Shown here in pieces: positions 1-46,621 of a stretch of DNA of 46,621 nt. The notes under the pieces are model-generated. The model did not search any database and was not told the origin of the DNA. It was given only the letters and a program-made list of their open reading frames with translations. The DNA is from Candidatus Tumulicola sp. (GTDB lineage Bacteria > Vulcanimicrobiota > Vulcanimicrobiia > Eremiobacterales > Eremiobacteraceae), in contig DATNNM010000018.1 in the NCBI GenBank assembly GCA_035601835.1, positions 197,890-244,510 of the forward strand, given 5' to 3'. The first letter of the stretch is position 1. Each line of letters starts with the position of its first letter. The position numbers were made by a program, and so were the translations under genes.

Positions 1-10
1 TTAAGTATCC

Positions 11-514
11 ATGAGCAGGGGACCGAACGTCTTTTCAAAGGAAGCTTTCGTATCAAGCGTTCGCGAGCATTTTGGTCCGTTTTTGAGACGGCTCGGATAC
101 AAGGAGCAAGACACCCTGGAAGATCGCAACAATTTCGTGGAACACCGGTATATCGATCACGATCAATTCGTGAGCGTCGGCATCGAGCGTCGCGAGCGGC
201 GCACATATATACTGGTTGGGCGTTTAAGCGAGGGACGAATCCCTCTTCTTCGCTGGCGAACACCAGCATCACCATCTGACGTGAACGAGGTTGGTCTTGA
301 GAAACTCATTCAGGTTGCGCGTAGGGCTCGGCAGCTCAGCGGCCCCGAGCCCGGTCAGTACGAATCTGAAGGTCCGGCATCAGTGGATGCTGCTTTAGAA
401 TCTCTCGCTCATGCGGTTGAAGAGTACGCGCGGGACTTGTTCGCCGGAGACCGTGAGGCTTGGTCCCGTGCAGTCCAACTATTGTTCCAACGAATCGAAT
501 CGTCCGACCGCTAA
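11..514 (+). CDS. Hypothetical protein, 167 aa
   Basis: I do not recognise the family. The start is well bounded: an in-frame TAA lies at 2-4 and the ATG at 11 is the first start after it. The protein is soluble and charged, with no signal peptide or membrane segment. Its N-terminal third reads like a small alpha/beta domain (residues about 8-75, with a strand-rich stretch around 52-72 beginning QFVSVGIERRERRTY). The C-terminal third is helical and acidic. It lies left of the first tRNA-derived attachment site, with that site's arm repeats at 656-677, so it is probably cargo of the leftmost small element. A polymorphic-toxin immunity protein would fit the size and composition, but nothing specific supports that. 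Confidence 0.6.
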   Translation: MSRGPNVFSKEAFVSSVREHFGPFLRRLGYKEQDTLEDRNNFVEHRYIDHDQFVSVGIERRERRTYILVGRLSEGRIPLLRWRTPASPSDVNEVGLEKLIQVARRARQLSGPEPGQYESEGPASVDAALESLAHAVEEYARDLFAGDREAWSRAVQLLFQRIESSDR

Positions 515-655
515 TCCAACTGTCCACGTGACACAAGTGAGGGTATATTTAAGGAGGGTGGAATCCGAACTAACTCTTTTGGATTGCGACTTAGGCAAGA
601 CAATCCTGTGGACGAATGCTCGCGTGCGATCCCTGCCTCAGAAGCGCAATAGTTC

Positions 656-677
656 TGCTGACCAAATGCTGACCAAC
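656..677 (+). repeat. Arm-type tandem direct repeat, right arm of att copy 1
   Basis: Two copies of TGCTGACCAA stand head to tail with an 11-nt period, one DNA turn apart. The same pair occurs at 5684-5706, 6526-6548 and, slightly altered, 2119-2141. In the three intact cases the pair ends 81-82 nt before a tRNA-Val 3'-half copy. The fixed spacing and helical phasing suggest binding sites for an integrase arm domain or an excisionase. The DNA can also be read as a conserved peptide ADQMLTN, so decay of a coding end is the alternative. Confidence 0.65.
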
Positions 678-759
678 TACACGATACACGACAGACTGCC
701 AGCCGGCCAGCCAGCACGAGGAGCGACTGAAAGACACCAGGAACTACGTCTTCCGCTCT

Positions 760-804
760 TTGACACTGTAGGGGTCAGAGGTTCGAGACCTCTCGCGCCC
801 ACCA
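760..804 (+). repeat. att core copy 1: 3' half of tRNA-Val(GAC)
   Basis: This 45-nt repeat matches tRNA positions 32-76 with canonical segment lengths: anticodon loop TTGACAC (anticodon GAC), 3' anticodon strand TGTAG, variable loop GGGTC, T stem AGAGG with loop TTCGAGA and CCTCT, acceptor strand CGCGCCC, then ACCA. The preceding bases do not complete the anticodon stem (CTACA would be needed), so it is not a tRNA gene. It is the kind of fragment left when an integrase recombines in an anticodon loop. Copies 2 and 3 are identical over all 45 nt. Confidence 0.85.
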
Positions 805-818
805 TCGGAAACCTTGAT

Positions 819-840
819 GCCGCGGACTTCCGCGGCTTTT
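819..840 (+). terminator. Intrinsic terminator after att copy 1
   Basis: A perfect 8-bp stem, GCCGCGGA / TCCGCGGC, with a CT loop is followed by TTTT. It begins 15 nt after the CCA of the tRNA fragment. The same hairpin follows att copy 2 at 5848-5870. It would stop tRNA-operon transcription from entering the cargo. Confidence 0.8.
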
Positions 841-873
841 CATCCGGTGTGGTACTGTTACCACCATCCGAAA

Positions 874-895
874 ATGCTGACAATTGCTGACCAAG
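874..895 (+). repeat. Arm-type direct repeats, left arm of unit 1
   Basis: The pair ATGCTGACAA-TTGCTGACCAA lies 69 nt after the CCA end of att copy 1. The equivalent pair after copy 2 (5904-5934) lies 70 nt away. About 90 nt between each core and these repeats are nearly identical in the two copies, so this end is mobile-element sequence and not random flank. Confidence 0.6.
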
Positions 896-1084
896 TACTG
901 CTCGGACTGACTCATCTCCCCGACCTCTACACGTCGCTGAGGCTTGCGCTTGATGTCGACGCTTCCATCGGGGGTGGATGCGGACCGGACGCCGCAATGG
1001 TATCATAAGACCGGAAGAATGCGGAATAGTCGTGCTACCACACGCATCGAGGCTTTTCGTTCGGTTTGGACATGGGGAGGCATC

Positions 1085-1945
1085 ATGAGACTAGTACATT
1101 CTACATTTGTTGGACTATTCGCGTGCGCAGCATGCCTGAAATTGGATCTGTCTGCCGCAATGGTGGCTGCCGCCGTTCTTATTCTCCCGTTGTCTGCGTT
1201 GGCCGCTACGAACCCATTGGCCCCACCGTCTTTCGTGCTCCAATGCGAGGAAGTCAACCAACAGGTCTGGATCAAGAATGTCGGCGCCGCGCCAGTACCT
1301 GCGGGGACGGTCTCGAAATGGCAAATCCCTAAACGTGTCGTTCAGGAGCAAGGGGTAAATTATACCGAGGTCGCCCTAAGCGGTATCTACAAATTCTCCC
1401 AACCTTTGAATCAGCAAGGAACGGTAGCCCTCAATATTGGCCCCACCCCTGCGCCCGTGCCAAGCAACGCGCCACCCCCCGATCCGGCCACCCAGATGGC
1501 GGTGGCGCTGCTGCTTGCGGGACTCATGCCGCGAGCATGCACGATTGGCGTGGCGACTAGCTCTGATCTGCTGCAGGCTCGGCCGTTTCATGTGGTAGCC
1601 GTCAACCCCGGTACGCCGACAGGCGTGTCCGCGGGCCGAGCAGGTGCGGACACGGTCTTCTTGACCTGGGTCGGCGGGGTCGCCACCGCCCATTTCTACG
1701 TTTTCGACATAACGACGGCATCTAATCCGCCGTCCGATTACCACAACTGGCGGAATCCAGTGATCGTCGAGGGTAACGTTCTCAAGGCGACCGTATCGAT
1801 TTCGCGCGCGACGAAGCCGCAGACCAACTACTATATGGTGTGCGCGGCGAACGCCGGTTCCACAATCGTGAACTGCTCTCAGCCGTTGGCTGAGAGCATC
1901 GTACCCCTGACCCCGCAGCAAGGACCGTTGGTGCGGCCGCACTAG
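1085..1945 (+). CDS. Exported protein of unknown function, Fn3-like C-terminal part
   Basis: The protein is 286 aa from the ATG at 1085, which has a strong ribosome site (GGGGAGG at 1074-1080). The frame stays open upstream to 944, but that extension lacks one. The N-terminus has a hydrophobic export segment ending near ALAATNP, about residues 20-41. Residues about 45-115 carry a strand-rich domain with a Cys in VLQCEEV. A Pro-rich linker follows, with PAPVPSNAPPPDP near residue 120. The last 100 residues read like a fibronectin-III or similar beta sandwich (GTPTGVSAGRAGADTVFLTW, then NYYMVCAAN). No catalytic motif is visible. It is the first cargo gene of unit 1. A surface or extracellular binding role is plausible but only inferred. 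Confidence 0.7.
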   Translation: MRLVHSTFVGLFACAACLKLDLSAAMVAAAVLILPLSALAATNPLAPPSFVLQCEEVNQQVWIKNVGAAPVPAGTVSKWQIPKRVVQEQGVNYTEVALSGIYKFSQPLNQQGTVALNIGPTPAPVPSNAPPPDPATQMAVALLLAGLMPRACTIGVATSSDLLQARPFHVVAVNPGTPTGVSAGRAGADTVFLTWVGGVATAHFYVFDITTASNPPSDYHNWRNPVIVEGNVLKATVSISRATKPQTNYYMVCAANAGSTIVNCSQPLAESIVPLTPQQGPLVRPH

Positions 1946-2118
1946 CACGCGCGCCTGGGGTCAGTCACCGCAGCGGGCGCTGTTGCGCGTTCGCCAAACT
2001 TCGATCTGTGTACGCTGTCGTTCTCGCACTTCGCGATACGCCGCCCAAACGTCCCGGTGACCTGGTGACCATATGGATCTTCACCGCGTCAGGGTCCAGG
2101 GAGAATGACTCCGCGAGA

Positions 2119-2203
2119 ATGCTGACCAATTGCTGACCAACTGCCGATATTGGCAGCAACTAACTGGTACCAGACGGCACGAGAAGTGCCGTAATCACTC
2201 GAG
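2119..2203 (+). repeat. Orphan right-arm repeat without an att core
   Basis: The pair ATGCTGACCAA-TTGCTGACCAA (2119-2141) is followed by sequence resembling the right flank of att copy 2, including ACCAGACGGCACGAG and ATCACTCGAG. The resemblance stops at about 2203 and the expected tRNA fragment near 2224 is missing. It probably marks the former right end of a unit carrying the 1085-1945 gene, fused to the next unit by deletion. The surrounding non-coding stretch 1946-2266 shows nothing else. Confidence 0.5.
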
Positions 2204-2266
2204 TTCGGCGGGCCCAAGTCAGGCCCCGAGAAACGCGCACTCTGAGCACTCGTAAGGAGGCCTCTC

Positions 2267-2728
2267 ATGCGGCGAGCTATTTTGTTGGCAGCAATCTGTG
2301 CTTTGACGGCCGGCCCTCTTCTGGTCCACCAAGCCGCGCGTGCTGACGGTTCAGCAGGCCCAGTGTACTATTCCAACGGCGACGTCGCCGTGGCGACCGC
2401 GAAATGCGGGCCAGGCGAGACGTGCGCCACGATCACGACAGCGAGCGGCGACCAGATCAAGATCCTGACAGGCGGCTCGGGTCATTGCAACCCATACGTG
2501 TTGACGTTTATGCGTTATGTCAAAGGGCAGCTCGACGCGGTCTGGTCCACGCCCACCGATCGCAATCCCGACCAGCCCGGCGGCAGGATGAGCGGCCCCA
2601 AGTGTGGTGGTTTCCACAATACACGCATGAATCTCGAAGGCGGAGTCATCGACATGGGCATCTTCCAGAACCGCGACGGCACCATCTTCGTCCAGTTCTT
2701 CCGAGGCTCGCTCACCAAACCGTCCTAG
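2267..2728 (+). CDS. Small exported hypothetical protein, 153 aa
   Basis: The ATG at 2267 follows a near-consensus ribosome site, AAGGAGG, seven bases upstream. The product opens with a classical signal peptide: MRRA, a hydrophobic stretch to about residue 20, then a cut near ARADG. The mature part is about 125 residues with four Cys (KCGPGETC, HCNPY, KCGGF), which suggests two disulfides and an extracytoplasmic location. I recognise no family. It is the second cargo gene of unit 1 and lies 64 nt after the orphan arm repeat, so it may be the first gene of what was once a separate unit. Nothing in the sequence indicates a biochemical function. Confidence 0.7.
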   Translation: MRRAILLAAICALTAGPLLVHQAARADGSAGPVYYSNGDVAVATAKCGPGETCATITTASGDQIKILTGGSGHCNPYVLTFMRYVKGQLDAVWSTPTDRNPDQPGGRMSGPKCGGFHNTRMNLEGGVIDMGIFQNRDGTIFVQFFRGSLTKPS

Positions 2729-3108
2729 GCCACATGTGCATCTCCATCTGGGCGATCTGATCAGCCTGTTCGACGACACAAAACGTACTCTGGCTAAGGC
2801 CTAGCTGGCAGTGGAAGAACCTTCGCGTTGGATGTGTCCGCCGCCGCTCATTAGGCTAACTTCATTGCGTCGGCAGCTTCCCGTCGCAGGCCAGGGCCGC
2901 GCGCACTGATCTCCACACCGTTCGAGTTTCCCGAACCCGACACTGTGGTTGCGGTACTCGAAGCCCGATCATGCCGCGCGCAACCAGCAGAGGCTTGGCC
3001 CGTTGGCGGTCTTGTACGTAGTTAGCCCAACGGCAGCGTCGCCTCGGCAATGGTGGGTAATAGCACTAAAGGTGACGGTTCAATGTTATTGCGGGTCTCA
3101 AACGGAAC
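2729..3108. other. Non-coding stretch between two cargo genes
   Basis: No open frame here has a ribosome site or protein-like composition, and I see no hairpin with a U-tract, no tRNA and no copy of the attachment repeats. A promoter for the following nuclease fragment could lie here but cannot be pointed to. Confidence 0.5.
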
Positions 3109-3720
3109 ATGAGCGGCGTGCAGGTGTATTTGATTGACGGGACCTATGAATTGTTCCGGCATTTTTTCGCACTACCGTCTGCGGCAGACGCGAATGGACG
3201 AGAGGTGGGCGCCGTGCGCGGTGTCCTGGCTTCGGTTTTATCCATGCTCGAGCGCGGCGCCACGCATGTCGGTGTCGCAACCGATCACGTAGTAGAGTCC
3301 TTTAGGAACGACCTATATAGCGGATACAAAACCGGTGAAGGTGTGCCTCCTGAACTGCTCTCGCAGTTCCCTATGTTAGAAGAAGCGCTAGAGGCGATGG
3401 GAGTCATGGTCTGGCCGATGGTTTACTACGAAGCCGATGATGCTCTGGCTTCCGCGGCGGTCAAGGCCTCGCGAGATGCTCGTGTAAGCCGCGTGTTCAT
3501 TTGTACACCTGACAAAGATCTAAGTCAGTGCGTTGTGGGCACGCGGGTCGTTCAGCTGGACCGTAGACGCGACATCCTGCGCGACGAGGACGGCGTGGTG
3601 GCCAAGTTCGGGGTGATGCCGAAATCGATTCCGGACCCAAGGACGGAGTTGGCAACATCACGGGGATCACGGACACCGTTAGCACGGGATTCAACCGGAC
3701 GTTTGTTTATGATGACCTAA
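3109..3720 (+). pseudogene. Truncated 5'-3' exonuclease (FEN / Pol I N-terminal domain type)
   Basis: Residues 1 to about 175 match the N-terminal nuclease domain of the DNA polymerase I / flap-endonuclease family: VYLIDGTYELFRHFF, the region around VVESFRNDLYSGYKTG, the metal-site stretch YYEADDALASAA, and FICTPDKDLSQCV. These enzymes cut 5' flaps and ends using acidic-residue-bound metals. The family then needs a helix-hairpin-helix DNA-binding part starting after GVMPKSIPDY. Here similarity stops at SIPD (about 3635) and the frame runs 28 codons into RHS DNA read out of frame. The conserved acidic residues are intact, but the DNA-binding half is gone. It was probably a stand-alone exonuclease-like protein before the rearrangement. 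The ribosome site is weak. Confidence 0.7.
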
Positions 3721-5087
3721 ATCGGCTGGTCACGGCCAATTCGGGGGCTTCTCTGTGGAATTCCGGCTCCTACACCTATGATTCCATGGGCAACATGAAG
3801 ACCTTAGGATTGGGCAGCTCTCGGACGGCGTCATTCAGCTACTCAGGCACGCTTCCAAAACTCACCTCTGTAACGGAAAACGGCACGCCGCGCTCGGTGA
3901 GCTACGATGCGGTCGGCAACGAGACAGGCGTCGGCACGGCAACGTACGGCTACGGCACGCGCAACTTGCTCGAGTCCGGCGACGCGCTCACCTATACATA
4001 CGATGGCTGGGGGCGGCGTCTCGTAACCTCTGGCAGTTCGGGCACCCGCTACTCGTTTTTTAGCCCGGGCATGGCGCTGCTCTCGGAATCGGCGCTGACG
4101 ATGTCCGGAAGACCTGCCGTCGCTTATAAATACATTTGGTTCGCGGGCAAGCTCATTGCACAGGTGGACGGCTCGGGCACACACTGGACCTTCTCCGATC
4201 CCTTAGGAACGCCGGAGATTCAAACCAATAGCAGCGGCACAATAACCTACCAGGCCGAGTACGAGCCGTACGGAAAAGTTTTTGCGCTGCGCTCTGGTGA
4301 CGTGCACCAGCCGCTACGACTGCCGGGCCAGGTGGCGGAACAATTCGATACAGGAGCGAACGGTGCAACGGAGCGCAGCTACAACAATTTTCGTTGGTAC
4401 CGGCCGGGTTGGGGTAGGTACTCGCAGGCAGATCCGCTTGGACTCTTCGCCGGTTACAACACCTATAGTTACGCGGCCAATCAACCCGTAAACAATCGAG
4501 ATTCATCTGGTTTGTACTGGAGGTACGTCGACCCGAAACTTTGGCGTACCCTATTCGATCCGAATCAAGGTATGCTGGCTCAAAGCGCGATCTTTAGATG
4601 CTTATGGGGAAAGGTAGCCAGCGATCCTCGGCCGTACACGATACAGTTATCCAAAGAAACAAAAGGAAACCCGGGGCTATTCACACCGAGCGGGGATGCC
4701 CCGGACCTTGGCAATCCCACGGGCAGCATAACAGGCGGCGCGATAAGGTTAGATCCCGGCCCAGCTCAAACGCCGTACAACCGATATTCGATCGAGGACA
4801 CCATTGCTCACGAGGTCACTCATGCGACGGACTCTCTTGATGACTCGCGATACTGGGCAGATGTGATCGCGTTAGTTTACTTCAAATCACCGACTGGTGT
4901 GGGCCGTATCCTAGCTGACCAAGAAGAAGTAAACGGATATTGGGGTGAAGGCCGGGTTGACTCACAATTGAAAGGTGTGTCTTGGGGCGGTCCGTGGATG
5001 AACCAGGATTGGAAGGACTTCAGCAAGCATTACAAGCCGACTGCTTCCGCAGTGAGCGAAAGAGCGTGTATATGCACAGGACTATAG
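3636..5087 (+). pseudogene. 5'-truncated RHS/YD-repeat protein with HExxH metallopeptidase tip
   Basis: The frame enters abruptly at about 3636 with RHS-type repeats (DGVGNITGITDT, FVYDDLNRL, YTYDSMGNM) and continues with more YD repeats (YTYDGWGRR). It then reaches the RHS core end marker: DPLGLFAGYN, NQPVNNRD, SSGLYW at about 4434-4518. RHS proteins normally have over a thousand residues of shell before this point; all of it is missing. The roughly 190-residue variable tip that follows contains TIAHEVTHATDS, a zinc-metallopeptidase HExxH motif, so it resembles polymorphic toxins with a peptidase warhead. An ATG at 3786 could start a 433-aa product, but without the shell it would not be a functional RHS toxin. 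The C-terminal tip itself looks intact. Confidence 0.8.
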
Positions 5088-5491
5088 TGGGAGTGAGGAT
5101 CAAGGCAGCAATTCCTGCCGTTGCCGTGCTCTTTGCGTGGCTGACTTTCGGGTGTAGCTCTACAGTGCGTGCAACGGAACCTGAAGGACCGCGCCAGGCC
5201 CGGCAGGTTGGGGCGCTCGAGGGGCAACGCGTATTAGCGCCGTTGAAAGGTTCAGTCTTGCGCGCAGTGTGCGTCGCGCAAGGCGCATTTCTGCACGACT
5301 TAAAAAAGAACGGAGTAAGTCGCCCTCAGAGCGATATCATTGTCTCCGCAGTTTCGTTCCAAGGGAGGATCATCGTAAGCTTTAGGATCCTAATGCCAGC
5401 TACCCAGGTTGAAAAACGTGTTTGGGACTACGAGGTTGACCCGACTTCCTTTCGCGTTCTTGCAGCGGAGGTAGAGAACCCAAGGAAGTAG
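5072..5491 (+). CDS. Putative lipoprotein, possible immunity protein of the RHS tip
   Basis: Starting at the ATG at 5072 gives 139 aa. This start sits inside the last codons of the RHS frame (stop at 5085-5087), a 16-nt overlap that suggests translational coupling. The N-terminus is basic then hydrophobic and ends in LTFGCSS, a lipoprotein signal with the acylated Cys near residue 29. The mature part is about 110 residues with no recognised domain. Immunity genes normally follow directly after RHS toxin tips, often overlapping. A lipid-anchored periplasmic protein would suit an antagonist of a toxin acting in the envelope. Function is inferred from position only. Confidence 0.6.
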   Translation: MHRTIVGVRIKAAIPAVAVLFAWLTFGCSSTVRATEPEGPRQARQVGALEGQRVLAPLKGSVLRAVCVAQGAFLHDLKKNGVSRPQSDIIVSAVSFQGRIIVSFRILMPATQVEKRVWDYEVDPTSFRVLAAEVENPRK

Positions 5492-5683
5492 AGAGCCAAA
5501 ATCGCTACGCTGGCTGGAACCGCGGAGCCTGGTCCCGTGCCATCGGGCTACTGTTGAAATCCTTGGGCTTTTTCGAGGTAATCTGCTAGGAGCCACCGGG
5601 CTCCGATGAGCCAGGCGCTGCCCTTAGAGGCGTTTGAGGGGCTGCGTGCGTGGAGTCCGAGGGCCAAGACCTGGCTGGCAATT

Positions 5684-5706
5684 TTGCTGACCAAATGCTG
5701 ACCAAC
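5684..5706 (+). repeat. Arm-type direct repeat, right arm of att copy 2
   Basis: The pair TTGCTGACCAA-ATGCTGACCAAC ends 82 nt before att copy 2, as in copy 1. Upstream, 5492-5683 has no convincing gene. Confidence 0.65.
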
Positions 5707-5788
5707 TGCGTAATACGGGCGTGAATTCACCAGCACCAGACGGCACGAGGTGTGCCGCAATCACTCGAGAAGCGCCTTCTTCCGCTCC

Positions 5789-5833
5789 TTGACACTGTAG
5801 GGGTCAGAGGTTCGAGACCTCTCGCGCCCACCA
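5789..5833 (+). repeat. att core copy 2: 3' half of tRNA-Val(GAC)
   Basis: Identical over 45 nt to the copy at 760-804, from anticodon loop TTGACAC through ACCA. The preceding CCGCTCC does not form the 5' anticodon strand, so no complete tRNA exists here. It separates unit 1 from unit 2. Confidence 0.85.
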
Positions 5834-5847
5834 CCGGAAACCTTGAT

Positions 5848-5870
5848 GCCGCGGACTTCCGCGGCTTTTT
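5848..5870 (+). terminator. Intrinsic terminator after att copy 2
   Basis: Perfect stem GCCGCGGA / TCCGCGGC with a 2-nt loop, then TTTTT. It is the same hairpin as at 819-840 and sits 15 nt after the tRNA fragment. Confidence 0.8.
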
Positions 5871-5903
5871 CATCCGGTCTGGTACTTTTACCACCATCCG
5901 AAA

Positions 5904-5934
5904 ATGCTGACAAATGCTCACCAAATTTTGACCG
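5904..5934 (+). repeat. Arm-type direct repeats, left arm of unit 2
   Basis: ATGCTGACAA, ATGCTCACCAA and a weaker third TTTTGACC stand in tandem 70 nt after att copy 2, mirroring 874-895. Confidence 0.55.
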
Positions 5935-6012
5935 CATAAAGGTGACAACCGCGCATTACCGCAACGGGGAAGAGCCAAATTGGTTTCCAAACGGCAACAG
6001 AGGAGGAACTCT

Positions 6013-6426
6013 ATGGACAACCTTAATCGACGATCGGCTTTGGTAGTGTTAGGATGCATAGCCGCTACGGTTGCAGGGGTGAGGCCCGCGGCTGCGGATA
6101 CGATGACAAAAAGCAATGACACGACGCTGGCCCCCGGTGTCGTGCAGCGTGTCTATGGCGGGAACCCATCAATTATTCCCGCATATAAGAGTGTCTCGAT
6201 GCGTGACTTCATCGTGCAGCCAGGCTCGAAGTCTGGCCCCAACGCCTCGATGAAGAATGACATGGTCTGCCATATCACGCAAGGAGAGCTTCGGGTCACA
6301 CAAGACGGCAAGACCTTTGCGGCGACGGCGAACTCCGTCTGGACTTGCGCTAAGGGTACGATAGAGCAAGTGTTCAACGACGGAACCGTGGTTGCCATAA
6401 TGAGGATCACGGATCTGATGGCTTAA
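6013..6426 (+). CDS. Exported cupin-fold protein
   Basis: The ATG at 6013 is chosen because GAGGAGG stands just upstream; an earlier in-frame start at 5980 has no such site. The product is 137 aa. It begins MDNLNRRSALVVLG and has a hydrophobic segment ending near PAAADT, compatible with Sec or Tat export (the RR pair hints at Tat). The mature part is a single small cupin barrel: strand-rich, with a VCHITQGELRVTQDGKTF turn typical of cupin motif 1-2 spacing and a late VFNDGTVVAIMRIT strand. Only one His of the usual metal set is obvious, so metal binding is doubtful. It is the sole cargo of unit 2. Substrate unknown. Confidence 0.7.
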   Translation: MDNLNRRSALVVLGCIAATVAGVRPAAADTMTKSNDTTLAPGVVQRVYGGNPSIIPAYKSVSMRDFIVQPGSKSGPNASMKNDMVCHITQGELRVTQDGKTFAATANSVWTCAKGTIEQVFNDGTVVAIMRITDLMA

Positions 6427-6441
6427 GGACCTCATGAAAAA

Positions 6442-6466
6442 AGAACCCGGTGCAGAGCCGGGTTCT
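6442..6466. terminator. Hairpin after the cupin gene
   Basis: Stem AGAACCCGG / CCGGGTTCT (9 bp, perfect) with a 7-nt loop, 15 nt after the stop. On the plus strand no U-tract follows. On the minus strand the hairpin is followed by a run of T (AAAAAA precedes it on plus), so it fits a minus-strand terminator better. It may work in both directions. Confidence 0.6.
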
Positions 6467-6525
6467 CCCCTACTGCACGTACTCCGAATCCGTCCTCTTC
6501 GGAAAGAGCACCACACTCACGAAAA

Positions 6526-6548
6526 TTGCTGACCAAATGCTGACCAAC
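6526..6548 (+). repeat. Arm-type direct repeat, right arm of att copy 3
   Basis: TTGCTGACCAA-ATGCTGACCAAC ends 81 nt before att copy 3. The following 80 nt resemble the flank of copy 1 (CCAGCCAGCACGAG and ACACCAGGAACTACG are shared). Confidence 0.65.
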
Positions 6549-6629
6549 TGCACGCTACGTGACGGATTAGAAGCGACCAGCCAGCACGAGAAGCAACTCA
6601 AGAACACCAGGAACTACGGCTTTCTTTCT

Positions 6630-6674
6630 TTGACACTGTAGGGGTCAGAGGTTCGAGACCTCTCGCGCCCACCA
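6630..6674 (+). repeat. att core copy 3: 3' half of tRNA-Val(GAC)
   Basis: Identical to copies 1 and 2 over 45 nt. Unlike them it is not followed by the terminator or the left arm repeats, so the DNA to its right probably belongs to a different, older flank. Confidence 0.85.
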
Positions 6675-6726
6675 CTCGAAAGGTTGACGTCGTAGGAATT
6701 GAGTCGTTCCAGCGAGGCATTCTGAA

Positions 6727-7017
6727 ATGTGTAGAAATATAAGGACACTCTTCAACTTCGAGCCGCCGGTGAGCGCCGAGGACGTTCGGTCGGCTTCGCT
6801 TCAGTTCGTAAGAAAAATCAGCGGTTTCAACAAGCCGTCCAAAATAAACCAAATCGCGTTCGGCGCTGCAGTAGATGAGATAGCTCGCGCCTCGACCCGT
6901 CTGCTTCGTGCGCTCGAAACGAATGCAGCACCCAAAAATCGACACGAGGAAACCGCACGGGCGAAGGCTCGCGCCCTCAAGCGATTCGGTCTCACCCCAC
7001 AGGCAGGGCAATACTAG
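6727..7017 (+). CDS. DUF2277 family protein
   Basis: This 96-aa protein starts MCRNIRTLFNFEPP, the hallmark opening of the DUF2277 family. It also keeps the family's central LQFVRKISGFNKPS stretch and the terminal Arg/Ala-rich helix. Length agrees with the family. The role of DUF2277 is unknown; no catalytic residues can be named. It is small, basic and cytoplasmic. It lies between att copy 3 and the decayed copy 4, without arm repeats around it, so it may be an older captured gene or native chromosome. The GC-rich codon use near its 3' end looks closer to the genome to the right than to the RHS region. Confidence 0.85.
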   Translation: MCRNIRTLFNFEPPVSAEDVRSASLQFVRKISGFNKPSKINQIAFGAAVDEIARASTRLLRALETNAAPKNRHEETARAKARALKRFGLTPQAGQY

Positions 7018-7045
7018 CGCGGAGTTTTCGTGCTTTTCGGATTCA

Positions 7046-7088
7046 TTGACACTGTAGGGTCAGAGGTTCGAGACCTCTCGCGCCTCCA
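7046..7088 (+). repeat. att core copy 4: decayed tRNA-Val 3' half
   Basis: It matches the other cores but has lost one G of the variable loop and changed its 3' end from CGCGCCCACCA to CGCGCCTCCA. No arm repeats lie before it. Probably the oldest, no longer active boundary of the array. Confidence 0.75.
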
Positions 7089-7111
7089 GTGCATCTACGT
7101 GGGCCGGTCGC

Positions 7112-7129
7112 ACCCGAAGGGGTTTTTTT
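7112..7129 (+). terminator. Weak intrinsic terminator
   Basis: A short stem ACCC / GGGT with loop GAAG runs into seven T (7123-7129), 23 nt beyond the decayed att copy. Short stem, but a strong U-tract. Confidence 0.45.
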
Positions 7130-7157
7130 AGATGCGCCCGGTCTGCTCCATTCAGGG

Positions 7158-8555
7158 TCATGGCTGGATGATGACCTGCACGTTGAGCGAGAAGTTGCCG
7201 TACCCCGATGCGCACTGGTTGTTGTCGTGGAAACCGCTCGTATCTTCGTTACCGCCCATCAGCAAGAATCCGTAGTCCGGCCAATTCCCTTTCGCGAAGT
7301 TGTTGATCGCGGACGACACGTCGATGCTGTAGTTCGAGCCCGAGATCTTTACCCCGGGCATGTTGACGCTCTCGCTGTTGCTGCTCCACGGGATGCCGCT
7401 GATGAAGTCATTGTTCGGGATCAGGTCCTGCGCGTTCGACCAGTCGCTCGTCGGCAGGTGCACGGCGGCGAGGCAGCTGGCGTTGCTGCCATCCACCCGC
7501 TGGAACGCCAGGGTGGCGCTTTTGACGCTAGCCTTCGAATTGCGCAAGAGAATGCCCGCGCTACCTAGTTCGAAATTCACCGCGCCCTGATAGACGAGCG
7601 TGTCTTCGTAACAGGTGACGCCGATCGAGCTTCCATAGTCGTGGACAAAGCCGACCGTCAGACCGGGACCTGGCGCTGTGCCCGTTGTGCTCAAGCCGCA
7701 CCCAGGACCGGGGAACGAGTAACTGTAGTGGTGGTATACGGTGCGCGAGTTATTAAGCGTCAAGTTGAAGTTGCGCACGACCGGCGTGTCGACCGCGCCG
7801 TTCACGCAATACGGTCCGCTGTCGCTCGACTCCGCATGGCCGGCAAAGGCAGTGACTGCGTAGCACTTGCCGCTAAAGCCGTCGCTCGGCTTGGTCACGA
7901 GCGCCAGCGTCACGTCTTTTCCATTGTTCTGTTTGACCACGAAAGTATGCTGCCCGCCGTCGACGCGATAGACATTATAGCCGCCGATGCAGTTGGAGCA
8001 GGCATTTGGGGCGCTCCAAATAAGCGCCAGCCAACCATTGCTGAATCCGGCCGAGCAGGCAAGACCGCCGCCGAAGCCGCCGTGCGCGGTGCACACCTGC
8101 GGATCGTTCGTGCTGTTCAAGGAGCCGGGAGTTGGAGGCGGCGTGGGTCCGGGGGTCGGCGTCGCGAGGACGCAGTTGACCGTGAAGTGGACCTCGTTCG
8201 AGTACACGTCGGCTTGGCCCCCGGAGATGTTGTGCACCCATATTTGGTCGAAGGTGACGCCGCTGGTCGACGACGAGATCGGGATGGAGTCGTTCACCGC
8301 GACCGGGCCGCTCGGCAGCGTCAGCGTAGCGCCGTTGACGACGTGTTGCGCGCTACTGACATAGCGGTTGAAGCTGTAGGTGACTTTGGTGCCGACCGTA
8401 CCGCTGATCGTGCCGCTGAACTTGACGGTGACTGGACAGCCGTTATACGAACTCGGCCCGACGACCGAGAGCGCCGCGGTGACCGCCGCATTCGCAAGTC
8501 GCGGTTGGATGATCAAGAAGCAAAGCGCGAGCGTCGCGAACAGCCATATCTTCAT
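7158..8555 (-). CDS. Exported multi-domain protein with DNRLRE-like C-terminus
   Basis: The frame is open to 8705, but residues before the ATG at 8555 overlap the next gene and lack a signal. From 8555 the product is 465 aa and opens MKIWLF with a hydrophobic export segment ending near ANAAV. Residues about 25-130 form a beta-rich domain. A linker TPTPGPTPPPTPG follows at about 132-146. A cysteine-containing Fn3-like domain comes next (GGYNVYRVDGGQHTF, then KCYAVTAF). The last roughly 190 residues look like a DNRLRE-type beta sandwich (VNFELGSAGILLRNSKAS at its start, YGFLLMGGNEDTSGFHDNN near its end). Such modules occur in surface-bound proteins. A cell-surface binding role is inferred. It has no visible enzyme motif. 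Confidence 0.7.
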   Translation of the reverse strand: MKIWLFATLALCFLIIQPRLANAAVTAALSVVGPSSYNGCPVTVKFSGTISGTVGTKVTYSFNRYVSSAQHVVNGATLTLPSGPVAVNDSIPISSSTSGVTFDQIWVHNISGGQADVYSNEVHFTVNCVLATPTPGPTPPPTPGSLNSTNDPQVCTAHGGFGGGLACSAGFSNGWLALIWSAPNACSNCIGGYNVYRVDGGQHTFVVKQNNGKDVTLALVTKPSDGFSGKCYAVTAFAGHAESSDSGPYCVNGAVDTPVVRNFNLTLNNSRTVYHHYSYSFPGPGCGLSTTGTAPGPGLTVGFVHDYGSSIGVTCYEDTLVYQGAVNFELGSAGILLRNSKASVKSATLAFQRVDGSNASCLAAVHLPTSDWSNAQDLIPNNDFISGIPWSSNSESVNMPGVKISGSNYSIDVSSAINNFAKGNWPDYGFLLMGGNEDTSGFHDNNQCASGYGNFSLNVQVIIQP

Positions 8556-8619
8556 ATCGTCATGCCCTTTCAAAGCAATGAGTGTCTCCACGACTATAAC
8601 GCCATCTTGGCCGCCGCTG

Positions 8620-9129
8620 TTACGCCAAACGCGACGTGCTCTTCGGGTAGTTCCCGTGCGGGTGGGTCGCCAGCCAGCGCTTCGCGCGCGCCGCGAGGTA
8701 TTCACAGTCCTCCAAGAGCCATGGTTCGCGTGTGCTACGCATGCGCTTCACTGTCGGCGCCAAAAGCGTCCAATACTGAATGATGATCGGCGATGCGTAC
8801 TCGAGGTAGGCTTCCTCGTCGATGAGACCATTTTTCATCCAGGCGCCGATGTGTTCGAACCACGCTATGACGTGACGCTCGGGATGAAGCGTACGATCCA
8901 CAGGTTGTGGATCGAGCGACGCCCAAAACTGAGGGTCTTGCATCTTCGCGGCAAGCTGCGCCCGAACGAAGTGAAACCGATCTTCGAGCGCCGGGGATTG
9001 CTCCAGTTCGAGTAGCTTCAACATGGCGCTCAACTGATTGCTGGCGCGCAAGTGGTGGAGTTGAATAAATGCCGCAATGGCCGTGATCGTGATGACGATA
9101 AACGTGCCAACCGCACGACCGTCGTCCAA
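8620..9129 (-). CDS. DUF4760-like membrane-anchored protein
   Basis: A 169-aa product starting with TTG at 9129, preceded by GGAAG. No in-frame ATG exists upstream within the open frame. One N-terminal membrane helix (residues about 7-24, VGTFIVITITAIAAFIQL) is followed by a soluble helical domain with LRASNQLSAMLKLLELEQSP, WFEHIGAWMKNGLIDEEAYLEY and a terminal YLAARAKRW. This order of motifs is typical of DUF4760-type proteins, which are widespread and uncharacterised. The cytoplasmic domain has no catalytic signature. It is 64 nt upstream of the DNRLRE-like gene on the same strand, so the two may be cotranscribed. Confidence 0.65.
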   Translation of the reverse strand: MDDGRAVGTFIVITITAIAAFIQLHHLRASNQLSAMLKLLELEQSPALEDRFHFVRAQLAAKMQDPQFWASLDPQPVDRTLHPERHVIAWFEHIGAWMKNGLIDEEAYLEYASPIIIQYWTLLAPTVKRMRSTREPWLLEDCEYLAARAKRWLATHPHGNYPKSTSRLA

Positions 9130-9268
9130 GCTTCCAAGGACATGGCGGTTTATGGTCCTCCTCCAGTGGCGTAATAATCGAGAACGGCCGCGCGAAATCC
9201 TCGGGCGCCTCCCAATCCAAGCCCTTATACAGGCATGAATTCCTCAGCACCAGAAAGCACGAGGAACA

Positions 9269-10147
9269 ATGCGGCTCTTTCGCATCTCCCTCAGCGGAGT
9301 GATCCTTTGCGGCATCTTGGCCGCCGCGTCCCCGGCCCAAGCAGACCCGTTTTCCTTCACCGTCTTCGATTGTCCCGGCGCGACAAATACGTACGCCTTC
9401 GGGATCAGCCACTCCGGGTATGTCGTGGGCTTCTGCGCTGATGCGAGCCGCAGATCGCATGGCTTCGTACGAAGCACCCGTGGAGCGTTTGTCACGATCG
9501 ACCCTCCGGACGCGATCAACGACAGCCTTGCCTACGGGGTCTACACCCTCGGGCAGATCGTAGGAACCTTCGAAGATGCGAACGCCAAACACCATGGCTA
9601 TCTGCTGAAAACCCCAGACGCGTTCACGACTTTCGATGCTCCAGGCGCTAGCGACACCTGGGCTTATGGGATCAACGCCGCCGGCCAGATCGTGGGCAGG
9701 TTCGTTGAAGCGGGCGGCAAGACGCACGGCTTCGTGCGAAGCGTCGGCGGAAAGCTCTCGACCATCGACATTTCAGGCGCGATCTCTACTGAGGTTCTTG
9801 GGATCAATTCCGCCGGGCAAATTGTGGGAGACTTCGAAGATGCGGGCGGCAAGCAGCACGGTTACGTGCGAAGCGCCCGCGGAGCTTTTACCAACATTGA
9901 CATGCCCGGTGCCCTCAGCACAGAAGCTTGGGGGATCAACGCCGCCGGGCGGGTCTCCGGTCTTTTCACGGACGCGGGTCATAAAGTACACGGCTTTGTG
10001 CGAAGCGCAGGTGGGGTCTTCACCACGATCGACGTTCCCAACGCGACGGGCACGTACGCCCATGGGATCAATGATGCCGGTCAGATCGTGGGGCACTTCT
10101 TCGATAGTAGTGGCAAAGCGCACGGTTTCGTAACTCGGCGACGGTGA
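9269..10147 (+). CDS. Exported HAF-repeat protein
   Basis: A 292-aa protein with a signal peptide (MRLFRISLSGVILCGILAAA, cut near AQA-DP). The mature part consists of about six tandem repeats of roughly 42 residues with a core like GINAAGQIVG, then F-D-A-G-G-K-x-H-G-F, a variable strand, and TIDxPGA. This is the pattern of the HAF extracellular repeat family, predicted to build a beta-propeller-like disc. Six to seven blades would make a complete propeller. The ATG at 9269 has AGGAAC just upstream. Function is unknown in the family. The gene is isolated: neighbours on both sides read leftward. Confidence 0.85.
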   Translation: MRLFRISLSGVILCGILAAASPAQADPFSFTVFDCPGATNTYAFGISHSGYVVGFCADASRRSHGFVRSTRGAFVTIDPPDAINDSLAYGVYTLGQIVGTFEDANAKHHGYLLKTPDAFTTFDAPGASDTWAYGINAAGQIVGRFVEAGGKTHGFVRSVGGKLSTIDISGAISTEVLGINSAGQIVGDFEDAGGKQHGYVRSARGAFTNIDMPGALSTEAWGINAAGRVSGLFTDAGHKVHGFVRSAGGVFTTIDVPNATGTYAHGINDAGQIVGHFFDSSGKAHGFVTRRR

Positions 10148-10164
10148 GCACATAAAGCAAACCG

Positions 10165-10990
10165 CTACTCCGTGTAACCAAGCATGTAGACGCCAAGAGC
10201 CATCGCGAACAGCGGCCACAGCGTCGCTCCGAGACGGCCCCTCAGTATTCCGCCATCAGCCAGAAGTTTAGCAGCCGCAAATCCGAAGCCCAGGACGGAG
10301 AACCAAAGATGCTGCTGCTTGACCAACTTCATGGTGGCAAGCATGCTTTGCATGGCCGGGCTGGAGGCCATTGCCGGACACATGCTGCATCATTTGTTGC
10401 GCCTCTAGTCCCCCGTGTTTGTGGAAGAAAAGATAGATGGCACCAAAAACCGCGAGGCTTGGAACGGCGAACACACGCAGAAGCGACGGCAGGCGATCTG
10501 CGGCGCGAAGTAACTCGATGGTGCCAAGGAGCAGCAACAGCAGCACGAAGACGCGGTGTTGTACCACCGAAGGGTCCGCAAAGCTGATCCAAAATCCGTA
10601 CGGGCCATTCGGCCAAGCCTTCGGGTCGATAAGCAGAATAAGGAACTCTACCAACCCGAACAACATCAGGGGCGGCACAAAACGCACCCATGTACGGCGC
10701 GGCCACTGCAAGCCCGCGATCAGTGCGGTCAGCCCCCACAATAAGAGAAAGAAACCGGCAGCGCGGTGGTTGAACACCGACCATTCCTTAGCAGACACGG
10801 GCGTGGCGGGTTGGCTCTCCAGATCCTGGGTGGTCTGGCTAGATTGCGCGGTGCCCATGGTCATGGGAGCAGGCGTGGAATCGGCCCTGGCGGCGGAGAG
10901 CGAGAAATATCCCAGACAAATGCAGGCCGCTATGAGCGCAATGGCCGCTACGACAGCAGCGGCCATTGCACGCAGGAGCAAACGATTCAC
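10165..10990 (-). pseudogene. Multi-pass membrane protein split by a frameshift
   Basis: Two overlapping frames together make one protein. The first (from 10990) has an export-type start, a Thr/Gln-rich linker, then membrane helices (FFLLLWGLTALIAGLQW, LMLFGLVEFLILLI, VFVLLLLLLGTIELL, LAVFGAIYLFFH). It is sensible up to EAQQMMQH at about 10385 and then becomes random. The second frame takes over exactly there (CPAMASSPAMQSMLATMK) and ends with another helix and MLGYTE at 10165. One base gained or lost near 10380-10386 explains it. The Met/His-rich stretch around the break (HKHGG, QQMMQHM) could hint at metal binding. I do not recognise the family. A consensus error in the assembly is as likely as a real mutation. 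Confidence 0.65.
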
Positions 10991-11011
10991 GAACCGCTGC
11001 CGGCAGACGGC

Positions 11012-12421
11012 CTAGTGCACGTCACGCACATTCACCCGCAGCGTTCCTGCGGCATTTGCCGTCATCTTGACGTGCGCGGTGCCGTGAACGAAGGTGACCG
11101 TTTGCGACATTCCGCCGCCTTCAAACGTCCCGGGCCCGAGCAAGTTCACCGTGCCTTGCAGCGTGCGGTTGAGATTCTCCGGCATAAGGCCGTTGAGTTG
11201 CACAACCGCGTCGAGCGTTTGACCGACGGTTCCGCTCTTCGGCAGGATCAACTGCACTTCGACTGGATTGATCGTCTGAACGTTCGAGAACTTTCCGTTG
11301 CCGTTCTCGACAACCAGGCTGCACGGCCCCGGCGGCAGTTTCGGAATATCGACGCGCACCTGGGTATCCGATGCGGTCGTTATCCGGCCGGCGTCACACC
11401 CTTGCTTGGTGCACAACACGACCGACGGACCGTCTCCGCTCGCAAGGCCAGACCCGGAGACCGTTAGATTCGTGCCATCAGTTACCACAGGCGGTTCCTG
11501 CGGCAGCGAGATGACCGGCTGCGTAGCCGGGGGCTTGTCAATGATCTCAACGGACGCATGGCCGGGCAGCGGGTCCGAAATGATCCGCAGCCGCCCGCGC
11601 ACGAGGTCGGCTCCAGTCAAGAGGATTTCGCCGACGTTCTTCATCCGAAAGTGCTTGCCGTTCGGCTCCGTGATGACCACGTCGCCGCTGGCGACGATTT
11701 GGCCCGCCGTGCCATTCGAGTCAGTGTAGTTCGCAACCACCACGCCCTGCAAGTAGCCTCCACGGCTCGCCGAATCCGGCATGATCGGCGCAAAACTCGT
11801 GAGATTGAGCTGCAGCAATTCGACCGGGATGTCGACCCAAACGCCCTTCGCCGCATCCCATTGCTGCCCGGTGACCGTTCTCGTCGTCTTACCGCCCGCG
11901 GTTTTGCGCTCGGTCTTCTTGCTCGAGCCGCCCGTGACGTTGCCCCCGCCATCGGGCTTATCGTGCTTCTCGGTGGATTCCGTGTGCTTGTATCCCGGCT
12001 GGCCGCCCGGATTGGTCTGCTGATCGTCTTTGTTCACGGTCGAGGTGCCGTCGGGATTGTTGTTCACGGTGACAACGGTCGTGTGGGATTCGATCAGCAC
12101 GAAGGGCGCGGCCGGCGGGCAATTTTTTTTCTTATACTTACGCATGCGCGTGGTCGTCTTCCGGCTGACCACTTTGCCCGTGGCGTTGTCGGTCACGGTA
12201 ATGGTCGTCTTGCTCGTATAGATGATGGTGCAACCCGTAGGGTCGGCCGGATCGGCCACCTCAGTGGATTGGCCCTCGCCGGATACGGATTGGCCCATGC
12301 CGTTATCCGGCGTCGAACCCGACCATTTGCCGGCGCTGGCTGGTGCGTTCCACACCAACGCGAGCCCGATTGCAATCGCCACCACTGTGGCTAAAAAGCG
12401 TGGCCGCTTCATGGTTGGCAT
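11012..12421 (-). CDS. Exported protein with a TIG/IPT-like domain
   Basis: 469 aa from 12421 (MPTMKRPRF; the second Met three residues on is equally possible). A signal peptide ends near APASAGK. Residues about 50-165 are Thr/Lys/Gly-rich and low in complexity, including TTTRMRKYKKKNC and many Asn/Gly. About 175-285 is a beta-rich domain with GDVVITEPNGKHFRMKN. About 290-370 resembles a TIG/IPT immunoglobulin-like fold (PPVVTDGTNLTVSGSGLA, then LPPGPCSLVVENGNG). The tail is another beta domain. Such proteins are typically secreted or attached to the surface. It lies 21 nt downstream of the split membrane gene's start and reads the same way. No enzyme motif. Confidence 0.7.
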   Translation of the reverse strand: MPTMKRPRFLATVVAIAIGLALVWNAPASAGKWSGSTPDNGMGQSVSGEGQSTEVADPADPTGCTIIYTSKTTITVTDNATGKVVSRKTTTRMRKYKKKNCPPAAPFVLIESHTTVVTVNNNPDGTSTVNKDDQQTNPGGQPGYKHTESTEKHDKPDGGGNVTGGSSKKTERKTAGGKTTRTVTGQQWDAAKGVWVDIPVELLQLNLTSFAPIMPDSASRGGYLQGVVVANYTDSNGTAGQIVASGDVVITEPNGKHFRMKNVGEILLTGADLVRGRLRIISDPLPGHASVEIIDKPPATQPVISLPQEPPVVTDGTNLTVSGSGLASGDGPSVVLCTKQGCDAGRITTASDTQVRVDIPKLPPGPCSLVVENGNGKFSNVQTINPVEVQLILPKSGTVGQTLDAVVQLNGLMPENLNRTLQGTVNLLGPGTFEGGGMSQTVTFVHGTAHVKMTANAAGTLRVNVRDVH

Positions 12422-12503
12422 CTCCGTGTGAACCAGGAATCGACCGCCATCGAAAACGCATGGCGATCATCCTTAACGCCGCCCGTTGGGGGGCCAACCT
12501 GAC

Positions 12504-13346
12504 CTACCCTATGGCATACGGGACAGTTCCCACGCCTTTGAAGAAAGTGTAGCAAAAGACGCCGTCGGCCTCGGCCGTCCTGTGAAGATCTCGAACACCT
12601 GCATCAAAGGCGGCGGCATCGGTGATGCTAGCCTCGATCGCGGATTCGCGAACGCCCTCGATCATCGCGGTGAACGTCTTCCTGGTAAAGCCGTCGACGA
12701 GGTCGGGCCTGCTCGAATCCACATACACCATGCGTGGAGACACATGAACCGCCGCGAGACCCGCTTCGACCATGAGCGGATAAAGCTGCCGGCCGATCAA
12801 CGCGTTGCCTCCCGCCAACCGTTGCAACTCGACGAGGCACTGGATCGCCTTTTGGGCTGCGCTGCTGTCGGGATGGAAGTACGTCGATCCGTGGTCACCC
12901 TCGATGACCGTCATGGTGCCGCCGGGTCGAAGCAGGCGATTAAGAATCGCCAGCGCTTCAACCGGCCGCGACAGATGCTCGAGGACGAAACAGACGAAGG
13001 CGTGGTCAAAGGTTTCAGGGGCGAAGGGTAGGGCGAAGATGTCCGCCTGCTGGAACTGCACGTTGGAGAGCCCCACCGCCTCCGCCGTCCTCGTGGCTTC
13101 GGCGATCGAGTCCGCGGAGAGATCGATCGACGTGAATCGTGCCTCGGGGCTGCGTCGCGCTAACGCGACCGTCTGAGCTCCAACGCCGCAGCCCGCTTCC
13201 AGGACCAAACTTCCGGACGGGTATGAGGTGTCGGAGTGCAGCAAGTCGACCAGCGTTCCGGCCTGATCCTGCAGGCGTTCGTTCTCACGTGAGCGGTAGC
13301 CGTGCACGTATCTTTCGTTCAGTGCACCGCTCTCCGAATGCCTCAC
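12504..13346 (-). CDS. SAM-dependent methyltransferase (class I)
   Basis: 280 aa. The SAM-binding loop is VLEAGCGVGAQT (about residues 48-59). The acidic residue that binds the ribose follows in FTSIDLSADSI, and the post-II motif in FQQADIFALPFAPETFDHAF. LLRPGGTMTVIEGD is the usual motif III strand. The extended C-terminal part (about 165-280) probably forms a substrate lid. The target molecule cannot be told from sequence; the fold family includes ubiquinone/menaquinone and small-molecule methyltransferases. The GTG start at 13346 overlaps the TGA of the upstream gene (GTGA), so the two are translationally coupled. Confidence 0.85.
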   Translation of the reverse strand: MRHSESGALNERYVHGYRSRENERLQDQAGTLVDLLHSDTSYPSGSLVLEAGCGVGAQTVALARRSPEARFTSIDLSADSIAEATRTAEAVGLSNVQFQQADIFALPFAPETFDHAFVCFVLEHLSRPVEALAILNRLLRPGGTMTVIEGDHGSTYFHPDSSAAQKAIQCLVELQRLAGGNALIGRQLYPLMVEAGLAAVHVSPRMVYVDSSRPDLVDGFTRKTFTAMIEGVRESAIEASITDAAAFDAGVRDLHRTAEADGVFCYTFFKGVGTVPYAIG

Positions 13347-13828
13347 GTGGTGCGGGTCTTGTGGGTTTGCACGTATACCTTGACGAGCTTCCCGCCGCGG
13401 AGCGCGTAGGTTCTGACCTCGCTCATCTCACAGTGGGAGTCTTTGCACGAATCCACGTAGAGAAAGCGCTTCGCAAAGCGTATGTGAATCGATTTTGGTC
13501 CGGCGCCCCAGTCTCCGCCCCAATCGGCGGTGCCAACTTTCCCGAGCAGCACTGCTGTATCCCCGCGTACGTCGTAAGCGTACGCTCCCGCCGTGCCGCC
13601 CATCGGAAATTGGCAAGTGAGCACCACGACCGCCTGCTGCGTGCCGGCACGTAGACTGCCTTGCTTCACGGAGTCGACGAAAACCTCAAAGCCGGTGCCC
13701 ATGTTCTGGTCGAAGTATGAGTAGGTGCCTTTGCGGATCTGCGCGGGCGGCGGCACATTGCTGGAGCACGGTATATCCGTATAGTTGAAGTTCATGAAAT
13801 CCACGGCCAAAAGCAACGGCACGATCAT
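13343..13828 (-). CDS. Hypothetical protein, 161 aa
   Basis: I do not recognise the family. The first dozen residues (MIVPLLLAVDFM) are hydrophobic but too short for a clear signal peptide. The rest is strand-rich, with FEVFVDSVKQGSLRAGTQQA, a possible disulfide pair (YVDSCKDSHCEM) and a basic tail. It reads like a small beta-barrel protein. The ATG at 13828 is preceded by GGAGAGG about eleven bases upstream. It lies 23 nt after the TPM gene and overlaps the methyltransferase start, so it belongs to the lemA-TPM-methyltransferase run. Confidence 0.65.
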   Translation of the reverse strand: MIVPLLLAVDFMNFNYTDIPCSSNVPPPAQIRKGTYSYFDQNMGTGFEVFVDSVKQGSLRAGTQQAVVVLTCQFPMGGTAGAYAYDVRGDTAVLLGKVGTADWGGDWGAGPKSIHIRFAKRFLYVDSCKDSHCEMSEVRTYALRGGKLVKVYVQTHKTRTT

Positions 13829-13851
13829 TTCTTAAAAACTCCTCTCCTCCA

Positions 13852-14253
13852 TTATCCTGGGAAGTGCTTTCTCAGACGCTCGCCGACTTCGGCGATCCCG
13901 TGAACCAGGGCAGCCGTGAGATCTTCTTCACGCGCGCGCTGGGTGATCTCGGCGACCAGCTGTTGCCAATAGGCGTCACCGACCTTGGAATGGATCCCTT
14001 CGCCGCCCAGCACCACGATCTCGCGGCGCGACGGCACGACAAAGAACAGCACCGCGCCGCTCCCGGGCGTGCCGAAACCAAGACTTTGAAACACGCGCTC
14101 GGCGGCGCCCCGCGCACTGCCGCGAACATGCTTGGCCAGCGAAACGTGGATCGCGCCGGTGGTCCCTCGTTCGGCCGCGTCAATGGCGGCGCGGATGCGT
14201 TGTTCGTCGACATGGCGCTTGAGGTCGTCATGCAGTTCGCGCTGCGGGGTCAT
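13852..14253 (-). CDS. TPM-domain protein, cytoplasmic type
   Basis: The open frame reaches 14361 but overlaps the upstream gene. The ATG at 14253 gives 133 aa and starts 19 nt after that gene's stop. The product is one TPM (TLP18.3/Psb32/MOLO-1) fold: an early helix RIRAAIDAAERGTTGAIHVS, a SGAVLFFVVPSRREIVVLGG strand pair, and GIHSKVGDAYWQQLVAEITQ near the end. No signal peptide or membrane helix is present, unlike its upstream paralogue. TPM domains occur in photosystem repair and membrane-linked proteins; their activity in other bacteria is unclear. The neighbouring lemA plus a secreted TPM gene is a common trio. Confidence 0.75.
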   Translation of the reverse strand: MTPQRELHDDLKRHVDEQRIRAAIDAAERGTTGAIHVSLAKHVRGSARGAAERVFQSLGFGTPGSGAVLFFVVPSRREIVVLGGEGIHSKVGDAYWQQLVAEITQRAREEDLTAALVHGIAEVGERLRKHFPG

Positions 14254-14272
14254 TTCGCGCTCGCCATATCGG

Positions 14273-15040
14273 TCACCAACCCCCGGACGCTCCGCCGCCC
14301 CCGGCCATGCCGCCGCCACCCGAGAAGCCGCCCCCAAAGCCGCCACCACCACCACCGCCACCGCCCCCGAAACCGCTGCCGAAGAACCCTATCCACGGCG
14401 TGCTCTGATAGCGGCGCCCTGGGATATGATACAAGACCGTTCGCAGTACCGTAGCAAAGATCAAGAAGAAAACCAAAAGGATAAAGAACGCTACCACTCC
14501 TACCGCGACGACCACGTCGTTCGTCGCCGCGGAAGTCGGTTGTGCGCTTTGGGGTTGCCCGCTGAGCGCGGCGAGAATCGCGTCGACGCCTGCGCTGACG
14601 GCGCCGTCCTTATCGCCGGCACGTAAGCGCGGAGTTATCTGGTTGCGAATGATCTCCGAGGCTGTTGCATCAGGCAAGACGCTTTCGAGGCCATAGCCGA
14701 CATCGATGCGGATCTTTCTATCCTTGGCGAAAATGAACAGGACGATGCCGTCATCGAGACCCTTGCGTCCGATGCGCCATTTCTCGAAGGTGCGGATGGT
14801 CCAGTCTTCGAGCGCCGCGTCGCCGGTGGTGTCACCGATCCACACGATGACCTGATGGCCGGTGGAGCGCTCGTATGCCTCAAGCTTCTGATTGAGCGCT
14901 GCTCGTGTTTCCGGCGAGAGGAAAGCGGCGTTGTCGGTCACCCACTGGGTCGGAGCCGGCGGAATAGGAACTTGTTGTGCGGCGGCAGCGGTCGCGCCGA
15001 ATGCAATGCACGCGACGAGCGCGGCGATGACGCGAAGCAT
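14273..15040 (-). CDS. YgcG-like TPM-domain membrane protein
   Basis: 255 aa. A signal peptide ends near AAAQQVP. The TPM domain occupies about residues 30-160 (WVTDNAAFLSPETRAALN, then VIVWIGDTTGDAALEDWT, then DDGIVLFIFAKDRKIRIDVG and YGLESVLPDA), so this domain faces the periplasm. A membrane helix follows at about 173-197 and then a long glycine tail ending GGGASGGW, characteristic of YgcG/TPM proteins. It starts three nt after the lemA stop. LemA and YgcG-type TPM proteins are often paired and are thought to act together in the envelope, but the process is not settled. Confidence 0.88.
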   Translation of the reverse strand: MLRVIAALVACIAFGATAAAAQQVPIPPAPTQWVTDNAAFLSPETRAALNQKLEAYERSTGHQVIVWIGDTTGDAALEDWTIRTFEKWRIGRKGLDDGIVLFIFAKDRKIRIDVGYGLESVLPDATASEIIRNQITPRLRAGDKDGAVSAGVDAILAALSGQPQSAQPTSAATNDVVVAVGVVAFFILLVFFLIFATVLRTVLYHIPGRRYQSTPWIGFFGSGFGGGGGGGGGGFGGGFSGGGGMAGGGGASGGW

Positions 15041-15043
15041 CGC

Positions 15044-15649
15044 CTAGAAAGTCACCTTGGGAGCGTTTTGTGTGCCCTCTTGCGCCTTGAAGTACGGCTT
15101 TACTTTGAACCGGTCGCCGAACAGGCCGGCGATGACGACCGTTGGGAACGATTGCCGCGTCGTGTTGAACGCCTGCGCCACTTCGTTGTAGCGCCGTCGC
15201 TCGACCGCGATGCGGTTCTCAGTGCCTTCGAGCTGGGCTTGCAGGTCTAGAAAATTCTGATTCGCCTTCAAGTCCGGATAGTTCTCAACCACGGCAAGCA
15301 GTCGCGAAAGTGCGGACGACAGCCCCGCTTGCGCTTGCTCGAACTGCGCGAAGGCAGCCGGATTGCTTAACGCGTTTTGTCCTGCGCTGACGGTGACCTG
15401 GCCGACTCTGGCGCGCGCGTTCGCCACACTGATGTAGGTGCTCTTCTCGAAGTTCGCAACGCCCTTGACGGTCGCAACAAGGTTCGGGATCAGGTCGGCG
15501 CGGCGCTGATAGACGCTTTCGACCGTGCCCCACTGCGACTGCACAGCTTGGTCCTGCGCCACCAGATTGTTATACGTGCCTGCGACCCATGCCACGATGA
15601 CGACGATGATGACGATGACGATCGCGAGGCCGACCCACGATCTGCTCAT
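15044..15649 (-). CDS. lemA: LemA family protein
   Basis: 201 aa from the ATG at 15649, chosen because AGGGGAG stands just upstream; the longer open frame to 16060 overlaps the YihY gene. One N-terminal membrane helix (WVGLAIVIVIIVVIVAWVAG) is followed by the LemA helical bundle with its signature YNNLVAQDQAVQSQWGTVES, RRADLIPNLVATVKG and the late LEGTENRIAVERRRYNEVAQ and FNTTRQSFP motifs. LemA proteins have a short outside N-terminus and a large helical domain. First gene of a run with two TPM genes, which supports the usual functional link with TPM proteins. Its molecular role is unknown. Confidence 0.92.
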   Translation of the reverse strand: MSRSWVGLAIVIVIIVVIVAWVAGTYNNLVAQDQAVQSQWGTVESVYQRRADLIPNLVATVKGVANFEKSTYISVANARARVGQVTVSAGQNALSNPAAFAQFEQAQAGLSSALSRLLAVVENYPDLKANQNFLDLQAQLEGTENRIAVERRRYNEVAQAFNTTRQSFPTVVIAGLFGDRFKVKPYFKAQEGTQNAPKVTF

Positions 15650-15717
15650 GTATGCTCCCCTTCTTTCATTTGCGCGACCAACATTAGCTGCCGCGGGAAC
15701 GTGCTCCCGCTCCTGCT

Positions 15718-16563
15718 TCAGTCGGCGGCGATCCCGGGCAGTTCGGCCTGCTTCCGGCCGAACGCATATGCGCGAGTCACCTCGGCGCCAAAAAATACGA
15801 TCAGCGCGAGGTAGTAGAGCCAGGTCATCACGATGAGGGCTGCTGCCGCGGCGCCGCGCACCGCATGAAAAGCCGCGTAGCGCACGTACATGCTCAGCAG
15901 CCATTGACCGAGCAGGAACAAGGCTGCCGTGAACATGCCGCCGGTGAGTGCGTCGCGCCACGCAACGCTTGCCTCGGGGATAAATTTGAAGAGCGACCCG
16001 AACAAGATCGTGATCACGACAAACGACGCAGCGAAAACGACAACGCGCGTGACCCCCCACGCCGGCTCGTGCGCTTTCACGGCTGTCGCGAGCGTCGCAT
16101 CGAAGATCTGCGAGGCTAGCAGCAATGCGCCGATGAGCGTCACCATGAGAAACGAAAACAAACGAACCCGCAAAATGTAAGAGAATCGCGATGGCCGTCG
16201 CTTGGCGTCAAAAATGATGTTGAGGGCAGCGTAGAGTTGCATGAAGGCACCGCTTGCACCGAAGATCAGCGCAATGGTGCCTATCGCGGCCGCTACGATA
16301 TTGGGTGCGGGAGCGTTCACGTTGGCGATGAGGCTCGTGACAAACCGGGCGCCGGACGTGCCGAGAAAATCGCGCACCGGACCGAGGACGTCTTGGGTGG
16401 CGGCTTTCGGACCGATGACGAGGCCTGCGGCGGCGATCGCGATGACGAGCAGCGGGGCCAGCGAGAAGGCCAAGTAGAACGCAAGCGCCGCGGCCAGATG
16501 CGCCGTGTTGTGCCGCTGCCAGCCCGCGTAGGCCTCGCGAAGTAGTCCTATCGGGGTGGCCAC
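15718..16563 (-). CDS. YihY/virulence factor BrkB family membrane protein
   Basis: 281 aa with about six membrane helices. Family features: the opening GLLREAYAGWQRHNTAHLAAALAFYLAFSLAPLL split over residues 5-38, the conserved polar patch of helix 1 (AALAFY), IVAAAIGTIALIFGASGAF, and a late WLYYLALIVFFGAEVTRAYA. These proteins were once annotated as ribonuclease BN in error and are inner membrane proteins of unclear transport or structural role. The open end is seven nt from the next gene upstream (16570), so the two may share a transcript. Confidence 0.9.
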   Translation of the reverse strand: MATPIGLLREAYAGWQRHNTAHLAAALAFYLAFSLAPLLVIAIAAAGLVIGPKAATQDVLGPVRDFLGTSGARFVTSLIANVNAPAPNIVAAAIGTIALIFGASGAFMQLYAALNIIFDAKRRPSRFSYILRVRLFSFLMVTLIGALLLASQIFDATLATAVKAHEPAWGVTRVVVFAASFVVITILFGSLFKFIPEASVAWRDALTGGMFTAALFLLGQWLLSMYVRYAAFHAVRGAAAAALIVMTWLYYLALIVFFGAEVTRAYAFGRKQAELPGIAAD

Positions 16564-16569
16564 CTCAGC

Positions 16570-17070
16570 CTAGTGATGCGCGCGCATGCAGTCCGGGATC
16601 AGCGGTTTCTTCGCCTTCGCCAATTGGTCGATATACGTGCGGATGTCCTTGACCGCGACGGCGGTGATCGGTTTCGGCCATGCTTTTGTAGCGGAAGCGA
16701 GATGGTCGCGAGCATCCCGCAAATACCCCAACGCTAAATCGTTCTTACCTTCACCGAACATCGAAGCGGCTGCGCCGGCGAGGTTGGCCGCGGCGGTGAG
16801 GTTGTCCTGAGCCACTTCCCTGCTATTGCGCTCTTGACCGGCGAACATCTCCGCATGTTCCGCGGTGCTTACCTCGTCGTCGAAGTTATTGAAAGCTTCT
16901 TGGTACTTTCCGGCAGCTAGCTCTGCGCCACCAGCGAAATGGTTGGAAGACGAGTCCGGGATCAACCACTGATCCGTGCAGAGATACGATTGTTTGGCAG
17001 GCACGGCCGCGTTCGAGGCGAGCGCAAGTGACGCCAATGCGAGCGATACGAAGATGACCCGAGTGAGCAC
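16570..17070 (-). CDS. Exported hypothetical helical protein
   Basis: 166 aa. The N-terminus is a signal peptide (MLTRVIFVSLALASLALASN, cut near NAA-VPAK). The mature part has Cys near both ends (YLCTDQW and PDCMRAHH), which may form a disulfide. Between them is an Ala-rich helical domain with alternating repeats resembling a short TPR-like bundle (AAGKYQEAFNNFDDEVSTAE, LALGYLRDARDHLASATKAW). I recognise no family. It is divergent from the H-NOX gene, with about 106 nt between the two starts. Confidence 0.65.
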   Translation of the reverse strand: MLTRVIFVSLALASLALASNAAVPAKQSYLCTDQWLIPDSSSNHFAGGAELAAGKYQEAFNNFDDEVSTAEHAEMFAGQERNSREVAQDNLTAAANLAGAAASMFGEGKNDLALGYLRDARDHLASATKAWPKPITAVAVKDIRTYIDQLAKAKKPLIPDCMRAHH

Positions 17071-17176
17071 AGCGTGATCCTCCTCAAACTTCGGCAGCCA
17101 TCACTTTCCCCCCGCGTTGCGTTCTGACCTCGCACTCCCAAGGCGAGGCTCCGGAGGCCGAAGAACTCTCCCTGTC

Positions 17177-17719
17177 GTGCACGGAATCATCTTCGTCGAG
17201 TTCCACAAATTTGTGGCAGAAAAGCTGGGCCCCACTGCCTGGAACGACGTCCTGCGCGCCGCGCTCCCGAAAGCTCGCCACTACTATCGCGGCAACCACT
17301 ACCCGGACCACGAGTTCGCCGACCTTCTCGCCGCCGCAGCGTCGATGGCGAAAGTCGATCTTCCTGATTTCGGTCAGCAGTTCGGCGAGGTCATCGCACC
17401 CGACCTTATGCGCATGTACGCGATTTCAATCGACTCAAGTTGGAGGACGCTCGAGATGATCGAGAACACGGAAGTCGTCATCCACACCATCGTCCGGCGA
17501 TCGCTCCACGGTGCGGCGCCGCCGCGATTACGGGTCGAGCGCCTTGGCCCGAACGAAATCGTCCTGCGTTATGACTCCCAGCGGAAGATGTGTTATTTCG
17601 CTAAAGGCATCGCGCTCGGCGTCGCCAAGCACTTCGGCGAGAGTATCACCATAGCTGAGTCGATGTGCATGCTCAAGGGGGCATCGCATTGTGAGATCAC
17701 GTTTACGTCGAGCGGTTGA
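17177..17719 (+). CDS. Stand-alone H-NOX heme/nitric-oxide sensor
   Basis: The GTG at 17177 is preferred because it gives VHGIIFVEFHKFV, the usual family start; the frame itself extends to 17117. From there the protein is 180 aa, a normal single-domain H-NOX. Aligned with the characterised Caldanaerobacter protein as I remember it, the proximal heme ligand is His103 and the propionate-binding YxSxR motif is Tyr132-Asp-Ser134-Gln-Arg136. The residue matching the distal O2-stabilising Tyr140 is Phe141, which argues for an NO sensor rather than an O2 binder. No kinase or cyclase is fused. It is followed 14 nt later by an exported cupredoxin-like gene. Partner signalling proteins are not in the window. 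Confidence 0.9.
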   Translation: MHGIIFVEFHKFVAEKLGPTAWNDVLRAALPKARHYYRGNHYPDHEFADLLAAAASMAKVDLPDFGQQFGEVIAPDLMRMYAISIDSSWRTLEMIENTEVVIHTIVRRSLHGAAPPRLRVERLGPNEIVLRYDSQRKMCYFAKGIALGVAKHFGESITIAESMCMLKGASHCEITFTSSG

Positions 17720-17733
17720 AAGGATCTCTTGTC

Positions 17734-18735
17734 ATGTTTCGAAGCTTCGGCATCATCTTTTTCGCTCTCATACTCATGAGCACAGCGCCTGCTCGGGCGG
17801 CCGGCGTCGTAACCATAACCGACGCTCGCGTCGTACCGACGGCGGTGACCATCTACGTCGGCGACAAAGTGACGTGGACGAATAACGGCATACATACTCA
17901 CACGGTGGCTGCCGCGCAAAAGGCCTTTGTGGGATTCACACTCGCCCCGAGCGGTAGCCACGGCGTGCGCTTCCCGAAGGCCGGGCGCTTCCCGTACCTT
18001 GTCGATGGAAAGATTACCGCGATTGTGATCGTCAGGGTCGGCGCGGGTGGCGCAAGCAGCACCACCAAGTCTTCATCGGGCTACGCTCGTTACGACGTCG
18101 ATATCTCGGTCAGCGTTCACGAGCACCGGACCGGCCCAAAAGAGGACTGGGATGCGACCATTGAATGGACGGGCACGTGGAAAGACGTCTCCTACGCGAC
18201 CGCTCCGGATGCCATGGGTGTGCGCCCACGCCCGATGGGTGTGTTCATGGGAACGATCTCTGCGTCAGAGAAAGCCTCACTTTTCAATGCGATGGATCCG
18301 AACAAGAGTCCGATCCAGTGCAAAGGTGACATCCCGTCGTACCCGGAGCCGGCGCGCTTGGTCTTTTCAGGCAGATACCTCGGCGCCAACGGAGGTATGA
18401 ACTTCTCAGCTGGCCCGGTCGATGGGGCGCAGTCGTTCCAAAGCAAACTCGACTCGGTCAAGGCGAGCTGTTCGTTTCCTCCTATATTCATTCCGTACCC
18501 GATCGGCTTCGAATTCACAACGCCCGATGGCATTGACTTCTCCGTCGTCCCCGCCACGGCGCTGACCCTCGAGTTCACGGTGACCTCGAAGACAAAGATA
18601 CCCTTCCCGCTCGACCATTTGATCGCGGGCCAGTCGTTCGGGATTGAGACGGGAAAACAAACGCGAACCAACGGGAGTGGACCAGAAACAGTCACTCAGG
18701 ACGAGGCGGTGTCGGTACACTTCAAAGCGCGCTGA
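17734..18735 (+). CDS. Exported cupredoxin-like protein with a C-terminal beta domain
   Basis: From the ATG at 17734 (AAAGGA upstream; a TTG at 17716 overlapping the H-NOX stop is the alternative) the product is 333 aa. A signal peptide ends near ARAAG. Residues about 24-100 are a plastocyanin-like fold: VTIYVGDKVTWTNNGIHTHTV supplies the first His ligand region, and SHGVRFPKAGRFPYLVDG is the last-strand loop. That loop normally carries Cys-x(2-4)-His-x-Met, but here no Cys is present, so the blue-copper site is probably degenerate. The remaining roughly 220 residues are an unknown beta-rich domain with a Cys pair (IQCKGD, KASCSF). The close spacing to H-NOX suggests one transcript. Confidence 0.75.
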   Translation: MFRSFGIIFFALILMSTAPARAAGVVTITDARVVPTAVTIYVGDKVTWTNNGIHTHTVAAAQKAFVGFTLAPSGSHGVRFPKAGRFPYLVDGKITAIVIVRVGAGGASSTTKSSSGYARYDVDISVSVHEHRTGPKEDWDATIEWTGTWKDVSYATAPDAMGVRPRPMGVFMGTISASEKASLFNAMDPNKSPIQCKGDIPSYPEPARLVFSGRYLGANGGMNFSAGPVDGAQSFQSKLDSVKASCSFPPIFIPYPIGFEFTTPDGIDFSVVPATALTLEFTVTSKTKIPFPLDHLIAGQSFGIETGKQTRTNGSGPETVTQDEAVSVHFKAR

Positions 18736-19210
18736 AGCGCTCGATTCGGAACAGGTAACAGCCGCGCGAAACGCTGCGCACATGGAGATACGCGACGTCT
18801 GGATTCTCGAACAGCGCGGCGGCCATTTCAGGAGCGCGGCCGGCTGGGGCGAATACTTGTGAATCGGCGATCGCATGCTCGCTTGTGTACGGCCGCAGAA
18901 TGAGTGGGCGCGCGGCAAACGCGGGCGGGATCATTTCGGACCCGGCGTAGCGCTCGCAGCCGTCGGCATGGATGAACACCGGCCCGACCTCTTGATAAAG
19001 CGCCGGCTTCTCGAACGGTCGGTACGAAAAAAGGATCAAGCGGTCGCCGGGCTTGGCGTACTGTAAGCAGTGGCGGCACGGCCCGGTGCCGTCGTCGACC
19101 TTAGCGGTCAGGTCGTTGCCGTAGTCGTCGCGCATGCGAGCCCGTATCTGATCTGCGGTCGGCGTCGACATCGCGCTTGCGTGAAAAGTGGCTGTAAGTT
19201 GCGAGCTCAT
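18722..19210 (-). CDS. DUF1203 family protein
   Basis: Up to 162 aa; the start may be the ATG at 19210 or the Met 13 residues later, and neither has a clear ribosome site. Family features are GPCRHCLQYAKPGDRLILFS with its conserved Cys pair, PALYQEVGPVFIHADGC, the Arg-rich RPLILRPYT, and the terminal VAYLHVRSVSRGCYLF. DUF1203 proteins are cytoplasmic and of unknown function; the conserved Cys residues might bind a metal. Its 3' end overlaps the end of the cupredoxin-like gene by 14 nt, tail to tail. Confidence 0.85.
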   Translation of the reverse strand: MSSQLTATFHASAMSTPTADQIRARMRDDYGNDLTAKVDDGTGPCRHCLQYAKPGDRLILFSYRPFEKPALYQEVGPVFIHADGCERYAGSEMIPPAFAARPLILRPYTSEHAIADSQVFAPAGRAPEMAAALFENPDVAYLHVRSVSRGCYLFRIERFSAL

Positions 19211-19260
19211 TCCATGAGTATAGGAGCAAGCGGTCCCGGGCGTCTATCCGTTTCTTGCGT

Positions 19261-20172
19261 TCACGTCTTTGCGTACGCCTCACGCGTGTCGGGAAGATCA
19301 GAAAACACGCCGAGCCGATGCAGCGCATAGATCAACAGCGTTCCCAACGCTAAAGGCACGACCATGATCGCCCCGGATTCAGGGCCGAAGGCGCCGCCGG
19401 TGAACCAGTCCGGCCCGCTCCCCGTTTGATCGATGAGCGACGGCGTCTTCAAGCCGCTCACCGCAAAGCCGTACACCGGTCCCTCGCAGATGTTCCAGGC
19501 GCAGTGCACGCCGATCGCGAGCCACAACGATCGTGTTAGGACGACGATCCAACATGCCAGAAGCCCGTAGAGGGCGATGCCGGTGACGGTCAACGCGGCT
19601 TGTGCATGAGCATTCGGGTTGCCCAGATGGAGCGCGCCGAAAAAAAGCGCGGTGGCGATGGCAGCGGGAACGGGACCGAACTCCTCCCACAGGTTTTGAA
19701 AAAGGTAGCCGCGCAGCCCGATCTCTTCGACGGCAGCCGCGGCGAGCCAGAACACGAGCGTGAGCGCCAAAAAAGCAAGAGTCCCCTGCAGCGGGGAGAG
19801 GCTGTTGATCCGCAAGTACCCGAGCGAAAGTTCCAGGAGAAAGACCGAGGATTGAATCACGACGCCGACCGCCACGCCGATCAACAGCAGCTTGAACCAC
19901 GCCCTGCTGAACGTGAACCCAAGCGATTCGATGCTCCGGCGGTCGACGAAGCGGCGAAGGAGAAGCGTGGCTGTGAGCAGTGCGCCGAGAACTGCGAGCT
20001 CGAAGACGGTGAAGGAGAGAAACGAGCTTCCCGGATGCGAGCCGAACTTGCCGACAAGCCCCGACACTATCAAGAACGGGATCAAGATCAAGAAGAACAC
20101 CGGAAAGAACACGAGGGCACGGAGGACGGGGCGGAGCCTGCCGTCTTTTAGGAAAATGCTGGTGCGGATCAC
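19261..20172 (-). CDS. CPBP family intramembrane metalloprotease
   Basis: 303 aa from a GTG at 20172, with about eight membrane helices. The catalytic motif AAVEEIGLRGYLFQNL (EExxxR type) lies at about residues 165-180, and the later metal-site stretches are FFGALHLGNP and WLAIGVHCAWN. CPBP proteases cleave membrane substrates, for instance prenylated or bacteriocin-related peptides; the substrate here is unknown. It starts 11 nt after the RND permease stop, so it is probably the second gene of that operon. The charged N-terminus is cytoplasmic. Confidence 0.85.
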   Translation of the reverse strand: MIRTSIFLKDGRLRPVLRALVFFPVFFLILIPFLIVSGLVGKFGSHPGSSFLSFTVFELAVLGALLTATLLLRRFVDRRSIESLGFTFSRAWFKLLLIGVAVGVVIQSSVFLLELSLGYLRINSLSPLQGTLAFLALTLVFWLAAAAVEEIGLRGYLFQNLWEEFGPVPAAIATALFFGALHLGNPNAHAQAALTVTGIALYGLLACWIVVLTRSLWLAIGVHCAWNICEGPVYGFAVSGLKTPSLIDQTGSGPDWFTGGAFGPESGAIMVVPLALGTLLIYALHRLGVFSDLPDTREAYAKT

Positions 20173-20183
20173 CGTCTTTTAGA

Positions 20184-23100
20184 TCACGCGCGCGGACTGG
20201 CCGGGGTCTGCGGTGGTGCCGGGCGAAGGTCGGCAGTCGTCGACGGGATTCTTCGAGACACGAACCGGCCACCGAAGCGGCGCGCGATCCATAGATACAG
20301 CGTCGGAACGACCAACAGCGACAAGCACGTCGAGGCGATGATTCCGCCGATGACGACGGTCGCGAGCGGCGCCTGCGTCGAACTGCCCGCCTCGATGCCG
20401 ATCGCGAGCGGCAACATGCCGCCGGTCGTGGCAAAGCTGGTCATGAGGATGGGCCTCAGCCGGATCGGACCGGCGCGCAGGAGCGCTTCGCGCGCTTCCA
20501 CCCCTTCTTCTCGCAGCTGTTTGGTGAACTCGATGACCAGAATCGAGTTCTTCACCGCGATCCCGACGAGCATCAAAGATCCGATGAACGCCGTGAGGCC
20601 GAAGGCGCGATGGGTGATCACGAGGGATCCGACGATGCCGACCAGCGACAGCGGCGCCGCGGTCATGATCACGAGCGGATCGATATACGATTCGAATTGC
20701 GACGCCAACAGCATGTAGATCAAGACGACCGCCAACGCCACCGCAAGGTACAGCGCATTGAAGCTGGTCTGCCCGCTTTGGATCTCGGGCCCGAATTCCC
20801 AGCGGTAACCGCTGGGCAACGGATAGTGCGCCATGATCGCCGCGGCGTCGGCGACTATCGGACCCAGAGGTCGTCCGCTGATCGGCGCCTGGATCTCGAC
20901 GCGGCGCTGCCGGTATTCGCGGCTGATCGCTGACGGCCCGAGGCCGGGCTTCAGCGTCGCGACGCTGCTCAGCGTCAATCCGAGGGGCACGTTCGGCTTC
21001 GCCGATACGCCGATCGGAGCGAAATCCAGGCTCTGCAGCGACGGATACGAGCGGCGCTGGCTGGGCGAAAGCTGCACCACGATCGGATACTGGATCCCGT
21101 TGATCTGGTAGTAGGAGGCGACGGTGCCGCTTGTCGTCGTGTTGACGAGTGACGCGAGATCGCCGGTCTGCAGACCGGACAGCATCAAGCGCGTGCGGTC
21201 GATGCTGACGTTGATCTCCGGCTGCGAATTGGTGACGTTCTTGTCGGGCGTGCTCACGCCGGGGATGTCGGCGATCGCATTGATGACGCCGTCAGATACC
21301 GTTTGCAATTGATTGAGGTCAGGCCCGAAGATCTCGATTTCCAGCGCCGTTTGTCCCTGCGATATCTGCCGTTGCACGATGTCGATCGTCTGACCGCGCG
21401 CGACGACGCCGATCATCGCGGTGCGCAGCCCGGCGTCCTGGGCGGATTGCGAGCGCCCGCCGCCGGAGAGCCGGCCGCGCCATTCCTTGACGAATGCGGC
21501 GGCTGCAGTTCCGCTCGTGCCTCCCTGCAGCGCGACTTGAAGGCTCGCGCGGTTGGTGATCGATCGCCCGTTGCCGGCCTGCCCGACCGTCGCTCCGACG
21601 TTCACGACCCGTGGGTCCTTGCGAAGCGCATTCTCGACCTGTTGCGAGATGCTGTTCATCAAGCTCAGCGCCGTGCCGTTCGGAGCTTGCAGGTCGAATT
21701 GGACGAAGCGTGAGTCTGAGGGCGGAAATATCTCCGTTGGAACGACGCCGAGGCTCAACGCGATCACCGTGACCGCAAGCACCGCGCCGGCCGAGCCGAA
21801 CACCCACCCCGGCCGATCCAGGCAGAACGAGAGCGCTCTGCGGTATGCGCCTTCGACCCGCCCATAGAACCGGTCAAATCGTGAGGCGAACGAGCCGCGC
21901 TTCTCTCCCGTGTCGGGCGGGCTCGGGTGTGTGGCGTCCTCGCCGTTGCCCCCTCCCTTGCGGCGCAGCAATTCCACGGAGAGCATCGGCACCGCCGTCA
22001 CGGCGACGAGCAGCGAGATACCCACGCCGCTCATGACGACGATCGCGAACGGGCCGAAGATGAGCCCTTGCACACCCGGGATCAACATGAGCGGGAAGAA
22101 CACGGTCACGACGGTGATCGTCGAGGCCAGCACGGCGCCGAAGATCTGATTGGTGGCGCCTTCCGCAGCCTCGGGCGCCGGCATGCCCGTGCGCAAGAAG
22201 CGCGAGATGTTCTCAATCACGACGACGGCGTCGTCGACGATCAACCCGACCGCAAGGGCCAGACCTCCCAACGTGATGACGTTGAGCGTCTCGTGGAACG
22301 CGTATGCGACGAACAGCGTGCCGAGAATGGAGACCGGCAGCGAGATCGCGACGATGATGGTGGTGCGCCAGGAGTGGAGGAACAGCAGGATGATGAGGAC
22401 CGCCAGGATCGCGCCGTACATGGCGGTGTGTTCGAGCGCCGCCACGGCCTGGAGGATGAATTCGCGCTGATCGAGCATCGTCGCGAACTTGATCATCGGG
22501 TACTGCTGGTTGATATCCTTGATCTTCTGCGTCACGCCGTCTCCCACGGCGACGATGTTCGCATCGGGCTGCGCAGTGATCGTCAACTGCGCCGACGGCT
22601 GTCCATTGACGCGGGAAAAGACGCGCTGCTCCTGGAGCGCATCGCGCACCGTCGCGACGTCGCGAAGCCGGATGGGCACGCCGTTCGAGATCGTGACGAT
22701 GGTGTCTGCCACTTCGGCCGGCGACTTGTACAAGGCGTTGGTCCGAATGCCGTACTCTTGCGTGCCGATTTGGACGACGCCCGCCGGAAGATCGACGTTT
22801 TCGTTCTTCACCCGCGTCAGGAGATCGTTGACCGACAGACCGAGCGCCGTGAGGCGATGCTCGTCCGGTTCGATCATGATCGCGCGCTGCGCCACGCCTG
22901 AGAGGCCGACGCTGCCGACGCCGCGCACCGATGCCAGCTCGTCGGAGAACTGGTTGATGATGAGATCTGAAAGATCGCGCTGCGTGCGCGTAGGGTCGGT
23001 GACCTGCAGCGCGAGCACAGGCGTCGCGTTCGGATCCGCTTTGCTGATCTGAGGTTCTTGGAGCGCGGGATCGTTCGGCAGGGACGCGCGGATGCGCGCG

Positions 23101-23435
23101 ACCTGCTGCTGCACGTCTACCGCCGCGACGTTGATGTCCGTTCCGAAGCTGAACTGCGCGCGAACGGTGGACTGGCCCTGCGTCGAGGTCGATTCGATGA
23201 TGTCGATGCCCGCGACGCGGCTGACCGCGTTCTCGATGGGCCGCGTCACCGTGGTCTCGATCGTTTCGGGCGAGGCGTTCGTGTAGGAGACGTTCACGCT
23301 GACGACCGGCGGAGCGAAAGTCGGCAGCAGCGCCACGGCGAGGCGCGGCGCGGCGAAGAGCCCGAGAACGACGATGGCGGCCGAGAGCATCGCCACGGCG
23401 ACTCGGCGAGTGACGGCGAAGCGGGCGATGGACAT
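20184..23435 (-). CDS. RND efflux permease, HAE1 (AcrB-like) family
   Basis: 1083 aa, the usual length. Twelve membrane helices with two large periplasmic loops. Helix 1 opens RRVAVAMLSAAIVVLGLF. TM4 carries the proton-relay aspartates in LIVDDAVVVIENISRFL. The second half repeats the layout (VALAVVLIYMLLASQFESY, SLMLVGIAVKNSILVIEFT, MLPLAIGIEAGSSTQ). Such pumps export drugs, lipids or metals with a periplasmic adaptor and an outer membrane channel. Neither partner is adjacent: upstream is a broken small exported protein and downstream a CPBP protease. The HAE1 assignment rests on the LPTFAPPVVSV and ADPNATPVLALQV regions. The substrate cannot be predicted. Confidence 0.93.
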   Translation of the reverse strand: MSIARFAVTRRVAVAMLSAAIVVLGLFAAPRLAVALLPTFAPPVVSVNVSYTNASPETIETTVTRPIENAVSRVAGIDIIESTSTQGQSTVRAQFSFGTDINVAAVDVQQQVARIRASLPNDPALQEPQISKADPNATPVLALQVTDPTRTQRDLSDLIINQFSDELASVRGVGSVGLSGVAQRAIMIEPDEHRLTALGLSVNDLLTRVKNENVDLPAGVVQIGTQEYGIRTNALYKSPAEVADTIVTISNGVPIRLRDVATVRDALQEQRVFSRVNGQPSAQLTITAQPDANIVAVGDGVTQKIKDINQQYPMIKFATMLDQREFILQAVAALEHTAMYGAILAVLIILLFLHSWRTTIIVAISLPVSILGTLFVAYAFHETLNVITLGGLALAVGLIVDDAVVVIENISRFLRTGMPAPEAAEGATNQIFGAVLASTITVVTVFFPLMLIPGVQGLIFGPFAIVVMSGVGISLLVAVTAVPMLSVELLRRKGGGNGEDATHPSPPDTGEKRGSFASRFDRFYGRVEGAYRRALSFCLDRPGWVFGSAGAVLAVTVIALSLGVVPTEIFPPSDSRFVQFDLQAPNGTALSLMNSISQQVENALRKDPRVVNVGATVGQAGNGRSITNRASLQVALQGGTSGTAAAAFVKEWRGRLSGGGRSQSAQDAGLRTAMIGVVARGQTIDIVQRQISQGQTALEIEIFGPDLNQLQTVSDGVINAIADIPGVSTPDKNVTNSQPEINVSIDRTRLMLSGLQTGDLASLVNTTTSGTVASYYQINGIQYPIVVQLSPSQRRSYPSLQSLDFAPIGVSAKPNVPLGLTLSSVATLKPGLGPSAISREYRQRRVEIQAPISGRPLGPIVADAAAIMAHYPLPSGYRWEFGPEIQSGQTSFNALYLAVALAVVLIYMLLASQFESYIDPLVIMTAAPLSLVGIVGSLVITHRAFGLTAFIGSLMLVGIAVKNSILVIEFTKQLREEGVEAREALLRAGPIRLRPILMTSFATTGGMLPLAIGIEAGSSTQAPLATVVIGGIIASTCLSLLVVPTLYLWIARRFGGRFVSRRIPSTTADLRPAPPQTPASPRA

Positions 23436-23499
23436 GTCCTAAGGGTCTAGTCTACCCTTTTAACCTGGGAAGCTCCTGGACTTCCCTCTGCTCCGCCGG

Positions 23500-24089
23500 T
23501 CAGGGGTGAGGCGACGCGTGTGTCCGGTTCAGCGCGCCGCGCGCGATGAGTTCCGACGCATTCAGCGCGAGCTGTGACGATGCCAACCCGCCGACTTTCA
23601 CTTTGTACAAGACGTTGTTTTGGAGGACGGTGAGCAAGCCGTTCGCCCAGCCGGCTTTTTCGCCCAATCCGGTGATCGTCTGCACTTGTCCGGCGGTGGA
23701 CATCGCCTGATCGAAAAGCTGCGAGCCTGGGAGATTCACGCCGAGGCTACTGGTGACCGAGTGCGCCAACCACAGGCAGTTGATCCCCTTGCAAACGGGC
23801 TTCGATTGCCCATTTGCAGAGCGAACATCACTTGCGGAGGCACCGCTCCTTGCACGCGCGAGGTCGCGGCCCACACACATTCATCGGCGGTCGGCCGGTG
23901 CGGATGGGCCAGGTTGTGGACCGTTGTATGGAGCGCGCTGGCGACATCGGGCGCGGCAAGCAATGCGCACGGATCGACGCCGCCCGGTCTGGGGGTCGCG
24001 TCCGGCGACAGCGTCGCAGTATCCGCCCATGCTAGTACCGGCAATGAAACAATCGCAGCTCCGGCGAGCGCCGCCAATGTGCGAAGCAT
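23500..24089 (-). pseudogene. Exported protein broken by a frameshift
   Basis: From the ATG at 24089 a signal peptide (MLRTLAALAGAAIVSLPVLA) leads into a domain with GGVDPCALLAAPDVASALHT and ADECVWAATS, reminiscent of small exported DUF3558-like proteins. The frame goes bad after QVMFALQ (about 23815) while the neighbouring frame becomes sensible from KPVCKGINCLW and continues to NASELIARGAL and a stop near 23500. One inserted or lost base at about 23808-23820 joins them into about 195 residues. It lies directly upstream of the RND permease, in the place where an adaptor gene would normally be, but it is not an adaptor. A sequencing error is possible. Confidence 0.6.
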
Positions 24090-24200
24090 TATCAAACTCC
24101 CGCGACGAGACTCCGGCCTAGTAGGGATTCCATCAGGTGCTTGAGGCCGGCGCCTCGTCCATGACCATCTTAGCACTGCCCCGTCTTGCCCACGTCCGGC

Positions 24201-24803
24201 CTAGCGCCGGCGCATGCCCAGCAGCCCGGCGGCCTTCGAGCGCGCGTCGACGCGGACGAGCCGCCTGGCCATCCGGGGCGTGATCAACTGCTCGTGCGAG
24301 ACATCGAGCAGGTGTTCCGGGATGAACCACACCGGCTTCTCGGTCGTCATCCAGGCCAGCGGATCGAAGCGCTTGAGGTTCACCGGCCGCGAAAACGTGC
24401 GCAGCGTGCGCTCGCCGCGCAGATTGAAATAGTCCTCGAAATAGGTCATGGCCAGCTCGCGCAACGTTCGGTAGACCGGCTCGCGGTAGCGGCAGCCCGA
24501 ATAGTTCGACTTCGCAAGCGCGCCCCAGTGGCCGTCGATCTGGTAGACCGCGATGACGTGGTCCGTATCGTGCTCCGCTTCGAGATCCACGATCAGCGGA
24601 GGAAAGCCGATGACGCGGAGCGCCGCAGCCGCGAAGATCGCGCCTTCGAGGCAGTGCGCGGTGAGTTCGTGGAGGACGCGGCGCGGCGACCAGGCTGTGT
24701 CCGCGAGGTGGTACGGCATGGCATCCATGAGCTTCTGAATGCCCGCGGGCGTGCGCAGCGAGCGCAGCTTCCTCAATTCACCCGCATTGAAATTGACGAT
24801 CAC
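24201..24803 (-). CDS. Transglutaminase-like domain protein
   Basis: 200 aa. The core resembles the transglutaminase/cysteine-protease fold: HELTAHCLEGAIFAAAALRV carries a candidate nucleophile Cys at about 51, HDTDHVIAVYQIDGHWGAL the His, and SNYSGCRYREPVYRTLREL a later polar site. The stretch AMTYFEDYFNLRGERTLRTF near residue 118 is a family-like helix. No signal peptide, so cytoplasmic. The suggested start is a GTG that lies inside a REP-like palindrome (24801-24827) with no normal ribosome site; an internal Met at residue 26 is an alternative. Enzyme activity is inferred from motif order only. Confidence 0.6.
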   Translation of the reverse strand: MIVNFNAGELRKLRSLRTPAGIQKLMDAMPYHLADTAWSPRRVLHELTAHCLEGAIFAAAALRVIGFPPLIVDLEAEHDTDHVIAVYQIDGHWGALAKSNYSGCRYREPVYRTLRELAMTYFEDYFNLRGERTLRTFSRPVNLKRFDPLAWMTTEKPVWFIPEHLLDVSHEQLITPRMARRLVRVDARSKAAGLLGMRRR

Positions 24804-24827
24804 GGACCTAAAGGTCCGTGGCTACGG
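24801..24827. repeat. REP-like palindrome, copy A
   Basis: Inverted repeat CACGGACCT / AGGTCCGTG (stem ACGGACCT, loop AA), followed on the plus strand by GCTACGG. On the minus strand it reads GTAG-CCA-CGGACC-TTTA-GGTCCG. Copies with the same layout occur at 37977 and, with compensatory changes, at 43114. It lies between the SDR stop and the neighbouring gene start and could terminate transcription. Confidence 0.65.
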
Positions 24828-24836
24828 TTATCACGA

Positions 24837-25625
24837 TCATATGGCGAGCCAGCCCCCGTCCACGGCGAGGATGTGCCCCGTCACATAGCTCGACGCGTCG
24901 CTTGCCAGAAACAGCAGCGGGCCGTCCAGTTCGTGCGCCAATCCGGGGCGCCCTATCGGCGTCATCTGCGAGATGCGCTTGACCATCTTCTCGTTCGAAA
25001 ATATTTCTTCTGTGAGTTCGCTTTCGAAATATCCAGGCGCAAGGGCGTTGACCCGAACGCCGCGCCCGGCCCACTCGCTGCCGAGCTGGCGCGTGAGGTT
25101 CGCCAGACCGGCTTTGCTTGCGGTGTAGCCGGGCAACGACCTTAAACCTCCGCCGACCACGCCGAGCACCGACACGATGTTGATGATGCTTCCCTTGCCG
25201 CGCTCGAGCATATGCCGTCCGACTCGCTGCGACACCAAGAAATGCGCCGTCAGATTCAATGCGATGACCTCGCGAAACGCCTCGATCGGTTCGTCTTCAG
25301 ACCTGTACGGATCAGCCGTGCCGGCGTTGTTCACGAGCACGTCGATACGGTCGCCGTGTTGCAACGCGGTGGTCACGAGCCGCTCGACGTCCGAGTCTTT
25401 GGTGATGTCGCATTCCACCGGCAGCGAACCGGGCAGCGCTTGGGAAAGCTCGCGCAGGCGATCCATTCGGCGCGCGGCGAGCACGACGCGAGCGCCCGCT
25501 GCGGTGAGCACGCGCGCGAAGCGCGCGCCGAGGCCGCTGGACGCCCCCGTGACGAGCGCCACGCGACCATCGAGCCGGAAGAGCGAAGCTGCGTCGACCG
25601 CCTGCGACTCACGAGGTGCGCTCAT
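24837..25625 (-). CDS. Short-chain dehydrogenase/reductase
   Basis: 262 aa, classical SDR. The NAD(P)-binding TGASSGLGARFA motif is at about residues 27-38, the structural NNAG at about 110, the catalytic Ser in IINIVSVLGVV, and Tyr/Lys in YTASKAG near 165. After ALVTGAS the acceptor strand ends VVLAARRMDRL, and the Arg pair there favours NADP(H). It ends GHILAVDGGWLAI, typical of SDR family members close to gluconate 5-dehydrogenase and 3-oxoacyl reductases. Last gene of the liv operon; its start overlaps the preceding SDR by four nt. The substrate is unknown but probably related to what the transporter brings in. Confidence 0.9.
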   Translation of the reverse strand: MSAPRESQAVDAASLFRLDGRVALVTGASSGLGARFARVLTAAGARVVLAARRMDRLRELSQALPGSLPVECDITKDSDVERLVTTALQHGDRIDVLVNNAGTADPYRSEDEPIEAFREVIALNLTAHFLVSQRVGRHMLERGKGSIINIVSVLGVVGGGLRSLPGYTASKAGLANLTRQLGSEWAGRGVRVNALAPGYFESELTEEIFSNEKMVKRISQMTPIGRPGLAHELDGPLLFLASDASSYVTGHILAVDGGWLAI

Positions 25626-26350
25626 ATGCGCACGCCTCCGTCGACGCGGATCATCTCTCCCGTGACGTACGCCGCTTCATCCGAGGCGAGGAACGCGACG
25701 ACCGCTGCGACATCGGCGGGCTGACCGGGCCGGCCGGCCGGGATTTTTAGCACGCTCGCGCTGCGGATGGCTTCGGGAATGCCGCGCGTCATCGCGGTGT
25801 CGATGAAGCCCGGGCAAACGGCGTTAGCAGTGACGCCGTACTTCGCCAACTCGAGCGCCGCGCTGCGCGTGAGCCCGATGACGCCGGCTTTGGTCGCCGC
25901 GTAGTTCGCCTGACCGATGCCGCCCATCCAGTTGACGCTGCTCATATTGATGATGCGGCCTTTGCCGGCTTCGCGCATCACCCGCGCGGCGGCGCGCGTC
26001 ATGTAGAACACGCCGCAAAGATTTACCGCCAAGACCTCCTGCCACTGCTCGTCCGTCATCTTGTGAAGCATGGCGTCGCGGTTGATGCCGGCGTTGTTGA
26101 CGGCGATGTCGAGCCGGCCGCATCGCGCGATGACTTCGCCGACGCAGGCGTCGCAGCGCGCCGCGACCCGGACGTCCACTTCTTGGGCGAAGGCGCCGCC
26201 GCCGCACGCAGCCGCCGTTCGTGCGGCCGCTTCCTTATCGACGTCCGCGCAAGCCACGCTCGCGCCTTCGGCCGCAAGCCTGCGCGCGATCGCTTCGCCG
26301 ATGCCGCGCCCGGCGCCGGTGACGATGGCGACCTTGCCGGCCAAGCTCAT
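25622..26350 (-). CDS. Short-chain dehydrogenase/reductase (FabG/PhaB-like)
   Basis: 242 aa from the ATG at 26350, which overlaps the livM stop (ATGA); the upstream extension of the frame is only the shadow of livM. Motifs: TGAGRGIGEAIA near residue 11, NNAGINRDAM near 85, catalytic SSVNWMGGIGQANYAATKAG near 135-155. It ends GEMIRVDGGVRI. The SSVN and GQxNY patch resembles acetoacetyl-CoA reductase and FabG. The residues after the second strand (CADVDKEAA) favour NAD(H). It probably oxidises or reduces a hydroxy/keto intermediate of the imported substrate. A four-nt overlap couples it to the next SDR. Confidence 0.9.
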   Translation of the reverse strand: MSLAGKVAIVTGAGRGIGEAIARRLAAEGASVACADVDKEAAARTAAACGGGAFAQEVDVRVAARCDACVGEVIARCGRLDIAVNNAGINRDAMLHKMTDEQWQEVLAVNLCGVFYMTRAAARVMREAGKGRIINMSSVNWMGGIGQANYAATKAGVIGLTRSAALELAKYGVTANAVCPGFIDTAMTRGIPEAIRSASVLKIPAGRPGQPADVAAVVAFLASDEAAYVTGEMIRVDGGVRI

Positions 26351-27303
26351 GCAGCCGGCTTCTTGCGCGTGAACAGATGGATCAGTTCGCCGACGATGCC
26401 GCGCCGGAACAGGCTGACGACGACGATGAAGAGCGCTCCCATGACGAAGCCGGGCGAATTGGTAAGCGTGGACAAGCGGTCGTTGATGAGCAGATATAGC
26501 GCAGCGCCGAACATCGGCCCGAAGATCGTGCCCATGCCGCCGAGCACCGTCATGATGACCACCTGGCCTGACGTCTGCCATTGCACGGTGTCCAGCGACG
26601 TGAAGCCGTGCGCGATGACGTACAGGCTGCCGGCCAGACCCGACAGCGCGGCCGAAAGCACGAACGCACCGAATTTGTAGAGATTCGACGCGTAGCCCAA
26701 GCTTATCGCGCGCGGTTCGTTTTCACGGATCGCAGTGAGCACTTGGCCGAATGGAGAGTGCACTACGCGCAGCGCAAATGCGACGCCCAGCACGGCGAAG
26801 GCCAACGCTATGTAATAGAAGGCGCGGTCGTCGTTGACGGGCAAGCCGAACAGCCAAGGCCGCGGCACGCCCTGCAATCCGTTCTCCGCGCCCGTGAAAT
26901 CCTTGAACTGGTTCGCGAAGAAGAACACGAGCTGCGCGAAGGCCAGCGTGATCATCGCGAAGTAGATGCCCTGCCGGCGGATCGACACGGCTCCCACGAT
27001 TGCGGCGATGATCACGGCCGCCAGGATCCCGCCCAGGACCGCAGGCACGAACGACCAGTGCGCGCGCACGATAAGGATGCCGCACAGGTAGCTCGAGGCG
27101 CCCCAAAACATCGCGTGGCCGAACGAGAGCAGCCCGGCATAGCCGAGCAGCAGATCCAGCGCGACGGCGAAGAGCGCCCAGATGACGATGTCGGCCGCCA
27201 GCCGCGGGAAGACGAGCCATGGCAGCGCCAGGCCCAGGGCGAGCCAGACGACCGCCAGCCATATGCCGATGCCGCCGCTCATGCGGAGCGTCCGCGCAAT
27301 CAT
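26347..27303 (-). CDS. livM: Branched-chain-type ABC transporter permease LivM
   Basis: 318 aa from the ATG at 27303, overlapping the livH stop (ATGA) by four nt; the longer open frame to 27720 is the shadow of livH. About eight to ten membrane helices. LivM features: DLLLGYAGLLSFGHAMFWGASSY, IRRQGIYFAMITLAFAQLV, NGLQGVPRP, the cytoplasmic coupling loop AIRENEPRAISLGY, and VIMTVLGGMGTIFGPMFGA. With LivH it forms the channel of an importer for amino acids or related small acids. The family also serves urea, amides and aromatic acids, so the name does not prove the substrate. Confidence 0.92.
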   Translation of the reverse strand: MIARTLRMSGGIGIWLAVVWLALGLALPWLVFPRLAADIVIWALFAVALDLLLGYAGLLSFGHAMFWGASSYLCGILIVRAHWSFVPAVLGGILAAVIIAAIVGAVSIRRQGIYFAMITLAFAQLVFFFANQFKDFTGAENGLQGVPRPWLFGLPVNDDRAFYYIALAFAVLGVAFALRVVHSPFGQVLTAIRENEPRAISLGYASNLYKFGAFVLSAALSGLAGSLYVIAHGFTSLDTVQWQTSGQVVIMTVLGGMGTIFGPMFGAALYLLINDRLSTLTNSPGFVMGALFIVVVSLFRRGIVGELIHLFTRKKPAA

Positions 27304-28181
27304 ATGCTGCGCCGCTCCAAGACGCCGAACAGACCCGCGGGCCGCACGAGCAGCACGAGCGCCATGAGGATGAAGACGCCGGTATTGGCCACCGGCGGAT
27401 ACACCATTGCGCCGATCGCCGCCACGAGTCCGACGATGAAACCGGTGATGATCGAGCCGCCGATCGAGCCCATCCCGCCGATGACCACCACCGCAAACGT
27501 GGTGATGATGATGTCGGATCCCATCGCGGGCGTGACGCTCGTGGTCGGCGCCGCCAGCACGCCGGCGAGCGCCGCGAGGGCGACGCCGAAGCCGAACGTC
27601 AGCGTCGCAAGGCGCGAGGTGTTGATGCCGAAGGCCTGCACGAGCGGCGGGTTCTCGGTCGCGGCGCGGATCTTCGCGCCGAGCGGCGTGCGCTCGATGG
27701 CAAGCCACACGGCCAGACACACGAGTGCGGAGAACACGATGATGAAGAGCCGGTACGTCGGGTAGAACGTGACGCCCAGATTGACCGCACCCTGCAGTTG
27801 CGACGGCACCGAGTACGGCGTGCCCTGCATGCCGAAGAACTGTTTCATGCCTTCTTCGATGACCAGCGTGAGTCCGAAGGTGAGCAGCAAGTTGTACAGC
27901 GGGTCGAGGCTGGTCAGTCGCCGGATAAGGGTACGCTCGAAGGCCATGCCGAGCAATCCCACGGCGAGCGGCGCGATGATCAGCGCTCCCCAGAACGGCA
28001 GGTGGAGGTATTGCGCGGCCATATAGGCGCCGAACGCGCCGAGCATGTACATCGCGCCGTGCGCGAAGTTCACGATGCGCATCATCCCGAAGATGATGGC
28101 AAGGCCCAGGCTGAGCAGCGCGTAAAACGCGCCGCTCACCAGGCCGTTGAAGAGTTGGAGCGCGAGGAGGCTTAGATCCAC
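27300..28181 (-). CDS. livH: Branched-chain-type ABC transporter permease LivH
   Basis: 293 aa from a GTG at 28181, close to the family length. LivH marks: LFNGLVSGAFYALLSLGLAII split over residues 10-32, FGMMRIVNFAHGAMYMLGAF, the SLDPLYNLLLTFGLTLVIEEG helix (LTFGLTLVIEE), RTPLGAKIRAATENPPLVQAFGI as the coupling loop, and FAVVVIGGMGSIGGSIITG. Integral inner membrane protein; partner of LivM. It overlaps livM by four nt and starts three nt after the stop of the binding-protein gene. Confidence 0.93.
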   Translation of the reverse strand: MDLSLLALQLFNGLVSGAFYALLSLGLAIIFGMMRIVNFAHGAMYMLGAFGAYMAAQYLHLPFWGALIIAPLAVGLLGMAFERTLIRRLTSLDPLYNLLLTFGLTLVIEEGMKQFFGMQGTPYSVPSQLQGAVNLGVTFYPTYRLFIIVFSALVCLAVWLAIERTPLGAKIRAATENPPLVQAFGINTSRLATLTFGFGVALAALAGVLAAPTTSVTPAMGSDIIITTFAVVVIGGMGSIGGSIITGFIVGLVAAIGAMVYPPVANTGVFILMALVLLVRPAGLFGVLERRSI

Positions 28182-28184
28182 ACG

Positions 28185-29402
28185 CTACATCTTACATGTC
28201 ACCTGCGATAGCGGACGATACGCCTGCTCGCCGGGCACCGTCTTCACGATCTTGAAGAAATCCCATGGAATGGTGACGGCGGATGCAGGTTTGACGTCCG
28301 CTACGTACATGTCGTGGATCAACAGGTGGTCCTGAGCGCGGATGTAGGCGTGGCGCGCGAACAGGTCCTCGAAGTGGTAGCCTTCCAGCGCCTTGACCAC
28401 CGCATTCGCGTCGATAGACTTCGCGCGGTTGACCGCGTCGAGGTACTGATACGCGGCGGAATAGTCGGCGATCTGGATCCACGTCGGCCGCTTGCCGGTC
28501 TTCGCCTTATAGCGGTCGGCAAACGCGCGCGTCTTGTCGTCGAGATTCCAGTAGGACCCGATCGTGATCGTGGCGCCGTTCCAATAGTCCGGGCCGAGCG
28601 AAGAGACGTCGCTGTCGAACAGCAGGCCGACGCCCACCTTGATGCCGCGCTTTTGCAGGCCGAACTCGTTGATCTGCTTCATCGAGTTGATCGTGTCACC
28701 GCCCGCGTTCATCAGGCCGATGACGTCGGGCCGCATCGCTTGCGCCTGCAAGAGGTAGGTCGAGAAATCGGTGTTGCCGAGCGGCACGTAGTCGTTGTGG
28801 ATGACCGAGCCGCCTGCCTGTTGGACCGCGGCCGTGAAATTTCGCAGCATCGATTCGCCGAACGCGTAATTCGCGGTGATCATGTACCAGCGCTTGCCGC
28901 CGGCTTCCGTCACGCGTTTGCCGGTGTTCTGCGCGAGCGCATACGTGTCATAACCGTAGTGGAACGTATACTTGTTGCACTTGCTCATGGTGAGATCGTC
29001 GGTGGCGCCGCCGACCACGATCACGAGCTTGTGATCTGCCGCACCGACCGCCGAAACGGCCAGCGACACGGACGATGTCGGCAGTCCGATGATCACCGAA
29101 GCGCCTAGCGACTCGAACAATTCGTGCGCCTTGGTGCTGGCCAGCGCGGGATCGTTTTGGTGATCGACGGACAGCACTTTGATCGACTTGCCGAGCACGG
29201 CGCCGCCGTAATCCTGCACGGCCATCCGGACCGCCGACACGCCGCCCTGACCGTCGAGATCCGCATAGACCTTCGACTGATCGTTCATGACGGCGATCTT
29301 GATCGTGTCGTCGGCGGACGCTTGAGTCGCCGGGTACGACGACGCGAAAAGCAGTACTCCCGCGCCCAGCGCGAGCATTATGAAGCGCGATAGTCTTTGC
29401 AT
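28185..29402 (-). CDS. HAAT-type ABC transporter substrate-binding protein
   Basis: 405 aa. A signal peptide ends near ATQASADD, so it is periplasmic. Type I periplasmic-binding fold: IKIAVMNDQSKVYADLDGQG, DHQNDPALASTKAHELFE, VIIGLPTSSVSLAVSAVGAA, YMITANYAFGESMLRNF and DVIGLMNAGGDTINSMKQ in the expected order. The variant with this motif order is often met in clusters for catabolism of organic acids or alcohols rather than for leucine uptake, so I give no livK symbol. It lies within the liv operon, three nt after livF and before livH. The pocket residues cannot be read off reliably. Confidence 0.9.
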   Translation of the reverse strand: MQRLSRFIMLALGAGVLLFASSYPATQASADDTIKIAVMNDQSKVYADLDGQGGVSAVRMAVQDYGGAVLGKSIKVLSVDHQNDPALASTKAHELFESLGASVIIGLPTSSVSLAVSAVGAADHKLVIVVGGATDDLTMSKCNKYTFHYGYDTYALAQNTGKRVTEAGGKRWYMITANYAFGESMLRNFTAAVQQAGGSVIHNDYVPLGNTDFSTYLLQAQAMRPDVIGLMNAGGDTINSMKQINEFGLQKRGIKVGVGLLFDSDVSSLGPDYWNGATITIGSYWNLDDKTRAFADRYKAKTGKRPTWIQIADYSAAYQYLDAVNRAKSIDANAVVKALEGYHFEDLFARHAYIRAQDHLLIHDMYVADVKPASAVTIPWDFFKIVKTVPGEQAYRPLSQVTCKM

Positions 29403-29404
29403 GC

Positions 29405-30097
29405 CTATACTCCCAGATGTTCGAGCAGTTCGTGCTCTCTATGGATGACTTCAGCGTTGTCGAGAGCTTCGACAACCCTGCCGTGGACCATCAGATAATG
29501 CCGGTCGGAAACCTTCGTCGCGAAGCGGACGTTTTGCTCTACCAGGAGCACCGTCAGCCCGGTCTTTTTCATTTCGAGGATCAGGTCGCGGATGGTCGCC
29601 ACGAGGGAGGGAGCCAGGCCCTCCGTCGGCTCGTCCAGCAGCAGCAGCTTGGCGCCCGTGCGCAGCGCCCGGGCGATGGCCAGCATCTGCTGCTCGCCTC
29701 CTGACAGCGTGGTGCCGACGGCACGTTCGCGCTGATGCAGGATCGGGAAGAGCGCGAAGATGCGTTCGAGCGTCCATTGGGTAGCGCCGACCACCGGCGG
29801 CAACAACAGGTTCTCTTTGACGGAGAGACTCGAAAAGATGCCGCGCTCTTCAGGCACGTAGGCCATGCCGAGCCGGGCGATTCGATCGGAGGGCAGATCT
29901 TGGATCTCGCGGCCCTCGAACTCGATCGTGCCCGTCTTCTTGCGCAGCATGCCCACGATGGACTTGAGCGTCGTCGTCTTGCCGGCGCCGTTGCGGCCGA
30001 CCAGGGTCACGACCTCGCCGCGCTTCACATTCAGGCTGACGCCGTGAAGCACATGACTCTCAGCATACCACGCGTGGAGATCGCGCACCTCAAGCAT
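29405..30097 (-). CDS. livF: ABC transporter ATP-binding protein LivF
   Basis: 230 aa, the normal length. Walker A GRNGAGKTTTLKSIVGM at about residues 34-50, signature LSGGEQQMLAIARAL near 135, Walker B LLLLDEPTEGLAP near 155, switch His in LVEQNVRFA. The start and the middle (LHAWYAESHVLHGVSLNVKR, RIARLGMAYVPEERGIFSSL) are diagnostic of LivF. It powers the LivHM channel with LivG. It overlaps livG by eight nt, and the binding-protein gene follows after two nt. Confidence 0.94.
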   Translation of the reverse strand: MLEVRDLHAWYAESHVLHGVSLNVKRGEVVTLVGRNGAGKTTTLKSIVGMLRKKTGTIEFEGREIQDLPSDRIARLGMAYVPEERGIFSSLSVKENLLLPPVVGATQWTLERIFALFPILHQRERAVGTTLSGGEQQMLAIARALRTGAKLLLLDEPTEGLAPSLVATIRDLILEMKKTGLTVLLVEQNVRFATKVSDRHYLMVHGRVVEALDNAEVIHREHELLEHLGV

Positions 30098-30851
30098 CGA
30101 TGCCGCCCAGATAGGCGTCGATCACGCGCTGGTCGTTGCGCACGGTTTGATACGGGCCTTCCGCGATGACCCGCCCGAATTGCAGGACGACGATGTGATC
30201 GGAGAGCTGCTCGACCACGTTCATGTTGTGCTCGACCAGCACGATGGTGCGCCCGCGCGCGGTTTCGCGCACGAGTTCCACTACCGAGTCGACGTCCTCG
30301 CCGCCCAGCCCGGAGGTGGGCTCATCGAGCAGGAGCAGCACCGGGTCGAGCGCCACGGCGATCGCAAGCTCGAGCGCACGTTTCTTGCCGTACGGCAGCA
30401 GCGCGGCCAAGCCTCGGGCGTCCGACGCCAAGCGGACCCGCTCCAAAATGGCCAACGCCGGCGCTTCAAGCGCGGCCGACGCGCTTCCCGGTACCCAAAA
30501 GCGCGGCGCGAGCGATGTCTTGGACAGCAGCGCCACTTGGACGTTGTCGATCACGCTCAAGTGCGGGAAGATGCTCGTGATCTGGAAACTGCGCACGATC
30601 CCCATGCGCGCGATGTCCGCAGCTCCAAGCCGGGTGATGTCGCGTCCGTTGAATTCGATGCTGCCCGCGGAAGGGCGGAGAAAACCGCTAAGCAGGTTGA
30701 ACAGCGTCGTCTTGCCGGCGCCGTTCGGGCCGATGATCGCGTGAGTGCGCCCCTCGCTGACCTTGATCGACACGTCGTCGAGCGCGCGAAAGCCTGCGAA
30801 CGTCATCGACAGTCCGCGGGTGCATAGCAACGGCGACGCTGCGTCTGCCAT
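30090..30851 (-). CDS. livG: ABC transporter ATP-binding protein LivG
   Basis: 253 aa. Walker A GPNGAGKTTLFNLLSGF near residue 41, LivG-type IARMGIVRSFQITSIFPHLS, a signature in the variant form LPYGKKRALELAIAVAL near 158, Walker B LLLLDEPTSGLGG near 178, and switch LVEHNMNVVEQLSDHI. The family form of the signature is usually YGQQR; KKR is a modest change. First gene of the seven-gene liv-SDR run; its promoter should lie in 30852-30947, shared with the divergent lipoprotein gene. Confidence 0.94.
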   Translation of the reverse strand: MADAASPLLCTRGLSMTFAGFRALDDVSIKVSEGRTHAIIGPNGAGKTTLFNLLSGFLRPSAGSIEFNGRDITRLGAADIARMGIVRSFQITSIFPHLSVIDNVQVALLSKTSLAPRFWVPGSASAALEAPALAILERVRLASDARGLAALLPYGKKRALELAIAVALDPVLLLLDEPTSGLGGEDVDSVVELVRETARGRTIVLVEHNMNVVEQLSDHIVVLQFGRVIAEGPYQTVRNDQRVIDAYLGGIDA

Positions 30852-30879
30852 GGGCCCCCAAGTTAGCGATTGCTCAAGG

Positions 30880-30903
30880 GGCGCCCTCCGGCCCTAGGGC
30901 GCC
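30880..30903. promoter_or_regulatory. Inverted repeat in the livG/lipoprotein divergent region
   Basis: GGCGCCCT and AGGGCGCC form a perfect 8-nt inverted repeat with an 8-nt spacer in the 96-nt gap between two divergent genes. The layout fits an operator for a dimeric regulator or a hairpin in the leader. No clear -35/-10 pair can be assigned. Confidence 0.35.
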
Positions 30904-30947
30904 GGTCCGCGCCGGACGAACCCTCGCGTCAGGAAAGGAAACGATTC

Positions 30948-31877
30948 ATGCGGTCTCACGTCATGGCGCGATTGATGCTTGGGTTGGTCGCCTTTGTCGG
31001 CCTTGCCGCCGTCGCGTGCAACACGACGACTTCGGCCCCGGTTTTTTTCGGGCCGCAGCACCTATATGTGACCGACGAAGGCTCCCCGAGCAAGATCTTC
31101 GTCTACACGTTGCCGGTTTCGGCCACGAGCACCCCCGCCGTCACCGTGCTGACGACCGGGAACCTCGCGCAGAACCCGTGTTTTGACGGAGCGGGGCACA
31201 TCTACGTCCCTCTGGGAGTTGCCGCCGACCTGCCAGTGTTCAACCTGCCGCTGACCACGGGGTCGATCCAAGCGTTCACGCTTCCGGTGACCAACGCGGA
31301 GGACTGTCATTTCGACGCGGCCGGAAACATGTATGTCGCCTTCGGGGTTGCCAGCATCGGCGTTTTCCAAGCACCTGTGCAGTCCAGCTCGACTGGGGGC
31401 ACGCCCATCACCGACCAAGTCAGCGGGCCATTCGGCGTGTGGACGGATGCGGCCGGAGACGTCTTCGTCGCTGACGAGACGTACGTCACCGAATACTCCT
31501 CGCTTGGCTCCGCCAACGCGCTGCTCGCTAAGTTCGGCACGATCCAAGGGGGCTCGAACTTCGGCGCGGCGATCGGGCCGACGGGAAGCCTGTACGTCCC
31601 CAACGGCACTGCCCGCAATCAGATCGACGTGTACGACCCGCCGTTCACGAATTCGAGCGCGAAGAACGCTTCCAAGACCATCACGGTGCAGGCGTTGACG
31701 AGCTCCAACTACCTGACATGGGTGTCGTTCGACCGCGCGGGCGATCTTTACGTCGGCGCAAGCGACAACACCCTGACCGCCAATCACGTCTTCGTGTTCC
31801 CGCCGCCGTACACCACGGTGGGCGTCGACTTGAACACGGGCACGCTGAAAGTGCGCGGCGTGGCGATAGGCCCCTGA
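30948..31877 (+). CDS. Lipoprotein with NHL/SMP-30-like beta propeller
   Basis: The ATG at 30948 is chosen for its ribosome site (AGGAAAGGA at 30931-30939); the frame extends to 30870 without one. 309 aa. Lipoprotein signal LGLVAFVGLAAVACNTT, with the acylated Cys near residue 24. The mature part holds repeated blades with FDGAGHIYVP, FDAAGNMYVAFG, TDAAGDVFVADE and FDRAGDLYVGASD, the D-x-x-G-x-(I/L/V)-Y-V pattern of NHL or SMP-30-like propellers. Probably periplasmic or on the cell surface. The stop is five nt before thrS, yet a functional link with translation is unlikely; readthrough into thrS is possible. Confidence 0.8.
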   Translation: MRSHVMARLMLGLVAFVGLAAVACNTTTSAPVFFGPQHLYVTDEGSPSKIFVYTLPVSATSTPAVTVLTTGNLAQNPCFDGAGHIYVPLGVAADLPVFNLPLTTGSIQAFTLPVTNAEDCHFDAAGNMYVAFGVASIGVFQAPVQSSSTGGTPITDQVSGPFGVWTDAAGDVFVADETYVTEYSSLGSANALLAKFGTIQGGSNFGAAIGPTGSLYVPNGTARNQIDVYDPPFTNSSAKNASKTITVQALTSSNYLTWVSFDRAGDLYVGASDNTLTANHVFVFPPPYTTVGVDLNTGTLKVRGVAIGP

Positions 31878-31882
31878 CTCAT

Positions 31883-33610
31883 ATGACAGATGAGAAATTG
31901 GAGCGCCTCCGGCACACGGCGGCGCATCTGCTCGCACACGCGGTCGTCGACACGTTCGGGAGCGAGGTCAAGCTCGCGATCGGTCCAGCGATCGAGAACG
32001 GGTTCTATTACGATTTTCTCAAGGACACGCCGTTTGTGGCGGAAGATCTGCCGGGCCTCGAAGCTCGCATGCGGGAGCTCATCGGACAGAACCTCGAGAT
32101 GCACGGCAAGCCCATCGGCCGCGCTGAAGCCGAAGCATACTACAAGGAGCGCAAGCAGCCGTTCAAGCTCGACATCCTGGCCGGCATCCCCGCGAGTGAG
32201 CCGCTGACGATGTACAAGATCGGCACGTTCACCGACTTGTGCCGCGGCGGCCATGTGGAGCATAGCCGCGATGTCGGCGCCGTCAAACTGCTATCCATCG
32301 CCGGCGCATATTGGCGCGGCGACGAGAAGAATCCGATGCTGCAGCGCATCTATGGCACCGCATTTCCCACGCAGGCGGAGTTGGACGCCTATCTCCACCA
32401 GTTAGAGGAAGCAGAAAAACGCGATCATCGCCGTTTGGGACGCGAACTCGATCTGTTCTCCATCGAGGAGGAGGCGGGTCCGGGCCTGATCTTCTGGCAT
32501 CCTGCCGGCGGCCGCGTGCGCGCCGTCATGGAAGACTTCATCCGCGGGGAGCTGCGCAAGCGGGGCTACGAGCCGGTGTACACGCCGCACATCTCGCACG
32601 AAGATCTGTTCGCGACGAGCGGCCACCTCGAGACGTATTCCGAGAACATGTTCGGGCCGATCGAAGTGGAAAAAGAACGGTATCGCGTCAAGCCGATGAA
32701 CTGCCCCGGCCACATCCTGATCTACAAGTCGCGGCAGCGCTCGTACCGTGATCTCCCGTTGCGCTTGGCGGAGTTCGGCACGGTCTACCGTTACGAGCGG
32801 TCGGGCACGCTGCTCGGTCTCGTGCGCGTCCGCGGCATCACGATGGACGATGCGCATCTCTTCTGCACGCCGGAGCAACTGCAGGCTGAGTTCGAGAACA
32901 CGGTCAATGCGGCCCTCACCGTGCTCAAAGCGTTTCAATTCACGGACTACAAGATGTATGTCTCCACGCGACCCGAAAAGGCGCTTGGCGATCCGGCGTT
33001 ATGGGAGCGCGCCACTTCTGCCATCAGGGCGGCCTGCGATCACGCGGGTCTGCACTATCAGATAGACGAAGGCGGCGGCGCGTTTTACGGGCCGAAGCTC
33101 GACGTCACCGTGCGCGACGCGATCGGCCGCGAGTGGCAGCTCTCGACCGTGCAAGTCGATTTCAACCTCCCCGAGCGCTTCAAACTGACCTACATCGCCT
33201 CTGATGGCACGGAGCAACGTCCGGTGATGATCCACCGCGCTTTGCTCGGCTCGCTCGAGCGCTTCTTCGGCGTCCTCATCGAGCATTTCGCGGGAGCCTT
33301 TCCCGTGTGGCTCGCGCCCGTGCAAGCGGTCGTGCTGCCGATATCTGAGGATCAGATCCCGTATGCGCAGAGCGTCGCGGCGAAGCTGAGCGAGGCGGGC
33401 TTCCGCGTCGAAGTCGACGGCTCGAACGAGCGGCTGCAAAAAAAGATCCGCAATCAGCAGCTGCGCAAGGTGCCCTACATGCTCGTCACGGGCAAGAGCG
33501 AGGTCGCGGCCGGCGAAGTCAACGTGCGCGCGCGCAGCGGCGAACAGGAATCCATGAAGGTGGACTCATTCGTGGCCAGACTCAGCGCCGAGGTCGCGGC
33601 CAAGACTTAA
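31883..33610 (+). CDS. thrS: Threonyl-tRNA synthetase, lacking the TGS domain
   Basis: 575 aa from the ATG at 31883; the frame continues upstream to 31718, but only as the shadow of the lipoprotein gene. It charges tRNA-Thr. The protein starts directly at the editing domain (LRHTAAHLLAHAVVDTFGSE, with the HxxxH metal/editing motif) and so lacks the roughly 60-residue TGS domain of standard bacterial ThrRS (about 640 aa). Next come the catalytic domain (motif 2 around EFGTVYRYERSGTLLGLVRV, zinc ligands Cys in MNCPGHIL and later His) and motif 3 (VMIHRALLGSLERFFGVL), then the anticodon-binding domain from about residue 475. The start codon has no strong ribosome site, so check it. tsaD follows three nt later. 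Confidence 0.93.
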   Translation: MTDEKLERLRHTAAHLLAHAVVDTFGSEVKLAIGPAIENGFYYDFLKDTPFVAEDLPGLEARMRELIGQNLEMHGKPIGRAEAEAYYKERKQPFKLDILAGIPASEPLTMYKIGTFTDLCRGGHVEHSRDVGAVKLLSIAGAYWRGDEKNPMLQRIYGTAFPTQAELDAYLHQLEEAEKRDHRRLGRELDLFSIEEEAGPGLIFWHPAGGRVRAVMEDFIRGELRKRGYEPVYTPHISHEDLFATSGHLETYSENMFGPIEVEKERYRVKPMNCPGHILIYKSRQRSYRDLPLRLAEFGTVYRYERSGTLLGLVRVRGITMDDAHLFCTPEQLQAEFENTVNAALTVLKAFQFTDYKMYVSTRPEKALGDPALWERATSAIRAACDHAGLHYQIDEGGGAFYGPKLDVTVRDAIGREWQLSTVQVDFNLPERFKLTYIASDGTEQRPVMIHRALLGSLERFFGVLIEHFAGAFPVWLAPVQAVVLPISEDQIPYAQSVAAKLSEAGFRVEVDGSNERLQKKIRNQQLRKVPYMLVTGKSEVAAGEVNVRARSGEQESMKVDSFVARLSAEVAAKT

Positions 33611-33613
33611 AGC

Positions 33614-34630
33614 ATGCGGCTATTGGGGATTGAAACATCGTGCGATGACACCGCGGCGGCGGTCGTCGTGGACGGACGCGTGGTGGAGAGCAGCGTGCTC
33701 GCCTCGCAGGACGAATTCCACAGCGAGTATGGCGGCGTGGTGCCGGAGATCGCCAGCAGGCGGCATGCGGAATCGCTTGGCGCGGTGATCGAACTGGCGC
33801 TGCGCAAAGCTAAGCGCGGTTTCGGCGACCTTGACGGCGTTGCGGTGACCTGCGGGCCCGGCCTGGCCGGCAGCTTGGTGGTGGGCGTCGCGGCCGCACA
33901 GGGCATCGCCTATGCCCGCGGGCTGCCGGCGTACGCGGTCAACCACTTGCACGGCCACCTCTTCGCCAACTACTTGGAAGACCCGGAAGACCCTGCGCGC
34001 CGGCCGCCCGACGCGCCGTTTGTGTGCCTCATCGTCTCCGGCGGGCACACCGATTTGATCGCAGTCGACAGACCCGACCGGCACCGGCGCATCGGCCGAA
34101 CGCTCGATGACGCCGCGGGCGAGGCTTTCGACAAAGTCGCGCGCCTGCTCGGGCTCGGATTCCCCGGCGGTCCGGCGCTGGACGCGCTCGCCGCGAGCGG
34201 CGACCCGAAGGCATTCGCGTTCCCGCGCAGCCTTATACACGACGGCACGTTCAACTTCAGCTTCTCAGGCTTGAAGACGGCGGTGCGCTATCATCTCAAC
34301 GCGCATCCTTTGGACGCCCTCGAACGGCGCGCCGATATCGCGGCCAGCTTTCAAGCGGCGGTCGTGGACGTGCTGTGCGCGAAGACGCTGCATGCCGCCG
34401 AAACGCTGGCAGTGGAGACGATCGCCTTGGCGGGCGGCGTATCGGCGAACTCAAGCCTGCGCGCGGAACTGCGCAAGCGGGGCGAGGCGCGCGGCCTGCG
34501 GGTGCTGGTACCTGCGCTTCAATACTGCACGGATAATGCCGCGATGATCGCGGCCGCCGCCTTCTATCGCGGCGAGGCTGCGCGGGTCGCACCTGCGGCG
34601 CTTCAAGCGGATCCCAATTTTGCTTGGTAA
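33614..34630 (+). CDS. tsaD: tRNA threonylcarbamoyladenosine transferase TsaD
   Basis: 338 aa, standard length. TsaD adds the threonylcarbamoyl group to A37 of ANN-reading tRNAs, with TsaB/TsaE. Key motifs: LLGIETSCDDTAAAVV at the N-terminus, the metal-binding HLHGH near residue 110, VCLIVSGGHTDLI, LDDAAGEAFDKVARLLGLGFPGGP, FSFSGLKTAVRY, and the C-terminal metal Asp in YCTDNAAMIA. It lies three nt after thrS, an apt pairing because tRNA-Thr needs this modification. The ends match the family closely, so both termini are secure. Confidence 0.96.
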   Translation: MRLLGIETSCDDTAAAVVVDGRVVESSVLASQDEFHSEYGGVVPEIASRRHAESLGAVIELALRKAKRGFGDLDGVAVTCGPGLAGSLVVGVAAAQGIAYARGLPAYAVNHLHGHLFANYLEDPEDPARRPPDAPFVCLIVSGGHTDLIAVDRPDRHRRIGRTLDDAAGEAFDKVARLLGLGFPGGPALDALAASGDPKAFAFPRSLIHDGTFNFSFSGLKTAVRYHLNAHPLDALERRADIAASFQAAVVDVLCAKTLHAAETLAVETIALAGGVSANSSLRAELRKRGEARGLRVLVPALQYCTDNAAMIAAAAFYRGEAARVAPAALQADPNFAW

Positions 34631-34784
34631 GCGCCCCTCCGGGGAGTACGACCGCGGCGAGCGCAAGGAGTTAGGACGCGAGTTCCGCTCCTGGCTTGTG
34701 GGCTGCGGCATCGTGCTGCTGATCGTGCTCTTGACGTATGCCCTGTATGCGGTTTTGCTGATCAGCAGCCACTGGCGCGGCTGA
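34620..34784 (+). CDS. Possible small membrane protein, 54 aa
   Basis: A short frame overlaps the end of tsaD by 11 nt, starting with TTG at 34620. It encodes a charged N-terminus (GEYDRGERKELGREFRSW) followed by one strongly hydrophobic helix (IVLLIVLLTYALYAVLLI) and a short SSHWRG tail. The stop at 34782-34784 directly abuts the pyk stop on the other strand. The charge-then-helix layout and the exact fit of the space between tsaD and pyk suggest a real gene, but there is no ATG and no clear ribosome site. Function unknown. Confidence 0.45.
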   Translation: MLGKRPSGEYDRGERKELGREFRSWLVGCGIVLLIVLLTYALYAVLLISSHWRG

Positions 34785-36206
34785 TCAAGCTGCGCCGGCG
34801 CGGATGATCTTCAAGAAATTGGTGCGGCCACGCACGCCCATCGGCGTGCCCCCGACCACGACGACGGCTTCGCCCGGATCGACCGCTTTGCGTTCGAGCA
34901 GCTCTGCTTCCACGGCCGCGAGCAATTCGTCGGTCGTGCGCGCGAAGTCCATGATGCACGTCTGCACGCCGTGGTCGAGCGCCAACCTGCGCGCCACCGC
35001 TTCATCCGGCACGAACGCGTAGATAGGCACGCAGGGGCGATCCTTGCTGACGATGCGCGCGGAGAAACCCGAGCGCGTGAACGCGGCGATCGCCCGCACG
35101 TCGATGCTCTCGGCGATCGTGCACGCGGCGTGCGAGATCGCATGCGAGTCGTTGCTCACGCGCGGACTGCGCAGCGCGTAGAGCGGCGAGTGGGCTTCGG
35201 CTTCGAGCGCGATGCGCACCATCGTGGCGACGGCCTCGACCGGGAACTCGCCGGCGGCCGTCTCCTCGGACAGCATGGTGGCATCCGTGCCGTCCATGAT
35301 CGCGTTGGCGACGTCGGAGGCTTCTGCGCGCGTCGGCCTCGGCGAGTGCACCATGGACTCGAGCATCTGCGTCGCCGTGATGACCGGTACCAGATGCGCG
35401 GCGGCTTGCCGGATGATCAACTTCTGCAGCGTCGGAACTTTTTCGGGAGGCATCTCCACGCCGAGGTCGCCGCGCGCGACCATCACCACGTCCGTCGCCC
35501 TGAGGATGGCGTCGAGATGCTCGATCGCTTCAGGCTTTTCGATCTTGGCGACGACCGGAACGTCTCCACCGGCCGCGGCGATCGCTGCCTTCGCATCGGC
35601 GACGTCCTGCTCCGAGCGCACGAACGACAGGGCGATGAAATCGACTTGGAGCCGCACGGCATGCGCGAGATCGGCGCGATCCTTATCGGTGAGGCTCGGC
35701 GACGAAACGGCCACGCCCGGCAAGTTCATGCCGGCGTGCTCGCGCAGCCAGCCTCCGTGGACGACGTCGCAGACCACGCTCGTGGGGGTCGTCTTTCGGA
35801 CGCTGAGTTCGATGGAGCCGTCCGACAGCAAGATGCGATCGCCGGGCTTGACGTCTTTCGGGAGGGCGGCATAGGCGGTGGAGACGCGCGCCGAGGTTCC
35901 CTGCACGGGTTCGGTCGTGATCTCAAACGTCGAGCCGTTTTGCAGCAAGACCGGCGCGTGATCGACGAGCGGACCCGTTCGGAGCCTGGGGCCTTGGAGA
36001 TCGGCGAGGACGCCGACGGACCTGCCCGCCCGCGACGATGCTTCGCGTGCCGCGCGCAGCCAGTGCTCGAGATCCTCGACGCTCGCGTGCGACATGTTCA
36101 CCCGAAAGACATCGACGCCCGCAGCGATGAGTTTGTCTAACATGCCGGGAGCGCGGCACGCCGGGCCGACGGTCGCCACGATCTTGGTGCGCCGGATCTG
36201 GGTCAC
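34785..36206 (-). CDS. pyk: Pyruvate kinase
   Basis: 473 aa from a GTG at 36206 that overlaps the purN stop (GTGA). It converts phosphoenolpyruvate and ADP into pyruvate and ATP. Motifs: RRTKIVATVGPACRAPGML at the start, FRVNMSHAS, the family pattern with the catalytic Lys in VPVVAKIEKPEAIEHLD, VMVARGDLGVEMPPEKVP, the metal/phosphate site VITATQMLESM, and RAEASDVANAIMDGTDATMLS. The C-terminal domain is complete and ends near GVRGRTNFLKIIRAG. Third gene of the purM-purN-pyk run, coupled by overlaps. Confidence 0.96.
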   Translation of the reverse strand: MTQIRRTKIVATVGPACRAPGMLDKLIAAGVDVFRVNMSHASVEDLEHWLRAAREASSRAGRSVGVLADLQGPRLRTGPLVDHAPVLLQNGSTFEITTEPVQGTSARVSTAYAALPKDVKPGDRILLSDGSIELSVRKTTPTSVVCDVVHGGWLREHAGMNLPGVAVSSPSLTDKDRADLAHAVRLQVDFIALSFVRSEQDVADAKAAIAAAGGDVPVVAKIEKPEAIEHLDAILRATDVVMVARGDLGVEMPPEKVPTLQKLIIRQAAAHLVPVITATQMLESMVHSPRPTRAEASDVANAIMDGTDATMLSEETAAGEFPVEAVATMVRIALEAEAHSPLYALRSPRVSNDSHAISHAACTIAESIDVRAIAAFTRSGFSARIVSKDRPCVPIYAFVPDEAVARRLALDHGVQTCIMDFARTTDELLAAVEAELLERKAVDPGEAVVVVGGTPMGVRGRTNFLKIIRAGAA

Positions 36207-36883
36207 GAGTTTTTCCGAGCTTCGCTCGGAACGCTACATTCAGGATGCTGAGCCAGCCAAGCCTGGACGCCCTCGCGGACCACTTCGCGCTCGACTGCGT
36301 GCAAGCGCTCGAGCGCGGCCGCCTCGTCGTCGTGAGCATTCAAGGGGCAGGCCCTGCGCGCGACCACCGGGCCCCGATCCACTGCAGCGGTGATCTGCAT
36401 CAGCGTGGCTCCGGTCATCGGCAGCTTTGCGGCAAGCGCGTCGCGCAGCGCGTGCGCGCCGCGGAAGACCGGACTGCGCGTGCCGTCGGGCAGCGTCACC
36501 GTGTCATCCGATGGATCGTCCGGCAAATACGCGGGGTGCAGGTTCAGCACGCCGTCGAAGCCGGCGTCGAGGAACTCACTTGCAAGCACGTGCATCCAGC
36601 CCAAGAGCAGCACCAAGCGGATACCGCGGGCTTTCAAAAGATCTGCGAGCGCTCGCGCATAGCCGGAGCGCGTTTGCGCGCTGCGATCGAATGGCATGAG
36701 CTCGACCGCGATGCCGGCGCGGCGCGCGCGCTCTATGGCGAAGGCTTGCGGGTTGTTCGAAACCACAAGCCGCAGCTCGAGCGGCACGATGCCTGCCCGC
36801 ACATCCTCGATGACGCTTTGCAGGTTCGTGCCGTTTCCCGAGACCAAAACCGCGGTAGGAACCGCTTCGCGGACCGGATTCAC
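36203..36883 (-). CDS. purN: Phosphoribosylglycinamide formyltransferase PurN
   Basis: 226 aa. Third step of purine synthesis: formyl transfer from 10-formyl-THF to GAR. Features: AVLVSGNGTNLQSVIEDV at the N-terminus, the catalytic Asn and His in VLNLHPAYLP, and the catalytic Asp in TAAVDRGPVV. The loop after the His is longer than in the common enzyme (DDPSDDTVTLPDGTRSPVF) and marks a divergent PurN subgroup. The final dozen codons (ECSVPSEARKNS) are encoded by a REP-like palindrome, so the C-terminus is extended by repeat DNA. It overlaps purM and pyk by four nt each. Confidence 0.92.
   Translation of the reverse strand: MNPVREAVPTAVLVSGNGTNLQSVIEDVRAGIVPLELRLVVSNNPQAFAIERARRAGIAVELMPFDRSAQTRSGYARALADLLKARGIRLVLLLGWMHVLASEFLDAGFDGVLNLHPAYLPDDPSDDTVTLPDGTRSPVFRGAHALRDALAAKLPMTGATLMQITAAVDRGPVVARRACPLNAHDDEAAALERLHAVEREVVREGVQAWLAQHPECSVPSEARKNS
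36213..36238. repeat. REP-like palindrome inside the 3' end of purN
   Basis: TTCCGAGC / GCTCGGAA with a TTC loop, followed on plus by CGCTACA. On the minus strand it reads TGTAGCG-TTCCGAGC-GAA-GCTCGGAA. The leading GTAG is shared with the other REP-like copies. It is translated as the last residues of PurN. Confidence 0.6.
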
Positions 36884-37935
36884 GCGAGGACCACGCTTGG
36901 CCCGCCGGCATGGCGTGGTTCGATCTCGCCTGCGATGAATGCCCGCGCATCCTCAAGATCCGGTATGGGCTTCTCACGCAGCGCGGCGTCGGCGGCGCGT
37001 ACCGCTTTTTGCGCATCGCCCGCGGAGACGATCATGCAAAAACCGATACCCATGTTGAACGTCCGGTACGCGTCGTCGCGCTCCAGGCGCGCCTCAGCGA
37101 CGACGAACCGTTCTATCTCTGGAATCGGCCAGCGCGCAGGCACGAAGCGCGCAGCAAGACCTTCGAGAAGCACGCGCGGCACGTTGTCAAGCAGACCGCC
37201 GCCGGTGATGTGCGCCATGGCCTTTATGCTCACGCCGACTGCCTGCACCGCACGCACGTGCGGCAAATAGCTCGGGTGCACGGCGAGCAACGCATCGGCG
37301 ATCGTCCGCGGCTTCTTGCCAAGCGGCGAATCCCAGCGTTCACGCGCGATCGCCCGCCGCACTAGCGAGTAGCCGTTGGTATGAAAACCGTTGGCGGGCA
37401 AGCCGACGATCGCGTCGCCGGCGACCACGCGGCTGACGTCGATCATCGCATCGCGCTCGACAGCGCCGACGATCGTGCCCGCAAGGTCGAAATGCGACGG
37501 CGTATACACGCCCGGCATCTCGGCGGTCTCGCCGCCTAAGAGCGCTACTCCGTTCTCCGAGCACGCGGCTGCGATGCCGCTGACCACGGCCTCGGCCATG
37601 TCCGGGTCGAGCTTGCCCACCGCCAGGTAGTCGAGAAAGAACAACGGCTGCGCGTTCGCGCACAAGATGTCGTTGATGCAATGCTGCACGAGATCGCGGC
37701 CCACGCCGTCGAAGCGGCGCAGTTCGGCGGCGACGAGAACTTTTGTGCCGACGCCGTCGGTGCTCGCGACCAGCACCGGGTCGCGGTAGCCGCGAAACTC
37801 AAACGCGCCGCCGAATCCGCCGATGCCTTCGAGTATCCTGGGATCCCGATTCCGCTCGAGCAGCGACCGGTAGCGGGTGACGGCTTCATTGCCGGCGTCG
37901 ATCGAGACTCCAGCCCCCGCGTACGCGTCAGACAA
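36880..37935 (-). CDS. purM: Phosphoribosylformylglycinamidine cyclo-ligase PurM
   Basis: 351 aa, standard length. Fifth step of purine synthesis: ATP-dependent closure of FGAM to AIR. Motifs: YAGAGVSIDAGNEAV at the start, VLVASTDGVGTKVLVA, HCINDILCANAQPLFFLDYLA, VALLGGETAEMPGVY, DAIVGLPANGFHTNGYSLV, AHITGGGLLDNVPRVL and MGIGFCMIVS. All match the family and the N-terminus is secure. First gene of purM-purN-pyk. The 165-nt gap to divergent pepA must hold both promoters and carries two palindromes (37977-38037). Confidence 0.96.
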   Translation of the reverse strand: MSDAYAGAGVSIDAGNEAVTRYRSLLERNRDPRILEGIGGFGGAFEFRGYRDPVLVASTDGVGTKVLVAAELRRFDGVGRDLVQHCINDILCANAQPLFFLDYLAVGKLDPDMAEAVVSGIAAACSENGVALLGGETAEMPGVYTPSHFDLAGTIVGAVERDAMIDVSRVVAGDAIVGLPANGFHTNGYSLVRRAIARERWDSPLGKKPRTIADALLAVHPSYLPHVRAVQAVGVSIKAMAHITGGGLLDNVPRVLLEGLAARFVPARWPIPEIERFVVAEARLERDDAYRTFNMGIGFCMIVSAGDAQKAVRAADAALREKPIPDLEDARAFIAGEIEPRHAGGPSVVLA

Positions 37936-37976
37936 TGCCTACGACGATCCTCCGATTCCAGAGCCTCGTTCGGGGA

Positions 37977-38037
37977 ACGGACCTAAAGGTCCGTTGCTAC
38001 GGACCGAGCGGCCCGTTCTTGCAGGCCCAGAGCCTGC
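37977..38037. repeat. REP-like palindromes, copy B plus a second hairpin
   Basis: Copy B is ACGGACCT / AGGTCCGT with an AA loop followed by TGCTACGG (37977-38002), nearly identical to copy A at 24801. Nineteen nt later a second inverted repeat, GCAGGC / GCCTGC with loop CCAGA, spans 38021-38037. Together they fill a third of the purM/pepA divergent gap. Confidence 0.6.
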
Positions 38038-38100
38038 TCCGGACAAAATAAGGCGCCTACCCAAGACCTGCGCTGCCGCCTATAGGGATTCATCTTACTA

Positions 38101-39723
38101 ATGAAGATCCAGGTTTCTCATGAGAAGCCGCAACGTGTTGCGGCTGAAATGCTCGCTCTTCCCATTTTCGCCGACCCGGAGCCCGAAGATGCCGTCGTTT
38201 CCGTCGACCGGTCAATGGGCGGCATCATCAGAGAGCTGTACCGCAATGGCGAACTCAAGCGCCGCGAGGACGAGCTCCATGTGATACCCTCGACGAAGCT
38301 GCGCGCGAAGCGCGTCGCGCTCATCGGGCTTGGGTCCAAAGCGCATTTTTCGGCTGCTGGGATCCAGCGCTTCGCGGGTCTGGCGGTGCGGGCTGCTTCG
38401 CGGCGCGGGCTGACAAGCGTGGCGTGCGTGCTTCCCGAGTCGGTCGCTCTCGACCCCGCCGAAGCCGGCGAGCTTTTCGCCGAAGGCGCCTTGATGGCGA
38501 CGTTCGATCCCGCGCCCTATCGCAGCAACAACGAGTCGCGCGGTGCGGAGGTCAAGTCGGTGATCCTCATCGCACCGGCGGCCAATGCGCGCAGTCTCAA
38601 AGCCGGTATCGCGCGCGGGTTGGCGCTCGGCGAGGCGGTCAACGCGGTGCGCGAGATGGTCAATCTTCCTTCCAACGACATGACGCCCTCGCATCTCGCG
38701 GAACGTGCGAAGGCGTTCGGCAAGCAACACGGCCTGAAGGTCACCGTGCTCGATCGCGCTGAGATGAAGCGCATGGGCATGGGTTCTTTTCTGTCGGTGA
38801 GCGCCGGCAGCGAGGAGCCGCCGAAGATGATCGCGATCGAGTACCGCGGCGACAAAAGCACCAAGACCACCTTGGGGCTGGTCGGCAAGGGCATCACCTT
38901 TGACACCGGCGGCATCTCGCTCAAGCCGGCGCAGGACATGGACGCGATGAAAGGCGACATGGCCGGCGGCGCGACCGTCATCGGCGCGATGGCGGCGATC
39001 GGGCAGCTCAAGCCCAAGGTGAACGTCATCGGCATCGTGTGCGCGACCGAGAACATGCCCTCGGGCAAGGCCACCAAGCCGGGCGACATCGTGCGCGCTA
39101 TGAACGGAAAATCCATCGAGATCATCAACACCGATGCGGAGGGCCGCCTCGTCCTGGCAGACGGGCTGTGTTGGGCGCGCAAACTCGGCGCAACCCACTT
39201 GCTGGACATCGCCACGCTCACGGGCGCTGCGGTCGTCGCGTTCGGCCACACCACGACCGGCGTCATGAGCAACGACCGCGCATTGGTCGATCTGTTCCAC
39301 CAAGCCACTGCGCCGTACGGCGAACGCTATTGGGAGCTGCCCTTGTTCCCGGAGTATGCCGAGCTGATCAAAAGTCCCATTGCCGACATGAAGAACAGCG
39401 GCGGGCGCCCTGCGGGCACCATCTTCGGCGCCATGTTCCTCAAAGAGTTCGTCGAGGACGTGCCGTGGGTCCACCTCGACATCGCCGGCACTTCGTGGGC
39501 CGAAAAAGACGGCGGGCATATCGTCAAAGGTCCTACCGGCGTCGCGCTGCGACCAATGGTTCGGCTTGCTGAACTCATGGCTACGCGCGCGCCGCACGGC
39601 CACGCCGATGAAGCGGCACAACGGCGCTTCCTCGCGACCTCAAGCGCGGAGGCGGCGCATAAAGGCGGCAATGGCAAGTCGAGCGGGCGCGTTCGGGCGC
39701 GTCGCTCGCGCGCGCCGCGTTAG
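38101..39723 (+). CDS. pepA: Leucyl aminopeptidase (M17 family)
   Basis: 540 aa, longer than the usual ~500. It removes N-terminal residues from peptides using two metal ions. Domain order: N-terminal macro-like domain (residues 1-160), then the catalytic domain from about 190 (VNLPSNDMTPSHLAERA). Metal and catalytic motifs: VGKGITFDTGGISLKP (Lys and Asp ligands), MKGDMAGGATVIGAM, and the signature NTDAEGRLVLADGL with its catalytic Arg. DVPWVHLDIAGTSW is near the domain end. The final 40 residues are an Arg/Lys/Ala-rich tail (KGGNGKSSGRVRARRSRAPR) not found in most relatives. The ATG at 38101 stands alone, without overlap. Confidence 0.95.
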   Translation: MKIQVSHEKPQRVAAEMLALPIFADPEPEDAVVSVDRSMGGIIRELYRNGELKRREDELHVIPSTKLRAKRVALIGLGSKAHFSAAGIQRFAGLAVRAASRRGLTSVACVLPESVALDPAEAGELFAEGALMATFDPAPYRSNNESRGAEVKSVILIAPAANARSLKAGIARGLALGEAVNAVREMVNLPSNDMTPSHLAERAKAFGKQHGLKVTVLDRAEMKRMGMGSFLSVSAGSEEPPKMIAIEYRGDKSTKTTLGLVGKGITFDTGGISLKPAQDMDAMKGDMAGGATVIGAMAAIGQLKPKVNVIGIVCATENMPSGKATKPGDIVRAMNGKSIEIINTDAEGRLVLADGLCWARKLGATHLLDIATLTGAAVVAFGHTTTGVMSNDRALVDLFHQATAPYGERYWELPLFPEYAELIKSPIADMKNSGGRPAGTIFGAMFLKEFVEDVPWVHLDIAGTSWAEKDGGHIVKGPTGVALRPMVRLAELMATRAPHGHADEAAQRRFLATSSAEAAHKGGNGKSSGRVRARRSRAPR

Positions 39724-39802
39724 CGCGAACTTTAGACTTTTCTGAGAATAACCTGGGATAAGCAGGGCCGAAATTCATAGGAGCCAACAAAGCTCCTTGC
39801 CC

Positions 39803-42800
39803 ATGGTTGTGAGACGTTTCTTCGCAGGGGCGATCGGCGCTGCCGCGTTGGCGACGGCTGTGGCGTTCGCCGCGCTGCCCGCAAGCGCCGACGAGACCGG
39901 CCAAATCACCATCACCGTGACGGATGCGACGTCAAAAGCGCCGATCAGTTTGGCGCGCGTGCTGCTCGATGGACCGGTCCTCACGAGCGAGTTGTCGGGC
40001 CCGGACGGCAAAGTCTCATTCGTGGACGTACCGGTGGGCATCTATCGCGCGCGCGTGGCGAAGTCCGGCTACGATCCGGTCACCTCGGCCCAGTTCGAAG
40101 TGCTCGGCGCTCAAATCATCGCGGTCGATATCGCACTGGCCAAGTCGCAGTTGAAGTCGCTCGGCACGGTCACCGTCAGGTCGACGGTCACCATCAGCTC
40201 GAGCAGCATCTCCGATTCGAGCGCGACCCGCAAGCTCTCCGACACGCTCGCCGATGCGCTGAACAAATTATCAGGCGTGAGTCTTTCCACCGACCCCAAC
40301 GGCTCCAGCGACGCGACGGTGACCGTCTCGCTCGAGGGGCACGATCCGACGCAGACGGCGCTGACCCTCGATGGCGTGCCGCTCAATGCTCCGGGAGTGG
40401 CCGGCGATTTGCGCCAGATCAACACGGACCTGTTCAGCAGCGCGTCGGTGAACTTCGGCGCGAGCGCAGGCGCGTTGGGCGGCGGCGTGGGCTTTCGTTC
40501 GGTAGAGCCGACCCTGACGTGGCAGGGCAAACTCTCGACGTCGGTCGGGTCGTACGGCAAGGCCGCGACCATCTTTTCAGAACAGGGCACGGCCGGCGGG
40601 CTGGGCATCGCGTTCACGCACTCGGTCCGCGGCAGCGACAGCCCGCTCGACCAGCAGATGTTCCTCGACACGAGCGGGCTCGATTACACGCATTTGGGAG
40701 CCAGCGAGAGCGGCGGCAACCTGCTCAAACTGCGCGCGCGGCTCGGCAGCGCCCAGACTCTCACCGGCACACTTGTCTCTTCCAATAACTATGATGACTT
40801 GCTGTGCACCCGCTTCACGGGCCCCGTGCCGTGCGGCTACGGCCCCGGCAACACCAGCTTCCGCCATTTTTCATTCGCCAGTCTTTCGGATACCGCGCTG
40901 GCCGGCTTGGTCGGTTTGCAGTTCACGCTGTTCGGCACGCAATCGACCTTCGATCGTGATTTGCTCGACCGCCTCGTGGCCGGCGTGCCGTCCCCGTTCG
41001 GCACGCGCACCGTGAACCAGACCCGCGGTGCCAGCATCACAGCCAACTTGCCTTCGCGCGAACGCCACACGTACTCCATACAAGCCACCACGAGCGACAC
41101 GCACGTCACGGTCACACCGCTCGCGGGCTCGCCGAGCTTTTTCGCAAACGCCAACGGCTTGTCCGATTTCAGCACGCTCACGTTCTCCGACAAGATCAAG
41201 TCCAGCCCCAAGCTGACCCTGGGATCGCGCCTCGGCCTGAGCTATTCTTCGCAGACGTCCGCGTCGTTCATCGGCGGCGTGAATGCGGCATGGAATCCGA
41301 ACGATTTCGACACGCTGTCCGGCACCTTCGATCTGGGCGGATCCGGCGCGTTCCCGTCGCGCGTCCAGACGTTGACCGACCCGGCTTCACTTCGCTTCGA
41401 CTGCAACGCGGACGCGGGCTACGGCAGCGGCCCTGGAGACGAACCCGGCGCGCAGAGTTCGGTGTCCGCGCGCATGAGCTGGCAGCATAAGATGCGCGCC
41501 GGCCAAGTGACCGCTACCCTGTACCATCAGCTTCAAAACGACGTGCTGCTCAACACGCTCGTCAACGGCTCGGTCTTGCCGCCGGGATACTTTCCGCCGA
41601 ATTACATCAACAACGCGCAACTCATCTTCCAATCGCCGGCTGGCTGCGCGACGCCGGCTGGGTTCGGTCCGAACAACCTCTACCTGAACGTGCCGATCGC
41701 GGGCACGCGCCGCGTCTACGAAGGCATCCAGCTCACCGGCGGTTTTCGCGCCGGGCAAAGCCTCGTGATCGAGCCCTACTACAACGTGCAGGTCGTCAAG
41801 GAACTCTCGAACGACCCCCGGCTGCTTGACCCGTTCTCCATCACCATTCCGGGCGCACAGCTGCCCGGCGTGCCGCTGCACCGCGCGGGCATGACGCTGG
41901 ACTTCAAACCGCCGCGGTCGTCGATCGAGTGGCTCGCCGATGCGCAGTACGTCTCATCGAACAACTCGCAGAATCTGCCTGGGTATGTGACCACCGACGC
42001 CGGCGTGGCCATCCAATTCACGCACGGCACGCTGACCATCGCCGGGACGAACTTGCTCAACAAATTCGGCGGCGTGTTCGCGACGCCGGCCAACGCAGTG
42101 CCGCTGCCGACGCTCGGAGGGCCGCCGCTGCCCACCGTGGCGAGACCGCTTGCGCCGCGCCAATACTCGTTCACGTACAGCGTGAAATTCGGCAATCTGC
42201 CGGCGGGTCAGAACGCGTCGCTGTTGGCGTCCGTAGGCGCGGCGCCGGGTCCGAACCGCCAGGGCTTCTTCGCCTCGCTTCCTGCCTTGAGCAAAACGCC
42301 GCCCGCCGAGCCGTTCGCGCTCGACAAGAAACCGACGTGCACCGGCGACACCGTTCCCACTGCCACAGCGCTGCTCGATCAGATCAAATCGTATGTAGCG
42401 GCGGTTGACGCTGCCAAGGGCCCGAGCGGTTATCCGCAGGCGCCGCCTGCCGACGCGCCCGCCATCACGGGCATGAACGTGACGTACCATCGAACCGACG
42501 ACGCATACGCGCTCATCTTCACGGCGACCAAGTTCCAGACCATTCGCGGCATCATGTCCTGCGCGCAGGTGCACATCGGCAGCGCGGCGGACGCGCAAGC
42601 GCAGAATCTCTACGTGCCGCCGGTAAGCGCGTTCAGCCGCTTCCCGCTTGTGTACGCGCCGGCGCAAGGATTCTATCTCGTGCGTCAGCCGCAACAACCC
42701 GGCCAGGAGCAGTTCCGCTTGTTCCGCCTGCCAACCGCAATACCGAGCGCTCCATTTGCGTCGATCACCGCACCTGGTTGCACGGCAGAGTTGCGCCAGG

Positions 42801-43111
42801 CGGCTGAACCCTTGTTGGGCGCGCTGAACGCTTATTTCGCGAACTACGATCCGGCCAAACCGCCCGCGCAGGCGCCGGCCGGCTGGACCGTGACGCCGCA
42901 CGTGCTCGCGAAGGGCTACTACGCGGAGCTGCAAGTCGAGGACATCTCGCGCCTGCCTGCGGTGCTGTATTGCGGCCACGTCTCGGCCGCGACGAGCGAC
43001 GAGATCAAGGCGCTTGGATTAGACGGCGCGCGGCCGCCGACGCTGAACTACACGCCTTCGATCGGAATCTATTTGATGCGCTTCAATCCGCAGCAGCGCG
43101 GCCAAAACTAA
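39803..43111 (+). CDS. TonB-receptor-like outer membrane protein with duplicated C-terminal extension
   Basis: 1102 aa from the ATG at 39803 (a TTG at 39797 fits the distant AGGAG slightly better). Signal peptide to about residue 30 (ALPASADET). About 33-110 is a carboxypeptidase-regulatory-like beta sandwich (ITITVTDATSKAPISLARVL). About 130-245 is a plug-like domain (LSDTLADALNKLSGVSLSTD, TALTLDGVPLNAPG). The barrel then runs to about 797, ending in a typical last strand YSFTYSVKF. Beyond this, where such proteins normally stop, about 300 residues continue as two similar units (about 845-963 and 992-1098), each with Cys, PP-AP, an inner Cys (MSCAQV, LYCGHV) and YAPAQGFYLVR / YTPSIGIYLMR. 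The substrate is unknown. Confidence 0.8.
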   Translation: MVVRRFFAGAIGAAALATAVAFAALPASADETGQITITVTDATSKAPISLARVLLDGPVLTSELSGPDGKVSFVDVPVGIYRARVAKSGYDPVTSAQFEVLGAQIIAVDIALAKSQLKSLGTVTVRSTVTISSSSISDSSATRKLSDTLADALNKLSGVSLSTDPNGSSDATVTVSLEGHDPTQTALTLDGVPLNAPGVAGDLRQINTDLFSSASVNFGASAGALGGGVGFRSVEPTLTWQGKLSTSVGSYGKAATIFSEQGTAGGLGIAFTHSVRGSDSPLDQQMFLDTSGLDYTHLGASESGGNLLKLRARLGSAQTLTGTLVSSNNYDDLLCTRFTGPVPCGYGPGNTSFRHFSFASLSDTALAGLVGLQFTLFGTQSTFDRDLLDRLVAGVPSPFGTRTVNQTRGASITANLPSRERHTYSIQATTSDTHVTVTPLAGSPSFFANANGLSDFSTLTFSDKIKSSPKLTLGSRLGLSYSSQTSASFIGGVNAAWNPNDFDTLSGTFDLGGSGAFPSRVQTLTDPASLRFDCNADAGYGSGPGDEPGAQSSVSARMSWQHKMRAGQVTATLYHQLQNDVLLNTLVNGSVLPPGYFPPNYINNAQLIFQSPAGCATPAGFGPNNLYLNVPIAGTRRVYEGIQLTGGFRAGQSLVIEPYYNVQVVKELSNDPRLLDPFSITIPGAQLPGVPLHRAGMTLDFKPPRSSIEWLADAQYVSSNNSQNLPGYVTTDAGVAIQFTHGTLTIAGTNLLNKFGGVFATPANAVPLPTLGGPPLPTVARPLAPRQYSFTYSVKFGNLPAGQNASLLASVGAAPGPNRQGFFASLPALSKTPPAEPFALDKKPTCTGDTVPTATALLDQIKSYVAAVDAAKGPSGYPQAPPADAPAITGMNVTYHRTDDAYALIFTATKFQTIRGIMSCAQVHIGSAADAQAQNLYVPPVSAFSRFPLVYAPAQGFYLVRQPQQPGQEQFRLFRLPTAIPSAPFASITAPGCTAELRQAAEPLLGALNAYFANYDPAKPPAQAPAGWTVTPHVLAKGYYAELQVEDISRLPAVLYCGHVSAATSDEIKALGLDGARPPTLNYTPSIGIYLMRFNPQQRGQN

Positions 43112-43113
43112 TG

Positions 43114-43133
43114 TAGTGCCGGGGCTTTAGCCC
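43114..43133. repeat. REP-like palindrome, copy C
   Basis: GTAGTG followed by CCGGGGC-TTTA-GCCCCGG sits between the stops of two convergent genes. Same layout as copies A and B, with stem bases changed on both sides so that pairing is kept. A likely bidirectional terminator. Confidence 0.6.
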
Positions 43134-43139
43134 CGGAAA

Positions 43140-45887
43140 TCACGCGGTTTGCGCGGGCTCCAGCGGGCGGCCGGCGGCGACGGCCAACGCGATGTCGATG
43201 CGAGAGCGCAGACTGCACTTCGAAAGAATGTTGCCGATGTGGAACTCGACCGTTCGCGGCACGATGTGCAGCAGCTCGGCGATCTCGGCGTTGGTCTTGC
43301 CGTTCGCGATGAGCAGCGCGATGGCGTGCTCGCGCTGACTTAAGAGACCCTTGTGCTGCTGCCAACGACCAGGGCGGAAGCGATGCGCGCGGGCGAGCGC
43401 TCGGGCGCGGTCGCCTTCGTGTTTGGCTCCCATCAAGTCGAACGCTTCGACCACCTTGCCGAACAGCGCGCGATCCTTGCAGGCGTCGGCGACCGCCAGC
43501 TGCAGATACCCGCGCCAGTAGGCCATCTGGCCCTTTTCCGCCACGCCCAGCAAGAGGCTGCGAGCCGTGTCGACGTCACCATCCAAGAGCGCGCGGAAAC
43601 CGTCCACTTCCTGAAGCAGCGCGGTTGCGACGGAGGACCCGCCGGCGCAGCGTTGGGCGAGCGCCTCGCGTGCGGCTGCCGCTTCGCTGCGACGACCCAA
43701 GCCGTAGGCGATGCGGGCGATGCCGGCCTGGGCACGCAATTCGTGGGCCTCTGCGTGAGCCTGCGCCGAGCCGCCGTTGAGCGCGACCTTGTAGAACGCG
43801 AGCGCTGACTCCATCCGCCCGAGCAGCTCATCCACGAAGCCTGCGATGTATGCCGCGGCGCGATTCTCGGCAGGGCACAGATCGAGCGCGCGGAGTTGCG
43901 TCAGCGTCGCTTCGGCGGCTTCGAAGTCGCCGAGCATCGCCAATAACGCGGTTTGCTGGCCGAGCGCGCGTCCATAGAATGCTCGGTTCGTTTCGCGCAC
44001 CGAGTTGCCGGCGCTGATGCTCAAGCCCAAGGCCTCGCGCAAACGGCCCTGGTCGGTCATCACGCTGGCCAAGTTGCTCATCAGCAGCGAACGGACCGCA
44101 TTCGACTTGTTGCCCTGGAAGTCGATGCCGTACCGGCACCAGCGTTCGAACTCGGTGATGTCGCCGGCGAGATCGTTGAGATAGCAAAGAATCGCGCAGC
44201 CGCCGGCCACGTCTTGCGCGAGATCGGCCGCCGCGCCGGCTCGAACCGCTTCCTCGACGATGGCGACGCCTTTGGCGGGTTCTCCGAGCCGGGCCACGAC
44301 GTGGCCGTAAACGCAGTTGAGTCTGACCGCCTCGCGCCGATCGCCCCGCCCGTTCAGCGCGACGATGCCGCGCTCGAGCGCGTCGCGCGCCTGCTCCAGG
44401 TCGCCCAAACGCTCGAAGATGGATCCCAAGAGGCGCAAGATGCGCGGCAAGAATTCGGGGGCGACCGTCGGCGCGGCCTCGAGCGCTTCGACGAGCAGCG
44501 GTTGCGCGGTCACGTGATCGCGCGTGCTTTCCCAAGCAGCTTCCGCATAGCGCAGTTGGGCCACCACGCGCAAGCGCGGCGGCGCGCCGCCGCTTGCTGC
44601 TTCGAATGCCGCCATGGCCGCTTGCGCTTCGACCTTGCGGCCGGTGGCGCGCAGCGCTGCCGCGATGCCGGCGTGGGCTTCGGTCGCGGTGTCGGAAACT
44701 GGGTGCGCAAGTTCCAGCGCGCGTTTGAATGCGCCCAGCGCCTCCGAAGGCGCGGCGCGATCGAGGCTTGCCCAACCCAATTGGTTGTATTGGATCGCGG
44801 CGGCTTCGTGGCGCCCGGCGCCGGCGAGGTGAGCCGCGCGCTGGCGATCGTCGGTCGTGATCGACGCGAGTTTACTGTGGCGGCGCGCGCGAGCCTTGTC
44901 ATCCAGCACCGAATAGCACGCTTCGCGCAGCAGCGCGTGGCGGAATTGATAGCTGTCTTCCTGCCGCGTCAGGATGCCGTAATCCACGAGTTCCAAGAGC
45001 GCCGCCATGGTCCGGCCTTGCGTGAAGTTGGCAAGGCGGCCCAGAAGCGACGGGGTCAGCGGTTGGCCGTGGGTGGCAAGCCATCCGGCTATGTCAGCGG
45101 CGTCAAGAGACAGAGCCCGGAGGCGCTCGTTCAAGGCCCAGCGCAGGTCCGGTGAAACGCCGGCGTCGGATGACCGCCCGTCGGCCAGCAACAGCTCCAC
45201 GTACAGCGGGTTGCCTGCGGTTCTCTCATCTAGGGCCTGGAGGGCGGTTTCGTCCAGGGGCAGCTTGGGCGCGAGGGCAGCGACCAGGGTGCGCAGGTTC
45301 TCCCGGTCCAGGCCCCGGAGGCGGGTCACGCTGGCCAGGTCGCTGCGGGCCAGGGTGGCGGCGAACTCGTCGAAGAGCGCGGTTCCCGGTCTTCCTGCAA
45401 GATGCCACAAAATCGGCAGGTCCTGGAGCCTATCGATGCAGTACCGCAGTGTTGTGAGCGTTTCGGCATCGGCCCAGTGGAGATCGTCCACCTGGAGCAC
45501 GAAGCCCCACTCCCCCGCCGCCTCTTCCAGCGCGCTGCGCAGGTGCCAGAGTCTGTCGGCTTCGCCTGACTCGACCAGCGCTCGCAAGGAGGTCGCTTTC
45601 ACCCGCCCGCTGCGGTGCATACCGCGGACGAGCGAGATAAGCGTGTCTGCGGCGAGATGCCCTGCACCGAGAACGCACCCAGAATAGAAGACGGACCGCG
45701 TGCGGGACAAGAGTGAGCGGCTTTCGGACAGCAACCGGGTCTTTCCGACCCCGGGTTCGCCAAGCAAGAGCATGGCTGGCCTGCTGCTGGAGCATAGCGC
45801 TTGCAACACGTCGTTCCGGCCGATTAACGGGCCTGCTGGGACCCGAGCGGCTGCCTTACGACTGTGGATTTCCCTAGTGAGTGCCAC
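43140..45887 (-). CDS. Large LuxR-family transcriptional regulator with AAA ATPase domain
   Basis: 915 aa from a GTG at 45887 without an obvious ribosome site. The NTPase domain comes first: Walker A GEPGVGKT at residues 43-50, Walker B FVLQVDDLHWAD near 150. A long helical region of TPR-like repeats follows (about 330-830; for example LGAFKRALELAHPVS, LGDLEQARDALERGIVALNG). The last 65 residues are a LuxR-type helix-turn-helix (LLSQREHAIALLIANGKTNA, then EIAELLHIVPRTVEFHIGNI). This is the MalT/LAL architecture: ligand and ATP binding drive oligomerisation and activation. It is convergent with the outer membrane receptor gene, which may or may not be its target. The inducer is unknown. Confidence 0.9.
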   Translation of the reverse strand: MALTREIHSRKAAARVPAGPLIGRNDVLQALCSSSRPAMLLLGEPGVGKTRLLSESRSLLSRTRSVFYSGCVLGAGHLAADTLISLVRGMHRSGRVKATSLRALVESGEADRLWHLRSALEEAAGEWGFVLQVDDLHWADAETLTTLRYCIDRLQDLPILWHLAGRPGTALFDEFAATLARSDLASVTRLRGLDRENLRTLVAALAPKLPLDETALQALDERTAGNPLYVELLLADGRSSDAGVSPDLRWALNERLRALSLDAADIAGWLATHGQPLTPSLLGRLANFTQGRTMAALLELVDYGILTRQEDSYQFRHALLREACYSVLDDKARARRHSKLASITTDDRQRAAHLAGAGRHEAAAIQYNQLGWASLDRAAPSEALGAFKRALELAHPVSDTATEAHAGIAAALRATGRKVEAQAAMAAFEAASGGAPPRLRVVAQLRYAEAAWESTRDHVTAQPLLVEALEAAPTVAPEFLPRILRLLGSIFERLGDLEQARDALERGIVALNGRGDRREAVRLNCVYGHVVARLGEPAKGVAIVEEAVRAGAAADLAQDVAGGCAILCYLNDLAGDITEFERWCRYGIDFQGNKSNAVRSLLMSNLASVMTDQGRLREALGLSISAGNSVRETNRAFYGRALGQQTALLAMLGDFEAAEATLTQLRALDLCPAENRAAAYIAGFVDELLGRMESALAFYKVALNGGSAQAHAEAHELRAQAGIARIAYGLGRRSEAAAAREALAQRCAGGSSVATALLQEVDGFRALLDGDVDTARSLLLGVAEKGQMAYWRGYLQLAVADACKDRALFGKVVEAFDLMGAKHEGDRARALARAHRFRPGRWQQHKGLLSQREHAIALLIANGKTNAEIAELLHIVPRTVEFHIGNILSKCSLRSRIDIALAVAAGRPLEPAQTA

Positions 45888-45947
45888 GCCCAGTTGCCTT
45901 ATGCTGTCCTTAGCGGCTAGCGCCGCGTGTCAAATGGAGGTCAGGAA

Positions 45948-46106
45948 ATGGGGGGACGTTTCCTCTATCTCGTCGCTGCGGGAGTGATGGTCGCATGTCT
46001 GTCGGGATGCTCCGGCGCGTCATCGATTCCGACGCCGCCTGGTATGATGAGCCCGACTGACAACACGCCCAAGATCCCGTTCGTCGCGGCTAAAGTATCG
46101 CGTTAG
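45948..46106 (+). CDS. Small lipoprotein, 52 aa
   Basis: The ATG at 45948 follows GGAGG by seven nt, an excellent ribosome site. The product starts MGGRFLYLVAAGVMVACLSG and continues CSGASS, so the lipobox LSGC places the acylated Cys at residue 21. The mature part is only about 30 residues, Pro/Ser/Thr-rich, ending PFVAAKVSR. Probably a tiny lipid-anchored envelope protein. No family recognised. Its start is 60 nt from the divergent regulator start. Confidence 0.65.
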   Translation: MGGRFLYLVAAGVMVACLSGCSGASSIPTPPGMMSPTDNTPKIPFVAAKVSR

Positions 46107-46111
46107 TGTTG

Positions 46112-46264
46112 GTTCCGCCAAAAGCGAAGCTCGCAAGGGCGGAACTGTAAAGCGTTCCCTTGCCGGACCGGGGGTCTCTGTGGCCCCCGTGGGACTACCA
46201 AGCGCGAGGTCAGTTCGGTGGGGGTTCAGCTTCGGGACCGCGCGCTGTCGCTAAAAGCGCGCGG
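46112..46264. other. Structured convergent intergenic region, possible ncRNA
   Basis: Three strong hairpins fill the gap between the small lipoprotein and purF. The first (46112-46145) pairs GTTCCGCC with GGCGGAAC and holds an inner GCGA-AGC-TCGC. The second, near 46168-46188, pairs CGGGGG with CCCCCG. The third (46238-46264) pairs CCGCGCGCT with AGCGCGCGG. None has a U-tract, so they are not ordinary terminators. An unrecognised structured RNA is possible; no known RNA family could be assigned by eye. Confidence 0.35.
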
Positions 46265-46275
46265 GGCCCGAGGCA

Positions 46276-46621
46276 TTATCTTTGGGCCCCCTCCAATTCT
46301 CGGACGCGCCCTGTCAATTCCTCGTGGATTCCTGCCGGATAATGCCCGGTGAAGCAACCCATGCAAAAATCTTTGCGGTCCCGGGCCGTGGACGCTACCA
46401 GCCCCTCCTCGCTGAGGTAGCCTAGCGAGTCCGCCCCTATAACCTTGCGTATTTCCGGGACACCCATATTGGCGGCGATGAGCTCGTCGTACGTGGCAGT
46501 ATCCACACCGAGGAAACATGGGTGCCGCATGGGAGGGCAGGTGATTCGGACGTGGACCTCCGTGGCGCCGGCCCGGCGCAGCATGGCGACGATCTGGCGG
46601 GTCGTCGTGCCGCGCACGATC
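46276..46621 (-). CDS. purF: Amidophosphoribosyltransferase PurF, C-terminal part only
   Basis: The gene runs off the right edge of the window; only the last 114 residues or so are visible. They match the PurF end: [20 protein letters not shown] (the close of the phosphoribosyltransferase site), then [40 protein letters not shown] and [12 protein letters not shown]. Cys residues in [13 protein letters not shown] fit the iron-sulfur ligands of the [4Fe-4S] class of PurF. It catalyses the first committed step of purine synthesis. Same strand as purM-purN, about 8 kb away, with pepA, the receptor and the regulator in between. Confidence 0.93.

Follow-up and report, generated by a model that had tools for sequence, protein, structure and literature searches.

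The DNA analyzed here, a stretch of 46,621 nt hereafter called the window, comes from Candidatus Tumulicola sp. (assembly GCA_035601835.1, contig DATNNM010000018.1). It carries the gene of a TonB-dependent receptor (Table 1), in a reading frame that is open throughout and unbroken and whose true start is likely the ATG at 39803. A leucyl aminopeptidase (M17) gene (38101-39723), located on the same strand, ends 73 bp upstream of the receptor, and a gene convergent with it (43140-45887) encodes a LuxR-type regulator that has AAA and TPR regions.

Few outer-membrane proteins have been studied as thoroughly as TonB receptors. The present one has a Plug domain and a 22-strand barrel, and a TonB partner is available, with seven TonB_C matches in the genome. 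Plug, barrel and signal peptide are shared with Cir, FepA, PfeA, and BtuB, and the N-terminal CarboxypepD_reg domain is found in Oar/SusC-like receptors as well. However, Cir, FepA, PfeA, and BtuB stop at the last barrel strand, a feature that is usual, though not defining, for TonB receptors, whereas here 305 residues are added.

Table 1. Position of the receptor gene and of its parts within the window.
Feature	Positions	Strand	Basis and remarks
TonB-dependent receptor	39797..43111	+	1104 codons; Foldseek E about 1e-25 vs. Cir/FepA/PfeA
Signal peptide MVVRRFFAGAIGAAALATAVAFAALPASA	39803..39889	+	From translation; helix 3-21 in AlphaFold2 model
CarboxypepD_reg (PF13620), residues 36-114	39902..40138	+	Pfam E=1.5e-9
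Plug (PF07715), residues 130-228	40184..40480	+	Pfam E=2.6e-8; 34.8 bits vs. cut-off 23.9
22-strand barrel, residues 243-799	40523..42193	+	AlphaFold2 strand list; Foldseek
Last barrel strand RQYSFTYSVKFG, residues 788-799	42158-42193	+	
Flexible linker, residues 800-832	42194..42292	+	pLDDT <50 at 802-823; Gly-rich in most relatives
Tail unit 1, residues 833-975	42293..42721	+	Cys848 and Cys922; YAPAQGFYLVR at 42653-42685
Tail unit 2, residues 976-1104	42722..43108	+	Cys995 and Cys1059; YTPSIGIYLMR at 43049-43081

The Tail Consists of Two Related Units

The original prediction described about 300 residues past the barrel, arranged as two similar units having paired cysteines and a YxPxxGxYLxR end. 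This description agrees with what is found. Beyond the last barrel strand, the 305 residues form a linker followed by two units that share 32% identity over about 138 columns (BLASTP E=3e-14), and both units carry a cysteine pair (C848/C922 and C995/C1059) and the terminal motif (YAPAQGFYLVR and YTPSIGIYLMR). The tail does follow the barrel, as had been proposed, with the minor correction that the units proper begin near 42293, after the linker. A chance repeat is ruled out, as the alignment of one unit with the other scores 130 vs. a maximum of 77 among 500 shuffles.

All four tail cysteines are invariant in the tails of 47 diverse relatives, and one disulfide probably closes each unit (C848-C922 and C995-C1059), judging from the alignment. 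The invariant residues of the tail are chiefly structural (Cys, Gly, Pro, Tyr), and a binding site is not evident among them. Neither Pfam nor NCBIfam matches the tail, Pfam detecting only CarboxypepD_reg and Plug in the receptor, and a search of PDB sequences with a tail profile gave no match. The units appear to form an undescribed domain family, absent from Pfam and lacking a solved relative. A literature search among open-licence papers found no description of a TonB receptor with a conserved, duplicated C-terminal periplasmic module.

Predicted Structure and Topology

Modeled alone with AlphaFold2 from 47 aligned tails, the tail gives two alpha/beta domains with a mean pLDDT of 92.8. Each unit is made up of a helix, two strands, a helix, a strand, a short helix, and two strands. 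The full-length model, obtained with 34 sequences (pLDDT 82.9), has 22 barrel strands, as counted from the strand list, then a disordered linker and the same two units outside the barrel. Additional barrel strands are therefore rejected, since both models fold the tail separately, and the structure prediction called for by the original prediction thus yields a separately folded module. Foldseek comparison of the tail with the PDB and with viral models returned no match with E <0.1. The only shape overlap worth noting is with a type IV pilin (4d40), which shares with the tail a helix and an antiparallel sheet, but this overlap is weak and homology was rejected (E=1.9, probability 0.16, TM 0.41 of target). 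Because the tail fold has no significant match, assigning a function by analogy is impossible.

In an even-stranded barrel with a periplasmic, plug-bearing N-terminus, the C-terminus is also periplasmic. Since the barrel modeled here is even-stranded (22) with a periplasmic N-terminus, the tail is almost certainly located in the periplasm. OmpA and the fimbrial ushers also have an internal last-strand signal and a periplasmic domain after the barrel, even if their barrel sizes and tail folds are unlike those of this receptor and the tail has no OmpA-family match. Hence, with an ordinary even-stranded barrel and the OmpA and usher precedent, the internal strand signal needs no new folding route. 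The earlier expectation that folding or orientation must differ is not supported, both ends of the predicted barrel being periplasmic. Between the surface and periplasmic modules that had been envisaged, the predicted topology favors the second and makes surface placement unlikely; a role as a binding module would be plausible.

Within the barrel region, two cysteine pairs, C337/C346 (40805-40834) and C536/C617 (41402-41647), are invariant across 34 full-length relatives, which suggests disulfides there too.

Distribution and Conservation

Of 149 genomes searched in the phylum Candidatus Eremiobacterota, 82 have the tail. A single-unit profile matches 96 genomes, every one within the class of Candidatus Tumulicola sp., a confinement that holds for the scan of these 149 genomes. 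One weak match outside the class (G144, E=0.006 in the tail search) is gone with the unit profile. A first contig scan using a single tail sequence as query gave no match, and among plasmids neither tail nor barrel was matched. The named relatives are almost all metagenome-assembled genomes of Candidatus Eremiobacterota/Vulcanimicrobiota, together with some named “bacterium” and one Proteobacteria.

Conservation was followed on named loci retrieved by plug and barrel peptides. A tail of one or two units is present on all intact receptors having contig room (41/41, counted from the listing), and the listed receptors without it are all frameshifted or cut at a contig end. Relatives thus keep the tail, as the original prediction required. 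A sequencing or fusion artifact is ruled out by the occurrence of the same architecture in dozens of genomes. The domain family has been retained throughout a class of soil bacteria that are for the most part uncultured.

The genome of Candidatus Tumulicola sp. has twelve Plug matches. Ten other TonB receptors of this genome, whose C-termini were read, are tail-less, with a strand-like C-terminus at the end or within a few residues of it, so that the general statement that TonB receptors end with their last strand is true, or nearly so, for these ten. The tail therefore marks one receptor family, and not the receptors of the genome generally.

Modularity and History of the Unit

A search for the unit as a stand-alone protein, also suggested by the original prediction, was successful. 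Three secreted single-unit proteins were found (L069 8962-9462, L208 5776-6288, and L209 5543-6085), two of them in genome G128 and one in G126. All have a signal peptide and both cysteines, and they are encoded on the same strand as tailed receptors, about 4, 20, and 30 bp upstream of them. The signal peptides and this adjacency argue that the unit is a periplasmic domain working alongside the receptor. At L208 (G128), the neighboring tailed receptor (2567-5772) is split by a frameshift.

Receptors with a single unit occur in at least 15 genomes, a Gly-rich insert interrupting the unit. In those of loci L210-L216, this long insert is mostly followed by a C-terminal motif resembling PELPQGGGSLK. 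The existence of one-unit tails and of stand-alone units indicates that the unit is a genuine module, and from the one-unit forms it is clear that a second copy can be dispensed with. In a tree of the units, all 47 first units are set apart, with supports of 0.997 and 0.938, from all 47 second units, the stand-alone units group with the first units, and the single units fall between. One ancient duplication explains this tree.

Possible Functions of the Tail

The most likely reading, which we hold with somewhat better than even confidence, is that of a TonB receptor whose linker and tandem domains of an undescribed family form a tethered docking module in the periplasm. The linker would tether the tail domains flexibly to the barrel, and the tail would hold, beside the pore exit, either the cargo coming in or a partner located in the periplasm or inner membrane. 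What is observed is the anatomy of the tail, its duplication and conservation, its predicted fold, and its modularity; from there, we infer its periplasmic location, its disulfides, and docking. In favor of a docking module are the independent fold, the four invariant cysteines, the retention in 41/41 receptors, the adjacent stand-alone units, the single ancient duplication, and the lack of any tail on ten other receptors of the genome. Weighing against it are the chiefly structural nature of the invariant residues, with no evident binding site, the fold without a significant match, and the one-unit forms. The tail is a compact, foldable target, and its partner would reveal how cargo or signals are handed over past the pore.

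An alternative role, which we regard as rather unlikely, is that of a C-terminal transducer: the tail would tell a two-component kinase, via its periplasmic sensor, whether the receptor is occupied, and would be a counterpart of the FecA-type N-terminal signaling domain. It comes from the gene neighborhood. Three genes precede the tailed receptor in family f3 and are transcribed in its direction, coding for an HD-domain protein, an OmpR-type regulator, and a HAMP/HisKA kinase; in most loci examined, regulator and kinase are its immediate upstream neighbors. An OmpR-type regulator lies within 3.5 kb of the main tailed receptor in 6/6 cases vs. 2/68 for other plug proteins, counted by eye in six genomes whose six receptors are orthologous and so not independent. 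The linkage recurs, differently arranged, at L033 and next to L120, a receptor with one unit. However, in Candidatus Tumulicola sp. no kinase is encoded near the receptor, the nearest OmpR/kinase pair being on another contig. Moreover, no kinase accompanies second tailed receptors (L046 and L047, for example), G016 has kept the kinase with the receptor absent, and the linkage may reflect co-regulation alone. Thus, a signaling role is possible but not general, as the f3 linkage is missing in Candidatus Tumulicola sp. FecA and FpvA resemble the tailed receptors in having an extra periplasmic domain, with a regulatory pair encoded nearby in some tailed lineages. In contrast, the domain is here C-terminal, duplicated, and unrelated in sequence, an FecA-type STN domain was not found in the receptor with Pfam, and the neighbors are OmpR/kinase genes instead of sigma/anti-sigma genes. 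A TonB receptor that signals to its own dedicated sensor kinase by way of a tandem, newly folded tail in the periplasm is graded as doubtful, a shade below the transducer role in general; if true, it would reverse the usual N-terminal, sigma-factor arrangement.

A cell-wall anchor, in which the tail would tie the receptor to peptidoglycan as in OmpA, is improbable. The topology is OmpA-like and the linker flexible, but PF00691 (OmpA C-terminal, peptidoglycan-binding) matches neither the tail of the receptor nor those of the 47 relatives, and no similar fold was found. In addition, ordinary OmpA-type domains exist elsewhere in the Candidatus Tumulicola sp. genome, and the secreted stand-alone units have no membrane anchor of their own. 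Surface proteins commonly carry duplicated, Cys-containing modules, but a surface-exposed ligand-capture module is very improbable given a predicted 22-strand barrel whose periplasmic N-terminus implies a periplasmic C-terminus, and stand-alone units bearing merely a cleavable-type signal peptide.

A few further neighbors can be mentioned. Receptors of family f3 also have a LuxR-type gene upstream, but the LuxR-type gene of the window shows no homology to it. The leucyl aminopeptidase-receptor order seems to be present also in L031, and many f3 receptors are followed by an M20 peptidase; the cargo may be peptide-related.
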